Origin: Klenkia sp. PcliD-1-E
GTDB taxonomy: Bacteria; Actinomycetota; Actinomycetes; Mycobacteriales; Geodermatophilaceae
Reading direction: 5' to 3'
NCBI RefSeq assembly: GCF_024124375.1
Contig: NZ_JAMXRZ010000015.1
Coordinates: 1-49,890 of the forward strand
Length of the DNA stretch: 49,890 nucleotides
The notes beneath the pieces are model-generated. The model was not told the DNA's origin. It did not search any database and worked only from the letters and a program-made list of their open reading frames with translations. A program made the translations under genes and the position numbers. Shown here piece by piece: positions 1 through 49,890 of this stretch (position 1 is the stretch's first letter; every line of letters begins with the position of its first letter).

Positions 1-669
1 GGCGGCGCGGTCGCGCGGGGCGGCCGCCACGGCGACCAGCGCCACCGCGGCCGCCAGCGCCGCCACGGCGACCGCCCGGATGCCGAGCACGGCCAGCTGC
101 TGGTCGTGCCCGGCCAGGTCGGCCACCCAGCGGAACAGCGCCACCTGCAGCGGGCCGTAGGGGGTCGGCGTCTGCCGCCACATGGGGTCGACCGCGGCGC
201 CGAAGGCGTCGTGCAGCACGGTCGGGTAGGTGCGGTAGGGGTCCAGTCCCAGGGAGGCCAGCCGGCCGATCGCGGCGTAGCTGCCGACGTCCAGGCTGCC
301 GGTCGGTCCGCCCACCAGGAACGGCACCGACGCCCAGGCGCCGAGCGCCCCGACGACGGCGACGTCCCGTCCGCCGGGTGCGGTGCGCGCACGCAGCAGC
401 CGGCGGACCAGCACGGCCCAGCTGGCCAGCCACCCGGCGGTGGCCAGCACGGCGAGGACCCGCCAGCCCAGCTCGCCACCGGGGAGCCGGACCGGCCAGC
501 TGCCCCACCAGTCGGCCAGCCGGACCAGCTGGGTCACCCCGGCCTGGGCGGTGGCCAGCGCCACGACGCCGGGCAGCACCACGCACCCGGTGACCACGAG
601 CACGCCGGCCCGGTCGACCGGGACGGCGGTGCCGACGGCGGCCTGGGTGCGGGAGGCGGACCCGGGCAC
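1..669 (-). CDS. mptB: MptA/B-type alpha-1,6-mannosyltransferase, N-terminal part
   Basis: This is the first 223 codons of a multi-pass membrane glycosyltransferase that runs off the left edge. Reading the complement from a GTG at 669 gives an uninterrupted frame with near-total G/C third positions. It has hydrophobic helices around residues 22-45 and 70-90, then a stretch reading SYAAIGRLASLGLDPY, and later TPTPYGPLQVALFRW. The signatures Y-A-x-x-G-R-L...GLDPY and PYGPL are typical of the MptA/MptB polyprenol-phosphomannose-dependent mannosyltransferases (known family trait), which extend the mannan backbone of lipomannan on the outer face of the membrane. The gene begins 8 bases after the ppm stop, so donor synthesis and donor use look co-transcribed. 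Which of MptA or MptB it is cannot be told from half the protein. An in-frame CTG further upstream is a less likely start. Confidence 0.72.
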   Translation of the reverse strand, partial: MPGSASRTQAAVGTAVPVDRAGVLVVTGCVVLPGVVALATAQAGVTQLVRLADWWGSWPVRLPGGELGWRVLAVLATAGWLASWAVLVRRLLRARTAPGGRDVAVVGALGAWASVPFLVGGPTGSLDVGSYAAIGRLASLGLDPYRTYPTVLHDAFGAAVDPMWRQTPTPYGPLQVALFRWVADLAGHDQQLAVLGIRAVAVAALAAAVALVAVAAAPRDRAA

Positions 670-677
670 GGTCCTGG

Positions 678-1490
678 TCAGGCTGCGCCGTCCAGCTCGA
701 GGCGGGGCAGGCAGCTGCGCGGCGCCGACCCCGGCCGGACCCGCACGGACCCGCGGCGGGCGGCCCGGCGCAGCTGGGCGCCGCGCTCGGTGATCCCCCA
801 GCGGGTCACCCGGACCAGCGACTCGCCCACGACGGCGCCGCTCATCTTCGACGTGCCGCTGGTCCGCTCCACGAAGGTGATCGGCACCTCGACGACGTGC
901 CGGCCCGCCCGCAGGGCCCGCCACGCCAGGTCGATCTGGAAGCAGTAGCCGTGCGAGGCCACCCGGGACAGGTCCAGGTCCTCCAGCACGTGCCGGCGGT
1001 AGGCGCGGTACCCGCCGGTGGCGTCGCGCAGCCGCAGGCCCAGCGCCCAGCGGGTGTACGCGCTGCCGCCCCGGGAGAGCAGGTGGCGGTGCAGGGGCCA
1101 GTTGCGGACCTCGCCGCCGGCCACCCACCGCGACCCGAGGACGACGTCGGCACCGGCGAGGGCGTGCAGCAGGCGGGGCAGCTCCTCGGGCTGGTGGGAG
1201 CCGTCGGCGTCCATCTCGACCAGCACGTCGTACCCGCGCTCCAGGCCCCAGGCGAACCCGGCCAGGTAGGCCGCCCCCAGCCCCTCCTTGCCGCGCCGGT
1301 GCAGCACGTGCACCTGCGGGTCGGACCGGGCCAGCCCGTCGGCGACGTCCCCGGTGCCGTCGGGGCTCGCGTCGTCGACCACGAGGACCTCGGCGCCCGG
1401 GACGGCCGAGCGGACCCGGCGCACGGTGCGCGGGAGGTTCTCCCGCTCGTCGTAGGTGGGGATGAGCACCAGGACGCGGTCGTCGTCCAC
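678..1490 (-). CDS. ppm1: Polyprenol-phosphate mannose synthase (GT2)
   Basis: A 270-residue family 2 glycosyltransferase starting at GTG. It shows the GT2 nucleotide-binding core [12 protein letters not shown] at residues 8-19, DDASPDGT at 39-46, DADGSHQ at 94-100 and GSRW near 119, the hallmarks of dolichol/polyprenol-phosphate mannose synthases. The enzyme transfers mannose from GDP-mannose to a polyprenol phosphate, making the lipid donor for lipoglycan and protein mannosylation. It has no N-terminal acyltransferase (Lnt-like) domain, unlike the fused Ppm1 of M. tuberculosis, and its C-terminus is basic with no membrane helices. The user enzyme (MptB-like) follows 8 bases downstream. The roughly 130 bases upstream contain the fadD terminator and no other gene. 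Confidence 0.88.
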
Positions 1491-1580
1491 AGCTGCCTTC
1501 CGGTCCGGGGGTCAGGGGGCAGCGAAGTGCAGCAGTGCCACCTGGACGGACGGTGTCGGGGAGCTGTGGGTTGGGCGAAC

Positions 1581-1617
1581 GCCGGCGGTGGGCGGGGTGG
1601 TCCCGCCCGCCGCCGGC
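1581..1617 (-). terminator. Hairpin terminator after fadD
   Basis: A 16-bp GC-rich stem (1581-1596 with 1602-1617, one mismatch) closes a 5-base loop, just past the acyl-CoA ligase stop at 1622. There is no clear T-tract, as is common in actinobacterial terminators. The rest of the gap to ppm (1491-1580) shows nothing else. Confidence 0.6.
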
Positions 1618-1621
1618 CCGG

Positions 1622-3265
<1,644 letters not shown>

Positions 3266-3282
3266 CTTCTACCCGTGGGTAG

Positions 3283-4488
3283 CTACCGCAGCAACGTCAG
3301 CGGCAGCCCGGCCAGGCCGCGGATCACGAACTCGGGACGGCGGCGGGCATCCCCGGCCAGCTCGAGCACCGACGTGCGGGCCAGCAGCGCGCCGAAGGAG
3401 GCCTGCAGCTCCACCCGGGCCAGCGGCGCCCCGATGCAGAAGTGCACGCCGGCGCCGAAGGAGATGTGCGGGTTGTCGGTGCGGCCGACGTCGAGGGTGT
3501 CGGGGGCGTCGAACACCGCCGGGTCGTGGTTGCCCGACCCGAGCAGCGCGGCGATCTTCTGCCCCTCCTGCACGGTCACCCCGCCGAGCTCGACGTCGGC
3601 GGTGGCGGTGCGCTCGAACAGCTGCAGCGGCGAGTCGAAGCGCATCAGCTCCTCGATCGCGGTCGGCAGCAGCGAGCGGTCCGCGCGCAGCCGGGCCAGC
3701 TGGTCGGGGTGCTGCAGCAGCGCGAGCAGGCCGTTGCCGGTCACGTTGACGGTGGCCTCGTGGCCGGCGTTGAGCAGCAGGATGCAGGTGGTGACCAGCT
3801 CGTCCTCGGTCAGCCGGTCGCCGTCGGCGTCCCGCGCGGTGACCAGGTGGGTGAGCAGGTCCTCCCCGGGCGCCTGCCGGCGCTGGGCGGCCAGCTCCCG
3901 CAGGTAGGCCACGAACTCCGCCGCGGCGGTCTCGGCGGCGTCCTCGGTCTGCGTCGTCCGGCCGTACTCGTACATCTTCACGATCGCGTTGGACCACGGC
4001 CGAAGCAGCGGCCGGTCGGCCTGCGGCACGCCCAGCAGCTCGGCGATGACCTCGACCGGCAGCTGCTCGGCCATCCCGGTGAACAGGTCCACCGGCTCCC
4101 CGGCGCTCGACCGCTCGACCATGCCGTCGACCAGCGACGCGGCCAGCTCCTCGACCCACGGGCGCAAGCGCTCCACGTGTCCGCGGGCGAAGGCGGCGCT
4201 GATCAGCCGGCGCAGCCGGGTGTGGTCCGGCGGCTCCATCTCCAGGATCGCGTTGCGGTGGATGAGGTTGAACTGGCCGAACCGCTCCGCCGGCTCGCGG
4301 TCGGTCCAGATCCGGCCCAGCGCCCGGGTGCGCAGCACGGCGTTGGCCTCGGCGTGCCCGTAGGCCAGCCACATGCCCAGGCCCTCGTCCCACTGCACCG
4401 GCGCCTGGGCCCGGGCAGCGGCGAAGGCGGGGTAGGGGTCCTCGACGAACGACGGGTCGGTCAGGTCCAGCACCCGACGAGTGTGCAC
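3283..4488 (-). CDS. Cytochrome P450
   Basis: A soluble 401-residue bacterial P450 with GTG start. The haem-binding loop FGAGVHFCIGAPLAR places the proximal cysteine at C351; the ExxR pair is E280/R283; the I-helix reads NAGHEATVN (240-248). At the place of the usual catalytic threonine after the acidic residue there is alanine (A245), followed by T246; P450eryF is a characterised enzyme with alanine there. The length is normal. The acyl-CoA ligase lies 17 bases downstream, and a DUF5926 gene is divergent 23 bases upstream. No ferredoxin or ferredoxin reductase gene is nearby, so its electron donor must be encoded elsewhere. Substrate unknown; lipid or terpenoid is an inference from the partner gene. 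Confidence 0.93.
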   Translation of the reverse strand: MHTRRVLDLTDPSFVEDPYPAFAAARAQAPVQWDEGLGMWLAYGHAEANAVLRTRALGRIWTDREPAERFGQFNLIHRNAILEMEPPDHTRLRRLISAAFARGHVERLRPWVEELAASLVDGMVERSSAGEPVDLFTGMAEQLPVEVIAELLGVPQADRPLLRPWSNAIVKMYEYGRTTQTEDAAETAAAEFVAYLRELAAQRRQAPGEDLLTHLVTARDADGDRLTEDELVTTCILLLNAGHEATVNVTGNGLLALLQHPDQLARLRADRSLLPTAIEELMRFDSPLQLFERTATADVELGGVTVQEGQKIAALLGSGNHDPAVFDAPDTLDVGRTDNPHISFGAGVHFCIGAPLARVELQASFGALLARTSVLELAGDARRRPEFVIRGLAGLPLTLLR

Positions 4489-4511
4489 CGTCCCCGCATA
4501 GGGTCGGGTGC
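4489..4511 (+). promoter_or_regulatory. Compact divergent promoter; leaderless -10 for DUF5926
   Basis: Only 23 bases separate the P450 and DUF5926 start codons. TAGGGT at 4499-4504 fits the actinobacterial -10 consensus TANNNT and ends 7 bases before the ATG at 4512, the spacing expected of a leaderless transcript. On the opposite strand TATGCG (4495-4500) lies 6 bases before the P450 GTG. Any -35 elements would fall inside the neighbouring coding sequences. Confidence 0.5.
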
Positions 4512-5447
4512 ATGGCCCGCACGCAGTCCCAGCGCCGTCCCGCCCCCGCCGCCGCCGACGGGGCGCCCAACCCCAAGGCGCCGTGCCCGTGCGGCTCGGG
4601 CCGCAAGTACAAGCACTGCCACGGCTCGGCCTACGCCCCGGTGGTCACCCGGCCGTTCGAGGGCCTGCCCGGCGAGACCCACTGGGTCGCCCTGCGCGAG
4701 CTGGTGCCGGCGGCCACCGCGGTGCTGACCACGACCGACGGCCGGACGGCGACCCTGGCCAGCGTCCTGCCCGGCGGCGCCCCGGCGCTGGTGCGGGCCA
4801 GCGGCGAGGTGCTCCTCGGCGTCCAGCTGGCCACCTCCTCCGACGACGTCAGCCGCGACCTGGGCACCGCGCTGGCCGCGGCCCTGGAGGCGCCGGCCGG
4901 CAACCCCGTCGACCCGGGCCCGATCGGCGCCGAGGGCTCGGCCGGCCCGCGCCTGCAGGAGCTGCTGGACCCCGCGGCCGACCTCGAGGTCACCGTGCAC
5001 GAGGACTTCGGCTTCTGGCTGGAGGGCACCGGCGCCGGCCCGGCCGCGATGGCGGGCCTGGAGCAGGCCAACGAGGCGATCATCCCGACCGTGCTGCTCG
5101 ACGGCCTCGGCGCCGCCTACTGGTGCCGGCCGGCCACCGACCGGGCGCACCTGCGCTGGGTGCGGCCCGAGCCCGAGGAGCAGCTGCTGGACGCCCTGGC
5201 CCGCCTCGGTGCGGCCGAGGAGCTCACCCTGGGTGCCGGGACCAGGTACGCCGGCGCCTTCCGCGCGCACGGCCTCGTCGTCCCGGTGTGGGACGTGCCG
5301 GCCGACGTCCCGGCGACGGACTGGGCCGGCCCGGCGACCGAGCTGGACCAGCGGCTGACCGCCGCGCTGGCGCGGGACGAGCCGCTGACCGCCGACGAGC
5401 GCCGCTCGCGGGCGGGGCTGCTGTCCCGGCAGGTCACCCTCCGCTGA
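4512..5447 (+). CDS. DUF5926 family protein with SEC-C zinc motif
   Basis: A 311-residue soluble protein. Near the N-terminus PCPCGSGRKYKHCHG supplies a SEC-C type zinc site (C25, C27, C36, H38), the metal-binding tail motif first known from SecA. It is followed by RPFEGLPGETHWVALRELVPAATA, typical of the actinobacterial DUF5926 family. Such proteins are sometimes mislabelled as SecA because of the short zinc motif; no DEAD-motor domain is present here. No function is established. The start ATG is fixed by the TAGGGT promoter 7 bases upstream. Its 3' end overlaps the convergent GGDEF gene by 14 bases. Confidence 0.85.
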   Translation: MARTQSQRRPAPAAADGAPNPKAPCPCGSGRKYKHCHGSAYAPVVTRPFEGLPGETHWVALRELVPAATAVLTTTDGRTATLASVLPGGAPALVRASGEVLLGVQLATSSDDVSRDLGTALAAALEAPAGNPVDPGPIGAEGSAGPRLQELLDPAADLEVTVHEDFGFWLEGTGAGPAAMAGLEQANEAIIPTVLLDGLGAAYWCRPATDRAHLRWVRPEPEEQLLDALARLGAAEELTLGAGTRYAGAFRAHGLVVPVWDVPADVPATDWAGPATELDQRLTAALARDEPLTADERRSRAGLLSRQVTLR

Positions 5448-6537
5448 CCGGCGCGCTCCCCGCCGAGCAGGCCTGGTCGCGGCCGCGGCGCTTGGCCACG
5501 TAGAGCGCCCGGTCCGCGGCAGCGTAGAGGGCGCGGGCGTCGGTGGCGTGCGCCGGCACCTGGGCGACCCCGACGCTGATGGTCAGCGGCAGCTCGGTGC
5601 CGTCCTCCAGCAGCAGCGGGTGCGCGCGGACGGCGGAGACCAGGTCGGCCGCGCGGCGCTCGGCGACCTCGGTCGGGCAGCCAGTGAGCAGCACCGCGAG
5701 CTCGTCGCCGCCCAGCCGGCCGACCACCGCGTCCCCGTCGCGCACGGCGTCGCGCAGCACCCGGCCGAGGTGGCGCAGCGTGTCGTCGCCGACCGGGTGG
5801 CCGTAGCGGTCGTTGACGGCCTTGAACCTGTCGACGTCGACCAGCACCATCGCCGTGCCGCGGACCGGCACCCCTGACAGCTCGCGGGCCACCGCGGCGT
5901 CGAGCACGGGCCGGGTCACCAGGCCGGTCAGCGGGTCGACGGCGGCCTGCTCCCGCAGCCGGGCGACCAGTCGTTCCTGGCGGTTGCCGGCGTGCACGAG
6001 CAGGGCGGTGGCCAGCACCAGGGTGGCGGCCACGAAGACCGCGTCGGGGACCGCGCGGTCCAGCGGCTCCAGGTGCAGCACGAGCACGGCGTTGGCGACC
6101 CCGGAGAAGCCGGCGACCACCCAGGCGGCGGGCGGGCGCAGCTGCGAGGCCGCCCACAGCACGGGCAGGACGGCGAAGACCTGGGCGGCCGCCGAGGTGT
6201 CCGCGGTGATCCAGTTCAGGACGTTCAGCGCGACGGCGCCCAGCAGCGGCACGAGCGCGAGCAACCCGCGCTCGTCCCAGCGGCGGGGGTCGGTGCGCAG
6301 CAGGACGGCGCTGGCGGACACCAGCAGCACGACCATCGTCCAGGAGCCGACGTCGGCGACCCGGGACTGGTCGGCCAGCAAGGCGTACCCGGTCTGGACG
6401 GCGGCCGCGGGCAGCATGACCGCGACCGCCAGCCGGGTGGCCGACCGCGGGTCGCGCGTGCCGGCCCACCGGGCGGCGCGACCGGGGCGGGCCGAGCCGG
6501 TGGCCCGGTCGTCGACGGGCGCGGGGAGGGCGCTCAC
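5434..6537 (-). CDS. Membrane GGDEF-domain protein (probable diguanylate cyclase)
   Basis: A 367-residue protein with about six membrane helices between residues 34 and 182, then a GGDEF domain opening with DPLTGL (201-206) and VDVDRFKAVNDRYGH. The signature is GGDEL (276-280) rather than GGDEF; the residues needed for metal and GTP binding remain. An R-x-x-D pair sits upstream, but it is one residue too far from the signature to occupy the canonical inhibitory I-site. The role is probably c-di-GMP synthesis controlled by the membrane module. The GTG at 6537 is chosen because GGAG lies just upstream; a longer frame to 6810 gives an arginine/proline-rich, unlikely N-terminus. It overlaps the end of DUF5926 by 14 bases. 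Confidence 0.82.
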   Translation of the reverse strand: MSALPAPVDDRATGSARPGRAARWAGTRDPRSATRLAVAVMLPAAAVQTGYALLADQSRVADVGSWTMVVLLVSASAVLLRTDPRRWDERGLLALVPLLGAVALNVLNWITADTSAAAQVFAVLPVLWAASQLRPPAAWVVAGFSGVANAVLVLHLEPLDRAVPDAVFVAATLVLATALLVHAGNRQERLVARLREQAAVDPLTGLVTRPVLDAAVARELSGVPVRGTAMVLVDVDRFKAVNDRYGHPVGDDTLRHLGRVLRDAVRDGDAVVGRLGGDELAVLLTGCPTEVAERRAADLVSAVRAHPLLLEDGTELPLTISVGVAQVPAHATDARALYAAADRALYVAKRRGRDQACSAGSAPVSGG

Positions 6538-6814
6538 GGGTCTCCGGTCTGCGGTGGTCCGGGCGCGGGGTGCTCCCCGGTCGGTGGACGTGCTGTGCGG
6601 TACGGGTCGGCAGCCCGGCGCGCCCGGTTGAGCACCGCGTGCCCGGGGCCACCCGGACGGGTGGGGCGACCGGGACGGGCGGGGGCCCGCTTGGGCCCGG
6701 ATGGCTGCTGCTGTGACCGGCATCGCCGCAGGTCGCGGCCAACGGGGCCGGAACGGGTTGCCGGAGGGCGTCGCCAACGTTACGAGAACGTGACCGCCGG
6801 TTGCGCACAACCTC
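6538..6814. other. Intergenic stretch upstream of the arabinose locus
   Basis: No credible gene. It contains a 7-bp hairpin CCACCCG/CGGGTGG (6649-6664), a GGGCCC-N4-GGGCCC palindrome around 6688-6704, and a dyad ACGTT-N5-AACGT at 6777-6791 about 25 bases before the predicted -35. That dyad could bind an upstream activator of the transporter promoter, but there is no further support for this. Confidence 0.4.
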
Positions 6815-6860
6815 TTGACGGGAGGCTGTTGTTAGCGTTCACAATGTGAGCGCTCGCACA
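6815..6860 (+). promoter_or_regulatory. Promoter with tandem LacI-type operators before the sugar transporter
   Basis: TTGACG at 6815-6820 resembles a -35, and CACAAT at 6840-6845 is a possible -10 with 19-base spacing. Overlapping it are two operator-like sites 15 bases apart: TGTTAGCGTTCACA (6830-6843) matches the perfect palindrome before araB at 12 of 14 positions, and TGTGAGCGCTCGCA (6845-6858) at 11 of 14, with a palindromic GAGCGCTC core. The likely binder is the LacI-family protein encoded at 11032-12069; bound protein would cover the -10 region and repress. Confidence 0.7.
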
Positions 6861-6918
6861 GCTGCGGGCCTGAGCGCCGAGATGTGTCCGGCGGCAGACG
6901 TCTCGTGAAGGAGAACAC

Positions 6919-8076
6919 GTGAGCAAGAAGCTCAGGCTGGCCGCCATCGGCGCGGTCGCGGCCGTCGGCCTCACCGCCTGTGGTGGTGGCGGCGCCGGCA
7001 GCGGTGGCGGCAACGACACCGCCAACGCCAACCCCGAGGACCTCACCATCGGTGTGGCCATGCCCACCCAGACCTCCGAGCGCTGGATCGCCGACGGCAA
7101 CAACGTCAAGTCCCAGCTCGAGGACGCCGGCTACCAGGTCGACCTGCAGTACGCCAACGACGACATCCCCACCCAGTCGCAGCAGATCGACCAGATGATC
7201 ACCGAGGGTGCCGACCTCCTGATCATCGCCGCCATCGACGGCACCGCCCTCTCGGGCCAGCTGCAGGCCGCCGCCGACGCCAACATCCCGGTCATCTCCT
7301 ACGACCGCCTGATCCGCGACAGCGAGAACGTCGACTTCTACGTCACGTTCGACAACTTCGCGGTCGGCCAGGCGCAGGCCACCGCACTGCTGACCGGCCT
7401 GGGCGTGCTCGACGCCGACGGCAACCGCACCGACGCCGCCGGTCCGTTCAACATCGAGCTGTTCGCCGGCTCGCTGGACGACAACAACGCGTTCTTCTTC
7501 TTCAACGGCGCCATGGACGTGCTCCAGCCGCTGATCGACGACGGCACGCTGGTCGTCCCCTCGGGCCAGACCGACATCGAGCAGGCCGCGACGCTGCGCT
7601 GGCAGCAGGAGACCGCCCAGTCGCGCATGGAGACGCTGCTGACCGGTTCCTACAACAACGGCACCGTGCTCAACGGTGTGCTGTCGCCCTACGACGGCAT
7701 CTCCCGCGGCATCATCACCGCCCTGCAGAACGCCGGCTACGGCCCGGCCCTGGCCTCGACCCCGCGCCCGCTGCCGGTCGTGACCGGTCAGGACGCCGAG
7801 ATCGCCTCGGTCAAGCTGATCCAGGACGGCGTGCAGAGCTCGACCATCTTCAAGGACACCCGCAACCTGGCCGAGCAGGCCGTCACGGCTGCCAAGGCGT
7901 TCCTGGAGGGTGACGAGCCCGAGGCCAACGACACCGAGACCTACGACAACGGCGTGAAGGTCGTGCCGTCGTACCTGCTCCCGGTGCAGACGGTCTACGC
8001 CGCCGACATCCAGTCGGTGCTGATCGATTCCGGGTACTACACCCAGGAAGAGGTCGACGCGGGTCAGACCAACTGA
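6919..8076 (+). CDS. chvE: Monosaccharide-binding lipoprotein (ChvE-like ABC component)
   Basis: A 385-residue solute-binding protein of the type 1 periplasmic-binding fold. A short signal peptide ends in the lipobox LTAC with C21 as the lipidation site, followed by a glycine-rich linker (22-35) and the ligand-binding lobes that start with LTIGVAMPTQTSERW. Late motifs such as VVTGQDAEIASVKLI are characteristic of the ChvE/xylose-type family. It captures sugar outside the membrane for the ATPase and permease encoded next. Its place in the ara locus argues for L-arabinose, although ChvE-type proteins often bind several aldoses. It starts at GTG with AAGGAG upstream. An 18-bp RNA stem follows the gene and may keep its message more abundant than the downstream genes. 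Confidence 0.9.
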   Translation: MSKKLRLAAIGAVAAVGLTACGGGGAGSGGGNDTANANPEDLTIGVAMPTQTSERWIADGNNVKSQLEDAGYQVDLQYANDDIPTQSQQIDQMITEGADLLIIAAIDGTALSGQLQAAADANIPVISYDRLIRDSENVDFYVTFDNFAVGQAQATALLTGLGVLDADGNRTDAAGPFNIELFAGSLDDNNAFFFFNGAMDVLQPLIDDGTLVVPSGQTDIEQAATLRWQQETAQSRMETLLTGSYNNGTVLNGVLSPYDGISRGIITALQNAGYGPALASTPRPLPVVTGQDAEIASVKLIQDGVQSSTIFKDTRNLAEQAVTAAKAFLEGDEPEANDTETYDNGVKVVPSYLLPVQTVYAADIQSVLIDSGYYTQEEVDAGQTN

Positions 8077-8089
8077 CCTGCCCCTGAAC

Positions 8090-8128
8090 CCGGCCGGGTC
8101 CGGCAGCTCAGCTGTCGGGCCCGGCCGG
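8090..8128 (+). repeat. Strong RNA hairpin between binding protein and ATPase genes
   Basis: An 18-bp stem with a 3-base loop, broken only by two G-U pairs, begins 13 bases after the binding-protein stop. Stems in this position are known in other binding-protein operons to protect the upstream message or cause partial termination, giving excess binding protein over membrane subunits. That role is inferred here. Confidence 0.65.
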
Positions 8129-8143
8129 CTCCACGCTCCACCT

Positions 8144-8171
8144 GCTCCACCCGCACGGCTCCACCCGCACG
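8144..8171 (+). repeat. Perfect 14-bp tandem duplication
   Basis: GCTCCACCCGCACG occurs twice head to tail in the untranslated stretch before the ATPase gene. It is probably a replication-slippage product; no function is evident. Confidence 0.8.
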
Positions 8172-8204
8172 GCACACAGAACGACGACGAGACGACGGAG
8201 TCCG

Positions 8205-9743
8205 ATGTCCGACCCCATCCTCGAGATGCGCTCCATCACCAAGACCTTCCCCGGCGTCAAGGCGCTGCAGGACGTGACGCTGTCCGTCCAGCGCGGCGAG
8301 GTGCACGCGATCTGCGGCGAGAACGGCGCCGGCAAGTCGACCCTCATGAAGGTGCTCTCCGGGGTCTACCCGGCCGGTGACTACGAGGGCGAGATCGTCT
8401 TCGAGGGCCAGGTCGTGTCCTTCGGCGGCATCCGCGACTCCGAGCACGCCGGGATCGTGATCATCCACCAGGAGCTCGCCCTGGTGCCCTACCTCTCGAT
8501 CGCCGAGAACATCTTCCTGGGCAGCGAGAAGCGCGGGAAGTTCGGCCTCATCGACTGGAACCTGGCCAACGCCGAGGCGACCAAGCTGCTGCAGTCGGTG
8601 GGCCTGCACGAGAACCCCACCACCCCGGTCGGCCAGCTCGGCGTGGGCAAGCAGCAGCTGGTCGAGATCGCCAAGGCGCTGTCCAAGGACGTGAAGCTGC
8701 TCATCCTGGACGAGCCCACCGCTGCGCTCAACGACACCGACTCCGCGCACCTGCTGGGCCTGATCCGCGGTCTGCGCGACCAGGGCATCACCTCGATCAT
8801 CATCTCGCACAAGCTGAACGAGATCGACGCGATCGCCGACCACACCACGATCATCCGCGACGGCCAGACCGTCGAGACGCTGGACATGAGCGACGAGTCG
8901 GTGACCGTCGACCGGATCATCCGCGGCATGGTCGGCCGCGCCCTGGACTCCTACTACCCCGAGCGCGAGTCGCACCCGGGCGAGGAGGTCCTGCGGGTCG
9001 AGGGCTGGACGGTCAAGCACCCCACCCAGGACCGCCTGGTGGTCGACCACGCCAGCTTCGACGTCCGGGCCGGCGAGGTCGTGGGCATCGCCGGGCTGAT
9101 GGGCGCCGGTCGCACCGAGCTGGCGATGAGCATCTTCGGCCGCTCCTACGGCACCTTCGTCGAGGGCAAGCTGTTCATGCACGGCAGGGAGGTCAAGGCG
9201 CGCAGCGTCGCCGAGGCCATCTCCAACGGCATCGCCTACGCCACCGAGGACCGCAAGCGGTACGGGCTGAACCTCATCGACGACATCTCGCGCAACAACT
9301 CCGCGGCCGCGCTGGACAAGCTCTCCAGCCGGGGGTTCGTCAACGCCAACGAGGAGACCAAGGCGGCCGAGGAGGGTCGCCGGGCGATGAACATCAAGGC
9401 CCCGACGGTGAAGTCGATCGTGGGCAAGCTGTCCGGTGGCAACCAGCAGAAGGTCGTGCTGAGCAAGTGGCTGCTCACCGACCCCGACGTGCTGATCCTC
9501 GACGAGCCCACCCGCGGCATCGACGTCGGTGCCAAGTACGAGATCTACACGATCATCAACAAGCTGGTGGCGGCCGGGAAGGCCGTCGTCGTCATCAGCT
9601 CCGAGCTGCCCGAGCTGCTGGGCATCTGCGACCGCGTCTACACCCTCTCGGCCGGCCGGATCACCGGGCAGCTGCCCGTCGCCGACGCCGACCAGGAACG
9701 TCTCATGACCCTCATGACCCAGGAGAAGGAGCTCGTCGGATGA
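8205..9743 (+). CDS. mmsA: Sugar ABC transporter ATPase, duplicated (MmsA/GguA type)
   Basis: A 512-residue protein with two fused ATP-binding cassettes, as in all CUT2 monosaccharide importers. The first half has Walker [10 protein letters not shown] (38-46), signature LGVGKQQ and Walker [12 protein letters not shown]. The second has a degenerate Walker A ([10 protein letters not shown]), an intact signature LSGGNQQ and Walker [13 protein letters not shown]. The asymmetry, with one degenerate nucleotide site, is normal for the family. It powers sugar import together with the permease whose ATG overlaps its stop codon (ATGA), so the two are translationally coupled. Close relatives are the GguA/MmsA proteins that partner ChvE-type binding proteins. 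Confidence 0.95.
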
Positions 9744-10999
9744 CCCAGACCGTCGGCCCGACGTCGGAGCCCGAGGCCGAGTCGGCCACCGCGCAGAAGG
9801 ACAACGCGACCGCCGGTGCCCTCGGCACCAGCGACGTGCGCACGCTGCTGACCCGCAACCTGCGCACCAGCGGCATCTACATCGCCTTCGTGGTGGTCGT
9901 GGCGCTGTTCGCGATCCTGACCGGGGGCACCTCGCTGTCGCCGGGCAACATCACCAACATCATCCTGCAGTACTCCTACATCCTGATCCTGGCGATCGGG
10001 ATGGTCATCGTGATCATCGCCGGCCACATCGACCTGTCGGTGGGGTCCGTGGTCGCGGTGACCGGCGCGGTGTCCGCGGTCGTCGTCATCCGGCACGACC
10101 AGCCGTGGTGGGTCGGCGTCCTCGCCGCCCTCGGCGTGGGCCTGGCCATCGGTGCCTGGCACGGGTTCTGGGTCGCCTACGTCGGCATCCCCGCCTTCAT
10201 CGTGACCCTGGCCGGCATGCTGCTGTTCCGCGGCCTGACCCTGCAGGTGCTGGACAACATCTCGCTGTCGCCGTTCACCGCGGAGTACAGCCGGATCGCA
10301 TCCGGGTTCAGCAACGGGCTCATCGGCGGCAACGGCTACGACGCCTTCACCCTGCTGGTGTTCGCGATCGCGGTGGTCGCCTACGCCTTCGGCCAGTTCC
10401 GCACCCGGCAGACCAACATCCGCTACGGCCAGCAGGTCGAGTCCTTCCCGCTGTTCGTCGTCAAGATCGTCGTGGTCGCGGCCGTCGTCATGGCCTTCGC
10501 CTGGCAGCTGGCGAACGCGCGCGGCCTGCCCTACGTGCTGGTCATCCTGGCCGTGCTGATCCTGGTCTACGGCGTGGTCACCAAGCGCACGGTGTTCGGC
10601 CGGCAGGTCTACGCCATCGGCGGCAACCTGGCCGCGGCGACGCTGTCGGGCGTCAAGGTGAAGGTCGTCAACTTCTGGATCTTCGTCAACATGGGCTTCC
10701 TGGCCGCCGTGGCCGGTGTGGTCTTCTCCTCCCGGTCCAACGGCGCCCAGCCCGGCGCCGGCAACAGCTTCGAGCTGGACGCCATCGCCGCGGCCTTCAT
10801 CGGTGGCGCGGCTGTCACCGGTGGCGTCGGCACGGTCGTCGGCGCCATGGTCGGTGGTCTGCTCGTCGGCGTCATGAGCAACGGCATGCAGCTCATGGGT
10901 GTCGACCAGTCCGTCCAGTCGATGGTCAAGGGCCTGGTGCTGCTGCTGGCCGTGGCCTTCGACGTCTACAACAAGCGCCGGGCCGGCTCCAGCCGCTGA
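9740..10999 (+). CDS. mmsB: Sugar ABC transporter permease (MmsB/GguB type)
   Basis: A 419-residue inner-membrane permease of the BPD_transp_2 (AraH/RbsC) family, with a hydrophilic N-terminal tail of about 45 residues and about ten hydrophobic segments. The segment [18 protein letters not shown] is the conserved family signature near the cytoplasmic coupling region, and [23 protein letters not shown] marks the C-terminal half. The start ATG overlaps the ATPase stop as ATGA. It forms the membrane channel for the sugar delivered by the lipoprotein. The regulator gene begins 33 bases downstream. Confidence 0.94.
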
Positions 11000-11031
11000 G
11001 GCCGGGGACGAGGGCCGGGGAGGAGCCAGCG

Positions 11032-12069
11032 GTGTCGACCGACACGCACGGATCCGCCCCGGCCCGCCCGCTCGTGATGAGCGACGTGGCCGCCCGGGCC
11101 GGCGTCTCGCACCAGACGGTGTCCCGGGTGGTCAACGGCCACCCCAACGTCGCCCCGCGCACCCGGGAGCGGGTGCAGCAGGCCATCGAGGAGCTGGGCT
11201 ACCGGCCCAACGCCGCGGCCCGGGCCCTGGTCACCGGGTCCTCCCGGACGATCGGGCTGGTCACCATCGACGTCGACCAGTACGGCCCGGCGCAGACCAT
11301 GATCGGCCTGGAGCAGGCGGCCCGGGCCGCGGGCTACTCGCTGTCGGTGGCCATCCTGGACCGGGCGGGCGGGCTGACCATCGCCGAGGCGGTCGACCGG
11401 TTCGTCGCCCAGTCGGTGGACGCCGTCGTGGTGCACACCGCCGAGGTGCAGGCGCTGGAGGCCCTCGAGCAGGTCGACCCCCCGGTGCCGTTGGTCGCCG
11501 TGCAGATGGGCGGCGAGGGCCTGGGCACCGCGATCACCGTCGGCCAGGAGGCCGGTGCCCAGCTGGCGGTCGACCACCTGCTCGAGCTCGGGCACACCAC
11601 GGTGCACCACCTCGCCGGACCCTCCTACTCGGTCGAGGCGCGCCGGCGCATCCAGGGCTGGCGCACCGCCCTGGCCCGCGCCGGCGCCCCGCCGGGGGAG
11701 CTGTGGCTGGGTGACTGGTGGCCGTCGTCCGGGCACGCCGTGGGGACCGACCTGGCCCGCCGGATCCGGGCCGGGGAACCGATCACCGCGGTCTTCGCCG
11801 GCAACGACCAGATGGCCCTGGGCCTGATGGTCGCCCTGCACGAGCAGGGCATCACGGTCCCCGGCGACGTCAGCGTCGTCGGCTTCGACGACGTGCCCGA
11901 GGCGCCGTACTTCAGCCCGCCGCTGACCACCGTGCGGCAGGACTTCGCCGAGCTCGGCAGGCGCGGCGTCGGGCTGGTGCTCGCCCGCATCGCCGGGGAG
12001 GACGCGGGCTCCGACGAGGTCGACCCGCAGTTGCTCGTCCGGCGCTCCACCGGACCGGTCGCGGGCTGA
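11032..12069 (+). CDS. LacI-family regulator of the arabinose locus
   Basis: A 345-residue LacI/GalR repressor. The N-terminal helix-turn-helix and hinge read MSDVAARAGVSHQTVSRVVN (16-35) followed by the LGYRPNAAARALVTG hinge helix. The remainder is a periplasmic-binding-like effector domain with FAGNDQMALGLM and VVGFDDVPEAPYF signatures near the C-terminus. It lies between the transporter and araBDA, preceded by a GGGGAGGAG ribosome site and starting at GTG. The palindromic sites at 6830-6858 and 12106-12119 have the central CG step and length usual for LacI-family operators, so it probably represses both promoters until arabinose or a metabolite binds. It is unrelated to the E. coli AraC activator. 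Confidence 0.9.
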   Translation: MSTDTHGSAPARPLVMSDVAARAGVSHQTVSRVVNGHPNVAPRTRERVQQAIEELGYRPNAAARALVTGSSRTIGLVTIDVDQYGPAQTMIGLEQAARAAGYSLSVAILDRAGGLTIAEAVDRFVAQSVDAVVVHTAEVQALEALEQVDPPVPLVAVQMGGEGLGTAITVGQEAGAQLAVDHLLELGHTTVHHLAGPSYSVEARRRIQGWRTALARAGAPPGELWLGDWWPSSGHAVGTDLARRIRAGEPITAVFAGNDQMALGLMVALHEQGITVPGDVSVVGFDDVPEAPYFSPPLTTVRQDFAELGRRGVGLVLARIAGEDAGSDEVDPQLLVRRSTGPVAG

Positions 12070-12091
12070 GCCGCGGTCCCCCGGAGGTGTG

Positions 12092-12120
12092 TTCCGAACC
12101 ACCATTGTTAGCGCTAACAT
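12092..12120 (+). promoter_or_regulatory. araB promoter with perfect LacI-type operator
   Basis: TGTTAGCGCTAACA (12106-12119) is a perfect 14-bp palindrome. It overlaps a plausible -10, TAACAT at 12115-12120; TTCCGA at 12092-12097 is a weak -35 at 17-base spacing. The site is 38 bases before the araB ATG, which carries its own AGGAGG. The overlap with the -10 implies repression. Confidence 0.75.
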
Positions 12121-12157
12121 GCTCGACGCGCGGTCGGCGACCGCAGGAGGAGACGGA

Positions 12158-13933
12158 ATGAGCGAGCAGTACGTGGTGGGCGTCGACTACGGCACCCTGT
12201 CCGGCCGGGCGGTCGTCGTCCGGGTGTCCGACGGGGCCGAGCTGGCCAGTGCCACCCACCCCTACGCGCACGCCGTGGTCGACCGGCAGCTGCCCGGCAC
12301 CGGCGAGCAGCTGCCGCCCGACTGGGCGCTGCAGGTGCCCTCGGACTACGTCGACGTGCTGCGCACCGCGGTGCCCGCCGCTGTCCGGGACGCGGGGGTC
12401 GACCCGGCCGACGTCGTCGGCATCGCCACCGACTTCACCGCCTGCACGATGGTGCCGACCACCGCCGACGGCACGCCGCTGTGCGAGCTGCCCGAGTTCG
12501 TCGGCCGCAAGCACGCCTACGTCAAGCTGTGGAAGCACCACGCCGCCCAGCCGCACGCCGACCGGATCAACGCCCTCGCCCACGAGCGCGGGGAGGCCTG
12601 GCTGCCCCGGTACGGCGGGCTGATCTCCAGCGAGTGGGAGTTCGCCAAGGGCCTGCAGCTGCTCGAGGAGGACCCCGAGGTCTACGCGGCCATGGGCCAC
12701 TGGGTCGAGGCGGCCGACTGGATCGTCTGGCAGCTGTGCGGGGAGTACGTCCGCAACGCCTGCACGGCCGGCTACAAGGGCATCCGGCAGGACGGGGACT
12801 ACCCCTCGCGCGACTACCTGGCCGCGCTGAACCCCGACTTCGCCGGCTTCGTCACCGACAAGCTCGACCACCGCATCGGCGAGCTGGGGGAGCGGGCCGG
12901 GGGGCTGACCCGGGAGGCCGCCGGCTGGACCGGCCTGCCCGAGGGCATCGCGGTCGCGGTCGGCAACGTCGACGCGCACGTCACCGCGCCCGCCGCGCAG
13001 GCCATCGAGCCCGGCCAGATGGTCGCCATCATGGGGACCTCGACCTGCCACGTGATGAACGGCGACACCCTGGCCGAGGTCCCCGGCATGTGCGGGGTCG
13101 TCGAGGGCGGCATCACCGCGGGCCGCTACGGCTACGAGGCCGGCCAGAGCGGCGTCGGCGACATCTTCGGCTGGTTCGTCGACACCTCGGTGCCGCCGTC
13201 CTACGTGCAGGCCGCCGGGGAGCGCGGGGTCAGCGTGCACCAGCTGCTCACCGAGCTGGCCGCCCAGCAGGAGGTCGGCGAGCACGGCCTGGTCGCGCTG
13301 GACTGGCACAACGGCAATCGGTCGGTGCTGGTGGACGCCGAGCTGTCCGGGGTCGTGCTCGGCCAGACCCTGGCCACCCGCCCGGAGGACACCTACCGGG
13401 CGCTGCTGGAGGCCACCGCCTTCGGCACCCGCACCATCATCGAGGCCTTCGAGGGGTCGGGCGTGCCGGTCACCGAGCTGGTCGTGGCCGGCGGGCTGCT
13501 GAAGAACACCTTCCTCATGCAGCTGTACTCCGACGTCTGCCGCCGGCCGCTGTCGGTCATCGACTCCGACCAGGGCCCCGCGCTGGGCTCGGCCATCCAC
13601 GCCGCCGTCGCCGCCGGCGCGCACCCCGACGTCCCGGCCGCCTCGGCCGCGATGGGCAAGGTGCGCCGGGCGGTCTACACCCCCGACGACGAGCGTGCCG
13701 ACCGCTACGACGTGCTGTTCGCCGAGTACCGCCGGCTGCACGACTTCTTCGGCCGGGGCGAGGACCAGCCCGGCGGCGGCAACGACGTGCTGCACCGGCT
13801 GCGCGCCCTCCGCCGGGACGCCGCCGCCCGCCGCGCCGGCGGCCCGGGCGCCGGAGCCACCACCGCCACCCCCGTCGCGCCCGAGGTCGAGGCGCCCGCG
13901 ATCGAGGAGACCCCCGATGTGCTCGGCGTGTGA
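12158..13933 (+). CDS. araB: L-ribulokinase
   Basis: A 591-residue FGGY-family carbohydrate kinase that phosphorylates L-ribulose to L-ribulose 5-phosphate. The N-terminal phosphate loop VGVDYGTLSGRAVVV (residues 6-20), GTSTCHVM near the middle and the ATP-site stretch AGGLLKNTFLMQLYSDV are typical of ribulokinases. The ATG at 12158 is chosen because AGGAGG sits 7 bases upstream and the operator lies before it. The last 40 or so residues form an alanine/proline-rich tail not normally needed for activity. The araD start lies 17 bases inside its 3' end, giving translational coupling. Confidence 0.95.
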   Translation: MSEQYVVGVDYGTLSGRAVVVRVSDGAELASATHPYAHAVVDRQLPGTGEQLPPDWALQVPSDYVDVLRTAVPAAVRDAGVDPADVVGIATDFTACTMVPTTADGTPLCELPEFVGRKHAYVKLWKHHAAQPHADRINALAHERGEAWLPRYGGLISSEWEFAKGLQLLEEDPEVYAAMGHWVEAADWIVWQLCGEYVRNACTAGYKGIRQDGDYPSRDYLAALNPDFAGFVTDKLDHRIGELGERAGGLTREAAGWTGLPEGIAVAVGNVDAHVTAPAAQAIEPGQMVAIMGTSTCHVMNGDTLAEVPGMCGVVEGGITAGRYGYEAGQSGVGDIFGWFVDTSVPPSYVQAAGERGVSVHQLLTELAAQQEVGEHGLVALDWHNGNRSVLVDAELSGVVLGQTLATRPEDTYRALLEATAFGTRTIIEAFEGSGVPVTELVVAGGLLKNTFLMQLYSDVCRRPLSVIDSDQGPALGSAIHAAVAAGAHPDVPAASAAMGKVRRAVYTPDDERADRYDVLFAEYRRLHDFFGRGEDQPGGGNDVLHRLRALRRDAAARRAGGPGAGATTATPVAPEVEAPAIEETPDVLGV

Positions 13934-14639
13934 CGGCCCGACGTCGGCCCGGCTGACCGTCCGCGCCGCGGCCGGCGAGGAGCGCGGCACCCACCGCGAG
14001 CAGCGCGAGCACGTCGCCGCGCTGCACGGGCTGCTGGTCAGCAACGGCCTGGTCACCTGGACGGCGGGCAACATCAGCGAGCGGGTGCCCGGCGAGGACC
14101 TGTTCGTGATCAAGGGCAGCGGCGTCGACTACGCGGGGCTCACCTGGGAGGGCATCACCGTCTGCGACCTGGACGGCGTGGCCGTGGACGGCGTCCGCGG
14201 GCCCTCGAGCGACACCGACGCGCACGCCTACGTCTACCGGCACATGCCGGAGGTGAACGGCCAGGTGCACACGCACAGCACCTACGCCGCAGCCTGGGCC
14301 GCCCGCGCCGAGCCGGTGCCGTGCGTGCTGACGGCGATGGCCGACGAGTTCGGCGGTCCGATCCCGATCGGCCCCTTCGCGCTGATCGGGGACGACTCGA
14401 TCGGCCGCGGCATCGTCGACACCCTGTCCGGCCACCGGTCCCCGGCGGTCTTCATGCAGAACCACGGGGTCTTCACCATCGGGCGCTCGGCCCGGGCCGC
14501 GGTCAAGGCCGCGGTCATGGCCGAGGACGTGGCCCGGACCGTGCACATCGCCCTGCAGCTCGGTACCCCGGTCCCCATCCCCCAGGCCGACGTCGACGCC
14601 CTGTACGAGCGCTACCAGAACGTCTACGGACAGAAGTGA
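13917..14639 (+). CDS. araD: L-ribulose-5-phosphate 4-epimerase
   Basis: A 240-residue class II aldolase/epimerase that converts L-ribulose 5-phosphate to D-xylulose 5-phosphate, feeding the pentose phosphate pathway. Visible family residues include GNISER near 45, [12 protein letters not shown], the HTH zinc pair in [13 protein letters not shown], and the later QNHGVFTIG that supplies the third histidine ligand. The start ATG follows GAGGAG and overlaps araB by 17 bases. Its sequence around NHGVF is somewhat closer to general class II aldolases than to E. coli AraD, but position between araB and araA settles the assignment. Confidence 0.92.
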
Positions 14640-14647
14640 GCAGCCAG

Positions 14648-16156
14648 ATGAACAGCCCGTTCCCGGACCAGGAGATCTGGTTCCTCACCGGCAGCCAGGA
14701 CCTCTACGGCGAGGAGACGCTGCAGCAGGTCGCCGAGCAGTCCCAGCGGGTCGCCGCGGCCCTCGACGGCGCCGCCGCCGTCCCCGTGCGGGTCGTCTGG
14801 AAGCCCGTGCTCAAGGAGCCGGCCGCGATCCGGCGGGTCATGGGCGAGGCGAACGAGTCCGCGGCCTGCGTCGGCGTCATCACCTGGATGCACACCTTCT
14901 CCCCGGCCAAGATGTGGATCGCCGGGCTGGACGCGCTGCGCAAGCCCCTGCTGCACCTGCACACCCAGGCCGACGCCGCCCTGCCGTGGGCGACGATCGA
15001 CATGGACTTCATGAACCTCAACCAGGCCGCCCACGGCGACCGGGAGTACGGCTACGCGCTGACCCGGCTGCGGGTGCCCCGCACCACCGTCGCCGGGCAC
15101 GCCGACAACCCCGCCGTGCAGGCCCGGGTCGGCGGCTGGGCGCGTGCCGCCGTCGCCGCCGCCGAGGCCCGCTCGCTCAAGCTGGCCCGGTTCGGCGACA
15201 ACATGCGCAACGTCGCGGTCACCGAGGGCGACAAGGTCGAGGCGCAGCTGCGCTTCGGCGTCTCGGTGAACACCTACGGCGTCAACGACCTGGTCGCCGT
15301 CGTCGAGGCCGTCGCCGACGCCGAGGTCGACGGGGTGGTCGCCGAGTACCTGGACCTGTACGCGGTCGCCGAGGACCTGCGCCCGGGCGGCGACCGGCAC
15401 GACTCGGTGCGCTACCAGGCCCGACTCGAGGTGGCGCTGCGCCGGTTCCTGACCGACGGCGGGTTCGGTGCCTTCACCACCAACTTCGAGGACCTGGGCG
15501 CGCTGCGCCAGCTGCCGGGCCTGGCCGTGCAGCGGCTGATGGCCGACGGCTACGGCTTCGGCGGCGAGGGCGACTGGAAGACCTCGGCCCTGCTGCGGGT
15601 GCTCAAGACCGCGGGCCGCGGCCTGCCCGGGGGCACCTCGTTCATGGAGGACTACACCTACGACCTGTCCGCCGACACCCCGAAGATCCTCGGCGCGCAC
15701 ATGCTCGAGGTCTGCCCCACCATCGCCGGCGAGCAGCCCTCCCTCGAGGTGCACCCGCTGGGCATCGGCGGCAAGGAGGACCCGGCGCGCCTGGTGTTCT
15801 CCGCCGCCCCCGCGGAGGGCGTCGTCGTCGGCTGGGCGGACCTGGGCGAGCGGTTCCGCTGGGTGGCCAACGAGATCGACGTCGTCGAGCCCTCGCAGCC
15901 GCTGCCCAACCTGCCGGTCGCGCGTGCCGTGTGGGAGCCCCGCCCGGACTTCGCGACGTCCACCGAGGGCTGGCTGACCGCGGGCGGTCCGCACCACACG
16001 GTGCTGACCACGCAGCTGACGACGGCCGAGCTCACCGACCTGGCCGACGTGTTCCGCACCGAGCTGGTGGTCATCGACGCCGACACCACCCGGCGCAGCC
16101 TGGCCAAGGAGCTGCGCTGGTCGGCGGCCTACCACCGGCTGGCCCAGGGGCTGTGA
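14648..16156 (+). CDS. araA: L-arabinose isomerase
   Basis: A 502-residue enzyme, the family's usual length, which interconverts L-arabinose and L-ribulose using a divalent metal. Metal and catalytic residues are all in place: E307 in [13 protein letters not shown]334 in [11 protein letters not shown]351 in [10 protein letters not shown] and H449/H450 in GGPHHT, matching the E. coli set E306, E333, H350 and H450. It begins [15 protein letters not shown], the standard N-terminus. Last gene of the araBDA block, starting 8 bases after araD and ending at a strong bidirectional terminator. Confidence 0.97.
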
Positions 16157-16161
16157 GACCT

Positions 16162-16192
16162 CGGGGCGGGCCGCCGTGCGCGGCCCGCCCCG
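16162..16192. terminator. Bidirectional terminator after araA
   Basis: A perfect 13-bp GC stem (16162-16174 with 16180-16192) and a 5-base loop sit between the convergent araA and DUF4383 genes. A second outer pairing (GACCTC/GAGGTC) extends the structure on both sides. Confidence 0.75.
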
Positions 16193-16199
16193 GGTGAGG

Positions 16200-16898
16200 T
16201 CAGCTGTACTGCATCCAGACCCGGCGACGGCCGGCCTTGGTGCGCTCGTGGCTCATGGCCTCGACCCGAGCAGCCTGCTCGGGGGTGGCCCGGTGCTCGG
16301 CGACGGCGATCTCCGCCGCCCGGATCTCGGCCTCGGCCCGGCGCTCCTCGGGGGTGCGGGCCGGCAGCTCGGGCTCCTCGGTCAGCGGCTCGACCCCGGC
16401 CTCGAGGTTGGCCCGGTAGGGGTTGTCGGACGGCAGGTTGCCGCTGACCCGGCCGTAGAGACCCACGGTGAGCAGCAGCAGGCCGACCACGATCGAGAAG
16501 ATCACGTTCGACATCTGGAAGGCCAGCACGTTGAGGCTGGTGTTGAGCACGAACAGGTGCCAGAAGGCCGACAGCAGGAACGCGGTGCCCACGCCGGTCT
16601 CCACGATGCTGGCGACCCGTCCGCCCTTGGCCGCCCCGGCGACGAGCACGACGGCGGTGACCAGCGAGATGGTCGACAGCAGGCCGTTGGAGGACAGGCC
16701 GGCCACCTGGCCGCCGTCGGTGGAGAAGTAGTCCAGGCCCCCGACGAAGCCCAGGATGCCGAAGACCGCGAGGACGGCGGCCACGGTGAAGGCGCCGAGC
16801 CGGTGCACGGCTTTCACCCGGCGGGCGGTGGGGGTCTCGACGACGTCCTCGTGCAGACGCGGAGGGGTCCGGGTGGGGCGGGTCGGTGTCGTGGTCAT
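16200..16898 (-). CDS. DUF4383 membrane protein
   Basis: A 232-residue protein with four predicted membrane helices between about residues 30 and 150, then a charged cytoplasmic tail rich in Glu, Ala and Arg. The helix pattern with RRVKAVHRLGA at the front, GLDYFSTDGGQVAGLSSNGLLS between helices 1 and 2, and FWHLFVLNTSLNVLAF matches the actinobacterial DUF4383 family, whose function is unknown. The ATG at 16898 is supported by GGAGG seven to eight bases upstream. It is monocistronic; its 3' end meets the ara terminator. Confidence 0.82.
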   Translation of the reverse strand: MTTTPTRPTRTPPRLHEDVVETPTARRVKAVHRLGAFTVAAVLAVFGILGFVGGLDYFSTDGGQVAGLSSNGLLSTISLVTAVVLVAGAAKGGRVASIVETGVGTAFLLSAFWHLFVLNTSLNVLAFQMSNVIFSIVVGLLLLTVGLYGRVSGNLPSDNPYRANLEAGVEPLTEEPELPARTPEERRAEAEIRAAEIAVAEHRATPEQAARVEAMSHERTKAGRRRVWMQYS

Positions 16899-16981
16899 GG
16901 GGGAGCCTCCTGGCGCTCGTGTCTGAACGACAGCCCGCCCACTACCCCGGGCCCGGCCCGCTGTAACCACGGTTTACGCCG

Positions 16982-17009
16982 GGTGAGGACCTAGGTCCCG
17001 GTCCTCACC
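16982..17009 (-). terminator. Terminator hairpin of the tetR-gdx unit
   Basis: A perfect 10-bp stem GGTGAGGACC/GGTCCTCACC with an 8-base loop; one arm overlaps the TetR stop codon at 17005-17007. The remaining bases up to the DUF4383 start (16899-16981) presumably hold that gene's promoter; no clear elements are seen. Confidence 0.6.
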
Positions 17010-17583
17010 AGCGCCGGCGCCGGCTCAGCAGCTCGGCCACGGCGTCCTCGGTCGCGGCTCGGGCGCCGCCCCCGCCCTCCACCAGGGCCGACAGCGCCGT
17101 GCCGTCGGCCAGCGCCACCAGCCGGGCCACGGGCACCTCGCGGTGACCGCCGCGCGCGAGCACCTGCGCCAGCAGCTGGTCCACCCGGGCCCGGGTGGCG
17201 GCCAGGACCGGCCGCAGCGCCGGGTGCCGGCCCGCCGCCAGGAAGCGTTCGTAGTGCGCCTGCAGCTGCTCGTCGGTCTGCCGCCCGGCGCCGAGCAGCA
17301 CGTCGAGGACGACCACGGCGGTGTCGTGGGTGCTGCGGCGCCCGGTGGGGAGGGCCGCGACGGCCGCGGCCGCCGCGGTCGTCTCGGTCTCCCCGACCCG
17401 GGTCACCGCGGCCACCAGCAGGTCGCCGAGGGCGCGGAAGTAGTAGGTGGTCGCGGCCAGGGGCACCCCGGCCGCCGCCGCGACCGCCCGGTGCGAGACC
17501 GCATCGGGGCCGTGGTCGGCCACCAGCTGCGCCGCGGCGGCCACGATGGCATCCCGGCGGGCCTCCCCCTTGGGCGTGGTCAC
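17005..17583 (-). CDS. TetR-family regulator beside an SMR exporter
   Basis: A 192-residue TetR protein. Its N-terminal helix-turn-helix reads VADHGPDAVSHRAVAAAAG (22-40) followed by PLAATTYYFRALGDLLVAA, the recognition helix and helix 4 region. The C-terminal ligand domain is alanine-rich and short. It starts at GTG one base after the exporter stop, so exporter and regulator form one transcript. The probable operator is the dyad at 17944-17961 upstream of the exporter, which would make this an autoregulated efflux unit; the ligand is unknown. Confidence 0.87.
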   Translation of the reverse strand: MTTPKGEARRDAIVAAAAQLVADHGPDAVSHRAVAAAAGVPLAATTYYFRALGDLLVAAVTRVGETETTAAAAAVAALPTGRRSTHDTAVVVLDVLLGAGRQTDEQLQAHYERFLAAGRHPALRPVLAATRARVDQLLAQVLARGGHREVPVARLVALADGTALSALVEGGGGARAATEDAVAELLSRRRRW

Positions 17584-17584
17584 C

Positions 17585-17911
17585 TCAGTGCGCCGACGAC
17601 GGGGCCAGGTTGAGGCCGACCACGCCGGCCACGATGAGCAGGATCGACAGGATCCGCACGGTGCCGACCGGGTCGCCGAGCAGCACCATGCCCACCACGG
17701 CGGTCCCCGCCGCACCGATGCCCGTCCACACCGCGTACGCGGTGCCCACCGGCAGGTCGCGCAGCGCGGTGGTCAGCAGGGTGAAGCTGATGCCGGCGCA
17801 GACGACGAAGGACAGCGTCCACCAGAGCCGGCTGAAGCCCTCGGAGTTCTTCAGCGACACCGCGAACGCCGTCTCGAACAGACCGGCCACGACCACCAGC
17901 ACCCAGGCCAC
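17585..17911 (-). CDS. sugE: SMR exporter, Gdx/SugE guanidinium type
   Basis: A 108-residue four-helix small multidrug resistance protein. The essential membrane glutamate is E13 in AGLFETAFAVSLK. The stretches GFSRL and LPVGTAYAVWTGIGAAGTA follow the SugE/Gdx pattern closely rather than that of EmrE. Gdx proteins export guanidinium in exchange for protons as antiparallel dimers, so guanidinium is the likely substrate. The GTG start at 17911 has GGGAGGAGG upstream. In many bacteria this gene sits under a guanidine riboswitch; none is recognisable here, and a TetR gene follows instead. Confidence 0.88.
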   Translation of the reverse strand: MAWVLVVVAGLFETAFAVSLKNSEGFSRLWWTLSFVVCAGISFTLLTTALRDLPVGTAYAVWTGIGAAGTAVVGMVLLGDPVGTVRILSILLIVAGVVGLNLAPSSAH

Positions 17912-17943
17912 GACGGCCTCCTCCCACTCGGATCTGCACAACC

Positions 17944-17992
17944 GTACCGGAAAAACGGTACAGGCGTACAGGTTGGCCCGCTCGCCTACGGT
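17944..17992. promoter_or_regulatory. Divergent control region: TetR-type dyad and aldO -10
   Basis: GTACCG-N6-CGGTAC (17944-17961) is a perfect inverted repeat about 33 bases upstream of the SMR start and is the natural candidate site for the co-encoded TetR protein. For the divergent alditol oxidase, TACGGT at 17987-17992 is a TANNNT -10 lying 6 bases before its GTG, implying a leaderless message. The dyad falls about 38-55 bases upstream of that GTG, near the -35 zone, so TetR might affect both genes. Confidence 0.6.
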
Positions 17993-17998
17993 GGGGAC

Positions 17999-19216
17999 GT
18001 GGAACAGGACTGGGCCGGCACGCACACCTACACCGCACGGGTGCTCCGCCCGCGCAGCACCGACGAGCTCCAGCAGGTCGTCCGGGACGCCCCTAGGGTG
18101 CGCGCGCTGGGCACCCGGCACACCTTCAACGGGCTGGCGGACTCACCCGGCATCCTGGTCGACCTGACCGCGCTGCCGGACCGCGTGGACGTCCGCCCCG
18201 ACGGCACGGTCGCGGTGACCGCCGGCACCACCTACGGGGCGCTCGCTCGCGAGCTGCACCGGCAGGGCCGGGCCCTGCACAACCTGGGATCGCTGCCGCA
18301 CATCTCCGTCGGCGGGGCGGTGGCCACCGGCACGCACGGCTCCGGCGATCGCGCCGGCGCGCTGGCCACCGCGGTCCGGTCCCTCACCCGCATCGGGCCG
18401 GACGGCGAGGCCGTCGAGGTGACCGGGGACGACGTCGCCGCCCAGGCCGTGGCGCTCGGCTCGACCGGGGTGGTCACCGAGCTCGTGCTGGCCACCGAAC
18501 CCACCTACGACGTGCGCCAGGACGTCTACCGCGGTGTCCCGCTCGCCGAGGTGACCGGGGGGCTCGGCGCCGGTGACAGCGTGAGCGCGTTCACCCGCTG
18601 GGACGGTGCCGCCGACCTCTGGGTCAAGACCCGGCTGCCCGCCGACGCCCCCGACGAACTGCTCGGCGTGCCGCGCGACCCGGACAGCCGGGACCGGATC
18701 ACCGACGAGATCGTCGGGAACGTGACCCCGCAGGGCGGCGTCCCCGGCCCGTGGCACGAGCGGCTGCCGCACTTCCGGCACGACGCCACCCCCAGCAACG
18801 GCGACGAGGTGCAGTCGGAGTTCTTCCTCGACCGGGCCGACGCCGCGGCCGCCGTCGAGGCGGTGGCCGGGGTCGGCGACCGCATCCGCGAGCACCTGGT
18901 GGTCAGCGAGCTGCGCACGGTGGCCGCCGACGACCTGTGGCTGTCGATGGCGCACGGCCGGGACTCCCTGGCGGTGCACTTCACGTGGCGGCGGACCCCC
19001 GGCACCCTCGCCGAGGCGGTGCCCCTGGTCGCCGAGGTGCTGGCGCCCTTCGGTGCCCGGCCGCACTGGGGCAAGGTGCACCCGCTGCGCGCGGCCGGGC
19101 TGGCCGGCGTCGTGCCCTGCCTGGACCGGGCCCGGGAGCTGTTCGACTCCCTCGACCCCGAGGGCGTGTTCGCCTCGCCGGCCGTGGTCGCGCTGGGGGT
19201 CCGCTCAGGCCGGTGA
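17999..19216 (+). CDS. aldO: Alditol oxidase (FAD-linked)
   Basis: A 405-residue flavoprotein of the vanillyl-alcohol-oxidase fold. LGTRHTFN places H41 at the residue that carries covalent FAD in Streptomyces alditol oxidase (His46 there). [17 protein letters not shown] is the second FAD-binding segment. [26 protein letters not shown] and ARPHWGKV carry the substrate-site residues, including the lysine near the flavin. It oxidises sugar alcohols such as xylitol or sorbitol at C1 to the aldose with release of hydrogen peroxide (family knowledge). The GTG at 17999 is set by the TACGGT element 6 bases upstream. Its 3' end overlaps the convergent arcA gene by 12 bases. Confidence 0.9.
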
Positions 19217-20413
19217 GGCGTCGCGGACCACCGGGCAGCTCATGCACCGGGGCCCGCCGCGGCCGCTCCCCAGCTGGTCGCCGGCGATCGGCACCACCTC
19301 GATGCCGGCGTCCTCCAGCGCCTTGTTGGTCACCGTGTTGCGCTCGTAGGCCACCGCCAGGCGGGGCCCGATGCAGAGGGTGTTGTTGCCGTCGTCCCAC
19401 TGCTCGCGCTCGGCGGTGACCGGGTCCAGGCCGGTGTCGATCAGCCGCAGCCGGTCGATGCCCATCGCGTCGGCGGCCGCGGCGAGGAACGGCCGGGGAC
19501 CGCTCACCCGCAGGTCGCCCGCCTCGGGCTCCTCCCCGGCGCGCACCGTCCAGGCGACCAGGGTGTCGGCGACGGCGGGGTACATGACCATCGCGTCGAC
19601 GTCGACCATCGTGGCGATGGTGTCCAGGTGCATGGTCGCCCGCTCCTGCGCGATCGGGACGACGAGCACCGTGTGCGCCAGGCCCCGGGTGAAGACCCGC
19701 CGGGCCAGCCGCTCGGCGCCGCCGGCGGTGGTCCGCTCGCCCACGCCGACCGCCAGGACGCCGGGCGCGAGCAGCAGCACGTCGCCGCCCTCGAGGTGCT
19801 CCAGCGTCGGGTCGTAGAGCCGCTGCGGACCGGCGAAGCGCGGGTGGTGGGCGTAGACCGCGCCGGTGATCGTGGACTCCCGGTGCCGGGCCGGCATCGC
19901 CAGCGAGGTGATGGCCACCTGGTCACCCACCCAGACGCTGGAGTCGCGGGTGAACAGCAGGTTCGGCAGCGGCCGCACCACGAAGTCCCCGGGTCCCATC
20001 AGCTCGAAGGCCAGGCCCCGGGCGCCGGGCAGCTCGTCGTGGGCCACCCCGCCGATGAGGGCCGCGGCCAGCTCGTCGGACGCCAGGTCCGACAGGTGCG
20101 CCACGCAGGTGTGCCGGAGCGTCTCGCCGATGCGGGGGTCGTCGACCGCAGCGGTGACCAGCTGATCGCGGGCGTCGGGGACGTCGAGCACCTCGGCCAG
20201 CAGCCGGTCCAGGTGCAGCACCTCCACACCCCGGCTCGACAGGGCCGCGGCGAACGCGTCGTGCTCGTCCTGGGCCCGCGCCACCCAGGGGACGCCGTCG
20301 AAGAGCAGCTCGTCGTTGTTGCGGGGGGTCAGCCGGCGCAGCTCGGCCCCGGGGCGGTGCAGCAGCACCGTGCGCAGTCGCCCGACCTCGCTGGTGACCA
20401 GGGGGGAAGTCAT
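19205..20413 (-). CDS. arcA: Arginine deiminase
   Basis: A 402-residue guanidino-group hydrolase converting arginine to citrulline and ammonia. Typical segments are [18 protein letters not shown] at the front, [26 protein letters not shown] with the catalytic histidine, and the C-terminal GGPRCMSCP with nucleophile C390. No carbamate kinase, ornithine transcarbamylase or antiporter gene is nearby, so the full ATP-yielding ADI pathway is not encoded at this locus. CACAGT lies 6 bases before the ATG and is a possible leaderless -10. Confidence 0.93.
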
Positions 20414-20429
20414 GGGCAGACTGTGCCCT

Positions 20430-20666
20430 GTGGCGGACGACGAGCGACAACCAGCCGTGCCCCAACCCGCCTGGTTCGTGGTGCTGCTGGGCCTGGGACT
20501 GGCGGTCCTCGTCGCCGCGCTGTGCTTCTTCGCGCTATCGGCGCTGGGCGCCCGCGAGGTCGGCAGCGGCTTCGCCGTCCTGGTCGGCGTCCTGTCGGCG
20601 GTCGTCGGCGGCTTCCTGGCCCGCTCGGTCGCGGCCAAGCTGCCGCCGGTGCGCCGCCCGCGCTGA
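20430..20666 (+). CDS. Small two-helix membrane protein, unknown
   Basis: A 78-residue protein with two hydrophobic helices (about residues 15-35 and 46-64) and a basic tail; not recognised. Its reality is supported by strongly G/C third codon positions and hydrophobic pattern. The GTG at 20430 is preferred because CAGACT lies 7 bases upstream and the alternative ATG at 20412 would overlap the arcA start codon on the other strand. The last 132 bases overlap the 3' part of the convergent EamA gene, whose tail there looks like unconstrained read-through. Confidence 0.55.
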
Positions 20667-21533
20667 GCCGGTCGAGCCCACCAGCACCCCGCCGACCACC
20701 AGGGCGCCGCAGGCGAGCTCGGTCGCGGAGGTGGCCTCGCCGAGCAGCAGCCAGGCCGCGCCGATGCCGACCACCGGCACCAGCATCGAGAACGGCGCCA
20801 CCGAGGACGACGGGTTGCGGCTCATGAGCGTGGCCCACAGCCCCGAACCCAGGACGGTGCCCACCAGCACCGTGTAGGCCAGACCGCCGACGGCGAGCAG
20901 GCCCGTCGCCGTCCCGAGGCCGGTGAAGGAGCGGCCGATCTGCGCCGGGCCCTCCACCAGCAGCGAGACCGCCAGCATCGGCAGCGGCGGCACCACCGAC
21001 ATCCACAGCGTCAGCCGCAGCGGGTGCGGCGCGCGGGCCTGCCGGGTGGCCAGGTTGCCCAGCGCCCAGCCCAGCCCGCCGCAGAGGGTGAGCAGCACCG
21101 GCAGCAGCAGCGCCCCGCCGTCGACGTCCGCGCGGTGCACCGCGATGCCGCCCAGCCCGGCGATGGCCACGGCCACCCCGAGGGCCTGGCGCCCGGTGAC
21201 CCGCTCGCGCAGCAGCACACCGGCCAGCAGCACGGTGAACGGGGCCGAGGACTGCAGCACCAGCGACGCCAACCCGGTGGGCATCCCGACGGCCATCGCC
21301 AGGTAGAGGAAGAGGAACTGCAGGACGCCGAAGCCGACGCCGTAGCCGAGCACCCACCGCCACGGGACGCCGGGGCGGGGCACCAGCAGCACCGTGGGCA
21401 CCGCGAGCAGGGCGAAGCGCAGCGCGACCAGGAAGAACGGCGGGAACTGCGCCAGCGACAGGTGGATCGCGACGAAGTTCAGCCCCCAGCAGACGGCGAC
21501 GAGGCAGGCCAGCAGGCGGTCCCGGGTGCTCAC
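20535..21533 (-). CDS. EamA/DMT-family transporter
   Basis: A drug/metabolite transporter with ten membrane helices arranged as two EamA repeats. It begins [20 protein letters not shown], and the second repeat runs from about residue 145 to 285. The natural protein probably ends near LVGSTGSA; the final 40 residues are charged and overlap the opposite-strand small gene. Members export amino acids or related metabolites; the substrate here is unknown. The GTG start at 21533 has CACAGT 7 bases upstream. It is divergent from a LysR regulator across 72 bases, the classic layout of a regulator-exporter pair. Confidence 0.86.
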
Positions 21534-21540
21534 GTCGACC

Positions 21541-21599
21541 ACTGTGCGGTCGCTTCCCGTGCAGCACCATCGAATGGTTCTGCGTCGTCGATGTAGCGT
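21541..21599. promoter_or_regulatory. Divergent EamA/LysR promoters with shared operator dyad
   Basis: A 23-bp dyad with arms GCA-N2-ACCAT and ATGGT-N2-TGC around a 3-base centre occupies 21561-21583. TAGCGT at 21594-21599 lies 6 bases before the LysR ATG, and CACAGT (complement of 21541-21546) lies 7 bases before the EamA GTG; both would give leaderless messages. The dyad spans the expected -35 regions of both promoters, which suits LysR-type control of both genes. Confidence 0.6.
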
Positions 21600-21605
21600 C
21601 GCTGC

Positions 21606-22508
21606 ATGGACGTGCGCGCGCTGGAGACGCTGCGCGCGGTGCGCAGCCAGGGCGGGGTGACCGCCGCCGCGGCCGTGCTGCACCTCACGCCGTCCGCGGT
21701 GTCCCAGCAGCTGGCGGGGCTGGCCCGCGACACCGGGGTGCCGCTCACCGAGCGGGTCGGCCGCGGGCTGCGGCTCACCGCGGCCGGCGAGGCGCTGGCC
21801 GACGCCGCCGTCGACGTCGCGGTCGCCCTGGAGCGCGCACGTGCCGCGTGCGCGGCCTTCGCCGGCTCGCCGACCGGCTCGGTGCGGGTGTCGGCGTTCC
21901 AGAGCGCGGCGTGGATGCTGCTGCCCGGGTTGCTCACCCGGGTCGCCGCCCGGGGCGGGATCACGGTGGAGTGCGCCGACGAGGACGTCGCGCAGGACGC
22001 CTTCACCGCGCTCACCGACCGGCACGACGTGGTGGTGGCCCACCGCCCGGCCGAGGCCGACCCGGGCTGGGGACCCGACGTCCGCGTGGTCCCGCTGCTG
22101 CGCGAGCCGCTGGACGTCGCCGTCCCGGCCGGGTCACCCCTGGCCGGGCGCAGCGCCCTGGAGCCGGCCGACGTGGCCGGGGCGGACTGGATCGCCGTCC
22201 GGGAGGGGTTCCCGGTGGCCCGGGTGCTCACCGACGTCGGCGTCGCGACCGGCACCGCGCCCCGCGTCGTGCAGCGGATCAACGACTTCCACGTCGTGGA
22301 GGCGCTGGTCGCGGCCGGGCACGGCATCTCGCTGCTGCCGCGCTACAGCTCCGGGGGGCACCCCGGGGTCGTGCTGGTGCCGCTGGCCGGGGTGCGGGCC
22401 GGGCGGCAGGTGGACGCGCTGGTCCGCCCGGACACCGCCGAGCGCGCCGTGGTGGCGGTGGTGCTCGAGGAACTGCTGGCGGTCGCCGCCGAGATCAGGC
22501 GGGGATGA
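21606..22508 (+). CDS. LysR-family regulator of the EamA exporter
   Basis: A 300-residue LysR-type transcription factor. The winged helix-turn-helix is at residues 1-60 (LETLRAVRSQGGVTAAAAVL followed by HLTPSAVSQQLAGLARD), and the effector domain of about 200 residues includes DVVVAHRPAE and GHGISLLPRYSS. The pairing with a divergent exporter resembles LysG/LysE, so the effector is probably the exported compound. It has no obvious ribosome site but a -10 element directly upstream. Its stop lies inside the 3' end of the convergent STAS gene (14-base overlap). Confidence 0.88.
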   Translation: MDVRALETLRAVRSQGGVTAAAAVLHLTPSAVSQQLAGLARDTGVPLTERVGRGLRLTAAGEALADAAVDVAVALERARAACAAFAGSPTGSVRVSAFQSAAWMLLPGLLTRVAARGGITVECADEDVAQDAFTALTDRHDVVVAHRPAEADPGWGPDVRVVPLLREPLDVAVPAGSPLAGRSALEPADVAGADWIAVREGFPVARVLTDVGVATGTAPRVVQRINDFHVVEALVAAGHGISLLPRYSSGGHPGVVLVPLAGVRAGRQVDALVRPDTAERAVVAVVLEELLAVAAEIRRG

Positions 22509-22836
22509 CCGAGGCGGGCACCGACCGGAACACCCGGCTCAGGCCCGTCTGGTTCAGCAGCAGCCGCAGCGACGTGGGGGGCTCGACGACCTCGAGCTCG
22601 CCGCCGGCGCGCTTCTGCTTGCGGGCCAGGTGCACCAGCAGCTCCAGCCCGGCCGAGCTCATGAAGGTCACGCCGCGGACGTCGACCCGCGCGGGCCACT
22701 CGGCGGGGCGGACGGTCACCCGGAACTGCCGGACGACGTCCTTGTCGATCTCGCCCGTGAACACCAGCAGGGTGCCGTCGGCGGACAGCTCGACGGACCC
22801 GTGGTCGGGCGCTGTGGCTTCAACGTCCGTGGTCAT
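22495..22836 (-). CDS. STAS-domain protein (anti-sigma antagonist-like)
   Basis: A 113-residue single STAS domain. LVFTGEIDKDVVRQFR is the first strand and helix, and VDVRGVTFMSSAGLELLVHL contains the serine that partner kinases phosphorylate in SpoIIAA/RsbV-type proteins. It probably takes part in a partner-switching pathway that controls a sigma factor or response regulator. No kinase, phosphatase or sigma gene is adjacent. The ATG at 22836 is preferred; an in-frame GTG at 22860 would add eight residues. Confidence 0.8.
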   Translation of the reverse strand: MTTDVEATAPDHGSVELSADGTLLVFTGEIDKDVVRQFRVTVRPAEWPARVDVRGVTFMSSAGLELLVHLARKQKRAGGELEVVEPPTSLRLLLNQTGLSRVFRSVPASVIPA

Positions 22837-22884
22837 GCAGCCCAGGGTGTCCCGGACCACGCACAGCCAAACCCGACACGCCGC

Positions 22885-24573
22885 TCAGGAGGGCAACAGC
22901 ACCCCGGGGTTGCAGATGCCCTCGGGGTCCAGCGACGCCTTCACCGCCCGCAGCACGTCCACGCCGAGCGGCCCGACCTCCCGGTCCAGCCACGGGCGGT
23001 GGTCGGCGCCCACCGCGTGGTGGTGGGTGAGCGTGCCGCCGGCGGCCAGCACCGCGTCGGTGGCGGCCCGCTTGGCGCCCAGCCACTGCTGCAGGGGCAG
23101 GTCGTCGTCCCGGTCGGCCAGCACCGTGAGGTACAGCGAGGCGCCCGTGGCGTAGCCGTGCGACACGTGCGTCATGACCAGCGGCTGCTTGCCCGGGCCG
23201 GCCAGCGCCTCGCGCAGCGCCCGGCGCGCGGCGTCGTACACGGTGGGCAGCGCGCTCCAGGTGGCGGCGGTCTCCAGGGTCTCCACCAGCAGGCCGTGGT
23301 CGAGCAACCGGTCGCGCAGGTAGGGCCCCTCGAACCGGTGCCGCTCCCAGGTCTCGCCGACCCGGGAGCCCGCGCGCTTGCCGCCGTCCTCCCGCAGCAG
23401 CGACGTGGCCGCCCGCTGCCGGGCCCGCACCAGGGTGGGCAGTCCCTGCCAGCCCACCACCAGCAGGCAGCCCGACCCGTGCCCGCGGGTGCGCAGCGCA
23501 CCGCGCAGCGCCCGGGCGCCGGCGCCCCCCGACAGCAGCAGGTTGGCGCGGGTCTCGTCTGGGTCGCTGAGCCGGACGACGTCGGGCAGCAGGTCGTGCC
23601 GGGCCAGCCGCTGCAGTGCCGCGAGCCCGGCCGCCCAGCTGCGGAAGGACCAGCCCTCGTACTCCTGGACCCGCGGACGGGGCCGCACCCGCACGGTCAG
23701 CTCGGTGATGACACCCAGCGCGCCCTCCGACCCCAGCGCCAGGCCCAGCAGGTCGGGGCCGGCCGCGGACGCCGGCGGGTGGCCCACCTCGAGCACCCCG
23801 GACGGCGTCGCCAGCACCAGCGAGGCCACCAGGTCCTCGAACCGGCCCACGCCGGTGGAGGCCTGGCCGGCGCTGCGGGTCGCGGCGTACCCGCCCAGGG
23901 TGGCGAACTCCCAGCTCTGCGGCAGGTGGCCGAGGGTGAGGTCGTGCTCGGCGAGGGCGTCCTCCAGGGCCGGCCCGCGCATGCCCGGGCCGACGGTGAC
24001 CAGCGAGCTGGGGACGTCGACCGCGACCAGCCCGGACATCCGGGAGAGGTCGACGACCACGACCGGCCGGTCGTCGACGTCGGTGCCGGACAGGCCGCCG
24101 ACCACGCTGGTGCCGCCGCCGAAGGGGACGACGACCACGCCGTGCCGGCTGCACAGCTGCAGAAGGGCGGCGGTCTCGGCGGTGTCGGCGGGGGTGAGGA
24201 CGGCGTCGGGGGCGTCCGAGGCGTCGCCCGAGCGGCGGCGGAGCAGGTCCAGGTAGCTCTTGCCGCCGGTGCGCCGCAGCCGGGACTCCCGGTCGTCGCG
24301 CACGTTCTCCAGCCCGAGCAGGGTCACCAGCTCGGCGCGCACCGGCACCGGCAGGCGGCTGGGGGCCAGCTCGACGTCCGCCACCGGGACCGGCGGGGTG
24401 TGCCGCGGCGTCCAGCCCAGCTCGCGGGCCAGGTGCTTGCGGGCGGCCTTGGGCAGCGCCTTGGCCAGTGCCTGGTCGGCGGTCAGCTCCAGCGTGCCGC
24501 CCTCGGCCACGTGCGCGACGCGGGTGCCGGGGGGACCCCAGCCCTGGACGGTCAGTTCGGGTTGCTCGGCCAC
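22885..24573 (-). CDS. AGPS-like FAD-dependent oxidase
   Basis: A 562-residue flavoprotein with FAD_binding_4 and FAD-oxidase_C domains. VVVVPFGGGTSVVGGLSG is the FAD pyrophosphate loop; LPQSWEFATLGGYAATRSAG and VGRFEDLV follow the order seen in alkyl-dihydroxyacetone-phosphate synthases, and the C-terminal THHHAVGADHRPWL carries the histidine run that is essential there. AGPS swaps the acyl chain of acyl-DHAP for a fatty alcohol, making the first ether-lipid bond. Bacterial homologues are widespread and rarely tested, so a lactate- or glycolate-type oxidase remains possible. GTG start; CAGACT lies 6 bases upstream. Divergent from glpD, with a long inverted repeat between. Confidence 0.8.
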   Translation of the reverse strand: MAEQPELTVQGWGPPGTRVAHVAEGGTLELTADQALAKALPKAARKHLARELGWTPRHTPPVPVADVELAPSRLPVPVRAELVTLLGLENVRDDRESRLRRTGGKSYLDLLRRRSGDASDAPDAVLTPADTAETAALLQLCSRHGVVVVPFGGGTSVVGGLSGTDVDDRPVVVVDLSRMSGLVAVDVPSSLVTVGPGMRGPALEDALAEHDLTLGHLPQSWEFATLGGYAATRSAGQASTGVGRFEDLVASLVLATPSGVLEVGHPPASAAGPDLLGLALGSEGALGVITELTVRVRPRPRVQEYEGWSFRSWAAGLAALQRLARHDLLPDVVRLSDPDETRANLLLSGGAGARALRGALRTRGHGSGCLLVVGWQGLPTLVRARQRAATSLLREDGGKRAGSRVGETWERHRFEGPYLRDRLLDHGLLVETLETAATWSALPTVYDAARRALREALAGPGKQPLVMTHVSHGYATGASLYLTVLADRDDDLPLQQWLGAKRAATDAVLAAGGTLTHHHAVGADHRPWLDREVGPLGVDVLRAVKASLDPEGICNPGVLLPS

Positions 24574-24602
24574 CGGGACAGTCTGCCCGCCGGGGTCTCC
24601 CC

Positions 24603-24662
24603 GGTATTGGAAGCTCTACCCGACCGTCGCGCCCCGATCGGCAGGGTGGAGCTTCCGATACC
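24603..24662. repeat. 19-bp inverted repeat in the AGPS/glpD divergent region
   Basis: GGTATTGGAAGCTCTACCC at 24603-24621 pairs with 24644-24662 at 17 of 19 positions across a 22-base spacer. It lies 30 bases before the flavoprotein start and 25 before the glpD GTG. It may be an operator pair, a 5' leader hairpin or a copy of a palindromic repeat; the sequence alone does not decide. Confidence 0.8.
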
Positions 24663-24686
24663 TGGGCGTTGGGGGAGGGTGGGGTC

Positions 24687-26201
24687 GTGATCGGCACCCG
24701 CCTCGACCCCGCCCGCCGCGCCCGCGATCTGGACCGGCTCGGGCGCGCGGTCGACGTCCTGGTGGTCGGGGGCGGGGTGACCGGCGCCGGGGTGGCCCTG
24801 GACGCGGCCTCCCGGGGCCTGTCGGTGCTGCTGTGCGAGCGCACCGACCTGGCGGCCGGGACGAGCCGGTGGTCCTCGAAGCTGGTGCACGGCGGGCTGC
24901 GCTACCTGGCGCACGGCGAGGTCGGGTTGGCCCGGGAGTCCGCCCGCGAGCGCGCCGTCCTCATGGGGGTGACGGCGCCGCACCTGGTCGCGCCGCTGCC
25001 ATTCTGCGTGCCCGCGGTCGGCGGCACCGACGTCGCCGCCGTCGCCGGGGTGGGCGGGGTGCTCGGGGACGCCCTCCGCGCATCGGTGCGCGGCGGGCGC
25101 GGGTCGCTGCCCCGGGCCCGGCGGGTGGGGGCCGACCAGGTCGCGGCGTGGCTGCCGGCGGTGCGGCCGGGGCGCGGGGGCGTGGCCTTCTGGGACGGCC
25201 AGCTCGTCGACGACGCCCGGCTGGTCGTGGCGCTGGCCCGCACCGCCGCGGGGTACGGCGCGTCGGTGCTCACCGGGGCGTCGGTGCTCGGCGTCGACGG
25301 TCGGACCGCGGTCGTCGAGGTCGAGGGACGCCGGGTCGAGGTCGAGGCCGGGGTGGTGGTCAACGCGGCGGGTGTGTGGTCGGCCGGGCTGGACGACGGC
25401 GTCTCGCTGGTGCCCTCGCGCGGGTCGCACCTGGTCGTCCGCGCGGAGCGACTGGGCCACCCCACCGCGGCGCTGACCGTGCCGCTGCCCGGCTCCCGCT
25501 CCCGCTACGTCTTCGCGCTCCCGCAGGACACCGGGCTGGTGTTCCTCGGCATCACCGACGAGCCGGTCGAGGGCCCGGTGCCCGACGAGGACCCACAGCC
25601 CTCGGCGGCCGAGGTCGAGCAGCTGCTGGGCACGGTCAACCGGGTGCTCGCCGACCCGCTGACCACCGACGACGTGGTGGGCGCCTACGCCGGGCTGCGC
25701 CCGCTGGTGCTGCCCTCGGACGCCGTCGCCGGCGCCACCGCGGACCTCTCCCGCACGCACCTGCTGCACCGGTCGGGCTCGGTGCTGACCGTGGTGGGCG
25801 GGAAGCTGACCACCTACCGGGCGATGGCCGAGGAGACGGTGGACGCCGCCCTCGACGTGCTGGGCCGGGGTGCCCGCCGGTCGGTGACGGCCCGGCTCCC
25901 CCTGGTCGGGGCCGCGCCGCGCCGGGTGCTGGACGGCGTGGACGCCCCGGCCCGGCTGGTCGCCCGGTACGGCACGGAGGCGCCGGCGGTGCACGCGCTG
26001 GGGGGTGAGCCGCTGGTGGCCGGCCGGCCGGAGACGGTGGGGGAGCTGCGCTTCGCCGTCCGGGCGGAGGGCGCCCGCACGGTGGCCGACCTGCTCGACC
26101 GCCGGACGAGGGTGGGTCTGGTGCCGGCCGACCGGGAGGCGGCGGCCGCCCGCGCGCAGGAGACCCTGGCCGACGAGCTCAGCCGCCGCCCCGGGCGCTG
26201 A
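24687..26201 (+). CDS. glpD: Glycerol-3-phosphate dehydrogenase (FAD)
   Basis: A 504-residue membrane-associated flavoenzyme that oxidises sn-glycerol 3-phosphate to DHAP and feeds electrons to quinone. The Rossmann motif VLVVGGGVTGAGVALDAASR is at residues 25-44, followed by the family signature SSKLVHGGLRYLAHGEV; FLGITDEP and GGKLTTYRAMAEE mark the C-terminal half. GTG start with a purine-rich GGGGGAGGG upstream. Its product is the precursor of the substrate of an AGPS, which fits the divergent neighbour; I recall glpD/flavoprotein adjacency in mycobacteria too. The stop overlaps the first base pairs of a palindromic repeat. Confidence 0.93.
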   Translation: MIGTRLDPARRARDLDRLGRAVDVLVVGGGVTGAGVALDAASRGLSVLLCERTDLAAGTSRWSSKLVHGGLRYLAHGEVGLARESARERAVLMGVTAPHLVAPLPFCVPAVGGTDVAAVAGVGGVLGDALRASVRGGRGSLPRARRVGADQVAAWLPAVRPGRGGVAFWDGQLVDDARLVVALARTAAGYGASVLTGASVLGVDGRTAVVEVEGRRVEVEAGVVVNAAGVWSAGLDDGVSLVPSRGSHLVVRAERLGHPTAALTVPLPGSRSRYVFALPQDTGLVFLGITDEPVEGPVPDEDPQPSAAEVEQLLGTVNRVLADPLTTDDVVGAYAGLRPLVLPSDAVAGATADLSRTHLLHRSGSVLTVVGGKLTTYRAMAEETVDAALDVLGRGARRSVTARLPLVGAAPRRVLDGVDAPARLVARYGTEAPAVHALGGEPLVAGRPETVGELRFAVRAEGARTVADLLDRRTRVGLVPADREAAAARAQETLADELSRRPGR

Positions 26202-26266
26202 TCATGGGGTTGGTGCCACGGACACGCCGGGGGCCGGCGCGGCGCGTGGCGACAACCCCATGATCA
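26199..26266. repeat. Long inverted repeat joining glpD and amidohydrolase ends
   Basis: Two 22-base arms, 26199-26220 and 26245-26266, match at 20 positions around a 24-base spacer; the outer end is TGATCATGGGGTTG. It contains both the glpD stop (26199-26201) and, on the other strand, the amidohydrolase stop (26202-26204), and it encodes the odd last residues of the latter. It may act as a bidirectional terminator. Confidence 0.8.
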
Positions 26267-27029
26267 CGGCTGAGGGGGCAGGGGAAGGGGGCAGGCGGTA
26301 GAGGCGTCTGGCGTTGTCCTCGAAGACCGCCTCCGCGTGCTCGCCGGCGGCCCGGGCCAGCAGGTCGAGGTCGGTGTCGGCGAAGGGACGGCGGGCGCGG
26401 GTGCTGGGCAGGTCGGTGCCGGCGACGAGGGCCTGCGGGTCGACGGCCAGCACCCGGGTCACCGCGTCGACGACGTCCAGCTCCACCCGGCCGAACCCGG
26501 TCGCCTTGACCACTGCGCCCGTCCCGACCAGCCGCAGCAGGTCGGGCAGGCCGCCGGCGTGCAGGCCCAGGTGGTCGACCACCACCTGCGGCAGCGGGTG
26601 CAGCACCGGCGCGAGGTCGGCGAGGTCGCGGCCGTCGACGTGGAGCTCGGTGTGCCAGCCGGCCAGCTCGTGCACCCGGCGGGCCAGCCGGTCGAGGTCG
26701 GCGAGCGGGGCCGACCCGCCGCGGCGCAGGTTGACCCGCACGGCGCGCACCCCGGCGGCGTCCAGCCGCAGCACCTCGGCGTCGGGCACGTCGGCCGGCA
26801 GCTGGGTCACCCCGACGAACCCGGGCCCGAGCTGGGCCAGCGCGGTGGCCAGGTAGGTCTGGTCGAAGGCCTGGAAGGACCCGGAGACGACGGCGCCGCC
26901 GACGACGTCCAGCCCCGCGACCCGGGCCCGGTAGTCGGCCACGGTGAAGGGCTCGGGCACGAACCCGTCGTTGGGCACCAGCGGGAACGCCGGGTCCACG
27001 ACGTGCAGGTGCGCGTCGACCAGCCTCAC
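26202..27029 (-). CDS. Amidohydrolase-2 family hydrolase
   Basis: A 275-residue TIM-barrel hydrolase of the Amidohydro_2 group (relatives of 2-pyrone-4,6-dicarboxylate lactonase). DAHLHVVD near the start holds the HxH metal motif, VVDHLGLH the strand-5/6 histidine, and GTDLPSTRAR the strand-8 aspartate. The natural C-terminus would be NARRLYRL; the following 29 proline/alanine-rich residues come from read-through into the palindromic repeat. It is coupled to the upstream PLP enzyme, its GTG start lying inside a triplicated stop-codon repeat. Substrate unknown; a small carboxylate or lactone is likely. Confidence 0.8.
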   Translation of the reverse strand: MRLVDAHLHVVDPAFPLVPNDGFVPEPFTVADYRARVAGLDVVGGAVVSGSFQAFDQTYLATALAQLGPGFVGVTQLPADVPDAEVLRLDAAGVRAVRVNLRRGGSAPLADLDRLARRVHELAGWHTELHVDGRDLADLAPVLHPLPQVVVDHLGLHAGGLPDLLRLVGTGAVVKATGFGRVELDVVDAVTRVLAVDPQALVAGTDLPSTRARRPFADTDLDLLARAAGEHAEAVFEDNARRLYRLPPSPAPSAVIMGLSPRAAPAPGVSVAPTP

Positions 27030-27062
27030 AGGAACGCCCGCCTCACAGGAACGCCTCCCTCA
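27026..27062 (-). repeat. Triplicated 17-bp unit carrying a stop codon
   Basis: On the minus strand the unit ending GTTCCTGTGA recurs with a 17-base period, placing TGA at 27060-27062, 27043-27045 and 27026-27028. The first copy is the end of the PLP-enzyme gene; the last contains the GTG start of the amidohydrolase gene. The intervening units also carry purine-rich GGGAGG and GGCGGG that could serve as ribosome sites. Confidence 0.85.
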
Positions 27063-28250
27063 CAGGAAGGCCTTGCCCTCGCCGCGGTAGGTGGGCACCG
27101 ACCCGACCAGCGCGTCGCCGCTGACCAGGTGCAGCTCGCCGACCCGCTCGGCCAGCTCGCCGGCCTTGGCGTGCCGGAACCAGACCCGGTCGCCCAATCG
27201 CAGGCCCGCGGCGGGCGGGCCGAGCAACGGGGTCTGCGCCTCGCCGGCGCCCTCGAGCGGGCTGAAGCGCAGGCCGGCCGGCCAGGCGATGGTGGGCTGC
27301 CGGTCGGGGCCGGGTGGGCCCGAGGCGATCCAGCCGCCGCCCAGTGCGGTGGCGACCGTCGTCGACGGCCGGCGCACGACCGGCTGCACGAAGTAGGCGG
27401 CGGGCCGCGGCCGGAACCGGCGGTACCCGTCGAACAACCCGGGTGCGTAGAGGCCGGACCCGGCGGCGACCTCGGTGACCGCGGGCTCGGCCGAGGTCTG
27501 CTCGACCGAGCCGGTGCCGCCGCCGTTGACGAACCGCAGCGGCGCCAGCTCCGACACCGCGGCCACCACCGCGGCCCGCCGGTCGGCGAGCTCCCGGGCC
27601 GACGCCCGCTGCATCGCCCGCACCGCCAGCTGCCGCAGCCGCGGGCCCGCGCCGTCCGCCGTCCCGGCGATCTGGCCCTCGTAGGCCATCAGGCCGTCCA
27701 GGTGCAGCCACGGCCGGTCCAGCACGGCGCGGGCCAGCGCGACGGCCTGCGCGGGAGTGCGCACCGGGGACCGCAGCGGACCCAGGTGCACCCGCCCGCC
27801 GAGCAGCTCCAGCGCGGCGTCCAGGTCCAGGCAGACCTTGATCGGCGCGGCGGGGGAGCGGCCGACCGCGGCCTCGACGACGTCCAGGGACTCGACCGAG
27901 TCGACCATCAGCGTGACCCGCGCGGCCAGCTCCGGGTCGGCGGCCAGGGTGGCCATCGCGGGGCCGTCGGTGCTGGGGTACCCGACGACGACGTCGGCGT
28001 GGTCGGCGGCCAGCCAGACCGCCTCGGGGAGGGTGAGGGCGAGGACGCCGGCGAACCCGGGGCGGGCCAGCGCCCGGTCGGTCAGCGGCCGGCAGCGCAC
28101 GGACTTGCTGGCCAGCCGGATCGTGGTGCCGGGGGCGGCCCGGGAGACCAGGGCGTCGGCGTTGGCGTCGAATGCGTCCAGGTCGACGACGGCGAAGGGC
28201 GGCTGCAGGTCAGCGGTCGCCGCGCGCAGGGCGGCCGGGCGGTCGGTCAC
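27060..28250 (-). CDS. PLP-dependent amino acid deaminase/aldolase (fold type III)
   Basis: A 396-residue enzyme with an alanine-racemase-like N-terminal barrel and a D-serine-dehydratase-like C-terminal domain. RLASKSVRC contains the PLP lysine (K49); GLMAYEGQIAG and FVNGGGTGS provide cofactor phosphate contacts; the C-terminal WFRHAKAGEL is the usual metal-site region. Relatives act on D-threonine or D-serine type substrates. It is co-transcribed with the amidohydrolase; together they may degrade a hydroxy-amino acid or its derivative, which is inference. It starts at GTG near a GGGCGG stretch. Confidence 0.82.
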   Translation of the reverse strand: MTDRPAALRAATADLQPPFAVVDLDAFDANADALVSRAAPGTTIRLASKSVRCRPLTDRALARPGFAGVLALTLPEAVWLAADHADVVVGYPSTDGPAMATLAADPELAARVTLMVDSVESLDVVEAAVGRSPAAPIKVCLDLDAALELLGGRVHLGPLRSPVRTPAQAVALARAVLDRPWLHLDGLMAYEGQIAGTADGAGPRLRQLAVRAMQRASARELADRRAAVVAAVSELAPLRFVNGGGTGSVEQTSAEPAVTEVAAGSGLYAPGLFDGYRRFRPRPAAYFVQPVVRRPSTTVATALGGGWIASGPPGPDRQPTIAWPAGLRFSPLEGAGEAQTPLLGPPAAGLRLGDRVWFRHAKAGELAERVGELHLVSGDALVGSVPTYRGEGKAFL

Positions 28251-28412
28251 CGCCCGGCCGGGGCCAGCAGCGGGTCACGCCGCGCCGGGCGGCGTCGGGT
28301 GGCAGGCGGCACGGCGCGGATCGTGCCACGCCGAGCCGCACGCTCAGTGCTTGTCGTTCACTGAATGGGACAGCCTGTTCACATCGTGGGACGGCAGGTG
28401 CACGCTGACCCG

Positions 28413-29228
28413 GTGGACATCTACACCCACGGCCACGCCGACGCCGTCCTGCAGTCCCACCGCTGGCGCACCGCGGAGAACTCCGCCGGGTACCTGCTCC
28501 CGCACCTGCGGCCCGGCCTCGACCTCCTCGACGTGGGCTGCGGGCCGGGCACGATCACCGTCGACCTGGCCCGCCGGGTCGCCCCGGGCCGCGTCCTGGG
28601 CCTGGACGTCGTCGAGGACCCGCTGGGCGAGGCCCGCGCACTGGCCGACCGGGAGGGCGTGCCGGTCGGGTTCGCCGTCGGCGACGTCTACGCCCTCGAC
28701 CTGCCCGACGACTCCTTCGACGTCGTGCACGCCCACCAGGTGCTGCAGCACCTGACCGACCCGGTCGCCGCGCTGCGCGAGATGGCCCGGGTGTGCCGAC
28801 CGGGTGGGCTGCTCGCCGTCCGCGACGTCGACTACGCCGCCACCACCTGGTTCCCCGAGGACGACGGCCTCGCCCGCTGGCTGGACCTCTACCGCCGGGT
28901 GGCCCGGCGCAACGACGCCGAGCCCGACGCCGGCCGCCGGCTGCGGGCCTGGGCGCACGCGGCCGGCCTGCGCGAGGTGACCGCGTCGGCGTCCACCTAC
29001 TGCTACGCCTCGGACGCCGAGCGCCGCTGGTGGGGCGACTCGTGGGCCGGCCGGGCGACCGCGTCGTCCTTCGCCGAGCAGGCGGTGGCCTACGGCCTGG
29101 CCACCGCCGACGAGCTCGCGGACGTCGCCGCGGCCTGGCAGCGCTGGGCGGCCGCGGACGACGGCTGGCTGGGCATGCTGCACGGCGAGCTGCTGGTCCG
29201 GGTCGGCCCCTCAAGCACCACCGGCTAG
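28413..29228 (+). CDS. SAM-dependent methyltransferase
   Basis: A 271-residue class I methyltransferase. Motif I is LDVGCGPGT, motif II falls at VLGLDVVEDPL, and the post-II segment is VGDVYALDLPDDSFDVVHAHQVLQHL split across the SAM pocket. The front YTHGHADAVLQSHRWRTAEN is typical of a common actinobacterial methyltransferase group of unassigned substrate. The GTG at 28413 is preferred because CACGCT lies 6 bases upstream; an ATG at 28365 is possible but lacks signals. The 28251-28412 stretch upstream otherwise holds no gene. Ends at a strong hairpin shared with the convergent FUSC gene. Confidence 0.85.
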   Translation: MDIYTHGHADAVLQSHRWRTAENSAGYLLPHLRPGLDLLDVGCGPGTITVDLARRVAPGRVLGLDVVEDPLGEARALADREGVPVGFAVGDVYALDLPDDSFDVVHAHQVLQHLTDPVAALREMARVCRPGGLLAVRDVDYAATTWFPEDDGLARWLDLYRRVARRNDAEPDAGRRLRAWAHAAGLREVTASASTYCYASDAERRWWGDSWAGRATASSFAEQAVAYGLATADELADVAAAWQRWAAADDGWLGMLHGELLVRVGPSSTTG

Positions 29229-29249
29229 CCGCCGATCAGGGGTGTGGAG

Positions 29250-29286
29250 GCGCCACTGAGCCCGGTACCGGCCGGCTCAGTGGCGC
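29250..29286. terminator. Bidirectional terminator hairpin
   Basis: Perfect 13-bp stem GCGCCACTGAGCC/GGCTCAGTGGCGC with an 11-base loop that contains the palindrome CGGTACCG. It is 21 bases after the methyltransferase stop and covers the FUSC stop codon. Confidence 0.75.
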
Positions 29287-30350
29287 GGCGCCGCCTCCAG
29301 CGCGTGCAGGGACCGCCGCACACCGACCGTGACCGCGCCGAGCGCGAAGAACCCCTCGTCGTCGGGCACCTCGGCGGCGCGCAGCAGCTGCACCAACCGG
29401 TCCAGCGCGGCCACCGCGGCGTCGATGGCGTCGTCGCGGGAGTCCCGCTCGGGGCCGTCGTGGTACGGGATGCGGACCACGCCGGCCAGCCCGGTGAGGG
29501 CGTCGGCGAGCACCCACCCGGTGCCGTCGTCCACCCGGTCCAGGCCGCGGCGGTGCGGCTGGAACTCCGCGACCAGGTCGGTCAGGTCGTCGACCAGCAC
29601 GGCCACCCGGTCCAGCGCGCGGGACTGCTCGCGCACCCGCGCCGCGGTGCCCTGCCACCGCGGCGCCCGCGGGTTGGCCCGCCGGGCGCGCTCGACCTGC
29701 GTCTCGGCGGCGCGCATGCGGTCCAGGGCGGCGTCCAGCGCGCGGCCGCGGTGGGCCCAGTCCTCCGGGTCGGGGACGGTGCCGCCGCGGACGGCGTCGG
29801 CCATGTCCACCAGGTGCGCGGCCAGCAGGCCGCGGGTGACGGCGATCCGCTCCACGGCGACGGTGAGCATCATCGGCGGGAACAGCACGGTGGTGACGGC
29901 GACGCCGACCGCGGCCCCGAGCAGGGTCAGCCCGCCGTAGCGCAGGACGTAGGCCGCTGGGTCGTCGGTGCCGATGGTGAGCATCAGGACGGCGGCGAAG
30001 CTGACCCAGCTGGCCTGCTCGCGCAGCAGCCGCCACTGCTCCACCACGACGGCCGCGGCGACGATCAGCGCGATGGTGAACGCGTTGGGCACCCCGCGGG
30101 TGACCTCGTACAGCGCGACGGCCAGGCCGAAGCCCAGGAACATGGCCGCGACCGTCCGCCAGGCCGCACCGGCGGAGTCGGCCACCGTGGGGTGCACGGC
30201 GATGACCGCGCCCAGCGGGGCGTAGTAGGCGTAGTCGGCCAGCGTCGGCGGCAGCAGCACGGCGAGCTGCCAGGCCAGCCCGGCGGCGACGGCGGCCCGG
30301 ATGCCGCGCTGCACCCACGGCCGGCGCAGCACCTCGACGAGCGCGATCAC
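29277..30350 (-). CDS. FUSC-family membrane protein (aromatic-acid exporter type)
   Basis: A 357-residue protein with six membrane helices in the first 165 residues and a cytoplasmic, helical, charge-rich second half with the long stretch from about 185 to 340. The helix pattern including YYAPLGAVIAVHPTVADS and the paired glycine-rich helices matches the FUSC (fusaric acid resistance/AaeB-like) superfamily, proposed to export aromatic acids. GTG start. The TfoX-like gene lies 15 bases upstream on the same strand, so they are probably co-transcribed; no functional link is obvious. Confidence 0.8.
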   Translation of the reverse strand: MIALVEVLRRPWVQRGIRAAVAAGLAWQLAVLLPPTLADYAYYAPLGAVIAVHPTVADSAGAAWRTVAAMFLGFGLAVALYEVTRGVPNAFTIALIVAAAVVVEQWRLLREQASWVSFAAVLMLTIGTDDPAAYVLRYGGLTLLGAAVGVAVTTVLFPPMMLTVAVERIAVTRGLLAAHLVDMADAVRGGTVPDPEDWAHRGRALDAALDRMRAAETQVERARRANPRAPRWQGTAARVREQSRALDRVAVLVDDLTDLVAEFQPHRRGLDRVDDGTGWVLADALTGLAGVVRIPYHDGPERDSRDDAIDAAVAALDRLVQLLRAAEVPDDEGFFALGAVTVGVRRSLHALEAAPRH

Positions 30351-30365
30351 CGGGCCCAGGGTGCC

Positions 30366-30686
30366 CTACGCCCGGGCAGCCGCCGCGAGGCCCGCGTCGA
30401 CGTACCCCCGCAGCGCGGCGGCGTCCAGGGTGGCCGGGTCGACCAGCACCCAGCCGGCCAGCTCCCGGCCCTGCATGACCATCCGGGCCACCCCGTCGCG
30501 GGTGACCAGCTCGTCGGCCAGCGCCGGGTCGCAGCGCACCATCAGCCCGCCGTTGCCGCTGACCGCCAGCGCCATGGACCCGCCGACCAGGAACGCCAGC
30601 CCGCCGAACATCCTCTTCTCGGCGAGGTCGGGGACGTCGGCCAGCGCCGTCCGCACCCGCTCCGCGAGCTCCAGGTCGTACGCCAC
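30366..30686 (-). CDS. TfoX N-terminal domain protein
   Basis: A 106-residue single-domain protein. ERVRTALADVPDLAEKRMFG followed by GLAFLVGGSMALAVSGNGG is the TfoX_N signature (MFGG...). Stand-alone TfoX_N proteins are common in actinobacteria and their role is not known; the competence role of full-length Haemophilus TfoX should not be transferred. GTG start at 30686. It stands 15 bases before the FUSC gene. Confidence 0.82.
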   Translation of the reverse strand: MAYDLELAERVRTALADVPDLAEKRMFGGLAFLVGGSMALAVSGNGGLMVRCDPALADELVTRDGVARMVMQGRELAGWVLVDPATLDAAALRGYVDAGLAAAARA

Positions 30687-30793
30687 GCGCGCAGGATGGC
30701 GGCCCCCACCCGCCGCGGGCAACACCGATCGGCAGGAGAGCCGGGGACGGCACAGGCAGGGGTCCACGACGACGGAGGGGTCCGAGGCGCGAG

Positions 30794-30815
30794 GTCCCCT
30801 CCACGAGGAGGGGAC
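30794..30815 (-). terminator. Terminator of the EAL gene
   Basis: Perfect 9-bp stem GTCCCCTCC/GGAGGGGAC with a 4-base loop, 8 bases after the EAL-protein stop. The rest of 30687-30823 shows no gene. Confidence 0.6.
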
Positions 30816-30823
30816 GGACGCGC

Positions 30824-33217
30824 TCAGCCCACCCGGGGGACGGCCGTCGGCCGCGGTGCGGCCCGGAGGGTCGCCGTGTGTACCGCCTCCAGGTCCAGGG
30901 CCGTCACCCAGCCCTGCACGGGCAGCGGGTGGCCGGTCAGCCAGCCCTGCACGGCGTCGCAGCCCAGCCGGAACAGCAGCTGCAGGTCCGCGGGGTCCTC
31001 GATGCCCTCGGCCAGCGCGGACAGACCGAGGTCGTGGGCGAGCCGGATGCTGTGCCCGACGATGACGGCGGCCGCCGCGTCGGAGGCGATGCCCGAGGTC
31101 AGCGAGCGGTCGAACTTCACCTCGTCGATGGGCAGCCGGTGCAGGTAGGCCAGCGAGCTGTAGCCGGTGCCGTAGTCGTCGACGGCGATGCGCAGCCCGA
31201 TGGAGCGCAGCGCGGTGAGGGTCTGCAGGGCGCGGTCGGGGTCGAGCATGAGGGTGTCCTCGACGACCTCGACGGTGAGCGCCCGGGCGGGCAGGCCGTG
31301 CCGGTCGAGCGCGTCGGCGATCCGGTGCGGCAGCAGCGGGTCGTCGAGGTCGGTGGCGCTCAGGTTCACCGCGACGGGCACCTCGCGCTCGGCCCACCAG
31401 CCGGCGACGCCGCCGAGGGCGAGGTCGAGCACCCGCTCGGTGACGGCGTCGGAGAGGTGACCGTGCTCGGCCGCGCGCAGCACCTCGCCGGGGCCGAGGA
31501 GGCCGCGGACGGGGTGCGCCCAGCGCAGCAGGGCCTCGCAGCCGACGACCGTGGCGACGGTGCCGGTGCCGGTGGCCTCGATGCGGTGCTGGGGCTGGAA
31601 GTGCAGCAGCAGCTGGTCGTCGGCGTCCAGGGCGGCGTGCAGGTCGTCGACCCAGGCCAGCAGGCCGTCCTCCTGTGCCCGGCCGCAGCGGGCGGGGTCG
31701 TGCACGGCGACGCCGCTGGTGCTGGCCTGGGCCTCGGCGAGGGCCTGGTCGGCGCAGCGCAGCAGGTCCCCGGTGGTGGCCTGCTCGCCGGGCCGGCCGT
31801 CCAGGGCGTGGCTGGTCGCCGTCCCCACGTTGACGGTGAGGTGCAGCCGGTGGCCGTCCAGGTCGAAGGGCCGGCCGAGCGCACCGCGGACCTGGGCGGC
31901 CAGCAGTGCGGCGCGCGCGGCGTCCTGGCCGACGAAGGCGAGCGCGAAGTCGTCGCCGTCGATGCGGGCGACCACGGTGCCGGGCCCGGCCAGGGTGGAC
32001 AGCTGGGCGGCGACCCGCTGCAGCACCCGGTCACCGGTCTCGTGGCCGGCCTCCTCGTTGATCCGGCGGAACCCGTCGAGGTCGAGGGCGAGCAGGGTGA
32101 CCGCTTCGGGCCCGGCGAGCCAGCGGTCGACGCCGGCGCCCAGGCCGCGGCGGTTGAGCAGGCCGGTGAGCGGGTCGGTGAAGGCGTCCTCGAGCTGCTC
32201 GAGGGCGGCGCGGGCGACCCGGATGGTGAGCTGGAACCGGACCACGACCACCGCCAGGCACCCGGCGCCGGCCAGCACGAGCGGCAGCACCCAGCGGCCG
32301 GTCCCGGCGGAGTGGGCGGCGAGCAGGACGGCGAGCAGGTTCGCCCCGCACCCGGCGAAGGGCAGCACGTTGGACCAGCTGCGCAGCCGGTGGGTGGCGT
32401 CGAGCACGGCGCGGTCGGTGGTGCGCGCCGGCCGGGTGACGGCGTAGGCGAGGACCACGCAGGCGCCGACCATGAGCAGGAAGGACGGGCCGGGGGATGC
32501 CGGGCCCTCGTGGTGCAGCGAGTACCCGGAGGCCAGGTCCGCCGCGAGCACGAGGGCCGAGCCGGCGAGCAGGGGCGGGACGACGGAGTCCCGGCCGGGG
32601 CGCAGCACGGAGAACAGCGCGACGGCCCCGGAGACCAGGGTGACGTCGATGCCGGTGAGGACCAGGACGGCGCGGGTGGCGGCGTCGGTCCCGCCGTCGC
32701 CGATGCCGATGAGCACGACGGTGCCGGCGACGGCGGTGAGCCCGAGGGCGGTGCTGACCGAGTCCAGGCCGATGCCGGCGAGCACGAGGCGTCCGCGCAG
32801 GGGCAGCACCAGCGACAGCAGCAGGACCCCGATGCCGACCTGGCCGACCAGGTGCAGGCCGTCGAGCAGCCAGGCGAGGGCGCCGGACGGCACCGGGTGC
32901 AGGACGCGCGCGACCACCGCGCCGAGGGCGAAGGCGCCCAGGCCGATGCCGAGGGCGCGGCGGGCGACCGCGCCGGGGGAGCCGGGCAGGGGGTCGCGCA
33001 GCGCGACCAGGGCGGCCAGCCCGTGCACCCCGGCCAGGACGACGACGTCGAGGACCAACCGCCAGGCGCGGTCGGGTGAGCTGGCGCTCTGCACCAGCCC
33101 CCACCCGGCGAGCACGCCGGCGGTGACGAGCAGGGCGCGCGGCGAGGTGACCCGGTGCAACAGCGGTCGGGTGCCGGGCGGGTGGTGCATCGCGACGGTC
33201 TGCACGGTCGACATCAC
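30824..33217 (-). CDS. Membrane GGDEF-EAL protein, probable c-di-GMP phosphodiesterase
   Basis: A 797-residue protein with about ten membrane helices in the first 330 residues, a GGDEF domain (about 340-500) and an EAL domain (about 525-780). The cyclase signature is degenerate (IDGDDF near residue 420), so synthesis of c-di-GMP is unlikely. The EAL domain looks active: CEALLRW near 563, VNLSATDL, DDYGTGYSSLAYL, DEVKFDRSL, AEGIED and the final GCDAVQGW carry the metal and catalytic residues. It probably degrades c-di-GMP under control of the membrane module, with the GGDEF part as a possible GTP sensor. Start is GTG-ATG after AGGAAGG; a 17-bp hairpin lies just upstream. Confidence 0.88.
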   Translation of the reverse strand: MMSTVQTVAMHHPPGTRPLLHRVTSPRALLVTAGVLAGWGLVQSASSPDRAWRLVLDVVVLAGVHGLAALVALRDPLPGSPGAVARRALGIGLGAFALGAVVARVLHPVPSGALAWLLDGLHLVGQVGIGVLLLSLVLPLRGRLVLAGIGLDSVSTALGLTAVAGTVVLIGIGDGGTDAATRAVLVLTGIDVTLVSGAVALFSVLRPGRDSVVPPLLAGSALVLAADLASGYSLHHEGPASPGPSFLLMVGACVVLAYAVTRPARTTDRAVLDATHRLRSWSNVLPFAGCGANLLAVLLAAHSAGTGRWVLPLVLAGAGCLAVVVVRFQLTIRVARAALEQLEDAFTDPLTGLLNRRGLGAGVDRWLAGPEAVTLLALDLDGFRRINEEAGHETGDRVLQRVAAQLSTLAGPGTVVARIDGDDFALAFVGQDAARAALLAAQVRGALGRPFDLDGHRLHLTVNVGTATSHALDGRPGEQATTGDLLRCADQALAEAQASTSGVAVHDPARCGRAQEDGLLAWVDDLHAALDADDQLLLHFQPQHRIEATGTGTVATVVGCEALLRWAHPVRGLLGPGEVLRAAEHGHLSDAVTERVLDLALGGVAGWWAEREVPVAVNLSATDLDDPLLPHRIADALDRHGLPARALTVEVVEDTLMLDPDRALQTLTALRSIGLRIAVDDYGTGYSSLAYLHRLPIDEVKFDRSLTSGIASDAAAAVIVGHSIRLAHDLGLSALAEGIEDPADLQLLFRLGCDAVQGWLTGHPLPVQGWVTALDLEAVHTATLRAAPRPTAVPRVG

Positions 33218-33236
33218 CCTTCCTGGTCGTCGTCGG

Positions 33237-33276
33237 ACCCACGGGCGAGCAGCGGGGTCGCTGCTCGTCCGTGGGT
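33237..33276 (-). repeat. 17-bp hairpin in the leader of the EAL gene
   Basis: Arms 33237-33253 and 33260-33276 pair at 16 of 17 positions around a 6-base loop, 20 bases before the start. It could be an attenuator or the end of read-through from the merR gene upstream. A smaller palindrome GAACGGAGCCGTTC (33337-33350) follows the merR stop and may be its own terminator. Confidence 0.65.
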
Positions 33277-33355
33277 TCTCGGCGACCGCGGGCGCGACGT
33301 TGACCAGGAGTGGAGCCGTCCCACCCCCGCGGGTGAGAACGGAGCCGTTCCGGTT

Positions 33356-34114
33356 TCAGCCCTGCCGGGCGGCGTTCGCCTGGCAGGCGGTGCTGACGTA
33401 GGCGGCCAGCCCCGGTGCGATCTGCTCGTAGTGGGCGGTGAACCGCTCGTCCTCGACGTACATCCGGCCCAGGCCGGCGTGGATCTCCGGCGGGCAGTCG
33501 TAGAAGCGCCGGGTGATGTGCTGCCGGTGCTCCTCGGCCAGGTCCATCGCCCGCTCGCCGTCGGCGGGTGCGCCGTCGGCCAGGGCGGCGGCGAACCGGC
33601 GCTCGAGGTCGTCGGTCTCGGCCTTGATCGCCAGCCAGTCGGCCTTGCCGTAACGGCTGGTGCGGGCCTGCGACTGCGCCCACGCCTCGGTGTCGCCCCA
33701 GCGCTGCTCGGCCTCGTCGGCGTACTCCTCGGGCAGCCAGTCGCCGAACACCGCGAGCTTCTCCTGCGGGGTCATCGGGTTCCCCATCTCCAGTGCCTCC
33801 ATCTCCTTCTCCACGGCCGCCACCATCGCGTCGGTCCGGTCCCGCTGCTCCAGGAGCAGGCGGTGCTGCCGGCGCAGGTGCTCGCCCGCGTCGGCGTCCG
33901 GGTCGTCCAGCAGGGCGGCGATCTCCTCGAGGCCGAAGCCGAGCCCGCGGTAGACCAGCACCTGCTGCAGCCGGTCGACGTCGGCGAGCTCGTAGACCCG
34001 GTAGCCGGCCGCGGTGCGGCCGGACGGGGTCAGCAACCCGATCCGGTCGTAGTGGTGCAGCGTGCGCACCGTGACCCCGGCCAGCCTGGCCAGCTCGCCC
34101 ACCGTGTGGCTCAT
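33356..34114 (-). CDS. tipA: MerR-family TipA-like regulator
   Basis: A 252-residue regulator with an N-terminal MerR winged helix (HTVGELARLAGVTVRTLHHY, residues 3-22, with YDRIGLL), a coiled-coil dimerisation helix around 75-110 and a C-terminal TipAS domain (from about 110) that in Streptomyces binds thiopeptides and other hydrophobic drugs covalently. The length equals TipAL. Its promoter has the 19-base -35/-10 spacing and central dyad of MerR-activated genes, so it likely activates itself when a ligand binds. The ATG at 34114 has GAGGAGGACGG upstream. Confidence 0.87.
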   Translation of the reverse strand: MSHTVGELARLAGVTVRTLHHYDRIGLLTPSGRTAAGYRVYELADVDRLQQVLVYRGLGFGLEEIAALLDDPDADAGEHLRRQHRLLLEQRDRTDAMVAAVEKEMEALEMGNPMTPQEKLAVFGDWLPEEYADEAEQRWGDTEAWAQSQARTSRYGKADWLAIKAETDDLERRFAAALADGAPADGERAMDLAEEHRQHITRRFYDCPPEIHAGLGRMYVEDERFTAHYEQIAPGLAAYVSTACQANAARQG

Positions 34115-34138
34115 CGCTCCGTCCTCCTCATGCCGACG

Positions 34139-34169
34139 ATGGAAGCGCCTCACGTCGCGTCAGGGTCAA
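34139..34169 (-). promoter_or_regulatory. MerR-type autoregulated promoter
   Basis: On the minus strand TTGACC (34164-34169) and TTCCAT (34139-34144) are separated by 19 bases, the stretched spacing of MerR-controlled promoters. A dyad CCTGACG-N3-CGTGAGG, with 6 of 7 arm bases pairing, lies at 34148-34164 between the two elements, where MerR proteins bind and twist the DNA. Confidence 0.65.
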
Positions 34170-34189
34170 GTCCGGCGCAGGATCGGGCG

Positions 34190-35071
34190 ATGGCGGCTTC
34201 CCCGCACGACCCCTTCCCGCGCTCCCGGGCGCGTGTCCGCGGCCACGAGATGGCCTACGTCGACGTCGGCGAGGGGGACGCGATCCTGCTGCTGCACGGC
34301 AACCCGACGTCGTCCTACCTCTGGCGCGGGGTCATCCCGCACCTGACCGGGCTGGGCCGGTGCATCGCACCGGACCTCATCGGCATGGGCGAGTCGGACA
34401 AGCTGCCCGACCCGCAGCGCGGCACCTACTCCTTCTCCGCGCACGCCGAGTTCCTGGCCGACCTGCTCGAGGAGGTGCAGCTCGGCGACCGGGTGACCCT
34501 GGTGCTGCACGACTGGGGCGGTCCGCTGGGCTTCGACTGGGCCCGGAAGAACCCCGACCGGGTCCGGGCCATCGCCTTCCTCGAGACGATCGTGACGCCG
34601 TTGCTGTGGGCCGACTGGCCGCAGGCGGCGAAGGGCGTGTTCCAGGGCATGCGGTCCGACCACGGCGAGGAGCTGGTGCTGGAGCGCAACACCTTCGTCG
34701 AGCGGATCCTGCCCGCCTCGACGCTGCAGGGGCTGGCTCCCGAGGTGCACGACCGGTACCGGGCGCCCTACCCGACGCCGGAGAGCCGCTGGCCCACCCT
34801 GGAGTGGCCGCGGAACATCCCCATCGAGCACGTGCCGCCGGACGTGCACGACGTCGTCGACGCCTACGGGGAGTGGCTGGCGTCCTCCGACGTCCCGAAG
34901 CTGTTCGTCGACGCCGACCCGGGGTCGATCCTGGTCGGCCGGCAGCGGAACCTGGTCCGGCGCTGGCCGGCGTTGACCGAGGTGCAGGTGCCGGGCAACC
35001 ACTTCGTGCCGGAGGACAGCCCCGACGAGCTGGGGTCGGCCATCGCGGACTGGCTGCGCGGGCTCCCCTAG
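34190..35071 (+). CDS. dhaA: Haloalkane dehalogenase (HLD-II, LinB/DhaA-like)
   Basis: A 293-residue alpha/beta hydrolase that replaces halogen by hydroxyl on haloalkanes. The pentad is complete: nucleophile D108 in LHDWGG, acid E132 in FLETIV, base H271 in GNHFVPED, and halide-binding N38 in HGNPTSSYLWR with W109. Numbering and spacing agree with LinB, so it belongs to the HLD-II group rather than to epoxide hydrolases, which lack this asparagine-tryptophan arrangement. CAGGAT lies 6 bases before the ATG. It is divergent from the TipA-like gene. The stop codon shares a CTAG with the stop of the next, convergent gene. Confidence 0.92.
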   Translation: MAASPHDPFPRSRARVRGHEMAYVDVGEGDAILLLHGNPTSSYLWRGVIPHLTGLGRCIAPDLIGMGESDKLPDPQRGTYSFSAHAEFLADLLEEVQLGDRVTLVLHDWGGPLGFDWARKNPDRVRAIAFLETIVTPLLWADWPQAAKGVFQGMRSDHGEELVLERNTFVERILPASTLQGLAPEVHDRYRAPYPTPESRWPTLEWPRNIPIEHVPPDVHDVVDAYGEWLASSDVPKLFVDADPGSILVGRQRNLVRRWPALTEVQVPGNHFVPEDSPDELGSAIADWLRGLP

Positions 35072-35937
35072 AGGACGGCCGGCTCCAGCACGGCGTCGCA
35101 GACGGCGAGCAGGCGGGCGCGCAGCTGCTGGCCGCGGGCGGCGAAGCCCCGCTGCGCCGCGGCGTACTCGGCCTTGCCCGTGGCGGTCTCGACCGGCACC
35201 GGGTCGTAGCCGTGGTCGGCGAGGTCGTAGGGGCTGGCCCGCATGTCCAGAACCCGGATGTCCACCGCGAGCTCGAAGCAGTCGGCCAGCAGCTCGCCGG
35301 GCACCGCCGGGGCGAGCTTGTAGGCCCACTTGTAGAGGTCCATCCCGGCGTGCAGGCAGCCCGGCTGCTCCAGCGCCACCTGGGTGCCGCGGGTGGGGGT
35401 GAGCGCGTTGCGCGGGGCAGCGGTCGGGGTGAAGAACCTGTAGGCGTCGACGTGCGTGCACTGCAGGCGGTGCGACTCGACGACGGCGTCGGTCCCGGCG
35501 GGGCCCAGTCGCAGCGGGACGGCGCCGTGCCGCGGGGCGGCCCGGTGCACCATCGCCCACTCGTGCAGGCCGAAGCACCCGAACTGGCCCGCCCGGCTGG
35601 CGGTGGCACCCAGCAACCCGGCGACCCAGCCGGCCGACGTCCCGCGCTTGGCGCGGTAGGCCGCGAGGTCCAGCCCGACCGACCCGTCGTCCAGCCGCGC
35701 GTACAGCGGCCAGCCCAGCCGCTCCTCCGCGAGGTCGCCGGTGACCGAGGCGCCGACGCCGGCGTGCCAGCGCAGCAGCCGGGCCGGCGGTTCGGAGTAG
35801 TAGGTGAACAGGAAGTCCAGCACCGGGTGCGCCTCGTGCCGCTGCCGCCGCTCCAGGTGCGGCCCGACCCAGGTCAGCAGCCGGTCCCGGTGTGCGGCGG
35901 CGCGGGCGGTCGCCTCCTCCGGGGTCAGCGCGGTCAT
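35068..35937 (-). CDS. Conserved actinobacterial protein often labelled 3-methyladenine DNA glycosylase
   Basis: A 289-residue soluble protein starting RAAAHRDRLLTWVGPHLERR, then HPVLDFLFTYYSEPPARLLRWH, and later LEQPGCLHAGMDLYKWAYKL. I recognise it as a conserved actinobacterial family that databases often name 3-methyladenine DNA glycosylase, but I see no helix-hairpin-helix or Tag-type zinc motif that would prove this activity. Treat the function as unknown. Its 3' end is interlocked with the dehalogenase stop (4-base overlap); its 5' end faces the phenol hydroxylase promoter region. Confidence 0.65.
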   Translation of the reverse strand: MTALTPEEATARAAAHRDRLLTWVGPHLERRQRHEAHPVLDFLFTYYSEPPARLLRWHAGVGASVTGDLAEERLGWPLYARLDDGSVGLDLAAYRAKRGTSAGWVAGLLGATASRAGQFGCFGLHEWAMVHRAAPRHGAVPLRLGPAGTDAVVESHRLQCTHVDAYRFFTPTAAPRNALTPTRGTQVALEQPGCLHAGMDLYKWAYKLAPAVPGELLADCFELAVDIRVLDMRASPYDLADHGYDPVPVETATGKAEYAAAQRGFAARGQQLRARLLAVCDAVLEPAVL

Positions 35938-35958
35938 GCGGGCCAGCGTAGATCGGCC

Positions 35959-35978
35959 TTGACAGTGGTCGAACGTTC
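35959..35978 (+). promoter_or_regulatory. Consensus -35 with palindromic site before the phenol hydroxylase gene
   Basis: TTGACA at 35959-35964 is a perfect -35, followed by the palindrome GAACGTTC (35971-35978) inside a larger imperfect dyad TCGAACGTTCAA. A repressor bound there would cover the spacer. No convincing -10 is visible. The gene starts 60 bases further on. Confidence 0.5.
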
Positions 35979-36038
35979 AACGACCGTCAGGGCCAGGCCG
36001 TGACCGCGGTCACCCGGAACTCGTCGAGGAGTGCGCCC

Positions 36039-37787
36039 GTGCCCGTGGAGACCGACGTCCTGGTGGTGGGGACCGGCCCCGCCGGTGCCTCCGCCGCGCT
36101 GTTCCTGGCCACCTACGGCACCCGCGTCGTCGTCGTCACCAAGTACTCGCGGCTGTCCCAGGACCCGCGGGCGCACATCACCAACCAGCGGGCGCTGGAG
36201 ACCATGCGCGACATGGGTGTCGAGGACACCCTCATGGCGCTGGCCACCCCCTGGGAGCTGATGGGGACGACGACCTTCTGCACCTCGCTGGCCGGCGAGG
36301 AGCTGGGCCGCATCCCGAGCTGGGGCACCGACCCCGCCCGGCACGCCGACTACCAGCTGGCCAGCCCCTGCACGATGCTCGACGCCCCGCAGACGATCAC
36401 CGAGCCGGTGATGGTCAAGGCCGCCCAGGACCGCGGAGCGACGGTGCGCTTCGACACCGAGTACCTGCGGCACGTGCAGGACGACGAGGGCGTCACCACC
36501 ACCGTCCGCGACCGGTTGAGCGGCCTGGAGTACGAGATCCGCTCGAAGTACCTGGTCGGCGCCGACGGCGCGCGGTCCAAGGTCGCCGCCGACCTCGAGC
36601 TGCCCTACGAGGGCCCCGGCGCGGTGGGCGGTGCGCTGGGCATCGTGTTCAAGGCCGACCTCACCCACCTGGTCGCGCACCGGCCCTCGGTCCTGTACTG
36701 GATGCTGCAGCCGGGCGCGGAGAAGGAGGGCGTCGGCCTCGGAGTCCTCCGGATGATCAAGCCCTGGACCGAGTGGATGCTCATGTGGGGCTACGCGGTC
36801 GCCGACGGGCCGCCGGAGCTGACCGACGAGTTCGTCCGCGAGCTGGCCGTCGGGCTGGTCGGCCGGGACGACTTCGAGATGGAGGTGCTGTCCGGCTCGC
36901 CGTGGACGGTCAACCACCACTTCGCCACCACGATCGCCCGGGGCAGGGTGTTCTGCGCCGGCGACGCGGTGCACCGGCACCCGCCGACCAACGGCCTGGG
37001 TTCCAACACCTCCATCCAGGACAGCTACAACCTGGCCTGGAAGCTGGCGCACGTGATCGACGGAGCCGCGGGTCCTGCCCTGCTGGAGTCCTACGACGCC
37101 GAGCGGGCTCCGATCGCGCGCCAGGTCGTCGAGCGGGCGAACCAGTCGATCGCCGACACCGGCCGGATCATGGCCGCCCTGGAGCTCACCGACACCACCG
37201 ACACCGAGGCCCTCGAGCGCCAGCTCGCGCTGCGCCGGGCGCCGGGGCCCGAGGGGGACAAGGTGCGCGCCGCCGTGCGGGAGGCCATCGCCTACAAGGC
37301 CTACGAGTTCGACGCGCACGGCGTGGAGCACAACCAGCGCTACGCCTCGTCCGCCGTCGTCCCCGACGGCACCGACATGCCGCCCTACCGCCGCGACCAC
37401 CAGCTCTACGCCCAGCCCACCACCTGGCCCGGCGCCAAGCTGCCGCACGCCTGGGTCACCCGCGGCGGCCGGGAGGTCTCCACCCTGGACCTGGTCGGGA
37501 AGGGCAGGTTCGCCGTCGTCACCGGGGTCGGCGGCGAGGCATGGCTGGACGCCGCCGCGTCGCTGGGCGCGGAGCGCGGCCTGGACATCACGCCGGTCGC
37601 CATCGGGCCGGGCCTGCCCTACGACGACCCCTACGGCACCTGGGCCGACCTCCGCGAGATCGCCGACGGCGGCTGCCTGCTGGTCCGGCCCGACTGCTAC
37701 GTCGCCGCCCGGCACCTCGAGGCACCCGGGGACGGCGCGCAGGAGTGGCTGGCCGGTGCGCTGGACCAGGTGCTGGGGCGCCGCTGA
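36039..37787 (+). CDS. TfdB-like FAD monooxygenase (phenol/chlorophenol hydroxylase)
   Basis: A 582-residue class A flavoprotein hydroxylase. ETDVLVVGTGPAGASAALFL is the dinucleotide fold at the start; AHITNQRALE, LASPCTMLDAPQT and FCAGDAVHRHPPTNGLGSNT lead to the second FAD motif; a thioredoxin-like C-terminal domain begins near WPGAKLPHAW. The similarity to 2,4-dichlorophenol 6-monooxygenase (TfdB) is extensive along the whole length, so ring hydroxylation of a phenol with NADPH and oxygen is expected; chlorinated substrates are possible but unproven. The GTG at 36039 has GAGGAG 7 bases upstream; GTG 36000 is an alternative. The 88-bp palindromic element begins 5 bases past the stop. Confidence 0.88.
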   Translation: MPVETDVLVVGTGPAGASAALFLATYGTRVVVVTKYSRLSQDPRAHITNQRALETMRDMGVEDTLMALATPWELMGTTTFCTSLAGEELGRIPSWGTDPARHADYQLASPCTMLDAPQTITEPVMVKAAQDRGATVRFDTEYLRHVQDDEGVTTTVRDRLSGLEYEIRSKYLVGADGARSKVAADLELPYEGPGAVGGALGIVFKADLTHLVAHRPSVLYWMLQPGAEKEGVGLGVLRMIKPWTEWMLMWGYAVADGPPELTDEFVRELAVGLVGRDDFEMEVLSGSPWTVNHHFATTIARGRVFCAGDAVHRHPPTNGLGSNTSIQDSYNLAWKLAHVIDGAAGPALLESYDAERAPIARQVVERANQSIADTGRIMAALELTDTTDTEALERQLALRRAPGPEGDKVRAAVREAIAYKAYEFDAHGVEHNQRYASSAVVPDGTDMPPYRRDHQLYAQPTTWPGAKLPHAWVTRGGREVSTLDLVGKGRFAVVTGVGGEAWLDAAASLGAERGLDITPVAIGPGLPYDDPYGTWADLREIADGGCLLVRPDCYVAARHLEAPGDGAQEWLAGALDQVLGRR

Positions 37788-37791
37788 CCGG

Positions 37792-37879
37792 CGTGGATCA
37801 GGTGGGACGACGAATGTGCATCCTCAGCCACCGACGTCGGCGGCGGAGGATGCACGCTGGTCGTCCCACCTGATCCACG
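37792..37879 (-). repeat. 88-bp palindromic element, copy A
   Basis: Two 34-base arms (37792-37825 and 37846-37879) pair except for a central 4-base block, giving a 20-bp stem, a 4x4 internal loop and a 10-bp stem. The 20-base loop has the palindrome CCGACGTCGG (37831-37840). Read on the minus strand, its first arm is identical over all 34 bases to the first arm of copy B at 45911. It sits 4 bases after a stop codon and touches a truncated gene on its other side. Confidence 0.92.
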
Positions 37880-38120
37880 GTCGTCGCCCACGGTCTCGGG
37901 CGACGTCCAGGTGCTCATGTCGACGATCAGCGCGTCGTCGCCGGGACCCCGGACGGCGGTGGCGTCGCCGTCCTCGGTCTGCAGTCGCCGGACGAAGCCC
38001 GGGGCGGCGTCGCCGGCCGCGTCGACCGGCTCGAGCAGGTCGACGGGACCGGCCAACCGGGCCGAGGTCAGTGGATCGACGGGCAGCGCGATCGAGCTGG
38101 GCGAGGTGGTGACCGGTCAC
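37880..38120 (-). pseudogene. Decayed DUF3291-family gene, frameshifted and truncated
   Basis: Reading leftward from a GTG at 38120 gives VTGHHLAQLD, then the homologous reading continues in another frame as SIALPVDPLTSARLAG, PVDLLEPVDAAGDAAPGFVR and RLQTEDGDATAVRGPGDDAL, ending IVDMSTWTSPETVGD. This order (HLAQL, DAAPGFVwRLQ, DDxLIVxMSxW) is that of DUF3291 proteins, which normally continue for about 50 more residues with a conserved FVY...H...RR.EWF segment that is missing. A frameshift near residue 10 and the abrupt end exactly at the palindromic element show that it is a remnant. The stretch up to HelD (38121-38207) holds the palindromes GTGACCGGTCAC (38109-38120) and GGTGATCACC (38140-38149) and no gene. 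Confidence 0.65.
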
Positions 38121-38207
38121 GGCGCGGACCCTGGCGCGCGGTGATCACCGTTCGGCAGGTTCTGCGACTACCTTCGACGGGCCCGCGCACTAGGAGGAGA
38201 CCTGCAC

Positions 38208-40493
38208 GTGTCGAGCACCGTCCCGAACCTCGCCGAGGAGCAGGAGCACGTCACCGGCCTCTACGCCCGGTTGGACGCTGCCCGCGAGCTGGCGGTCACC
38301 CGCCGGCAGCAGGCGATCTCGGCGCCGCTGGTGGACAACCCGCAGGCGATGGGGGAGAAGGAGGCCGCGGTCCGGTTCCACGGCACCCGGATCGTGCAGC
38401 TGGACGCCGCCGAGGCCGGGCTGGTGCTGGGCCGGCTGGACCGGGAGTCCTCCCCGCAGCCGCTCTACGTCGGGCGCACCGGCCTGCCCGCCGACGACGC
38501 CGGCGGTGACCCGGCCCTGGTGGACTGGCGCGCCCCGGCCAGCCGGCCCTTCTACACCGCCACCCCGTTCCGGCCCGAGGGCATCACCCGGCGCCGGCAC
38601 ATCCGCACCCTGGGCCGGACGGTCACCGGCATCGACGACGAGGTGCTGGTGCTGGCCGAGGGCGAGGAGGCCGACGACCGCGGGCTGACCGGCGAGGCGG
38701 CGCTGCTGCGCGCGCTGACCGCCGAGCGGACCGGCCGGATGACCGACATCGTGCGGACCATCCAGGCCGAGCAGGACGCGATCATCCGCTCGGACGCCCG
38801 CGGCATCCTGGTCGTGCAGGGCGGCCCGGGCACCGGCAAGACCGCGGTGGCGCTGCACCGGGCGGCCTACCTGCTCTACACCCACCGCGACCGGCTGGCC
38901 CGCAGCGGCCTGCTCGTCGTCGGCCCCACCCCGACCTTCCTGCGCTACATCGCCGACGTGCTGCCGGCCCTCGGCGAGACCGGCGTGGTCATGGCCGGCC
39001 TGGGCGACCTGCGGCCGGGGCTGTCGACCACGCTGGTCGACGAGCCGGCCGTCGCCGAGGTCAAGGGGCGCCTCGCCATGGCCGAGGTGGTCGCGACCGC
39101 CGTGAAGGACCGGCAGGGCGTGCTGCGCGGCACCCGCGAGCTGGTCGTCGACCGGGAGCGCATCCGGCTCCGCGCGGGTGACGTCGCGAAGGTGCGCACC
39201 CAGGCGCGGCGGGCGTCGCGGCTGCACAACCTGGCCCGCCCCGCCTTCTACCGGGGCCTGGTCGACCTGCTGGCCCAGCGGGTGGCCGACCGGCTGGGGT
39301 CCGACGTCCGTGGCGGGGAGAACCTGCTCGACGCCGAGGACCGCCGCGCGCTGCGCCGGGAGATCGCCGGGGAGCCGGCGGTGGTGGACCTGGTCGAGGA
39401 GCTGTGGCCGCTGCTCACGCCCGAGGACCTGCTGCGGGACCTGTTCGCCTCCCCGGAGCGGCTGGCCCGGGCCGCGAAGGGGCTGTCCGAGGCCGACCGC
39501 GCGCTGCTGGTGCGCGACGCCGACGCGCCGTGGACGGTGTCCGACGTCCCGCTGCTCGAGGAGGCCGACGAGCTGCTCGGGGTCGACGACTCCGCGGAGC
39601 GGGCCGCCGCGGCGCGCCGGCGGCAGGCGGGGCTGGACGAGGCGCAGCGGGTCCTGGACCTGCTGCACGGGTCCCGGTCGCACGACGCGGACGACGACGA
39701 GGAGTCCGAGGAGCTGATGGCCGGCGACCTGCTGGACGCCGAGGGCCTGGCCGCCCGCGCCGACGAGGCCGACTACCGCTCCACCGCCGAGCGGGCCGCC
39801 GCCGACCGCACCTGGACCTTCGGGCACGTGGTCGTGGACGAGGCGCAGGAGCTGTCGGCGATGGCCTGGCGGGTGCTGGCCCGCAAGTGCCCGACGCTGT
39901 CGATGACGGTGGTCGGGGACCTGGCGCAGACCGGGACGCTCGGCGGGGCGGACAGCTGGGCCGAGGTGCTCACCCCGCACGCCCGCACCCAGTGGCGCCA
40001 GGCGGTGCTCACGGTCAACTACCGGACGCCGACCGAGATCATGGAGGTCGCCGCCGACGTGCTCGCGGCGTCCGGGTCGTCGCTGGAGGCGCCCCGCTCG
40101 GTGCGCAGCAGCGGTGAGCCGCCGACCGCCGAGCGGGTGGCCTCGGCCGACCTGATGGACCGGGTCGCCGAGGTGACGGCGGACCTGGCCGGCAAGGGGG
40201 GGACGGCGGCGGTCGTCGTGCCGCCGTCGCTGTTCGACGCCGCCGTGGCCGCGCTGCCCGAAGCAACCGCGGGGGCGGACGCCGACTCCTCGGCCGGGCC
40301 GGTGCTGCTGCGCCCGGCGGAGGCCAAGGGGCTGGAGTTCGACTCGGTGGTGCTGGTGGAGCCGGCGGCGGTGCTGGCCGAGGGCGTGCGCGGGGACTCC
40401 GACCTCTACGTCGCGCTGACCCGCGCCACGCAACGGCTCGCCGTCCTGCACGCGCAGGAGCTGCCCGACAGCATGTCCCGCCTCACCGACTGA
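38208..40493 (+). CDS. helR: HelD/HelR-type RNA polymerase recycling ATPase
   Basis: A 761-residue superfamily 1 (UvrD-like) motor. The Walker A motif VVQGGPGTGKTAVALH lies near residue 205; VVVDEAQELS is Walker B; TVVGDLAQTGTLGG, VNYRTPTEIME, EAKGLEFDSVVLVEP and YVALTRATQRL are the later helicase motifs. An N-terminal coiled-coil arm (EEQEHVTGLYARLD...) precedes VDWRAPASRPFYTATP, the hallmark of HelD proteins, which pry open stalled RNA polymerase to release nucleic acids. Actinobacterial HelR versions also remove rifamycins. AGGAGGAG lies ahead of the GTG start. I see no rifamycin-associated element upstream. Confidence 0.9.
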   Translation: MSSTVPNLAEEQEHVTGLYARLDAARELAVTRRQQAISAPLVDNPQAMGEKEAAVRFHGTRIVQLDAAEAGLVLGRLDRESSPQPLYVGRTGLPADDAGGDPALVDWRAPASRPFYTATPFRPEGITRRRHIRTLGRTVTGIDDEVLVLAEGEEADDRGLTGEAALLRALTAERTGRMTDIVRTIQAEQDAIIRSDARGILVVQGGPGTGKTAVALHRAAYLLYTHRDRLARSGLLVVGPTPTFLRYIADVLPALGETGVVMAGLGDLRPGLSTTLVDEPAVAEVKGRLAMAEVVATAVKDRQGVLRGTRELVVDRERIRLRAGDVAKVRTQARRASRLHNLARPAFYRGLVDLLAQRVADRLGSDVRGGENLLDAEDRRALRREIAGEPAVVDLVEELWPLLTPEDLLRDLFASPERLARAAKGLSEADRALLVRDADAPWTVSDVPLLEEADELLGVDDSAERAAAARRRQAGLDEAQRVLDLLHGSRSHDADDDEESEELMAGDLLDAEGLAARADEADYRSTAERAAADRTWTFGHVVVDEAQELSAMAWRVLARKCPTLSMTVVGDLAQTGTLGGADSWAEVLTPHARTQWRQAVLTVNYRTPTEIMEVAADVLAASGSSLEAPRSVRSSGEPPTAERVASADLMDRVAEVTADLAGKGGTAAVVVPPSLFDAAVAALPEATAGADADSSAGPVLLRPAEAKGLEFDSVVLVEPAAVLAEGVRGDSDLYVALTRATQRLAVLHAQELPDSMSRLTD

Positions 40494-40541
40494 GCGCCCC
40501 CCGCCCCCCACCGCAGCGTTGATCAGGGAGGTTGATCGAAC

Positions 40542-40597
40542 TCCGTCCTCCCGCGCGAGATCTGGTGCAGGAGGACGGACTCCGGTGCAGGAGGACG
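40542..40597. repeat. Hairpin plus 20-base direct repeats between helR and kynA
   Basis: TCCGTCCTCC (40542-40551) pairs with GGAGGACGGA (40570-40579) over an 18-base loop, a probable shared terminator of the convergent genes. GGTGCAGGAGGACG is repeated at 40564-40577 and 40584-40597 with a 20-base period. Confidence 0.65.
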
Positions 40598-40604
40598 CCT
40601 CCGG

Positions 40605-41468
40605 TCAGCGGGCGGAGGCGCCGATGCCGGTGCGCACCTCGTAGAGCTCGGGGAAGAACGTGAGGTCCAGGGCGCGGCGGAGGAAGGCCGCACCCGAGGA
40701 GCCGCCGGTGCCGGTGGTGAAGCCGATGGTGCGCTGGACCGTGCGCAGGTGGCGGAAGCGCCAGAACTGGACGGCGTCCTCGATGTCGACGAGGTCCTCG
40801 CAGGTGGCGTAGGCGTCCCAGTGCGCGTCGGTGTCGTCGTAGACGCGGCGGACCACGGGGACCAGCTCGGGGGCGAACACCCAGGCCTTCGTGACCTCGC
40901 GGTGCAGCAGCTGCTCGGGGACGGCGTGGCCGTGCCGGGCGAGGTGGGCGAGGAAGGCGTCGTAGACGGTGGGCTCGGCGAGCAGGTCGGCCAGCACTGC
41001 GCGGGCCGTGGGGTCGGCGTCGAAGACCTCGAGCATGGCCGCGTTCTTGTTGCCGAGGATGAACTCGACGGCCCGGTACTGGTGGGACTGGAAGCCCGAG
41101 GAGCTGCCGAGCGAGCCGCGGAACTCGGCGTACTCGCTCGGGGTCAGGGTGGCCAGCACCGACCACTGCTCGGCCAGGGTCTTGAAGATGTGCTTGACCC
41201 GGGCCAGGCCCTTGCGCGCTCGAGCGGGGTCGTCGGCGTCGAGCTGGTCACGGACCGCGCGCAGCTCGTGCAGGACCAGCTTGAACCACAGCTCGGTGGT
41301 CTGGTGCTGGATGATGAACAGCAGCTCGTCGTGGTGCTCGGGCCGGCTGACCGGGTGCTGGGCGGACAGCAGGCGGTCCAGGTCGAGGTAGCCGCCGTAG
41401 GTCATGGTGTCGCGCAGGTCGGTGCGGATGCCTGCCTCGAGGGGGCGTTCGCCCGCGTGCTCGCTCAT
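40605..41468 (-). CDS. kynA: Tryptophan 2,3-dioxygenase
   Basis: A 287-residue haem enzyme that opens the indole ring of tryptophan to N-formylkynurenine. Counting from the ATG at 41468, the active-site residues fall exactly where they do in Xanthomonas TDO: F51 and H55 in FIIQHQTTELWFK, R117, S124, haem ligand H240 in RFRH and T254 in TTGTGGS, supporting this start over the GTG at 41483. CACGAT lies 6 bases upstream. No kynureninase or formamidase gene is adjacent. The EEP-hydrolase gene is 33 bases upstream on the same strand. Confidence 0.96.
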   Translation of the reverse strand: MSEHAGERPLEAGIRTDLRDTMTYGGYLDLDRLLSAQHPVSRPEHHDELLFIIQHQTTELWFKLVLHELRAVRDQLDADDPARARKGLARVKHIFKTLAEQWSVLATLTPSEYAEFRGSLGSSSGFQSHQYRAVEFILGNKNAAMLEVFDADPTARAVLADLLAEPTVYDAFLAHLARHGHAVPEQLLHREVTKAWVFAPELVPVVRRVYDDTDAHWDAYATCEDLVDIEDAVQFWRFRHLRTVQRTIGFTTGTGGSSGAAFLRRALDLTFFPELYEVRTGIGASAR

Positions 41469-41501
41469 CCCCGCATCGTGCACCCTGCCTGGTCGCGGCC
41501 C

Positions 41502-42296
41502 TCAGAGGTCGAGCACCAGGGGCCGGTGGTCGGAGACGACCGGATCGGCGACCACCTCGAAGCGCCGGACCGCGTCGACGTCGGAGACGAGCGCGTAGCT
41601 CGCGTGCCGCACCGCCCTGGGGTAGAGGTGGGTGCGGGTGTCGGCCGTGCCGACGAGGTCGCGCAGGCCGGTGCCGGCCAGCACGGCGAAGGTCTCCGAG
41701 TCCGGCAGCAGGTTGAGGTCACCCACCAGGACGCCGAGGTCGCCGGGCCGGCGGACCCGCTCGACGACCTCGGCGATGCGCTGCGCCTGCGACCGTCGCA
41801 GGTCGGTGTCGCCCTTGCCGCTGCGCTCGCGGACGCCGTGGGTGTGCACCACGACGACGGGCCGGCCGCCGTCCGGGTCGACGACGCGCACGGCCTGCGC
41901 CAGGCGCGGCCGGCCCTCGGGCGGCCACTCGTCGTGCGCGGCGAACCCGCCGACGACGTGCTCCGCGTGGAGCCCGACCACCGGGAGCCCGTGGCGGACG
42001 AACACGGCCTGGCCGAACAGCTGACGGTGCCGGGTGCCGTCCTCGTCGACCACCGGCCCGGTGTCGAAGGTGACGAAGTGCGCCTCGTGGCCGGGCAGCA
42101 CGGCGTGGACGTCGGCGAGCAGGTCGGAGCGCTGGCGCAGCGTGCGGTCGCCGTCGGCGTAGGTCACCCAGCCGTGGTGCGTCGCCGAGCTGGTGACCTC
42201 CTGCAGGCACAGCACGTCGGCCCCGACGGCGGGGAGCCAGGCGAGCAGGGCGTCCAGCTCGACCCCGCACCAGGCGTTGAGGCTGACGACGCGCAC
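41502..42296 (-). CDS. Endonuclease/exonuclease/phosphatase family protein
   Basis: A 264-residue EEP-superfamily hydrolase. Core motifs are SLNAWC at the first strand, CLQEVTSS (metal glutamate), VVVHTHG, GDLNLLPDSETF (DxN) and the terminal SDHRPLVLDL (catalytic DH). These residues make a metal-dependent phosphodiesterase or phosphatase active site, but the substrate (nucleic acid, phospholipid or inositol phosphate) cannot be told. No signal peptide, so cytoplasmic. GTG start, with TACGTT (complement of 42305-42310) 8 bases upstream as a candidate leaderless -10. Confidence 0.86.
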   Translation of the reverse strand: MRVVSLNAWCGVELDALLAWLPAVGADVLCLQEVTSSATHHGWVTYADGDRTLRQRSDLLADVHAVLPGHEAHFVTFDTGPVVDEDGTRHRQLFGQAVFVRHGLPVVGLHAEHVVGGFAAHDEWPPEGRPRLAQAVRVVDPDGGRPVVVVHTHGVRERSGKGDTDLRRSQAQRIAEVVERVRRPGDLGVLVGDLNLLPDSETFAVLAGTGLRDLVGTADTRTHLYPRAVRHASYALVSDVDAVRRFEVVADPVVSDHRPLVLDL

Positions 42297-42378
42297 GGCC
42301 GCCGAACGTAGCGTCGCCCGCCGGCCCCAGGACGAGCGGGCCCCCGCGGGGACGTCAGCCGTCGATGCAAGGTGCCGC

Positions 42379-44112
42379 TCAGAACGGGGCGGGGTCCGCG
42401 ACCGGGTCGTGCGGTGGCGGTGGCGGGTGCCCGAGGTCGAGGACGCGACCCTCGCCCGGTGGTCGGGTGACGACGGTGCCGCCGCCGGGCGTGGTGACGT
42501 GCAGGGTGCCGTCGGCGTCGAGGGCGAAGCGCCAGGCCCCGGCGAAGGTCTTCAGCCGGTGGTGCCGCCGGCAGAGCAGCACCAGGTTGCGCACGGAGGT
42601 GCGCCCGCCGGCCGCCGGGTCGCGGTGGTCGTAGGGGACGACGTGGTCGGCGTCGGTGCGCAAAGCGACCTGGCGGCAACCGGGGAAGCGGCAGTGCCGG
42701 TCGCGGGCGCGCAGGTACCGGTACTGGGCGGCCGTGGGGGTGTAGCCGACGGCCGGTGGTGGCGGCCCGACGCCGCGTCCGGCCCGTGCCGCGGCGAGCA
42801 GCTCCTCCGGGGTGGCGACGGCGAGCAGCCGCCCGTGCTCGCCGGTGATCGTGAACGCCAGCTCGCCGCCGCCGGGGTGGGTGAGACCGAGCGCGTCGAT
42901 GCGCCGCAGCAGCTCCTGCACCGCGGCCGGCGACACCGGCAGCCCGCCCACGTCGCCGACCTGCGCGCCGCCGCCGGGCGCACCTGTCCCCACGGGCTCA
43001 CCGGCGGGCGCGCCTGTCCCCATGGGCTCGCCGGCGGGCGCACCTGTCCCGTCGTCGGCCGGGGGCGGATCAGTGTCCCGCGCTCGTTCGGCTCCCTGGC
43101 CCGAGGCCTGGGCTGCCGCCTGCTCCGTGGCCCCGGCTACTCGGGTGTCTGCGGCTCGCGCCTCGGCGTCGGCGAGGAGGTCACCGATGCCGGGGACGAG
43201 CAGGTCGGCGAGGTCGGCGTTGATGGTCAGGTGCGCGATGGCCGGGTCGAGCTTCTCCCACGGCCGGGTCAGCAGGGTGACCACCAGGGCCGTGCGGATC
43301 TGGCCGGCCGGGCGGTCGTCCCCCTCGGCCTGGAGCTTCCGGACGAACGCGTCGAGCTGGGCCTTGACCAGCTGCGCGTCGGCGGCGTCCAGGTGGGTCG
43401 CGCGCAGGTCGGCCAACCCGTCGCCGGTGCCCTGCACCCGGACGTCGGCCTCCCGCTTGCGCAGCGCCCTGCGCCGATCGGCAGCCTCGGGGTCGGCGGC
43501 GACCAGGGCGGCGTCGACGCGTTCGCGCAGCGTGGTGGGCGGACAACCGGCGGCGGCCCACTCGACCCCGCGTGCCGCGACCCGGTCGACCACCGCGTGG
43601 TCGACCGGGCCGCCCCACGACGCGGCCTGGTAGCGCAGCGCCCGCACCAGCACCTTCGCCCGGGTCTCGTCGATGCGGCCGTCGGCCAGCGCGTGCCACA
43701 CCACGGGCAGCTGCCGGACCAGCACCAGGTCGTCGTCGACCAGGTAGCGGGCCGAAGGCACCGACATCCGCAGCAGGACCGCGACCTCCTCGGGCAGGAA
43801 ATCATCGGCGGCCTGCAGCGACGGGTCCTGTTCGTCGGCCTCGGGGCGGGTGTCGGTGCGGGTACCGGGTGCGAAGGGCAACGGGTGCTGCGCCCCGAGG
43901 GCGGCCTTGCGCTCCACGAGCCCGGCCCGGTAGGCCGCCAACGACGCCATCTGCCGGTGGACCGAGGCGAGCTCGGCGTCGAGGTCGGCGCCCTCCAGAC
44001 CGGCGGACACGGCGAGGCCGGTCAACCGCGGCAGGACGGTCGGGCCCTCGGTGCGGTCCACGGCGAGGCGCGGGGTGATCTCCACCCAGAACCGCTGCGC
44101 CGTCGCCGTCAT
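42379..44112 (-). CDS. DUF222/HNH endonuclease-domain protein
   Basis: A 577-residue member of the actinobacterial DUF222-HNH (13E12 repeat) family. The N-terminal 300 residues are the helical DUF222 region. A low-complexity linker with decapeptide repeats follows, and the C-terminal HNH nuclease domain reads RDRHCRFPGCRQVALRTDAD, then HVVPYDH and NLVLLCRRHHRLK, with the cysteine pairs and histidines of a zinc-supported HNH fold. Such genes are multi-copy in many actinobacteria; their biological role is unsettled. The ATG at 44112 (MTATAQRFW) is preferred to one at 44175. The upstream stretch 44113-44255 contains no gene. Confidence 0.88.
   Translation of the reverse strand: MTATAQRFWVEITPRLAVDRTEGPTVLPRLTGLAVSAGLEGADLDAELASVHRQMASLAAYRAGLVERKAALGAQHPLPFAPGTRTDTRPEADEQDPSLQAADDFLPEEVAVLLRMSVPSARYLVDDDLVLVRQLPVVWHALADGRIDETRAKVLVRALRYQAASWGGPVDHAVVDRVAARGVEWAAAGCPPTTLRERVDAALVAADPEAADRRRALRKREADVRVQGTGDGLADLRATHLDAADAQLVKAQLDAFVRKLQAEGDDRPAGQIRTALVVTLLTRPWEKLDPAIAHLTINADLADLLVPGIGDLLADAEARAADTRVAGATEQAAAQASGQGAERARDTDPPPADDGTGAPAGEPMGTGAPAGEPVGTGAPGGGAQVGDVGGLPVSPAAVQELLRRIDALGLTHPGGGELAFTITGEHGRLLAVATPEELLAAARAGRGVGPPPPAVGYTPTAAQYRYLRARDRHCRFPGCRQVALRTDADHVVPYDHRDPAAGGRTSVRNLVLLCRRHHRLKTFAGAWRFALDADGTLHVTTPGGGTVVTRPPGEGRVLDLGHPPPPPHDPVADPAPF
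42976..43050 (-). repeat. 30-bp in-frame tandem repeats in the DUF222/HNH linker
   Basis: Two and a half copies of a 30-base unit (units begin at 42976, 43006 and 43036) encode GTGAPAGEPM, GTGAPAGEPV and GTGAPGGG. The codon-multiple period keeps the frame, so copy number can vary without breaking the protein. Confidence 0.88.
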
Positions 44113-44255
44113 GGACCCATTCGACCAGAGGGGTACGACATTCCCGGGCTCGTCGACAGGCCGCTGAGCAGGCAATTCTTCGGAGTCGGGTCAGCGCGGA
44201 GCGTGACGTCAGGGGGCGGCGGGTCGAGAGGGGGTCGGCCACGACGGCGGGGACG

Positions 44256-45107
44256 TCAGCCAACGGCGGCGCCGGTGACGCGGAGGAAGTCCAGCTTCTC
44301 CGCCGCCGGCGACCCGGCGGCCACGGTCATGGCCACGATCTGCAGCTCCGAGCCGCTGACGGTGAACACGTCGCAGTCGACCTCCAGCGCGCCGACCGTC
44401 GGGTGCTCGAGCACCTTCCGCTGCGACAGGTGCTCCCCGACCACCCCGGTCGCCCACAGCCGCTCGAACTCCTCGCTGCTGGCCCGCAGCCGGCCGATCA
44501 GCGCACGCAGGCCCGGGTCGTCGTGGTGCCGGCCCTGCGCCCGGCGCAGCCCCGCGACCAACGACACCCGGAAGGCCGCACCGCCGTCGGCGTACACGGC
44601 CCGGCCGATGCGCTCCTCGGCGAAGAGGTCCTCGTGGAAGGTCTGCACGACCAGGTTCCGTTCCCAGGCGCTGCGCCCGGCCGGCTCGCCGAACAGCGCC
44701 GCCCAGGTCGGGCTCCACAGCAGGATGTCCCAGGACGCGGTGAAGACCGCGATCGGGACGTCGCCCATCCGGGTCACCATCCGCTGCACCCCGGCCGGCA
44801 CGTGCGTGCTCACCAGTGCGTCCCCGGGCGGTCGCAGCCCGGCCAGGGTGTACAGGTGGTCCCGCTCGGCCCGGTCCAGCTGCAGCGCCCGGCCCAGCGC
44901 GGCCACCACCTGCGCGGACGGCGTCCGGGCGCGGCCCTGCTCCAGCCGGACGACGTAGTCCACGCTCACCCCCGCGAGCGCCGCCAGCTCCTCCCGCCGC
45001 AGCCCGGCCGCCCGGCGCACACCCCCGGTCGCCGTCCCCACGTCGGCGGGGGACAGCCGGTCCCGCCACGACCGCAGCAACGCCCCGAGCTCACCGTGGT
45101 CCGTCAC
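44256..45107 (-). CDS. XRE/MmyB-type transcription regulator
   Basis: A 283-residue regulator with an N-terminal XRE helix-turn-helix (RREELAALAGVSVDYVVRLE followed by QGRARTPSAQVVAALGRAL, about residues 35-75) and a C-terminal MmyB-like ligand-binding domain containing VFTASWDILLWSPTWAALFG and an HPTVGALEVDCDVF segment. This family usually controls a neighbouring oxidoreductase; the divergent SDR gene is the obvious target. GTG at 45107 is favoured by family length and by GACACT 7 bases upstream. Confidence 0.88.
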   Translation of the reverse strand: MTDHGELGALLRSWRDRLSPADVGTATGGVRRAAGLRREELAALAGVSVDYVVRLEQGRARTPSAQVVAALGRALQLDRAERDHLYTLAGLRPPGDALVSTHVPAGVQRMVTRMGDVPIAVFTASWDILLWSPTWAALFGEPAGRSAWERNLVVQTFHEDLFAEERIGRAVYADGGAAFRVSLVAGLRRAQGRHHDDPGLRALIGRLRASSEEFERLWATGVVGEHLSQRKVLEHPTVGALEVDCDVFTVSGSELQIVAMTVAAGSPAAEKLDFLRVTGAAVG

Positions 45108-45137
45108 GCACCCCAGTGTCGTCCGGTCCGCACGCCC

Positions 45138-45165
45138 CAGCCTGGTACCGGCACTCCACAGGCTG
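45138..45165. promoter_or_regulatory. Inverted repeat between the MmyB-type regulator and SDR genes
   Basis: CAGCCTG (45138-45144) and CAGGCTG (45159-45165) form a perfect 7-bp dyad with a 14-base spacer, midway in the 104-base divergent region. It is the best candidate operator for the regulator. Confidence 0.45.
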
Positions 45166-45211
45166 CGCCGGGCCACGCGCGACCACCCGCCGCGGGCGCA
45201 GGGTGGACACC

Positions 45212-45904
45212 ATGACCACGACACTCATCACCGGCGGCAACAAGGGCCTGGGCCGCGAGACCGCCCGCCGCCTCCTGGCCGAGGGACACACCGTCTGGAT
45301 CGGGGCCCGCGACGAGACCCGCGGCCGGCAGGCCGCCGACGAGCTCGGCGCGCGCTTCGTCCAGCTCGACGTCACCGACGACGCCTCCGTCGCCGCCGCA
45401 GCCGCCACCGTCGCCGAGCAGGGCGGGCTCGACGTCCTGGTGAACAACGCCGGCATCACCGGCACGCACGCCGACCCGGCCGAGCTCACCGGCGCCGACG
45501 CGCTCGCCGTCCTGGACACCAACGTGGCCGGTGCGGTCCGGACGACGACCGCCTTCCTGCCGCTGCTCCGGGACTCGGCCGCCCCGGCGATCATCAACGT
45601 GACCAGCGGTCTGGGCTCCTTCGCCGCGGTGCACGACACCGACCGCGTCGAGTCCACCGTCGTCGCGCCGCTGTACACCGCGTCGAAGTCCGCGCTGACC
45701 ATGCTCACCGTGCAGTACGCCAAGGCCCTCCCCGGCATCCGGGTCAACGCCGCCGACCCCGGCTACACGGCCACCGACCTGAACGGGCACAGCGGACCGC
45801 AGACGGTCACCGAGGGCACCGACGCCGTCGTCGCGCTCGCCCTGCAGGGGGCCGGCGGCCCCACCGGCACGTTCACCGACCGCTCGGGCACCGCACCGTT
45901 CTGA
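45212..45904 (+). CDS. Short-chain dehydrogenase/reductase
   Basis: A 230-residue classical SDR. The nucleotide-binding TGGNKGLG is at residues 7-14, NNAG near 86, the catalytic serine in NVTSGLGS and the YTASK pair near 150. Cofactor preference is probably NADP, judged from the basic residue after the second strand (GARDETRGR). Substrate unknown. It is paired divergently with an MmyB-type regulator, a common actinobacterial arrangement in which the regulator represses the reductase until a reactive compound is sensed. Palindromic copy B starts 7 bases past the stop. Confidence 0.9.
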   Translation: MTTTLITGGNKGLGRETARRLLAEGHTVWIGARDETRGRQAADELGARFVQLDVTDDASVAAAAATVAEQGGLDVLVNNAGITGTHADPAELTGADALAVLDTNVAGAVRTTTAFLPLLRDSAAPAIINVTSGLGSFAAVHDTDRVESTVVAPLYTASKSALTMLTVQYAKALPGIRVNAADPGYTATDLNGHSGPQTVTEGTDAVVALALQGAGGPTGTFTDRSGTAPF

Positions 45905-45910
45905 GGTCGG

Positions 45911-45998
45911 CGTGGATCAGGTGGGACGACCAGCGTGCATCCTCCCGGGCCGACGTCGGGTGCGGAGGATGCACAGTCGTCGTCCCACCTGGTCCACG
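45911..45998 (+). repeat. 88-bp palindromic element, copy B
   Basis: Arms 45911-45944 and 45965-45998 flank a 20-base loop with CCGACGTCGG at 45950-45959. Arm 1 equals the corresponding arm of copy A at all 34 positions and arm 2 differs at two. The same 4-base unpaired block splits each arm. It lies 6 bases after the SDR stop. Confidence 0.92.
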
Positions 45999-46063
45999 CT
46001 GCCGCCACCCGGCCGGGGGAGGGCGGCCGACGGCCGAGGCCGGGGCGCGCGACACTGATCACC

Positions 46064-48088
46064 ATGGGGTTCACCTCGGTCTACCGGCACGGGTTCGCGC
46101 GCGTCGCCGCGTGCACGCAGCGCACCGCGCTGGCCGACCCGCCGGCCAACGCCGACGCCGTCCTCCGCCAGGCCCGGGGCTGCCACGAGGACGGCGTCGC
46201 GGTCGCGGTGTTCCCCGAGCTGACCCTGTCCGGCTACTCGATCGAGGACCTGCTGCTGCAGGACCCGCTGCTGGACGCCGTCGAGGCCGCGCTCACCCAG
46301 GTGGTCGAGGGCTCCCGCGACCTGCTGCCGGTGCTCGTCGTCGGCGCGCCGCTGCGGCACCGCAACCGCGTCTACAACTGCGCCGTCGTGGTGCACCGCG
46401 GCCGGGTCCTCGGCGTCGCGCCCAAGTCCTACCTGCCGACCTACCGCGAGTTCTACGAGCGCCGCCAGCTCGCCCCCGGCGACGACCAGGCCGGTGGCAC
46501 GGTCCGCATCGGCGGCGACGACGTCCCCTTCGGCCCGGACCTGCTCTTCGCCGCCGCCGACGTCCCCGGTCTGGTGCTGCACGCCGAGGTCTGCGAGGAC
46601 ATGTGGGTGCCCGTCCCGCCCAGCGCCGAGGCCGCACTCGCCGGCGCCACGGTGCTGGTCAACCTGTCCGGTTCGCCGATCACCGTCGGCCGGGCCGAGG
46701 ACCGCCGGCTGCTCGTGCGGTCGGCGTCGAGCCGGTGCCTGGCCGCCTACGTCTACGCCGCCGCCGGGGAGGGCGAGTCCACCACCGACCTGTCCTGGGA
46801 CGGCCAGACCCTGGTCTACGAGAACGGCGTCCTGCTCGCCGAGACCGACCGCTTCCCCGACGGCGACCGTCGTGCCGTCGCCGACGTCGACCTCGACCTG
46901 CTGCGCCAGGAGCGCGCCCGGATGGGCACCTTCGACGACAACCGGCGGCACGTCGGGCCGTCCGTCCGCACCGTCGAGTTCACCCTCGACCCGCCGGAGG
47001 CGGACCTCGGCCTGCGCCGCGAGCTGGAGCGGTTCCCGTTCGTGCCCAGCGACGACGCCCGCCTCGAGCAGGACTGCTACGAGGCCTACAACATCCAGGT
47101 CGCCGGCCTGGCGCAGCGGCTGTCCGCCATCGGGGACCCGAAGGTGGTCATCGGGGTCAGCGGCGGGCTGGACTCCACCCACGCGCTCATCGTCGCGGCG
47201 CAGGTCATGGACAGAGCGGGGCGGCCCCGCAGCGACGTCCTGGCCTTCACCATGCCGGGGTTCGCCACCAGCGAGCACACCAAGGGCAACGCCTGGGCGC
47301 TCATGCGCTCCCTCGGCGTCACCGCCGCCGAGCTGGACATCCAGCCCACCGCCCGGCTGATGCTGCAGGAGATGGGCCACCCGGCCGGGGCCGGCGAGCC
47401 GGTCTACGACGTCACCTTCGAGAACGTGCAGGCGGGCCTGCGCACCGACTACCTGTTCCGGATCGCCAACCAGCGCGGCGGCATCGTGCTGGGCACCGGC
47501 GACCTGTCCGAGCTCGCGCTGGGCTGGGCCACCTACGGGGTCGGCGACCAGATGAGCCACTACAACGTCAACGGCGGCATCCCGAAGACCTTCATCCAGC
47601 ACCTCATCCGCTGGGTGATCGCCACCGGCCAGTTCGACGACGAGGTCGGCGCCACCCTGCAGTCGATCGTGGACACCGAGATCAGCCCCGAACTGGTGCC
47701 CGGCGAGACCGCGCAGTCCACCGAGGCCAGCGTCGGCCCCTACGCGCTGCAGGACTTCACCCTCTTCCACGTGCTGCGCTACGGCTTCCGGCCCTCCAAG
47801 ATCGCCTTCCTGGCCTGGCACGCCTGGCGGGACGCGGCCGCCGGGGACTGGCCGCACGCCTACCCCGAGGCCAAGCGGGTCGCCTACGACCTGCCCGAGA
47901 TCAAGCGCTGGCTCGAGGTGTTCTGCCAGCGCTTCTTCGGGTTCAGCCAGTTCAAGCGCTCGGCCCTGCCCAACGGGCCCAAGGTCAGCGCCGGCGGCTC
48001 GCTGTCCCCCCGCGGGGACTGGCGGGCACCGTCGGACGGCTCGGCCGCGCTCTGGTTGGCCGAGCTGCGCGCGGGCGTGCCCGGGTGA
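46064..48088 (+). CDS. nadE: Glutamine-dependent NAD synthetase
   Basis: A 674-residue enzyme catalysing the last step of NAD synthesis. The N-terminal glutaminase (nitrilase fold) has its triad at E52 (FPELTLSGYS), K121 (APKSYLPTYREF) and C177 (HAEVCEDMW). The C-terminal synthetase has the ATP loop GVSGGLDSTHAL and the ammonia-tunnel/NaAD site around GDLSELALGWATYGVGD. Length and residue positions match the M. tuberculosis enzyme. The start ATG has GACACT 7 bases upstream and no ribosome site. A double SRPBCC gene overlaps its stop as GTGA. Confidence 0.96.
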   Translation: MGFTSVYRHGFARVAACTQRTALADPPANADAVLRQARGCHEDGVAVAVFPELTLSGYSIEDLLLQDPLLDAVEAALTQVVEGSRDLLPVLVVGAPLRHRNRVYNCAVVVHRGRVLGVAPKSYLPTYREFYERRQLAPGDDQAGGTVRIGGDDVPFGPDLLFAAADVPGLVLHAEVCEDMWVPVPPSAEAALAGATVLVNLSGSPITVGRAEDRRLLVRSASSRCLAAYVYAAAGEGESTTDLSWDGQTLVYENGVLLAETDRFPDGDRRAVADVDLDLLRQERARMGTFDDNRRHVGPSVRTVEFTLDPPEADLGLRRELERFPFVPSDDARLEQDCYEAYNIQVAGLAQRLSAIGDPKVVIGVSGGLDSTHALIVAAQVMDRAGRPRSDVLAFTMPGFATSEHTKGNAWALMRSLGVTAAELDIQPTARLMLQEMGHPAGAGEPVYDVTFENVQAGLRTDYLFRIANQRGGIVLGTGDLSELALGWATYGVGDQMSHYNVNGGIPKTFIQHLIRWVIATGQFDDEVGATLQSIVDTEISPELVPGETAQSTEASVGPYALQDFTLFHVLRYGFRPSKIAFLAWHAWRDAAAGDWPHAYPEAKRVAYDLPEIKRWLEVFCQRFFGFSQFKRSALPNGPKVSAGGSLSPRGDWRAPSDGSAALWLAELRAGVPG

Positions 48089-49098
48089 GCACCCGTCCGA
48101 CGGCGGCCGAGCGGGCCGCCGTCCTGCCCGGGGACGACGTCGTCCCCGACGCCGCCATCGCCATGGACACCGCCTTCGACCTGCCCGCGCCCCCGGCCGC
48201 CGTCTGGCCGTGGTTCGTCCAGCTGGGCAAGCGGCGCGGTGGCTACTACCTCCCGCGCTGGTTCGAGGCGCTCACCCCGCGCACCCGCCGCGGTCTGCGC
48301 CACCTGGACCCCGCCCTGCTGGGCCTGCGGGTGGGCGACACCATCCCCGACTGGGGTGGCCGGCACGCCACCTTCACCGCGCACGAGATGACCCCGCCGC
48401 ACGTGCTGGTGCACCGGTCGGTGCGCGACCACGTCCGGCTCACCTGGGCGATCGTGCTGCGGGAGCAGGACGGCGGCACCCGGGTGCAGCTGCGGCTGCG
48501 GCTCGGCGGCGTCCGGCACGAGCGGGTGGCCCGCGTGCTGGGCGGCGCGGCCGATCGGCTGACCGTCACGGGCCTCGCCGTCGGGATGCGGGAGCGGCTC
48601 ACCAGCGCAAGCGCCGCTGCCGATGCGGAACCGGTCCGGCCGCGGAACGATCGGTCGGTGGCCACCACCTCCCGGTACGTCGACGCCCCGCCCACCGCCG
48701 TCTGGGACGTCCTCGCCGACGGCTGGGCCTACAGCAACTGGGTGGTCAGCACCGCCACCGTCCGCGCGGTGGACGCCGCGTGGCCGGCGGCCGGCGCCGT
48801 GCTGCACCACAGCCAGGGCACCTGGCCGGTGACGCTGGACGACGAGGCCGTCGTCGAGGTGTCGGAGCCGGCCAGCCGCCTCGTGCTGCTGGCCCAGGGC
48901 CGGCCCTTCGGCGCGGCCCGGGTGCAGCTCGAGCTGGCGGCCGAGGACGGCGGCACCCGGGTCACGATGACCGAGGAGCCGGTCAGCGGGCCCGGGGCAT
49001 GGGTGCACAACCCGGTGTCGGAGGCGCTGCTGCGCCGCCGCAACGTCGAGGCGCTGCACCGGCTGGCCGCGATGGTCGAGCGGCGCACGCAGCCCTAG
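48085..49098 (+). CDS. Tandem SRPBCC (START/Bet v1-like) domain protein
   Basis: A 337-residue protein made of two SRPBCC-like lipid/ligand-binding folds. The first (about 25-175) has the pattern PPAAVWPWFVQLGKRRGGYY...WFE; the second (about 190-335) starts TSRYVDAPPTAVWDVLADGW and contains GTWPVTLDDEAVVEV. Each kind is usually a stand-alone protein in actinobacteria. The joint near residue 180 (SASAAADAEPVRPRND) is less GC-rich at third positions, with a possible internal GTG at 48658. No function can be assigned; a small hydrophobic ligand is likely. GTG start overlapping the nadE stop. Confidence 0.78.
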   Translation: MSTRPTAAERAAVLPGDDVVPDAAIAMDTAFDLPAPPAAVWPWFVQLGKRRGGYYLPRWFEALTPRTRRGLRHLDPALLGLRVGDTIPDWGGRHATFTAHEMTPPHVLVHRSVRDHVRLTWAIVLREQDGGTRVQLRLRLGGVRHERVARVLGGAADRLTVTGLAVGMRERLTSASAAADAEPVRPRNDRSVATTSRYVDAPPTAVWDVLADGWAYSNWVVSTATVRAVDAAWPAAGAVLHHSQGTWPVTLDDEAVVEVSEPASRLVLLAQGRPFGAARVQLELAAEDGGTRVTMTEEPVSGPGAWVHNPVSEALLRRRNVEALHRLAAMVERRTQP

Positions 49099-49688
49099 AG
49101 GGCGCGCACGGTCTCCACGACGGCGATCACCGCGAAGACCAGGAACAGGCCCGCGGCGACGCGGCGGATCAGCGGGATCGGCAGCCGGTCGGCCAGCTTC
49201 GTGCCCAAGAACACCGCCAGGCCCGAGACGACCAGCAGCGCGGCCCAGGAGCCGAGGAACACCGACAGCGGGGCGTCGTAGCGGGCGGCCAGGCCCGCGG
49301 TGGCCAGCTGGGACAGGTCACCCCACTCGGCGGCGAACAGCACGCCGAAGCTGATCGCGGCGGCGCGCAGGAAGGGCACCTGCTCGCGCTGCTCGGCGGC
49401 CTCCCCGCCGTCCTCGGGTCCCTCGGTCGCGCTGCGCCACAGCAGCACGGCGCCCACGAGGAACAGCACCGCGACGACGCCGCTGACCACGGCGGCCGGG
49501 AGCAGCGACAGCAGCGAGCCGGCGGTGACCGCGATCGCCGACTGCACGGCGAAGGCGGTGCCCACGCCGACGAACACCGGCAGCGGGGCGAACCGGGTGG
49601 CCAGGACGAGCGTGGCGAACAGCGTCTTGTCCGGCAGCTCGACCGGGAGGACGAGGATGAACGCGGCAACGATGACCGACAGGACCAA
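49095..49688 (-). CDS. TMEM165/GDT1 (UPF0016) family cation transporter
   Basis: A 197-residue membrane protein with six to seven helices in two repeats. The family's acidic motifs are ELPDKT in the first repeat and EWGDLSQL in the second (consensus E-x-G-D-K/R-T/S), which line the ion path. Relatives move manganese or calcium, usually out of the cytoplasm. The TTG at 49688 is chosen since GAGGAGGG lies upstream and the longer reading to 49769 would translate the hairpin at 49725-49761. Its stop shares CTAG with the SRPBCC gene. Confidence 0.82.
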   Translation of the reverse strand: MVLSVIVAAFILVLPVELPDKTLFATLVLATRFAPLPVFVGVGTAFAVQSAIAVTAGSLLSLLPAAVVSGVVAVLFLVGAVLLWRSATEGPEDGGEAAEQREQVPFLRAAAISFGVLFAAEWGDLSQLATAGLAARYDAPLSVFLGSWAALLVVSGLAVFLGTKLADRLPIPLIRRVAAGLFLVFAVIAVVETVRAL

Positions 49689-49724
49689 CGGGGGGACCCT
49701 CCTCTGGGCGCGCGGTGACCGTAC

Positions 49725-49761
49725 CGGGAGCGCGCCGGGGCCAGGACCCGGCGCGCTCCCG
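49725..49761. repeat. Perfect 15-bp hairpin upstream of the GDT1-family gene
   Basis: CGGGAGCGCGCCGGG (49725-49739) and its exact complement (49747-49761) enclose a 7-base loop, 37 bases before the TTG start. It may be a terminator of a gene entering from the right edge on the minus strand or a leader structure. Confidence 0.75.
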
Positions 49762-49841
49762 ACCCTCACTGGTTGACCCTGGTGGCGCGGGAGGTTGGTT
49801 GACAGCCTGTCGTGGCACCCCGGTGCCGTCGGTGCATCGCC

Positions 49842-49890
49842 ATGCTGACCGAGCTCTTCGAGGGCCTGCCTGAGAAGTGCGAGCCCGACG
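49842..49890 (+). CDS. Possible gene start at the right edge
   Basis: ATG at 49842 opens a frame MLTELFEGLPEKCEPD to the window end with 14 of 15 third positions G or C before the edge. A perfect -35 TTGACA is at 49799-49804, but no good -10 or ribosome site follows. Too short to identify. Confidence 0.3.
   Translation, partial: MLTELFEGLPEKCEPD

Follow-up and report, generated by a model that had tools for sequence, protein, structure and literature searches.

The window, that is the whole 49,890-nt stretch of Klenkia sp. PcliD-1-E DNA analysed here, contains two long palindromes, each lying directly behind a gene. Genes were called by a codon-position model; the genome is 75% GC, a composition at which a first set of calls often picked antisense frames, and those calls were discarded together with their counts. 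The features are as follows.

36039..37787, + strand: FAD-binding aromatic-ring hydroxylase gene ending just upstream of copy 1 (gene call and domain scan)
37789..37882, no strand assigned: palindrome copy 1, 94-nt family unit with the 88-bp core at 37792-37879 (alignment of copies)
37816..37855, no strand assigned: inner stem of copy 1 with a GACGTC centre (fold and alignment)
37883..38120, - strand: remains of a decayed convergent DUF3291 gene (DNA alignment with relatives)
38208..40493, + strand: UvrD-like helicase gene downstream of copy 1 (gene call and domain scan)
45203..45904, + strand: short-chain dehydrogenase gene ending just upstream of copy 2 (gene call and domain scan)
45908..46001, no strand assigned: palindrome copy 2, 94-nt family unit with the 88-bp core at 45911-45998 (alignment of copies)
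45935..45974, no strand assigned: inner stem of copy 2 with a GACGTC centre (fold and alignment)
46064..48088, + strand: NAD synthase gene with a CN-hydrolase domain, downstream of copy 2 (gene call and domain scan)

Both 88-bp palindromes are near-perfect and have the layout given in the initial annotation. When the reverse complement of 37792-37879 is set against 45911-45998, the first arm is identical at 34/34 positions, the second at 32/34 and the loop at 14/20, or 80/88 overall. Self-complementarity at half-positions is 39/44 and 36/44 in the two copies. Their folding energies are -71 to -78 kcal/mol (z of about -10 to -11; none of 200 dinucleotide shuffles was as good). The distances from the stop codon, 4 bases for copy 1 and 6 for copy 2, are also as annotated (the stops end at 37787 and 45904). 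The "minus" and "plus" labels given to the copies carry little weight because the element is nearly symmetric. A 4-base block had been described as unpaired at the same place in both copies. Its position holds (columns 24-27 and 68-71 in a gapless alignment of 32 copies); it is unpaired mostly, not always, these columns being paired in 0.37 of cases among 48 family-A elements.

Copy 1 sits where the DUF3291 remnant is cut short; the DNA alignment with relatives gives 83% on the right flank of the copy. The gene is intact in the relative G082 (gene call and Pfam) and has a counterpart in G076. Likeness between the remnant and the G082 protein is weak and limited to the start.

A dispersed family with a rigid frame

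The two palindromes are members of a large dispersed hairpin family of soil actinobacteria. They had been expected to be a chance local duplication if the genome held only two copies and relatives none; searches of the whole genome and of relatives gave the opposite, many copies in the host and others in its relatives, in support of the REP/MITE-like proposal. In the host genome (G000, Geodermatophilaceae), 39 copies were located in fetched loci, the rigid frame GATCAG-N68-CTGATC (80 nt) occurs in 47 elements, and the exact inner core occurs 27 times (reversed control 0). Of 51 Geodermatophilaceae genomes sampled, 38 contain the frame, and it gives 11 hits in 10 of 247 genomes from elsewhere in the order; its reversed-pattern control gave 0. 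A lack of elements in G076 and G082, suggested by the TGGATCAG pattern (0 hits), was rejected because the looser frame search gives 11 and 8. K. terrae and K. soli also have copies. Ten of 15 exact-core stretches lay outside Klenkia, in Pseudomonas, Mycobacterium, Methyloversatilis and others, and by assumption we take these for chance palindromes.

Each element consists of inverted outer arms anchored by GATCAG and CTGATC, two spacers of 4-5 nt and a central stem. In most types the spacers are unpaired; in types C and D they mainly pair. The consensus had no match in plasmids or phages at E 0.01. Rfam gave no match at the gathering threshold for five sources; with E up to 1, one weak unrelated hit appeared elsewhere in window positions 36000-47000. 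Among the matches listed from the open-licence literature (titles and abstract starts), no prior description of these elements was recognised.

A likely mover was sought as well. RAYT/Y1 transposase (PF01797) was found in 0 of 9 Klenkia genomes by a search that was positive in 5 of 14 control genomes. Among 77 proteins neighbouring the copies, no Pfam family occurs in more than 2. At a four-copy cluster on contig C201, no transposase was recognised by eye among the gene starts, and the one gene scanned there gave only AbiEi_4, below the cut-off.

The initial annotation had argued that structure appears to be maintained because the paired arms of the two copies are kept. Their likeness may simply be explained by common descent, and a covariation check on 32 host copies found nothing above shuffles, with paired cells slightly below them. 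Outer-arm pairs 14/81, 16/79, 17/78 and 23/72 are unpaired in 18, 18, 24 and 23 of the 32 copies, respectively. The evidence for maintained pairing is instead compensatory change between lineages: 71 double-change cells were counted vs 23.4 +/- 4.1 in shuffled and 9-16 in slid controls, and the inner helix is 93.8% paired, with double changes in 10 of 16 pairs. Within-element arm pairing is 0.75-0.89. In an arm-swap control, 55 of 56 cross-family values were 0.43-0.76 and one was 0.87; two cross values exceeded those within families (H left/D right, 0.87; D left/E right, 0.76). The arms also pair with themselves, at 83-84% of cells in 16 chosen sequences; this self-complementarity is gone from most arms of family A.

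Placement at gene 3′ ends and exchange between relatives

Tabulated relative to stop codons, the copies cluster at gene 3′ ends, which bears out the proposed terminator-like placement. Of 39 host copies, 37 are intergenic: 15 in convergent, 21 in tandem and 1 in divergent gaps, the last vs about 10 expected from intergenic length (P = 9e-5). For 36 copies, the distance to the closest stop codon was at most 15 nt in 26 and at most 35 nt in 33. Tandem copies are closer to the stop than to the next start in 18 of 21 cases. There is no U-tract: T averages 1.25 per 12 nt after the element, with a maximum of 3 (n=51), and a terminator scan of window positions 37000-46500 returned 0. The elements thus differ from canonical intrinsic terminators, a GC hairpin followed by a U-run, and, with a strong hairpin soon after a stop codon, are candidates for the U-tract-less kind. 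Selection against promoter damage could account for part of the stop-codon clustering.

Other hairpins occupy the same 3′-end niche. Three survey sets yielded 81 hairpins scoring at least 15 (a few of them frame elements), with 66 at convergent or tandem junctions, 2 at divergent ones, 12 intragenic and 1 at an edge; 100 kb shuffled in 3-base blocks gave 0 in each set.

Orthologous slots were compared with relatives in 62 cases, picked where the host carries a copy and thus biased toward seeing gains in the host. A frame element occupies 7 of these slots, a long palindrome of another kind is found in 8 and a short hairpin in 8. A short gap is all that 27 show, and in 12 there is a longer gap where the rule applied recognised no hairpin (decayed A copies are present in two of the 12). 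The copy 1 element is absent in seven relatives with aligned anchors. The copy 2 site is empty in G076 and G082; in G083 and G078 it carries another palindrome built on the same frame. At site #1, where the host has the element, there are hairpins scoring at least 12 in G082, G083, G077, G079 and G080, and 11.5 in G078. Site #15 is compact in five relatives, and #17, #20 and #26 are so in G082 as well as in G083. At least four sites are compact in all the relatives that were compared and look like host gains; at #5, #10 and #23 the difference could be a gain or a loss. Elements occur in more than one species at #2, #3, #27 and L055/L163, on one flank at L056/L160, and, with different stems, at #6, #23 and #38. 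In G082, 16 of 21 slots have no hairpin scoring 12 (14 short gaps, 2 longer gaps), and therefore no element is essential there. A CTAG insertion target (CT^AG at #5, #10, #15 and #23) is not claimed, its states being mixed over species. No target duplication was seen by eye at empty sites.

These comparisons bear on three alternatives. First, the element may be a purely selfish, functionless MITE- or REP-like repeat, surviving only in 3′ gaps while insertions in genes and promoters are lost. This agrees with the empty sites in close relatives, where flanking stops often abut or overlap, and with about 92% of loci being called coding, so that there are few safe landing places. Neutral placement, however, predicts a spread along tandem gaps, yet the tandem copies crowd near the stop codon (at a median of 14 nt; p = 0.0002 by permutation); moreover, the stems stay paired across lineages and the same slots are taken by other palindromes and ordinary hairpins. 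We regard this explanation as unlikely. Second, the elements could be terminators passed on vertically and kept alike by gene conversion, their seeming mobility reflecting loss and conversion. The slots shared by several species, some with different stems, and the mosaic halves of some host copies would fit, but the 27 compact slots among 62 and site #15, filled in the host only, make it quite improbable. Third, it is very improbable that each outer arm is a DNA-level dyad for a dimeric nucleoid, replication or repair protein, with the RNA hairpin incidental: many elements of other genera do have 17-nt dyad arms such as GATCAGGTGACCTGATC at fixed spacing, but arms and stems vary between species, and neither stop-codon proximity nor near absence from divergent gaps has a ready reason.

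Palindromes as proposed mobile elements and terminators

We favour, at a probability of roughly 60%, the reading that these are REPIN-like mobile palindromes at gene ends, where the hairpin serves as a terminator without a U-tract, often in both directions, or as a 3′-end protector. The element would be a dispersed, non-coding sequence of mobile type spreading from gene 3′ end to gene 3′ end. Its transcript is predicted to fold immediately into a highly stable hairpin directly after the stop codon, and the element may be retained at the gene end because of it. For one or both of the neighbouring genes, such a hairpin could stop transcription or stand in the way of polymerase or exonuclease, and the element would take the place of an ordinary terminator hairpin. 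The initial annotation listed mobile palindrome, terminator and RNA-end protector as alternatives. The dispersed REP/MITE-like family and the terminator-like placement both stand; the first two options seem to be facets of a single object more than competing readings.

More tentatively, there may be a Geodermatophilaceae-wide guild of RAYT-independent REPIN-like mobile terminators with at least three unrelated frames, taking 3′ slots from ordinary terminators and from one another, each lineage rewriting both arms in step; we consider this possible, if rather doubtful. If elements of this kind are indeed mobile terminators, such signals could spread as mobile parts, and a repeat useful at its landing site would avoid the price that insertion normally carries. 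Vacant sites in near relatives, together with exchange from site to site, allow a direct test of re-termination of gene ends by mobile hairpins. With no RAYT found in Klenkia, the question arises of what moves the elements.

Enteric REP/BIME sequences are extragenic palindromes 3′ of genes and linked to mRNA ends, and in this they resemble the Klenkia elements; they differ in sequence, have a shorter unit and lack a rigid 80-nt frame. REPINs are REP doublets forming hairpins. According to their description (PMC3116915), they likewise combine two small palindromes in inverted orientation across a spacer, are extragenic, fall into several sequence groups and have two possible folds, a long hairpin or a "clover". 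The self-pairing arms and fixed frame of the frame elements agree with this. Membership among REPINs fails because RAYT/Y1 was found in none of nine Klenkia genomes; also, whereas REPINs are described there as randomly distributed in extragenic space (PMC3116915), the Klenkia elements adjoin stop codons and have a core stem with compensatory changes. Systematic stem-loop families of bacterial genomes are the same general kind of object, and the portion available of their survey lists Corynebacterium and Mycobacterium as high-GC Gram-positives and no Geodermatophilaceae (PMC2267715). In the same work, uptake-sequence repeats of Haemophilus, Neisseria and Pasteurella are dispersed, form hairpins and are suggested to be terminators (PMC2267715); they are made from a short uptake word, in contrast to an 80-nt frame with changing stems. 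Finally, intrinsic terminators without a U-run are described in M. tuberculosis and Streptomyces (PMC8355165). Although the available part of that report does not present them as copies of a repeat family, they share with the Klenkia elements a hairpin that lies close behind the stop codon and lacks a U stretch.

Copies of the element and pairing of their arms

The initial annotation had described two copies of a palindromic element in the window, and both palindromes match that description, well above chance expectation:

37792-37879, copy 1 (88-bp core)
45911-45998, copy 2 (88-bp core)

The Klenkia sp. PcliD-1-E assembly comprises 4.51 Mb in 262 contigs, the window being contig C66. With copy 2 as the BLAST query, 78 matches were found in it; this is only a lower bound, as scoring covered 40 of the 108 first-look candidates. 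There are 27 exact occurrences of the inner-core pattern and 0 of its reversed control. A core search allowing 4 substitutions located 39 copies in the fetched loci (L-numbers), 32 of which align gaplessly across 94 nt with a mean column identity of 88%; this alignment omits seven copies whose outer halves diverge further (L032:9426, L032:10670, L053:11807, L058, L059, L060 and L061). The approximate copy consensus is CGGCGTGGATCAG-STSSGACGAS-N4-GTGCATCCTC-CGCCACCGACGTCGGTGGCG-GAGGATGCAC-N4, then its mirror, and the same core is present in named Klenkia records, K. terrae and K. soli among them. At L032:9426-9519, L053:11807-11900, L058 and L060, one outer half is swapped for a GGTCCTCCGCCACC / TTTCCGCGGAAA-like module.

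The genome's own copies show no covariation: paired cells amount to 86.5% versus 87.5% after shuffling, and double-change cells to 22 versus 29.9. Variation in columns 14, 16, 17 and 23 is mainly G/C, the halves changing independently. For an arm-swap control, 65 of 66 distinct frame elements (one L061 element was dropped) were sorted by hand into eight stem groups, and 48 belong to group A, that of copies 1 and 2; the labels A-I and the slot rules used below are our own. Pairing inside an element is 0.75-0.89, and 55 of the 56 cross-group values are 0.43-0.76, the other being 0.87. In two cross combinations, pairing is higher than inside the group that supplies the left arm (H with D, 0.87 vs 0.82; D with E, 0.76 vs 0.75). 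In many elements from other genera the outer arms are themselves 17-nt palindromes, so that a strand could fold either as a single long hairpin or as three smaller ones. Each of these folds is supported in 16 sequences picked by hand among the matches listed, every one from a different genome (5 from Klenkia and 11 from outside it); the outermost six pairs of the long fold follow from the search pattern itself and have no evidential weight.

Distribution of the frame and of other palindromes

The pattern TGGATCAG-N{62,90}-CTGATCCA is matched in 7 of 9 Klenkia genomes and in 4 of 103 others of Geodermatophilaceae. Among the matches listed, all Klenkia spans are exactly 84 nt despite the 78-106 permitted, as are the matches in two genomes of another genus (G086 and G090); those in G038 and G070 look like chance. 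A looser fixed frame was found in 38 of 51 sampled Geodermatophilaceae genomes and in 10 of 247 from elsewhere in the order (control, 0), some of these matches being due to chance (non-palindromic examples are one from G002 and the one from G140).

Hairpins were surveyed in 436 kb of the present genome (long contigs, each with a known copy or core-like match), 400 kb of G079 (picked as element-rich) and 400 kb of K. terrae (G083; the beginning of its main contig). Counting frame elements, 81 hairpins score at least 15: 66 between convergent or tandem genes, 2 between divergent ones, 12 in genes and 1 at an edge. Besides plain GC hairpins, our grouping gives two additional frames of palindromes, GGCA-[self-palindrome]-...-TGCC and TGATCAT-...-ATGATCA (67-69 nt, 8 distinct). 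Two other palindromes were noted in the window:

26199-26266, 68-nt palindrome built on a different frame, TGATCATGGGG...CCCCATGATCA, beginning at two abutting stop codons
24599-24666, imperfect 68-nt palindrome of GGAAGCTCTACC type, called between divergent genes

The former extends into the end of a minus-strand amidohydrolase gene, and its frame has 7 additional distinct palindromes in the fetched loci. The latter is an exception to the 3'-end rule.

Orthologous sites in related Klenkia

Beyond copies 1 and 2, we looked in G076, G082 and K. terrae for the tails of genes neighbouring 31 of the other 37 copies. We read 46 site-by-species comparisons, and examined 9 sites across as many as seven relatives; several of the relatives are draft genomes. 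By rule, 62 comparisons were classed (G082 21, K. terrae 18, K. soli (G078) 7, G079 5, G080 5, G077 4, G076 2): frame element 7, other long palindrome 8, short hairpin 8, short gap 27 and no hairpin 12, although two of the last (#2 and #3 in K. terrae) contain A copies overlooked by the rule. With shuffled slots, the fraction of trials that attain the hairpin score is 0.00-0.01.

At the copy 2 site, the stop codon in G076 and G082 runs directly into the downstream spacer with no element, and K. terrae and K. soli carry a same-frame palindrome with a different stem at the same position. At the copy 1 site, none of the seven relatives whose anchors aligned carries the element; G077 holds a palindrome unrelated to it, and the gap in G076 and G082 is taken up by a convergent gene, identified as DUF3291 in G082. 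Copy 1 adjoins a remnant:

37883-38120, decayed DUF3291-type gene fragment, whole in G082

Apparent gains lie at #15, and also at #17, #20 and #26 versus both relatives compared, assuming that G082 and G076 are closest by DNA identity; they support mobility, with a bias toward such gains because slots were sampled where the present genome has the element. The flanks of 11 K. terrae A elements were compared with the element loci of the present genome. Three sites are apparently shared (L160 by one flank only, L163 and L166), the present genome is missing the element at the L167 site, and the rest have partial or no match among its fetched loci.

At #5, #10, #15 and #23 (L033, L036, L041 and L049), convergent genes of G082 finish in overlapping stops CTAG, where the present genome has CTGA-element-TCAG; CTAG may be the insertion target, or else a deletion scar. 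At #22 (L185 vs L048), a longer G082 gap with an apparent small lysine-rich reading frame stands in place of the element.

Possible role and nearest known systems

Our approximate codon-model gene caller, written for this analysis, places 37 of the 39 copies (the seven sequence-divergent ones included) between genes, 15 convergent, 21 tandem and 1 divergent, and 2 within genes. The element is best read as a putative terminator or 3'-end block. First, its strong stem lies 1-35 nt past a stop codon. Second, PMC8355165 reports that hairpins lacking a U stretch serve as terminators in the same phylum, in M. tuberculosis and Streptomyces. Third, ordinary hairpins occupy the corresponding position in relatives (#1, as well as #4 and #29 in G082). 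Between convergent genes, the element would act in both directions. G082 has short gaps at 14 of the 21 slots compared, which says that the element is useful rather than required.

The nearest in kind are REPINs, paired REP palindromes. Since their defining transposase (RAYT, Y1) was found in 0 of 9 Klenkia genomes tested, we suggest that the element works like a REPIN rather than being a REPIN proper.
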